Source of the DNA: Candidatus Desantisiibacteriota bacterium
GTDB taxonomy: Bacteria > JACRDZ01
Direction of reading: 5' to 3'
DNA: 17,290 nt
NCBI GenBank assembly: GCA_016209155.1
Contig: JACQWU010000112.1
Location: 2,188-19,477 of the forward strand
How positions within the stretch are numbered: the first letter of the stretch is position 1; each line of letters begins with the position of its first letter. The position numbers and the translations under genes are program-made. Under the pieces are notes generated by a model. The model worked only from the letters and a program-made list of their open reading frames with translations, did not search any database and had not been told where the DNA came from. Positions 1 through 17,290 of this stretch are shown here, in pieces.

Positions 1-2
1 AA

Positions 3-437
3 ACTTATGCCATTGCCGCAAAAAAAAGTATTAATACCGGGAAATTAGTTAAAGAACTTAAGACCGAAGAAAATTTTATTAAATGGATGTCTGCAGAGCT
101 TAATAAAGAATCGATTTTTGAGGATGATACCCGCATTATGCATCCTGATGAAGTAATTACTTATAAAACCGGCAATTTCCTTGATCAGGCGCTTCTTTTA
201 TGGGCTTTAATGGATCAAATTGGAACGCGCGGATGGGTGATTAAAACAGATAAAGAAGTTTACTTAGCTTATTATCAGGCTAAAAATATATATTTCATAC
301 GGATGAATGGTTTTTCAATTCTAAAAGATATAAAAAATGAAAAAATAATTTTTATATTTAATGACATGGAAAGTTTCTCAACATTATCTGACACAAATAC
401 ACTGAATTCTGAAATCGCACAGATAATTGAAAAATAA
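3..437 (+). CDS. 3' end of an unrecognised protein, faintly transglutaminase-like
   Basis: The reading frame is open from the left edge to the TAA at 435-437, so 144 C-terminal residues are visible and the start lies outside the window. The ATG at 87 is internal: the codons before it (positions 3-86) are open and have no ribosome binding site. About 60 residues in, the segment GNFLDQALLLWALMDQIG followed by VYLAY resembles the transglutaminase-core pattern, in which a Gly-[Asn/Asp]-Cys-x-[Asp/Glu] motif starts a helix rich in Ala and Leu. The position expected for the catalytic Cys holds Phe, so if the resemblance is real this would be an inactive copy. I do not recognise the family with any certainty. 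The gap to the next gene is 168 bases and holds no clear terminator. Confidence 0.7.
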   Translation, partial: TYAIAAKKSINTGKLVKELKTEENFIKWMSAELNKESIFEDDTRIMHPDEVITYKTGNFLDQALLLWALMDQIGTRGWVIKTDKEVYLAYYQAKNIYFIRMNGFSILKDIKNEKIIFIFNDMESFSTLSDTNTLNSEIAQIIEK

Positions 438-504
438 TTTCGATTTATCAGATAATCTTGTGTTTTAGTAAAATTTTTGTTATATTTAGAGAAAGGGATA
501 AAAA

Positions 505-580
505 TTGAACCACAGTACACAGAGTGGACATATTTTTTAACTCATTATCTGAATTACCCTGAGGTAGAACATCGAAGAAT
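505..580. other. Intergenic segment with possible degraded dispersed repeats
   Basis: Between the first two genes lie CCACAGTACACAGAG (about 510-524) and, downstream, CCCTGAGGTAGAACATCGA near 557-575. Both resemble short dispersed sequences that I recall from intergenic regions of many environmental bacterial genomes. There is no second copy within this window, so this is recognition from memory and not from sequence comparison. No gene or strong promoter is seen in 438-605. Confidence 0.2.
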
Positions 581-605
581 ATTTTAATTTACGAAAGATA
601 TTCAA

Positions 606-1949
606 ATGGAAAAAAATACTATTAACAAAAATTTATCCCGTCAAGTTAGAGATATGGAACTTTTAACCCTGATTGGGATTGCTCTGTCTTCTGAGCTAAA
701 AATCGGAAAACTTCTTCAAATGATTGCTGATGTATGCCGTAAATTATGCAAAGCAGAAGCCAGCGCGCTTTTGATGCTGGAAAATAATAGCGGCAAACTT
801 ACATATAAATTTGCAGCTATCTCCGGGGTAAACAAAAAAGATGTCAAAGAAAAACCCAAAGGGATTGGAATTTATAAATTGGTTATTGAAAGCAAACATC
901 CAATATGTATCAAAGATATAACTAAAGAACCTAATTCCAGCGGTGTTCCCAAAGGGCATATAAAAGTAAAAAGTTTTTTAGGCGTACCTTTAATAACTCA
1001 TAAAAATAAAATCGAGGGAATGCTGATACTCACTCATAGTAAACCTGATATGTTTGGAAAATATGAAACGGAACTTGTTACTATTTTAGCGAATCAGGCG
1101 GCAGTAGCACTGGAAAATGCAAAATTAAACTCAAAACTTGAAAAATCGTTAAAAAATCTTGAGAATGCAAATAAAGAACTCCAGTCCCTGGACAAATTGA
1201 AATCAGATTTTCTTGCTAATATTTCACATGAACTCAGGACTCCTCTCACATCAATAAAAGGATATACGGAGCTGCTTCTGGGGAAAAAAGCAGGTCCGTT
1301 AAATAATAACCAAGAAAATGAATTACGTGTTGTATTACGTAATACAGAGCGTCTTATTGTTCTTATAAATAATCTCCTTAGCAGCATCAAGTTTGAGCAG
1401 GCCGACCATGTTCTATTTTTTTCGGAAATAAATCCTGAAGTAATAATTAATAATTGTATAAAAGAAATTTCCCCGTTGCTTAAGACTAAAGGGCTTAAAT
1501 TAAACTTTCAAAACAAATTAAAAAAACCTGTTAAGATTCTTGGCGATGTGGAAAAATTACATGTTGTTATTATTAATTTACTTGGTAATGCGATAAAATT
1601 TACTGAATATGGGAAAATAATTTTAAAAATTGAAGTAATAAAAGGAAAAAAAATTAAATTTATTAATTGTCCAAATAAAGATAAATGTGATATAAAACCG
1701 GATAAAAAATATTTAAAAATCTCTATCAGTGATACAGGGATAGGAATATCTAAAGAAACTATCTGCAAACTTTTCGATAGATTTTATCAAGTTGATTCAA
1801 GCTCAACAAGAAAATTTGAAGGGACCGGTCTTGGGTTATCCATTGTTAAGGAAATATTAAATCTTCACAATTCTCCAATAGAAATATTAAGCAAAATAGG
1901 AAAAGGGACAACTTTCTCGTTTGTTCTTCCGATAATAACTAAAATATAG
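606..1949 (+). CDS. Soluble GAF-domain sensor histidine kinase
   Basis: A complete 447-residue histidine kinase. Residues about 20-175 form a GAF domain (FLGVPLI at 124-130). A short coiled-coil linker follows (about 172-198), then the HisKA dimerisation domain with the phosphoacceptor His208 in ISHELRTPLTSI. The ATP-binding domain is intact: N-box Asn324/Asn328 (NLLGNAIKFT), G1 motif SDTGIGI around Asp376, F-box LFDRF around 389-393 and G2 motif GTGLGLSI at 406-413. There is no transmembrane segment, so it senses a cytoplasmic signal. An insert between the N-box and G1 carries Cys355 and Cys361 in CPNKDKC. No response regulator gene is in the window, so its partner is elsewhere. The ribosome binding site is weak (GAAAG at 592-596). 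The next gene starts one base after the stop, which suggests co-transcription and translational coupling. Confidence 0.93.
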   Translation: MEKNTINKNLSRQVRDMELLTLIGIALSSELKIGKLLQMIADVCRKLCKAEASALLMLENNSGKLTYKFAAISGVNKKDVKEKPKGIGIYKLVIESKHPICIKDITKEPNSSGVPKGHIKVKSFLGVPLITHKNKIEGMLILTHSKPDMFGKYETELVTILANQAAVALENAKLNSKLEKSLKNLENANKELQSLDKLKSDFLANISHELRTPLTSIKGYTELLLGKKAGPLNNNQENELRVVLRNTERLIVLINNLLSSIKFEQADHVLFFSEINPEVIINNCIKEISPLLKTKGLKLNFQNKLKKPVKILGDVEKLHVVIINLLGNAIKFTEYGKIILKIEVIKGKKIKFINCPNKDKCDIKPDKKYLKISISDTGIGISKETICKLFDRFYQVDSSSTRKFEGTGLGLSIVKEILNLHNSPIEILSKIGKGTTFSFVLPIITKI

Positions 1950-1950
1950 A

Positions 1951-3366
1951 ATGAAAAAAATAGCTGGATCATTAAAAATTATAATAAAAAAATATATTTT
2001 CAAAAGACAGGTTCTGTTATTAATATTTTTAATAGTAATAAATTATTATTTTAATGCATGTGTACCACAACAAAAAATTATTATTCTTCCGGAAAAAATA
2101 ACCGGCCGCAGATATCTTTCATCTGAAATAAAAAATAAATCAGAATTATTAAATGCTTTATATTTAAATCGTATTGATGAAGTAGAATTATTTATAAACA
2201 ACAATTTTCGCTCAAGTTCCAGCGGTATATATACATCAGAATATCTTCTTTATGAGGGAATAATCCTTTATCGTAAAAATAATCTTAAAAAAGCAAAAGC
2301 AGTTATGGAAGAAGCTTTAACTAAGGCTTTTTTATTTGATTCATCCTGGAAAAATATTATTCAATCAAACTTAAGATATATTTATTATGACTTAAAAGAA
2401 TTCAACAAATTATACTATCTTGAAAAGGAAACAGGGGAAGTGAGTCCCTTTGTAAACTTTTTAAATGATTTATCGAATGAAGAAAATTATGAAATTAAAA
2501 CATTTGATTCTTCAGTTACTGTACCCTTAAAAGATTTCAAAGGCGAACTAAGAGTCCCTATTACAATAAATGGAAAAGATGAAGAATATTTTATTATTGA
2601 TACCGCATCAAGTCTAACAGTAATATCGTCCGAGCTGGCGCAAAAGTATAAAATAAAAATCATAAATGAAGGGACTGCCGGTTATGCTGATATACATCTT
2701 AATTCAGTTGTTTCGGTGAAATACGGAAAATTGGATGCTATTCAAATAGGAGATGTCACTATTTATAATATTCCTGTCGGAATTATTGACAGTGAAAGTC
2801 TCACCTGGAAATACATGGGAGGATTGTTTACATATTCAAAAATAGACGGGATATTGGGGCTTCCTGTTATCCGTGAATTCACAACAACATTAGATTTCCC
2901 GAAGAAAACTCTGACCTTAAGTTTAAAAAATAATTCCCTACCATCAACAGCTTTAAAATATAATATTTTTATGGTTAATAGTTTTATATATGTTCCTGTG
3001 GAAATGAATGGTATTTGCGGGTTTAATTTCTGCATAGATACAGGCGCAGAAATGACAGAGCTTTATGAAACAGGATTAAAATATTTAAAACAGTCTTCTT
3101 CAACGGAGATAGTTATAGAGGAAAGTGAAGGGAAAAAGATAGAAAATATTTATGGAGAAAAAAAGGTTTTGGGCATCTTTTATCCAAACAAATTTATTAT
3201 AAATAACTATACTCTGGAAAATCTTCCGATTTTAATCTCAACACATAATTTTAGTCAATTCCCTATTGAAGAGCATGGGAATCTCGGGTTAAATGTGCTC
3301 AAAAATTTTAACATAACATTGGATTTTAAAAACATGAAGATGTATTTATTCTCAAGAAAACCTTAA
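1951..3366 (+). CDS. Probable lipoprotein with two retropepsin-like aspartyl protease halves
   Basis: The 471-residue product has a basic N-terminus, a hydrophobic stretch (about 21-36) and Cys37 in FNACV, which fits a loose lipobox and points to a lipoprotein outside the cytoplasmic membrane. Residues about 60-160 look helical and TPR-like (YEGIILYRKNNLKKAKAVMEEAL). Two copies of a pepsin/retropepsin half follow. The first has IIDTASSLT with Asp217 and ends GILGLPVIREFTTTLDF (300-316). The second has CIDTGAEMT with Asp363 and ends GNLGLNVLKNFNITLDF (443-459). This is the layout of the Asp_protease_2 / gag-polyprotein-like family. The first half reads Asp-Thr-Ala instead of Asp-Thr-Gly. A single chain with two halves could form an active site by itself, as pepsin does; this is inference. 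There is no Shine-Dalgarno sequence, so initiation probably depends on coupling to the kinase stop one base upstream. Confidence 0.85.
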   Translation: MKKIAGSLKIIIKKYIFKRQVLLLIFLIVINYYFNACVPQQKIIILPEKITGRRYLSSEIKNKSELLNALYLNRIDEVELFINNNFRSSSSGIYTSEYLLYEGIILYRKNNLKKAKAVMEEALTKAFLFDSSWKNIIQSNLRYIYYDLKEFNKLYYLEKETGEVSPFVNFLNDLSNEENYEIKTFDSSVTVPLKDFKGELRVPITINGKDEEYFIIDTASSLTVISSELAQKYKIKIINEGTAGYADIHLNSVVSVKYGKLDAIQIGDVTIYNIPVGIIDSESLTWKYMGGLFTYSKIDGILGLPVIREFTTTLDFPKKTLTLSLKNNSLPSTALKYNIFMVNSFIYVPVEMNGICGFNFCIDTGAEMTELYETGLKYLKQSSSTEIVIEESEGKKIENIYGEKKVLGIFYPNKFIINNYTLENLPILISTHNFSQFPIEEHGNLGLNVLKNFNITLDFKNMKMYLFSRKP

Positions 3367-3376
3367 AATTATATTT

Positions 3377-3399
3377 CGCAATCTGGAGATTGCTCCTAC
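3377..3399 (-). repeat. REP-like palindrome with GTAGG head
   Basis: On the minus strand the element reads GTAGGA followed by a perfect 7-base inverted repeat, GCAATCT / AGATTGC, with a 2-base centre. It fills most of the 34-base gap between two convergent genes. There is no T-run, so it is not a canonical intrinsic terminator, although a hairpin here could protect both 3' ends. The GTAG head followed by a palindrome is the hallmark of REP sequences mobilised by RAYT transposases. Two further GTAGG palindromes with unrelated stems lie at 11318 and 13453. Confidence 0.5.
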
Positions 3400-3400
3400 C

Positions 3401-5065
3401 TTAGGTTTTGCAGCTTAAAAAAATTATATCAACCATATTTTTAAAATAAATTTGCGATTTATTTTCCAATTCTTTAAAAATTTTTTCTTTTATTTGCATC
3501 CCCTGCTTTTTTTCTTCAGAATTAGCAGAATTTAATATGGATGTTATCGGCATTCCCGCATATCCAAGCAATTTGGAAAAAAAATTCTTTTTACTTACAA
3601 TTATTTCAAGAACATCTTTCTCTTGTAAAACAATCATACCGGCTGAAATATCTCCTTCAAAAACTTCACCGCCAAAATTTGTCATTCTTACAAAACAATG
3701 TTCTAAAATATCTTTTTCCTTTAATTCCGGAGATTTTTTTTCTTCAGCCAGAATTTTAGAGGCAGGCAAAAAACTATTCCCGGTCATAGTTTTATAAATC
3801 TTGTTTATTTTACATTCCTTTAATTCAATAAAACTATCATTGGCATAAATTAATTCCTCATCCTTTATAATACCTAAACCTATATTTCCTGTATTTACAA
3901 GGTTAATAATCTTTCCCATATTTTTAAATAAGGCATCTCCCGGGTCCATAACATTATCCCATTTAACAATAGATTGCTCATTTTTTTTATCAGATACACC
4001 TGGAGTTAAATATTGATTATTCTGTGTTAGCCGGAGCTTTTTCCCGCCCATTCTTATGCCCCCCAAACGTGTGTCCATATTAATATTATTTATGTCTATT
4101 CCTGAAACTTTATTAACAAAACTCCCTACATCCGATATAGGGCTTAATTTGGATATGGCTGTCTCATTACTAAGATCACTTTTATCTAAAGAGGATTCTT
4201 CCATTAGTTTTGCTGCAATTTCACGTGATAATTCTTCACTTAGCCTCCCTGAGATAATATGCATAATCTTCATATCTTTCATATCAAATGATCTGATATA
4301 ATGATCATAGAGAGTTAAAGCTCCTATAACTTCCTGATTACGATTAAAAAGAGGTATGCCCAAAAAAGATTTTATCCCATACTTTTTTATAATAGGCTCA
4401 TTGAAATTTTTGTTGGCGCTTAAAAGATTTGAAAATGTAACAGGTTTTTTTGAGGAAAATATAGAAGCGCAAAGACTACCTTCAACAGTCTCCACTTTCT
4501 GTTTATCCAGCTCCGCAGGTAAATTATATCCAGATCTAAAATAAAATTCATTACTGCTGTTTTTTATTTTAATTATAACAAAGTCGCCATGCACTTCCTC
4601 ATATGCGATTTTGCATACTGCTTTTAAAATTTCATCAATATTACCCTGCAATTCCCTGCATTTGTTAATAATTAATAATATCTTTTTATCTGAAATAGTT
4701 GATTGAGCCTGAGAGGAAACCGGGGATATTTTTATTGAAATGTATTCCCCGCCTTCTTTATTTAATTTTTTAGCAGTTAAATTTACAAATTGCATTATAG
4801 AAAAAATTTTTATATAAGTATCTATTTCAACTGATTCCGCGACCAATAATTTTCTTTGCAAAAAGCCGAAAGAAAGGCCGGTTTCACCGTCATCCTTAGT
4901 GAAATATTCAGCAAAATTATGATTAATGACAGATATATTATCAGCCTGAAAAAGCTTGGTAAACCGGTTATTGCAATATACTATTTCTCCGGCCAGATTA
5001 GTTATAATATAAGCAGAAGGTTTAATATCCATGAAACTAAAAATATCGGATTCTGAATGTCTCAT
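3401..5065 (-). CDS. PAS-GAF sensor protein with degenerate transmitter-like C-terminus
   Basis: A 554-residue soluble protein. Residues about 8-118 look like a PAS domain (AYIITNLAGEIVYCNNRFTKLF). Residues about 138-282 are a GAF domain (SFLGIPLFNRNQEVIGALTL at 233-252). A low-complexity linker (about 290-380) leads to a second PAS-like segment (about 388-490, GLGIIKDEELIYANDSFIEL). The last 60 residues (GMPITSIL at 503-510, then a charged helix) resemble a HisKA helical hairpin, but no His sits in the H-box position and no ATPase domain follows. No output domain (GGDEF, EAL, HD, DNA-binding) is visible. The start has AAGGA (5073-5077) seven bases upstream. It is the last gene of the serine operon, 31 bases after serA, so it may be a regulator or simply be co-transcribed. 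Function is unknown. Confidence 0.8.
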   Translation of the reverse strand: MRHSESDIFSFMDIKPSAYIITNLAGEIVYCNNRFTKLFQADNISVINHNFAEYFTKDDGETGLSFGFLQRKLLVAESVEIDTYIKIFSIMQFVNLTAKKLNKEGGEYISIKISPVSSQAQSTISDKKILLIINKCRELQGNIDEILKAVCKIAYEEVHGDFVIIKIKNSSNEFYFRSGYNLPAELDKQKVETVEGSLCASIFSSKKPVTFSNLLSANKNFNEPIIKKYGIKSFLGIPLFNRNQEVIGALTLYDHYIRSFDMKDMKIMHIISGRLSEELSREIAAKLMEESSLDKSDLSNETAISKLSPISDVGSFVNKVSGIDINNINMDTRLGGIRMGGKKLRLTQNNQYLTPGVSDKKNEQSIVKWDNVMDPGDALFKNMGKIINLVNTGNIGLGIIKDEELIYANDSFIELKECKINKIYKTMTGNSFLPASKILAEEKKSPELKEKDILEHCFVRMTNFGGEVFEGDISAGMIVLQEKDVLEIIVSKKNFFSKLLGYAGMPITSILNSANSEEKKQGMQIKEKIFKELENKSQIYFKNMVDIIFLSCKT

Positions 5066-5096
5066 GAAATTATCCTTAAGTATTAAATATTTTTAA

Positions 5097-6680
5097 TTAC
5101 AATGTTATTGTTTTAACAGTATTTATCCCATCTATTTCTTTAATTTTATTTAATACTTCCAATGATAATTCAGTATCTATCATAAAAAGCGAAAGAGCCA
5201 GTCCGCCCTTTTCCTTCCTTCCATAACGCATTCCTGCAATATTTATATTATTATTTCCAAAGAGTGTTCCCAATTTTCCGATAAGCCCGGGCTTATCAAC
5301 ATTATAACACAAAAGCAGGTTTCCGCTTGGGACTATATCTACTACGTAATCTTCTATTTTTACAATACGCGGCAATTTTTTATCCAGCAGGGACCCCGAA
5401 ATGTATCTTTTCACCTTATCTGTCTCTATCATTACTGAAATCATATTGGTAAAATCGGTTACTTCTGTAGTTTTTTGTTCAATTATTTTTATCTCACGTT
5501 CTTTGGCAATAAACGGAGCATTTACAAAGTTTACAGTATCTTTTAAAATTGGCTGCAGGAATCCTTTAATAAAAGCAGTTGTAATAGGTTTAACATTATA
5601 ATGAGCAATTTCACCGCTATACATAATCTCGATGTTTTTGATATGTCCTTCACTAAGCTGACCTTCAAAAAGTCCCATTTTCTCAGCAAGATCCAGATAA
5701 GGTGAAAGTTCTTTAAGCAAAGATGGGTCCACACATGAAACATTAATAGCATTAACTATTTTGCATTCAAATAAAGCATCCAATACCTGTTTGATTATAT
5801 CTACCGCAACATTTTGCTGCGCTTCGATAGTTGAGGCACCAAGATGCGGAGTAACAATGCAATTATCCAGTTCAAGGAGCTTGCTTTCAAGAGGAGGCTC
5901 ATTTTCATAAACATCTAATGCCGCTCCGGCAATTTTTTTATTTTTTAAAGCTTCATAAAGAGCATCTTCTTTTATAATTCCGCCTCTGGCACAGTTAATT
6001 ATTCTGACAGACGGTTTCATTTTAGCCAGAGAATTCTCGTCTATGATATTTTTTGTTTGCGCGGTCAAAGGGGTATGCACTGTAATAAAATCAGAAGAGG
6101 TAAAAATCTCTTCAAGCTCTACCAGTTTAATTCCAATCCCTTCCGCTTTTTCAACAGAAATAAACGGATCATAGGCAATCACTTTAATTTCAAAAGCCCG
6201 TGCTCTTTTTGCAACTTCAAAACCAATTCTGCCAAGCCCTACTACTCCTAAAATTTTACCCTTTAACTCAACTCCTGTAAATAATTTTCTTTCCCATTTT
6301 TTTGACTTTAAGGAAATATCAGCCTGCGGTATATTCCGCGCAAGGCTCATAAGCATGGCAAATGAAAGCTCGGCAGTGGAAATCGTATTACCCTCAGGAG
6401 TATTCATTACGATTATTCCCTTTTTAGATGCGGCGTCTATATCAACATTATCAACACCTACTCCGGCCCTGCCTATTATTTTTAAATTAGCTGCCGCATT
6501 AATTATTTCCTTTGTTACTTTTGTTTCGCTTCTGACAAGTAAAACATGATATTTTGGAATTTCAACTAACAATTCTTCTTTTGTCATCTTCGTTTTAAAG
6601 GTAAGATCAATATCTTTTCTATCTTTGAGAAGTTTTAATCCCTCTTCAGAAAGCGGATCACTCACTAAAATTTTATACAT
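5097..6680 (-). CDS. serA: D-3-phosphoglycerate dehydrogenase (long form with ASB and ACT domains)
   Basis: Catalyses NAD-dependent oxidation of 3-phosphoglycerate to 3-phosphohydroxypyruvate, the first step of serine synthesis, in the cytoplasm. The NAD-binding Rossmann motif is GLGRIG at 148-153. The catalytic triad expected for this family is present: Arg232 in ARGG, Glu261 in the DVYENEPP segment, and His279 in PHLGAST. The C-terminal part holds the intervening (ASB) domain, about 320-445, and a terminal ACT domain (LLCYNVDKPGLIGKLGTLFG, then NNINIAGMRYGRKEKGG), which normally binds serine for feedback inhibition. The length of 527 residues matches long-form bacterial SerA. I chose the ATG at 6680 because AGGAGG (6690-6695) sits nine bases upstream; an in-frame ATG at 6701 lies upstream of that site and would add only MNRRIYF. 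It directly follows an aminotransferase gene expected to catalyse the next step. Confidence 0.96.
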   Translation of the reverse strand: MYKILVSDPLSEEGLKLLKDRKDIDLTFKTKMTKEELLVEIPKYHVLLVRSETKVTKEIINAAANLKIIGRAGVGVDNVDIDAASKKGIIVMNTPEGNTISTAELSFAMLMSLARNIPQADISLKSKKWERKLFTGVELKGKILGVVGLGRIGFEVAKRARAFEIKVIAYDPFISVEKAEGIGIKLVELEEIFTSSDFITVHTPLTAQTKNIIDENSLAKMKPSVRIINCARGGIIKEDALYEALKNKKIAGAALDVYENEPPLESKLLELDNCIVTPHLGASTIEAQQNVAVDIIKQVLDALFECKIVNAINVSCVDPSLLKELSPYLDLAEKMGLFEGQLSEGHIKNIEIMYSGEIAHYNVKPITTAFIKGFLQPILKDTVNFVNAPFIAKEREIKIIEQKTTEVTDFTNMISVMIETDKVKRYISGSLLDKKLPRIVKIEDYVVDIVPSGNLLLCYNVDKPGLIGKLGTLFGNNNINIAGMRYGRKEKGGLALSLFMIDTELSLEVLNKIKEIDGINTVKTITL

Positions 6681-6711
6681 AAAATAAATCCTCCTGTTCA
6701 TTTATTCAATA

Positions 6712-7851
6712 TTATTCCATTAAAACTTTTTGGGCTGCACCAACACCTTTTCCTAATTCCAATTTATATCCCATTTCCACCAATGCCATTTCTATAGCAG
6801 AAATTACAATTATTATATCAAATAAATCCATATAACCTAAATGCGCAATTCTTATGATTTTTCCCTTAACATGATCCTGCCCGCCAATTATTGTAACCCC
6901 ATATTTACTTTTTAATTTTTTTATCAAAACACCTGCATCCATACCGGAAGGCATTTTAAGAGGTGTTACCGCGTTACTGGGAGTTCCCGGAGCAAAAAGC
7001 TCAAGTCCCATAACTTTTGCCGCTTCACGTATTGCTTTTCCAAGCTTAGAGTGCCTTGTTATAACATTTTCAAGTCCTTCTTCCTGAATCATATTTAATG
7101 CTTTATTAAGTCCAATTACAAGGGAAATAGCCGGAGTAAACGGAGTCTGGCCCTCTTCAACTAAAGATTTTTTTGCCTTCTTCAGGCTATAATAAAATTT
7201 AGGTGATTTTGATTCTTCAGCCAATTTCCATGCCTTATCACTCAAAGCAATAAACGCAAGTCCGGGAGGAAGCATTAATGCTTTCTGTGAACCGGCAATA
7301 GCTGCATCTACATTCCAATCATCAGTGCGAAATTCCTCAGCTCCTAATCCGCTGATCGCATCAACTATTAAAATGGCTTCTGTTTCCTTAACTATTTTAC
7401 CTATAGTTTTTATATCTGTTGTTACTCCTGTTGATGTTTCACAAAGAGTAGTAAAAACAGCTTTTATTTGTTTGTTTTCCAAAAGATGTTTTCTAATATC
7501 CTCCGGATTTACAGCTTTGCCCCATTCAACATTTATCATTATAGTATTTATACTATAAGCTTCGCAAAGCTTTCCCCACCGTTCACCAAACTTTCCCGCA
7601 TTTACAACAAGTGCTGTATCTCCGGGAGAAAGCAGATTAACAACAGCTGCCTCCATTGCTCCTGTTCCTGATGATGTCAATACATAAACATTATTTTTAG
7701 TATAAAAAATTTTTTTAAGTCCGTCATTTACATTTTTAAAAACTTCCATGTATACAGGCGTTCGATGATGTATCATGGGTCTTGCCATTTCAAGTGAAAC
7801 ATCGGGTGGAACCGCTGTTGGTCCAGGTGTCAGCAGATAATTTTTTTTCAT
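6712..7851 (-). CDS. Class V aminotransferase, probable phosphoserine aminotransferase partner of SerA
   Basis: A 379-residue PLP enzyme of the serine-pyruvate / alanine-glyoxylate aminotransferase group. The N-terminal LLTPGPTAVP (6-15) and HHRTP (28-32) are typical of the group. SSGTGAMEA (60-68) binds the cofactor phosphate, Asp164 in LIVDAISGLG contacts the pyridine nitrogen, and Lys190 in AGSQKALMLPPG is the Schiff-base lysine. Family members are annotated variously as aspartate, serine-pyruvate or alanine-glyoxylate aminotransferases. In several anaerobes and thermophiles such a gene sits beside serA and is thought to supply phosphoserine aminotransferase activity in place of classic SerC. 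The same pairing here favours that role, converting 3-phosphohydroxypyruvate and glutamate to phosphoserine. A GGAG ribosome binding site (7858-7861) lies before the ATG. No serB-type phosphatase is in the window. Substrate specificity is inference. Confidence 0.9.
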   Translation of the reverse strand: MKKNYLLTPGPTAVPPDVSLEMARPMIHHRTPVYMEVFKNVNDGLKKIFYTKNNVYVLTSSGTGAMEAAVVNLLSPGDTALVVNAGKFGERWGKLCEAYSINTIMINVEWGKAVNPEDIRKHLLENKQIKAVFTTLCETSTGVTTDIKTIGKIVKETEAILIVDAISGLGAEEFRTDDWNVDAAIAGSQKALMLPPGLAFIALSDKAWKLAEESKSPKFYYSLKKAKKSLVEEGQTPFTPAISLVIGLNKALNMIQEEGLENVITRHSKLGKAIREAAKVMGLELFAPGTPSNAVTPLKMPSGMDAGVLIKKLKSKYGVTIIGGQDHVKGKIIRIAHLGYMDLFDIIIVISAIEMALVEMGYKLELGKGVGAAQKVLME

Positions 7852-7876
7852 TTAAAACTCCTTTTTTATTTATTCA

Positions 7877-8917
7877 TTATTTGCCTTCTTCAAGCCGTTT
7901 CATTTTTAATGATTTTTGCAAATTCAAAATTTTTTGAAGCGCTTCTTTTGCTCTTTCCTGAGATTTTTCTTCTTCTTTTTGTGATTCCTGCTTAATTTCA
8001 GTGATTTCTTTTAAAATTTTTTCTGATTTTTTTATTGCTTCATCATATTTATTATTTTCAATACTCTTTTCAATATTACCTGTCTCTGCATTCAAATAAG
8101 CAATCTTTTCGGAAAAGTGCTTATTCACTAAAGCCATTTCCTTTGTATCACTCATTATTTTTTTAATATTAGATATTAATTCTAAAGCTTTATTTTTAAG
8201 CGCCAAATTAATTTTTTCTTCTTTTTCTCTTTTCTTTTCCTCGGTATTTTTTTCTTCTTTTTTTAGTTCAGTTTTATCACCATCTGTTTTTACTGAAGTG
8301 TCTTTTTTATCTTCTTTAGTTTCAGATGACGTTTTTTGAGTTGCAGTTGTTTTTGCTTTTTTTTCCATATTCTCTTCATATACAGAAATAGAATTGTTAA
8401 CTTTTCTCAAAGCATCGCTTGCTATTTCAATACAATCTTTATATTTACTATTATTAAAAGCATTTTTAGCTTTTACCAAATCTGCCTTAGCGTCATTTAG
8501 AAGACGGGCTGATATCTCATCGCTTTCAATATTCTTTTCAATTGCACTTTCAACAGCCACTTCTGCATTACGAATACTTCTTTTGGCATCAATACTCTGC
8601 TTTTCCTGCTCAGCAAGCATTTCTTCCTTTTTGGCCTTTTCCTCTTGTATTCTTTTTTCTTCCACCTGCTGTTTTTTTTCATCTAAATAATTACTATACT
8701 GGCTATAAATCACATAAAACAATCCCAGACCTATAACTATAAATATTACTTTTAATTTTATGGAAATTGTTTCCTGACGATTTTGTGAATATGACATCGT
8801 TGGGTGATGGGATTTAATTCCTGTTCTTAAATATTCATTAAATTCCTTACGTATATCCTCTTGTATAAAAGTTAAATTGAATTTTACCTTTTTGTCTAAT
8901 TTTATAGGCTCTGGCAC
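7877..8917 (-). CDS. Membrane-anchored coiled-coil protein of unknown function
   Basis: 346 residues starting with GTG. The start is supported by GGGAGA (8925-8930, minus strand) seven bases upstream and a promoter further up. Residues 1-50 are polar. Residues about 54-74 (KLKVIFIVIGLGLFYVIYSQY) form one membrane helix. The remaining 270 residues are almost entirely charged helix rich in Lys and Glu, predicted coiled coil. Within it, residues about 115-180 (SARLLNDAKADLVKAKNAFN, then YKDCIEIASDALRKV) have the small-residue periodicity of DUF4398-like helical segments that pack in bundles. A Thr/Ser/Lys/Glu-rich stretch (about 187-228) looks disordered. Topology with a short cytoplasmic N-terminus and an external coil is inferred. 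It is the first gene of the serine operon, 25 bases before the aminotransferase, with no obvious link to serine metabolism. Confidence 0.82.
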   Translation of the reverse strand: MPEPIKLDKKVKFNLTFIQEDIRKEFNEYLRTGIKSHHPTMSYSQNRQETISIKLKVIFIVIGLGLFYVIYSQYSNYLDEKKQQVEEKRIQEEKAKKEEMLAEQEKQSIDAKRSIRNAEVAVESAIEKNIESDEISARLLNDAKADLVKAKNAFNNSKYKDCIEIASDALRKVNNSISVYEENMEKKAKTTATQKTSSETKEDKKDTSVKTDGDKTELKKEEKNTEEKKREKEEKINLALKNKALELISNIKKIMSDTKEMALVNKHFSEKIAYLNAETGNIEKSIENNKYDEAIKKSEKILKEITEIKQESQKEEEKSQERAKEALQKILNLQKSLKMKRLEEGK

Positions 8918-8948
8918 TTAAAAATCTCCCGATTTATTATATCCGTTT

Positions 8949-8978
8949 AAAATAGCATAAAATTATGAATCTTGTCAA
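8949..8978 (-). promoter_or_regulatory. Sigma-70-type promoter of the serine operon
   Basis: On the minus strand a perfect TTGACA (8973-8978) is followed after 18 bases by TATTTT (8949-8954). TGC directly before the -10 makes an extended -10. Transcription would begin near 8942 and give a short leader to the GTG at 8917. An 8-base palindrome AGCATGCT (8978-8985) touches the -35 box and could be an operator, but it is short. Confidence 0.6.
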
Positions 8979-9008
8979 GCATGCTGAAAAATCAAAATTT
9001 AAAAACTC

Positions 9009-9037
9009 TTGACAAAATAAATTTTCAGTTTAATAAT
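9009..9037 (+). promoter_or_regulatory. Sigma-70-type promoter of the kdp leader
   Basis: Perfect -35 TTGACA (9009-9014), a 17-base spacer and -10 AATAAT (9032-9037, five of six matches). Transcription would start near 9044, about 45 bases before the first riboswitch. It is divergent from the serine operon promoter, with about 30 bases between the two -35 boxes. No second promoter of this quality is seen between the two riboswitches, so both should be on the same transcript. Confidence 0.7.
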
Positions 9038-9087
9038 CATAAATACATGCTTAATTTAGTTTCAGATGGTAATTATTTAAAAGTCTG

Positions 9088-9205
9088 AAAAAAGCGGGGA
9101 ACCCAGGATGTTGGTTTTATAAACCTTGGGGCGAATATCTGAGAATATCAGATTAGGGTGATCCGACCCGAGCCCGACAGCTAACTTCGTAGGCACATAC
9201 TTGGA
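9088..9205 (+). promoter_or_regulatory. c-di-AMP riboswitch (ydaO/yuaA class), copy 1
   Basis: Conserved blocks of the ydaO/yuaA aptamer appear in order: GCGGGGAACCCAGG (9094-9107), TTGGGGCGAAT (9126-9136), TTAGGGTGATCC near 9153, and CCCGAGCCCGACAGCTAAC near 9167-9185 followed by GTAGGC. Internal pairings are visible: GGTTT/AAACC (9113-9117 with 9121-9125) in the variable loop and ATCTGA/TCAGAT (9137-9142 with 9148-9153). I could not pair a full canonical P1 stem by eye. This class is normally an OFF switch: c-di-AMP stabilises the aptamer and the downstream terminator forms, lowering K+ uptake gene expression. Control of kdp fits the c-di-AMP and potassium link known in this class. Confidence 0.93.
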
Positions 9206-9214
9206 ACTTAAAAG

Positions 9215-9240
9215 CCAGAGAAAGTGTCTCTGGTTTTTTT
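9215..9240 (+). terminator. Intrinsic terminator of riboswitch copy 1
   Basis: Perfect 7-base stem CCAGAGA / TCTCTGG (9215-9221, 9227-9233) with loop AAGTG and seven T residues (9234-9240). It sits 10-20 bases after the aptamer, as expected for an expression platform. It is identical to the terminator of copy 2. Confidence 0.9.
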
Positions 9241-9244
9241 ATTT

Positions 9245-9265
9245 GGAGGTGGATTATAAATGTAA
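9245..9265 (+). other. Shine-Dalgarno plus start-stop (ATG-TAA) after riboswitch 1
   Basis: GGAGGT (9245-9250) is followed nine bases later by ATG (9260-9262) and immediately by TAA (9263-9265). The position relative to terminator 1 mirrors that of the kdpF ribosome binding site and ATG after terminator 2. It may be the relic of a gene once controlled by copy 1, or a minimal start-stop element that holds a ribosome. No longer reading frame with a good start follows before copy 2. Confidence 0.5.
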
Positions 9266-9312
9266 AATATAAATGCTTAATATTTTTCTGATTTTTTATG
9301 AAAAAAATTTGG

Positions 9313-9430
9313 GAAAAAGCGGAGGACCCAGGAAAATGATCAATATGATCTTGGGGCGAATATCTGGAAATATCAGATTAGGGTGATCCGACCCGAGCCC
9401 GACAGCTAACTTCGTAGGCACATACTTGGA
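9313..9430 (+). promoter_or_regulatory. c-di-AMP riboswitch (ydaO/yuaA class), copy 2
   Basis: The same block order as copy 1: GCGGAGGACCCAGG (9319-9332), TTGGGGCGAAT (9351-9361) and then the identical 3' half with CCCGACAGCTAAC and GTAGGC. GGAGGA is closer to the class consensus than copy 1's GGGGAA. The variable hairpin GATCA/TGATC (9338-9342 with 9346-9350) has a different sequence from copy 1 but occupies exactly the same positions. It lies directly before kdpF and would make the final transcription decision for the operon. Confidence 0.93.
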
Positions 9431-9439
9431 ACTTAAAAG

Positions 9440-9465
9440 CCAGAGAAAGTGTCTCTGGTTTTTTT
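9440..9465 (+). terminator. Intrinsic terminator of riboswitch copy 2
   Basis: Same stem CCAGAGA / TCTCTGG (9440-9446, 9452-9458), loop AAGTG and seven T residues (9459-9465) as copy 1. It ends five bases before the kdpF ribosome binding site (AGGGAGG, 9471-9477), so premature termination here would silence the whole operon. Confidence 0.9.
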
Positions 9466-9486
9466 ATTTTAGGGAGGAAAAAATAC

Positions 9487-9576
9487 ATGTCAATCACATA
9501 TTTAGTTGCAGGAATAGTAGCATTTTTACTTTTAATTTATCTTTTAATCGCACTTTTAAAACCGGAGATATTCTAA
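9487..9576 (+). CDS. kdpF: KdpF, small membrane subunit of the Kdp K+-ATPase
   Basis: A 29-residue protein beginning MSITYLVAGIVAFLLL and ending KPEIF. It is a single hydrophobic helix with the Lys-Pro-Glu-x-Phe end that is characteristic of KdpF. In E. coli this subunit stabilises the KdpABC complex in the membrane. The ATG is preceded by AGGGAGG (9471-9477) at a nine-base spacing. The TAA overlaps the kdpA ATG by one base (TAATG), so the two are translationally coupled. It is the first gene after the tandem riboswitch and is easily missed because of its size. Confidence 0.93.
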   Translation: MSITYLVAGIVAFLLLIYLLIALLKPEIF

Positions 9577-11312
9577 TGAACATAAATAATGTTATTCAAT
9601 CATTATTATTTTTAGCTGTTTTAATTATATCAATTAAACCGCTTGGTATTTATATGGCGTATATATATGAAGGCAAACCTATAGGTATTAATGTGTGGCT
9701 TGTTCCTATTGAAAAATGGCTTTATCGTATTTCAGGGGTTGATTCTGAAACGGAGATGCCATGGAAAGAATATGCAATTGCGATGATGATTTTTAATATC
9801 ATAGGAATTTTCATCGTTTTTCTTTTGCAGCGTATTCAAGCATTTCTTCCTTTAAATCCGATGAATATGCCTAATGTACCTGAGGATTTATCATTTAATA
9901 CAGCAGTTAGTTTTGCTACAAACACCAACTGGCAAAGCTATGGAGGAGAAACCACTTTAAGTTATTTCACACAAATGATAGGATTAACCGTACAAAATTT
10001 TGTTTCTGCTGCAACAGGTATGGCATTAATCCTTCCTCTAATCAGGGGATTTATGCAAAAACAGAAAGAAACAATTGGAAATTTCTGGGTAGATTTGACG
10101 AGGTCTGTACTTTATGTTTTATTACCGCTTGCAATTGTTTTTGCGCTGGTTCTTATATCGTGTGGTGTTATTCAAACATTTAGACCTTCGATAAAAACTT
10201 CTTTACTACAGATAACAAAAAATGAAAAAGGCGACATAATATCTGAACAAACAATTGCTCTTGGCCCTGCTGCTTCACAAATTGCAATTAAACAATTAGG
10301 AACAAATGGAGGAGGATTTTTTAATGTCAATTCTGCTCATCCATTTGAAAATCCGGATGCGCTGACAAATTTTCTGGAACTTATAGCAATACTTTTGATA
10401 CCGGCTGCACTGTGTTATTCCTTTGGATATATGGTTGGAGATGTTCGTCAGGGAATGGCACTTCTTGCCGTAATGCTGATTATTTTCATTCCATGCCTAT
10501 TAGGATCTGTTTACTTTGAACAAAAAGGGAATCCTGTTTTTAAAAATTTCAATATTGATCAGCAGGCTACAAACCTTCAGCCGGGTGGAAATATGGAAGG
10601 GAAAGAAGCGCGTTTTGGTATAGTAAACTCATCTATTTGGGCAGTATCCACGACAGCCGCTTCTAATGGTTCGATAAATTCAATGCATGATTCACATACT
10701 CCAATGTCAGGGCTTATTCAAATGTGGTTGATGCAAATAGGGGAGGTAATTTTCGGAGGTGTTGGTTCAGGGCTTTACGGGATGATTTCATTCGCAATCG
10801 TAGCTGTGTTTATATCGGGACTTATGATAGGACGAACTCCTGAATATTTAGGCAAAAAAATTGAATCTTATGAAATGAAAATGGCATCAATAATGATATT
10901 AATTCCACCCATATTAGTTCTTGGTGGAACTGCAATTGCGGTCGTTTTACCAGAAGCAAAAGCTGCTATCTTAAACCATGGGCCACATGGCTTTAGCGAA
11001 GTATTGTATGCTTTTTCATCAGCCGGTAATAATAACGGAAGCGCATTTGCAGGACTCGGAGTAAATACCTTTTTTTATAATATTTCACTTGGGATAGCAA
11101 TGTTTTGTGCGCGTTACTTTTTGGCTATCCCAATACTTGCAATTGCCGGATCATTATCAAAGAAAAAAATTATTCCGGTAAGCCAGGGCACTTTGCCAAC
11201 TTATACACCGCTTTTTGTAACATTTTTAACTATGATTGTTATAATTGTTGGTGCATTAACTTTTTTCCCGGCATTAGCCCTGGGCCCGATTGTTGAACAT
11301 TTAATGATGTAA
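9576..11312 (+). CDS. kdpA: KdpA, potassium-translocating subunit of the Kdp K+-ATPase
   Basis: 578 residues with about ten membrane helices. KdpA is the channel-like subunit of the superfamily of K+ transporters and forms the selectivity filter for high-affinity K+ uptake. The four pore-loop segments are visible: TNTNWQSYGGE (115-125), TNGGGFFN (243-250), TTAASNGS (359-366) and SAGNNNGSAF (482-491). I chose the ATG at 9576, giving MNINNVIQSLLFLAVLII, because it overlaps the kdpF stop and matches the family N-terminus. The frame is open further upstream, but an ATG at 9426 would run through the riboswitch terminator and kdpF. A REP-like palindrome follows in the 61-base gap to kdpB. Confidence 0.97.
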   Translation: MNINNVIQSLLFLAVLIISIKPLGIYMAYIYEGKPIGINVWLVPIEKWLYRISGVDSETEMPWKEYAIAMMIFNIIGIFIVFLLQRIQAFLPLNPMNMPNVPEDLSFNTAVSFATNTNWQSYGGETTLSYFTQMIGLTVQNFVSAATGMALILPLIRGFMQKQKETIGNFWVDLTRSVLYVLLPLAIVFALVLISCGVIQTFRPSIKTSLLQITKNEKGDIISEQTIALGPAASQIAIKQLGTNGGGFFNVNSAHPFENPDALTNFLELIAILLIPAALCYSFGYMVGDVRQGMALLAVMLIIFIPCLLGSVYFEQKGNPVFKNFNIDQQATNLQPGGNMEGKEARFGIVNSSIWAVSTTAASNGSINSMHDSHTPMSGLIQMWLMQIGEVIFGGVGSGLYGMISFAIVAVFISGLMIGRTPEYLGKKIESYEMKMASIMILIPPILVLGGTAIAVVLPEAKAAILNHGPHGFSEVLYAFSSAGNNNGSAFAGLGVNTFFYNISLGIAMFCARYFLAIPILAIAGSLSKKKIIPVSQGTLPTYTPLFVTFLTMIVIIVGALTFFPALALGPIVEHLMM

Positions 11313-11317
11313 TTATT

Positions 11318-11343
11318 GTAGGGGCAGACCTATGTGTCTACCC
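11318..11343 (+). repeat. REP-like palindrome with GTAGG head between kdpA and kdpB
   Basis: GTAG (11318-11321) is followed by GGGCAGAC (11322-11329), a six-base loop and GTCTACCC (11336-11343); the arms pair with one C-A mismatch. There is no T-run. A hairpin here could tune the relative level of kdpA and kdpB mRNA. The GTAG head is shared with the elements at 3377 and 13453, although the stems are unrelated. Confidence 0.55.
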
Positions 11344-11373
11344 TAAATGAACAAAATATTAGGAGATTCATAA

Positions 11374-13449
11374 ATGAGTAAATCGTACAAACAAAAATCG
11401 TTATTTGAATGGGCTATCATTGGCCCTGCTATTATTAATTCTATAAAAAAATTAGATCCGGGACATCAAATTAAAAATCCTGTAATGTTCGTTGTTTTGA
11501 TTGGCAGTATATTTACAACAGGCCTTTTTATACAAGCACTTGTAGGTCAGGGAGAAGCTCCGGCAAATTTCATTCTGGCAATTTCATTATGGTTATGGTT
11601 TACCGTAATTTTTGCCAATTTTGCGGAAGCAATGGCTGAAGGACGAGGGAAAGCGCAGGCTGATTCCTTAAGAAAAGTACGCAAGGATACACCGGCTAAA
11701 AAACTTGCACAAAATAAATATGGCACAAATCATACAATTGTATCGGCATCAACGCTCAGCAAGGGAGACGTTGTTCTTATCGAAGCAGGAGATGCCATTC
11801 CCATGGATGGAGAAGTTATTGAAGGAGTAGCATCGGTGGATGAAAGCGCAATTACCGGAGAAAGTGCGCCGGTAATACGTGAAAGTGGCGGTGATAGAAG
11901 CGCAGTTACAGGTGGAACACGCGTTCTTTCAGACTGGCTTGTAGTACGTATAAGTACAAATCCGGGGGAAACATTTCTTGATCGCATGATTGCCATGGTA
12001 GAAGGTGCTAAAAGACAAAAAACTCCAAATGAAATAGCACTCTGCATTCTACTTGCAGTTTTCACTTTGATATTTCTATTAGCCTGTGTAACTCTTTTAC
12101 CGTTTTCCATATATAGTGTACTTACAGCCGGGCATGGAGTACCAATAACGATTACCGCACTCGTGGCTTTACTTGTGTGTCTTATCCCAACTACAATAGG
12201 AGGTTTATTACCGGCAATAGGTATAGCTGGAATGGACAAAATGATTCAGGCAAATGTTATTGCTACATCCGGACGTGCAGTAGAAGCTGCCGGGGATGTT
12301 GATGTATTGCTTCTTGATAAAACAGGTACCATAACACTCGGGAACAGACAGGCTGTGGCATTTTTACCCGCTAAAGGCATAACGGCTGAGCTAATAGCTG
12401 ATGCAGCTCAAATATCCTCTCTTTCCGATGAAACTCCTGAAGGAAGAAGCATTGTTATTCTCGCTAAAGAAAAATATAATATTCGCGCCAGACAAATACA
12501 TGAATTAAATGCAAAATTTATTCCTTTTACGGCACAAACACGAATGAGTGGTGTAAATTTGGGTGATGGACGCCAAATTAGAAAGGGCGCTATTGATGCA
12601 ATTGAAAATTATGTAAAAAGTCTTGGAGGATTTTTTCCTGAGGAATTAAAAACAAATATTGAATCAATATCAAAAACAGGTGGAACACCGCTTGTTGTGG
12701 CTGAGCATAAGAATGTTCTTGGTCTTATACATTTAAAAGATATAATAAAAGGTGGGATTAAAGAGCGGTTTGAAGAACTTCGCAGAATGGGAATAAAAAC
12801 AGTAATGATAACCGGAGATAATCCTTTAACAGCTGCAGCAATAGCCGCAGAAGCAGGAATGGATGATTTTTTAGCGCAGGCAACACCTGAAACCAAACTT
12901 AAATATATTCGGGATATGCAGGCAGGTGGGAGGCTTGTAGCCATGACCGGAGACGGTACAAACGATGCTCCGGCGCTTGCTCAGGCAGATGTTGCAGTTG
13001 CAATGAACACCGGCACACAAGCTGCAAAAGAAGCCGTGAATATGGTAGATCTTGATTACAATCCAACAAAACTTATTCAAATTGTTGAAATAGGAAAACA
13101 ACTTTTAATGACAAGAGGATCTCTGACTACATTCAGTATTGCCAATGACATTTCCAAATATTTTGCAATTATACCAGCTGCGTTTGCCACAACATATCCT
13201 GTGCTAAATAGCTTAAATATTATGCACCTTGCAACTCCGTCAAGCGCGATTTTATCAGCGGTTATTTTTAATGCAATTATTATAATATTTCTTATCCCAC
13301 TTGCTTTAAAAGGTATTGCATATAAACCAATGCCGGCAAACCGATTACTACGAAATAATCTTTTAATTTATGGTGTCGGAGGTCTTATAACACCATTTAT
13401 CGGTATTAAATTGATTGATATGCTTTTGGTTGCATTGCATTTGGTGTAA
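11374..13449 (+). CDS. kdpB: KdpB, catalytic P-type ATPase subunit of the Kdp K+-ATPase
   Basis: A 691-residue class IA P-type ATPase, close to the usual length of about 680. It hydrolyses ATP to drive K+ import through KdpA. Visible motifs are the actuator TGES (161-164), the phosphorylation site Asp315 in DKTGTITLG, nucleotide-binding FTAQTRMSG (385-393) and RKGA (403-406), TGDNP (480-484) and GDGTNDAPA (526-534). The segment [19 protein letters not shown] is diagnostic of KdpB. Ser164 in TGES corresponds to the serine (Ser162) whose phosphorylation inhibits E. coli KdpB, so that control could operate here. AGGAG (11361-11365) precedes the ATG. Confidence 0.98.
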
Positions 13450-13452
13450 ATT

Positions 13453-13481
13453 GTAGGGAACGGTTTAAAACCGTTCCTTAC
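13453..13481 (+). repeat. REP-like palindrome with GTAGG head between kdpB and kdpC
   Basis: A near-perfect hairpin: GTAGGGAACGGTTT (13453-13466), a one-base centre and AAACCGTTCCTTAC (13468-13481). All 14 positions pair, one of them as a G-T wobble. It starts three bases after the kdpB stop and ends before the kdpC ribosome binding site (13492-13496). There is no T-run, so termination is unlikely; an RNA-stabilising or processing role is possible. Confidence 0.65.
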
Positions 13482-13501
13482 GTATTCATATAGGAGAAAA
13501 A

Positions 13502-14080
13502 ATGTTTAAAAATCAAATAAAACCGGCAATCTTCATGTTCTTAATTTTAACAATAGTCACAGGTATTATTTATCCGCTTGTTATAACTGGAATAGCTCAA
13601 CTGGTTTTTTCTGAAAAAGCAAATGGAAGTATAATATACAAAGATGGAAAGCCAATTGGATCCAAATTTATAGGACAGTCATTTGATGATCCTAAATATT
13701 TTTGGGGACGGCTTTCTGCAACAACACCTGCATACAATGCGGCAAGTTCATCAGGATCTAATTTAGGACCATTAAATCCGCAGTTGATTAATAATGTCAA
13801 AGCGCGCGTTAAAGCTTTAACAATATCTGATCCTGATAACAAAAATCCAATTCCTGTTGATCTTGTTACAAGTTCAGCAAGCGGACTGGATCCTCATATT
13901 AGTGTTGCAGGAGCTATGTATCAAATAGGCCGTGTAGTGCGTTTGCAGGGAATACGAGAAGAAACATTAAAATCAATCGTAAAAAAGCACACATGCGGAC
14001 GGTTTTTAGGTTTAATTGGTGAGCCGGTTGTAAATGTGCTTGAACTTAATTTAGAATTAAATGAAAATAGGATGAAATGA
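13502..14080 (+). CDS. kdpC: KdpC, accessory subunit of the Kdp K+-ATPase
   Basis: 192 residues with one N-terminal membrane helix (about 9-34, IFMFLILTIVTGIIYPLVIT). The external domain carries the family segments GSKFIGQSFDDPKYFWGRLS and TPAYNAASSSGSNLGPLNPQL. KdpC stabilises the complex and raises its nucleotide affinity. A second hallmark is SASGLDPHISVAGAMYQIGRV (about 125-145). The ATG has AGGAG (13492-13496) five bases upstream. The C-terminal region (HTCGRFLGLIGEPVVNVLEL) is typical of full-length KdpC. The gap to the kdpD-like gene is 12 bases, so the two are co-transcribed. Confidence 0.96.
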   Translation: MFKNQIKPAIFMFLILTIVTGIIYPLVITGIAQLVFSEKANGSIIYKDGKPIGSKFIGQSFDDPKYFWGRLSATTPAYNAASSSGSNLGPLNPQLINNVKARVKALTISDPDNKNPIPVDLVTSSASGLDPHISVAGAMYQIGRVVRLQGIREETLKSIVKKHTCGRFLGLIGEPVVNVLELNLELNENRMK

Positions 14081-14092
14081 GGTATAATAATT

Positions 14093-16285
14093 ATGGACAG
14101 ACCAAATCCCGATAATATTTTAAAAATGGTTAAAGATGAAGATTCTCATCGAGGTAAAATTAAAATTTTTTTTGGAGCTGTTGCAGGTGTTGGTAAAACA
14201 TATGCAATGCTTGAATCTGCACGACTTAGAAAAAAGGAAGGTATTGATATTGTTGTCGGACATATAGAAACTCATAAGCGTGTTGATACGGAATCACTTC
14301 TGGAAGGTCTTGAAATTTTACCTTCTATGATTATTAAATACAAAAATGTTACCCTGCATGAATTTGATATTGATGCCGCGATAAAAAGAAATCCGAAAAT
14401 AATATTAGTTGACGAATTGGCTCATACCAATGCACCCGGTCTACGTCATACAAAACGCTGGCAGGACATTGAAGAATTGCTTGAAAAAGGGATTAATGTT
14501 TATACCACATTAAATGTCCAGCATTGTGAAAGTGTGAATGATATAGTATCTCAGATTACAGGGATAACTGTCCGCGAAACAGTTCCCGATACTTTTATCG
14601 AGAGATCAAACGATATTGAGCTTGTTGATCTTCCATCAGAGGAATTATTAAAGCGTCTTAAAGAAGGGAAAATTTATCTTGGTGAACAAAAAGAGCATGC
14701 AGCGGAAAATTTTTTCCAGCCGGGGAATCTGATTGCACTGCGTCAACTTGCTTTGCGCTATACTGCACATAATGTTGATTCCAAATTACAGGCATATAAA
14801 GAAGCTCATTCGATAAAAAAAATATGGAATGTCAGTGATAAATTTTTAGTATGCATAAGTTCAAGCCCTACAGCAATTCGCCTGATAAGAGCAGGGAAAA
14901 GAATAGCATCGAATTTAAAGGTGGATTGGATTGTTGCGTATGTTGAAATTCCAGCATTTTTAAAAGAAGAAGACAAAAAAAGAATCTCTGATATGATGAG
15001 ACTCGCTGAAACACTTGGTGCTGAAACAGCAACGCTCAGTGGACAGGATGTAGCAGAAACCTTAATTTCATATGCACGTTCAAAGAATATTACCAAAATA
15101 ATCATTGGTAAACCGCTAAGACCACGATGGAAAGAATTTTTCTTTGGATCAGTTATTGACAATTTTGCACGTAAAAGCGATGAGATAGATTTATATTTAT
15201 TAAGCGGTGATAGACAGCATGACGAAATAATTAAATCCACTTCCATGAAAATTTCTCCATTTTCATGGAAGAATTTTGGATTTACTATTGGAATAATATT
15301 TTTATGTACTATAATCAATAAACTTCTTCTTTCATCCCTGGCACTTGTAAATTTAATATTGATTTATTTTTCAGGAGTAACATGTGTTGCATTCCGATAT
15401 GGCAGGCGAATGTCGATTATAGCATCATTTTTAAGCGTATTGTTTTTTGATTTCTTTTTTGTTCCGCCATATTTTTCCTTTGCTGTAACAGATGTTGAAT
15501 ACTTTATAACTTTTATTGTAATGTTGATAGTGGGATTTACTATAGCTCATTTAACAGGACAACTTAAACGGCAAACAATTGCCATGAGACTTCGTGAAGA
15601 CCGTACGCAAGCTTTGTATTCCATAAGCCGCGATTTATCCAAAAGTTCTTATCCGGATGAGCTTTTTAAAATTGCTCTTAATCATATACAAAATTTTTTT
15701 AAATGCCGAGCTGTTATATATATACCTGATATCAATAACAATCTTACTGCAAATTTTGGTGAAATCAAGGAATTGAATTTATCGGCAAATGATTATACTG
15801 TTGTGGAATGGGTCTATGAACACAAAAAAAACGCAGGGAAAAATACAGATACTTTACCCGGATGGTCAAAAGGAATGTATTTACCTTTTACAGGAGTAGA
15901 AAAGACAGTAGGAGTTTTAGGGATTTTCCCTGAAGATGATAAGTTTAAAGATCCGGATCAACTGCATATGCTTGAGATGTTTGTAAACCAGACAGCGCTC
16001 GCAGTTGAAGGAGCAGAGCTTGCCAGGGCTGCAATTGATGCAAAATCAAATATTGAAAATGAACGCTTTAAAAATTTACTTTTAACTACTTTCTCATATG
16101 AACTTCAAGATCCATTGACATCCATTTCAGATGTTGCCGCAGAATTATCGAAACCTGAAAATATTAATGATGAATCAAAACGTAATATGTTAATAAAAAA
16201 AATGCAATATGAGATAAATATCCTAAATAAAAATGTTAATGAATTGCCAAATATAATTGATACCCGTAACAAACCTAATTTATAA
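14093..16285 (+). CDS. kdpD: KdpD-like sensor lacking kinase function (truncated, H-box Tyr)
   Basis: 730 residues, against roughly 890 for E. coli KdpD. The N-terminal KdpD domain has a Walker A motif GAVAGVGKT (28-36) and ILVDELAHTNAPG (104-116). A universal-stress-protein domain spans about 248-372 and includes GKPLRPRWKEFFFGSVID. Four membrane helices fall at about 395-413, 416-434, 440-457 and 469-487. A GAF-like region follows (about 510-645), then a HisKA-like hairpin (655-715). In the H-box, FSYELQDPL, the phosphoacceptor His is Tyr669 (TAT at 16097-16099). The protein ends 61 residues later, so the whole ATP-binding domain is absent. The 26 bases between its stop and the next gene leave no room for a remnant. 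No kdpE follows. It probably acts as a ligand-binding regulator and not as a kinase. GAGGT (14079-14083) is the ribosome binding site. Confidence 0.93.
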   Translation: MDRPNPDNILKMVKDEDSHRGKIKIFFGAVAGVGKTYAMLESARLRKKEGIDIVVGHIETHKRVDTESLLEGLEILPSMIIKYKNVTLHEFDIDAAIKRNPKIILVDELAHTNAPGLRHTKRWQDIEELLEKGINVYTTLNVQHCESVNDIVSQITGITVRETVPDTFIERSNDIELVDLPSEELLKRLKEGKIYLGEQKEHAAENFFQPGNLIALRQLALRYTAHNVDSKLQAYKEAHSIKKIWNVSDKFLVCISSSPTAIRLIRAGKRIASNLKVDWIVAYVEIPAFLKEEDKKRISDMMRLAETLGAETATLSGQDVAETLISYARSKNITKIIIGKPLRPRWKEFFFGSVIDNFARKSDEIDLYLLSGDRQHDEIIKSTSMKISPFSWKNFGFTIGIIFLCTIINKLLLSSLALVNLILIYFSGVTCVAFRYGRRMSIIASFLSVLFFDFFFVPPYFSFAVTDVEYFITFIVMLIVGFTIAHLTGQLKRQTIAMRLREDRTQALYSISRDLSKSSYPDELFKIALNHIQNFFKCRAVIYIPDINNNLTANFGEIKELNLSANDYTVVEWVYEHKKNAGKNTDTLPGWSKGMYLPFTGVEKTVGVLGIFPEDDKFKDPDQLHMLEMFVNQTALAVEGAELARAAIDAKSNIENERFKNLLLTTFSYELQDPLTSISDVAAELSKPENINDESKRNMLIKKMQYEINILNKNVNELPNIIDTRNKPNL

Positions 16286-16311
16286 TTCCATTTTATCTAA
16301 TTTTTAAATTT

Positions 16312-17290
16312 TCATTCTTTATCAAGATGAGGAAGTTCGGAAAAACCTGCGGCTTTTCTCTTATATGGATTTTTATAATTTTTCATTAATAGTGAATTAG
16401 ATACTACTGAGACAGAACTAAACGCCATTGCCATACCTGCAATAATCGGATTTAGTAAAAAACCTGTAAACGGATAAATAATACCCGATGCTATGGGAAT
16501 CCCGAGTGAATTATAAAAAAATGCCCAGAAAAGATTCTGTTTTATTTTTTTCATTGTATAAGTAGAAAGGTCTATAGCAGTTACAACATCGCGCAGATCA
16601 GCCTTAATAAGGACAATCTCACCTGACTCAATTGCAATATCAGTACCTGTCCCGACAGCGATTCCGACATCTGCCTGAATTAATGCCGGAGCATCATTAA
16701 TCCCATCGCCAACCATTGCAACCTTGTTTCCCTCGTTTTGAATTTTTTTAATTGTTTCCGCTTTATCCTGCGGTAATACTTCGGCAAATACTCTGTCTAT
16801 ACCGAGCTCTTTTGCGATCGCATTTCCTGTACGAATATTATCCCCTGTGATCATTACAACATTTTTTCCCATTTTTTTTAGAATGGTTACTGCCTCTTTT
16901 GAATGTTCTTTTAATGTATCCGCTACAGCTACTATTCCTGACACTTTTCTATCTATAACCACATACATGGAGGTTTTTCCCTGCAACTCAAGTTTTTGTA
17001 TTATATCATCAAAAGGACTCACATCAATTCCCAGTTCATTGAACAATTTCCTGTTGCCGATATAAATATTTTTTCCCTGCCATACAGCATTAACACCTTT
17101 ACCTGTAATAGAATCGAAAGTTTCAGGGTCATTTATTTTGATATTTTTTTTCTTCGCACCTTTAATTATCGCATCACCAACGGGATGTTCTGATTTTTTT
17201 TCTGCAAGTGCGGCAAAAAAAAGGACATCCTCTTCCTTAAAATCTTTTGATGCAAACACATCCGTCATTTCAGGTTCACCTTTTGTCAGC
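16312..17290 (-). CDS. copA: CopA-type Cu+-exporting P-type ATPase, C-terminal part
   Basis: 325 C-terminal residues are visible; the 5' part lies beyond the right edge. The first visible codons read LTKGEPEMTDV, the continuation of the DKTGT phosphorylation motif, which itself is just outside. The Met encoded at 17266-17268 is therefore internal. Numbered from that Met, the class IB nucleotide-binding SEHPVGDAI is at 26-34, TGDN at 141-144 and GDGINDAPA at 187-195. The penultimate membrane helix has YNSLGIP (252-258) and the last has MAFSSVSVVSN (281-291). These fit the YN-x4-P and M-x2-SS signatures of Cu+ transporters (subgroup IB-1) and exclude zinc/cadmium exporters. The gene is convergent with kdpD, 26 bases apart, with no obvious terminator between them. 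Confidence 0.93.
   Translation of the reverse strand, partial: LTKGEPEMTDVFASKDFKEEDVLFFAALAEKKSEHPVGDAIIKGAKKKNIKINDPETFDSITGKGVNAVWQGKNIYIGNRKLFNELGIDVSPFDDIIQKLELQGKTSMYVVIDRKVSGIVAVADTLKEHSKEAVTILKKMGKNVVMITGDNIRTGNAIAKELGIDRVFAEVLPQDKAETIKKIQNEGNKVAMVGDGINDAPALIQADVGIAVGTGTDIAIESGEIVLIKADLRDVVTAIDLSTYTMKKIKQNLFWAFFYNSLGIPIASGIIYPFTGFLLNPIIAGMAMAFSSVSVVSNSLLMKNYKNPYKRKAAGFSELPHLDKE

Follow-up and report, generated by a model that had tools for sequence, protein, structure and literature searches.

In Bacillus thuringiensis BMB171, a single c-di-AMP OFF riboswitch upstream of kdpFABC has been demonstrated experimentally, and the operon is not under kdpDE control (PMC6488665). Doubled c-di-AMP riboswitches also have been described: the portion of an RNA Biol. 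2022 survey on which we draw (PMC9481103) reports 77 doublets, in most of which a terminator separates the aptamers, and sets out their pseudo-cooperative logic, and no kdp case is named among the doublets in that portion. The stretch of Candidatus Desantisiibacteriota DNA analyzed here (17,290 nucleotides, referred to below as the window) resembles the B. thuringiensis locus in having a predicted RF00379 OFF switch with a terminator before kdpFABC but carries two copies where BMB171 has one. As in the doublets of that portion of the survey, two c-di-AMP aptamers separated by an intrinsic terminator precede a single operon. We consider it likely that the leader of kdpFABC(D) comprises two RF00379 transcription-terminating OFF riboswitches acting in series, which arose by tandem duplication and later gene conversion of their 3' halves.

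An Rfam cmscan matched RF00379 exactly twice in the window, both times at full length (model positions 1 to 134; E about 1e-14). Copy 1 spans 9038-9210 (68.5 bits) and copy 2 spans 9264-9435 (70.7 bits), both on the plus strand and well clear of the gathering score of 38 bits, which rules out a single true aptamer. No further match was found elsewhere in the whole assembly. The scores of both copies (68 to 71 bits) are below those of most members from Bacilli. Aptamers of this class bind two molecules of c-di-AMP. Inspection of the two copies revealed that the conserved core is kept in both, namely, P1, the CGGGGGA block pairing with CYUCG, GGGG-GAA, and CAGCUAAC, the sole deviation being a conserved G that is replaced by A in copy 1. 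P1 is formed by 9048-9051 with 9192-9195 in copy 1 and by 9274-9277 with 9417-9420 in copy 2. The pseudoknot between loop and tail (UCCG-UGGA, by inspection) is short; in copy 1, the loop UCCGA (9162-9166) can pair with the 3' tail UUGGA (9201-9205). A first-pass annotation of this DNA had proposed two complete c-di-AMP riboswitches with their own terminators before kdpFABC and had anticipated two significant hits to the ydaO/yuaA covariance model; both expectations were borne out by the RF00379 matches, the two terminators, and the kdpFABC domains. The start that it had placed at 9088 is too late, as each aptamer begins about 50 bases further 5', and the constant 225-base offset that it had described between the copies is exact from 9079 onwards but becomes 226 at the 5' strand of P1.

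Each aptamer is followed on the plus strand by an intrinsic terminator of 12 pairs and a T-run, at 9210-9238 (T-run to 9243) and 9435-9463 (T-run to 9468). The two terminators are identical in sequence and lie within a 101-nt perfect repeat (9144-9244 and 9369-9469) that covers the 3' half of the aptamer and the terminator, in agreement with the first-pass description of perfect terminators sharing the same T-run. Four terminator-like sites were found versus 0.5 expected in shuffled sequences, and the fold z-scores were -3.35 for terminator 1 and -3.0 for terminator 2. Nascent-length folding, started at the 3' strand of P1 with the RNA lengthened stepwise, predicted an anti-terminator at 9191-9229 that excludes both P1 and terminator 1. 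In this structure, AGGCAC (9191-9196) pairs with GUGUCU (9224-9229) and CUUGG (9200-9204) pairs with CCAGAG. It is the best predicted structure at about 44 to 46 nt, before the 3' arm of the terminator exists (-7.5 to -7.8 kcal/mol), and it loses to the final terminator state (-15.8 kcal/mol) once that arm is complete. An anti-terminator of the same sequence is predicted in copy 2 (plus strand, 9416-9454). Among the predicted structures, then, each copy has the downstream terminator and the competing anti-terminator on the aptamer 3' strand that are characteristic of an OFF switch. Since predicted anti-terminator 1 takes up the 3' strand of P1 (9192-9195) and extends into the 3' tail (9201-9205), an aptamer held by its ligand should favor termination. 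As each copy has such a mutually exclusive anti-terminator, the two are expected to work as OFF switches in series.

Downstream of the riboswitches, all on the plus strand, are kdpF (9487-9576; 29 amino acids, PF09604), which is preceded by a ribosome-binding site, GGGAGG, at about 9472-9477; kdpA (9576-11312; PF03814, E=1.5e-240); kdpB (11374-13449; E1-E2 ATPase); kdpC (13502-14080; PF02669); and a kdpD-like gene (14093-16285). The product of the last contains KdpD, Usp, DUF4118, and GAF domains, and a domain search returned no HisKA or HATPase match in it. A tyrosine is found where the phospho-accepting histidine would be expected (FSYELQDP), and no kdpE follows the kdpD-like gene. It may be that the riboswitches have taken over from the two-component system. 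Convergent with the operon, the minus strand at 16312-17268 encodes the C-terminal portion, with the HAD hydrolase domain, of a P-type ATPase.

The proposed mechanism is as follows. At high c-di-AMP (K+ replete), each aptamer would hold its P1 stem and the pseudoknot between loop and 3' tail, so that the P1 3' strand would be unavailable to the anti-terminator and the terminator would form. Polymerase would have to escape both terminators before reaching kdpF, and the read-through probabilities would multiply, giving pseudo-cooperative control. At low c-di-AMP (K+ starvation), the AGGCAC...CUUGG strand would pair with CCAGAGAAAGUGUCU, blocking both terminators. In a series model in which read-through multiplies and the parameters are illustrative, a 9-fold single switch became an about 80-fold double switch and the midpoint moved to lower ligand. 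The ligand range between 10 and 90% response narrowed from 80-fold to about 49-fold with a Hill coefficient of 1 and from 9-fold to 7-fold with a Hill coefficient of 2. Set against the large gain in fold change, this narrowing is modest, which suggests that tighter repression would be the main benefit. Of the "steeper, more tightly off" response foreseen in the first-pass annotation, the model thus favors the second part, with only a modest gain in steepness.

The source of the ligand also was considered. Searches of the genome assembly that contains the window, which is 79% complete, returned neither a diadenylate cyclase (PF02457) nor YbbR. A diadenylate cyclase is present in all three relatives from the same phylum, and in two of these (G001 and G003) the cyclase and YbbR genes are neighbors, so that a single gap in the assembly could account for the lack of both. 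DHH proteins also occur but are not specific.

The history of the doublet was assessed from the two copies and from a relative. The relative, G003 of the same phylum, has an orthologous kdp operon (KdpA 76% and KdpB 85% identical) with one RF00379 match and a related terminator stem. Because this orthologous operon has a single copy, the leader probably was duplicated locally, in tandem, within this lineage to give the doublet. At locus L084, from a single-copy relative, the interval from the riboswitch terminator to kdpF contains a small hydrophobic ORF of about 25 amino acids and a GC-rich hairpin (6559-6760 of that locus, minus strand). In the window, repeat D1 comprises 129 nt at 95% identity, and all divergence between the copies sits in the 5' half: the 5' parts match at 46 of 66 positions, a difference of about 30%, and the 3' parts agree at 99 of 99 positions (p about 1e-9). 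Had one recent duplication been the whole history, the two halves should be equally similar, so an older duplication followed by gene conversion that homogenized the 3' halves is the more likely course. Where the first-pass annotation had offered recent duplication or gene conversion, these comparisons support gene conversion, and recent duplication alone does not fit them. The boundary between the units is consistent with this origin. A GGAGG and an ATG at 9245-9262 on the plus strand, located by aligning the two units, fall in the spacer, where the ATG directly precedes a TAA (9263-9265) and forms a start-stop mini-ORF aligned with the start of kdpF. This is what would be expected if the duplicated leader ended at the kdpF start codon, and the GGAGG...ATG is likely what remains of a duplicated kdpF ribosome-binding site and start. 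Two complete units of aptamer and expression platform precede one ORF, with only ATG-TAA between them. No duplicate copies were found elsewhere in the genome. An assembly artifact was judged unlikely from the repeat layout, as the unique middle segment (9245-9368) has the repeat on both flanks; a third copy collapsed in the assembly is possible.

Whether both copies act on kdp depends in part on where transcription begins. The best plus-strand promoter is a sigma-70-like site, TTGACA-17-AATAAT, at 9009-9037 (11 of 12 consensus matches), from which the RNA is predicted to begin near 9044, on the 5' edge, or foot, of aptamer 1. One transcript covering both units would be expected from this predicted strong promoter upstream of copy 1, which, together with the exclusive anti-terminators, supports the series arrangement put forward in the first-pass annotation. 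Were there instead one promoter for each riboswitch, a promoter in the spacer would bypass copy 1. A TATAAA at 9255-9260 is in register with the upstream -10 element, but it is weak, the corresponding -35 region is the terminator T-run, and the promoter scan found no good site between the copies (none on the plus strand of the spacer reached 9 of 12 matches), so we regard a two-promoter arrangement as very unlikely. A further promoter-like site, on the minus strand at window positions 9466-9493 (TTGACA-16-TAAAAT, 11 of 12), is aimed in the antisense direction through both riboswitches.

The divergent 5' halves allow two further readings. Among 91 distinct aptamer cores taken from the fetched loci, the final G of CGGGGGA is kept in 90, and copy 1 is the one exception, with A (window positions 9092-9104). 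Copy 1 also has three G-U pairs within a 6-pair stem. The copy 2 core reads CGGAGGA, with A at another position; this A occurs in 5 other natural aptamers as well and is matched by U in the partner strand. Given the A at an otherwise invariant G, copy 1 may bind c-di-AMP less well. Taken further, the substitution and the G-U pairs would fit a duplicate in decay, with weak or constitutive termination, that leaves copy 2 as the only working switch, and gene conversion alone could have kept the 3' half of such a duplicate intact. We think this unlikely: copy 1 scores close to copy 2, its terminator and predicted anti-terminator are intact, and the positions that a review table (PMC7288161) gives as ligand contacts appear, when mapped through a reference sequence, to be kept about equally in both copies. 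By the same mapping to that table, which may contain labeling errors, the changed G presumably lies beside, and not on, the ligand contacts. Alternatively, unequal affinities of the 5' halves could set different thresholds, so that the response would be graded in two steps rather than steeper. All of the divergence is in the 5' half and includes one core substitution per copy, but nothing forces the affinities to be unequal, and this reading, too, appears improbable. We think it quite unlikely that the locus is a two-threshold device, in which gene conversion would keep the output half (P1 3' strand, anti-terminator, and terminator) identical while the 5' halves diverged and tuned the aptamers to different c-di-AMP levels. 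Two OFF switches in series is the reading that we prefer.

The first-pass annotation had suggested that tandem c-di-AMP control of kdp might be new and had called for a survey of other kdp leaders. Double matches were indeed found, and the suggested novelty did not hold, given the 77 doublets in the portion of PMC9481103 cited above and the recurrence of tandem copies before kdp in Bacillales. A strict pattern scan of genome contigs recovered 25 tandem stretches, all from Bacillales, and in 16 of these, kdpA lies downstream in the same orientation, no more than 1.5 kb away. Owing to the strictness of the pattern and the spacing limits, both numbers are minimum estimates; a family search added one further tandem-kdp locus (L086). 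The closest in layout are those of Niallia taxi (L032), Paenibacillus naphthalenovorans (L038), and P. turpanensis (L041), which have two RF00379 matches, kdpA as the next gene, and a strong terminator between the copies; at least these three among the kdp cases have such a terminator. Their copies are more divergent in the 3' part than those of the window (63 of 72 versus 70 of 72 positions in a same-size comparison). Loci from Bacillus and Fictibacillus (e.g., L030, L039, and L045) also have two aptamer motifs before kdpA, and a simple scan detected no strong terminator between their copies; it is possible that they represent two aptamers with one expression platform.

The arrangement in the window is real and ordinary in kind. 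Compared with the doublets in the cited portion of PMC9481103, what is new is a host lineage outside the Bacilli phylum and 3' halves that are identical and appear to have been homogenized. The A of copy 1, in place of a G that 90 of the 91 cores keep, is a further new feature. With this locus, tandem control of the K+ pump Kdp by c-di-AMP, as predicted here, reaches a little-sampled phylum in which a single-copy orthologous operon provides a natural comparison. More broadly, kdp lies downstream at 16 of the 25 loci from the exact-pattern scan, which suggests that tandem c-di-AMP riboswitches commonly target this operon, and the kdp set makes the question of why an aptamer that already binds two ligands should be doubled testable on defined genes.
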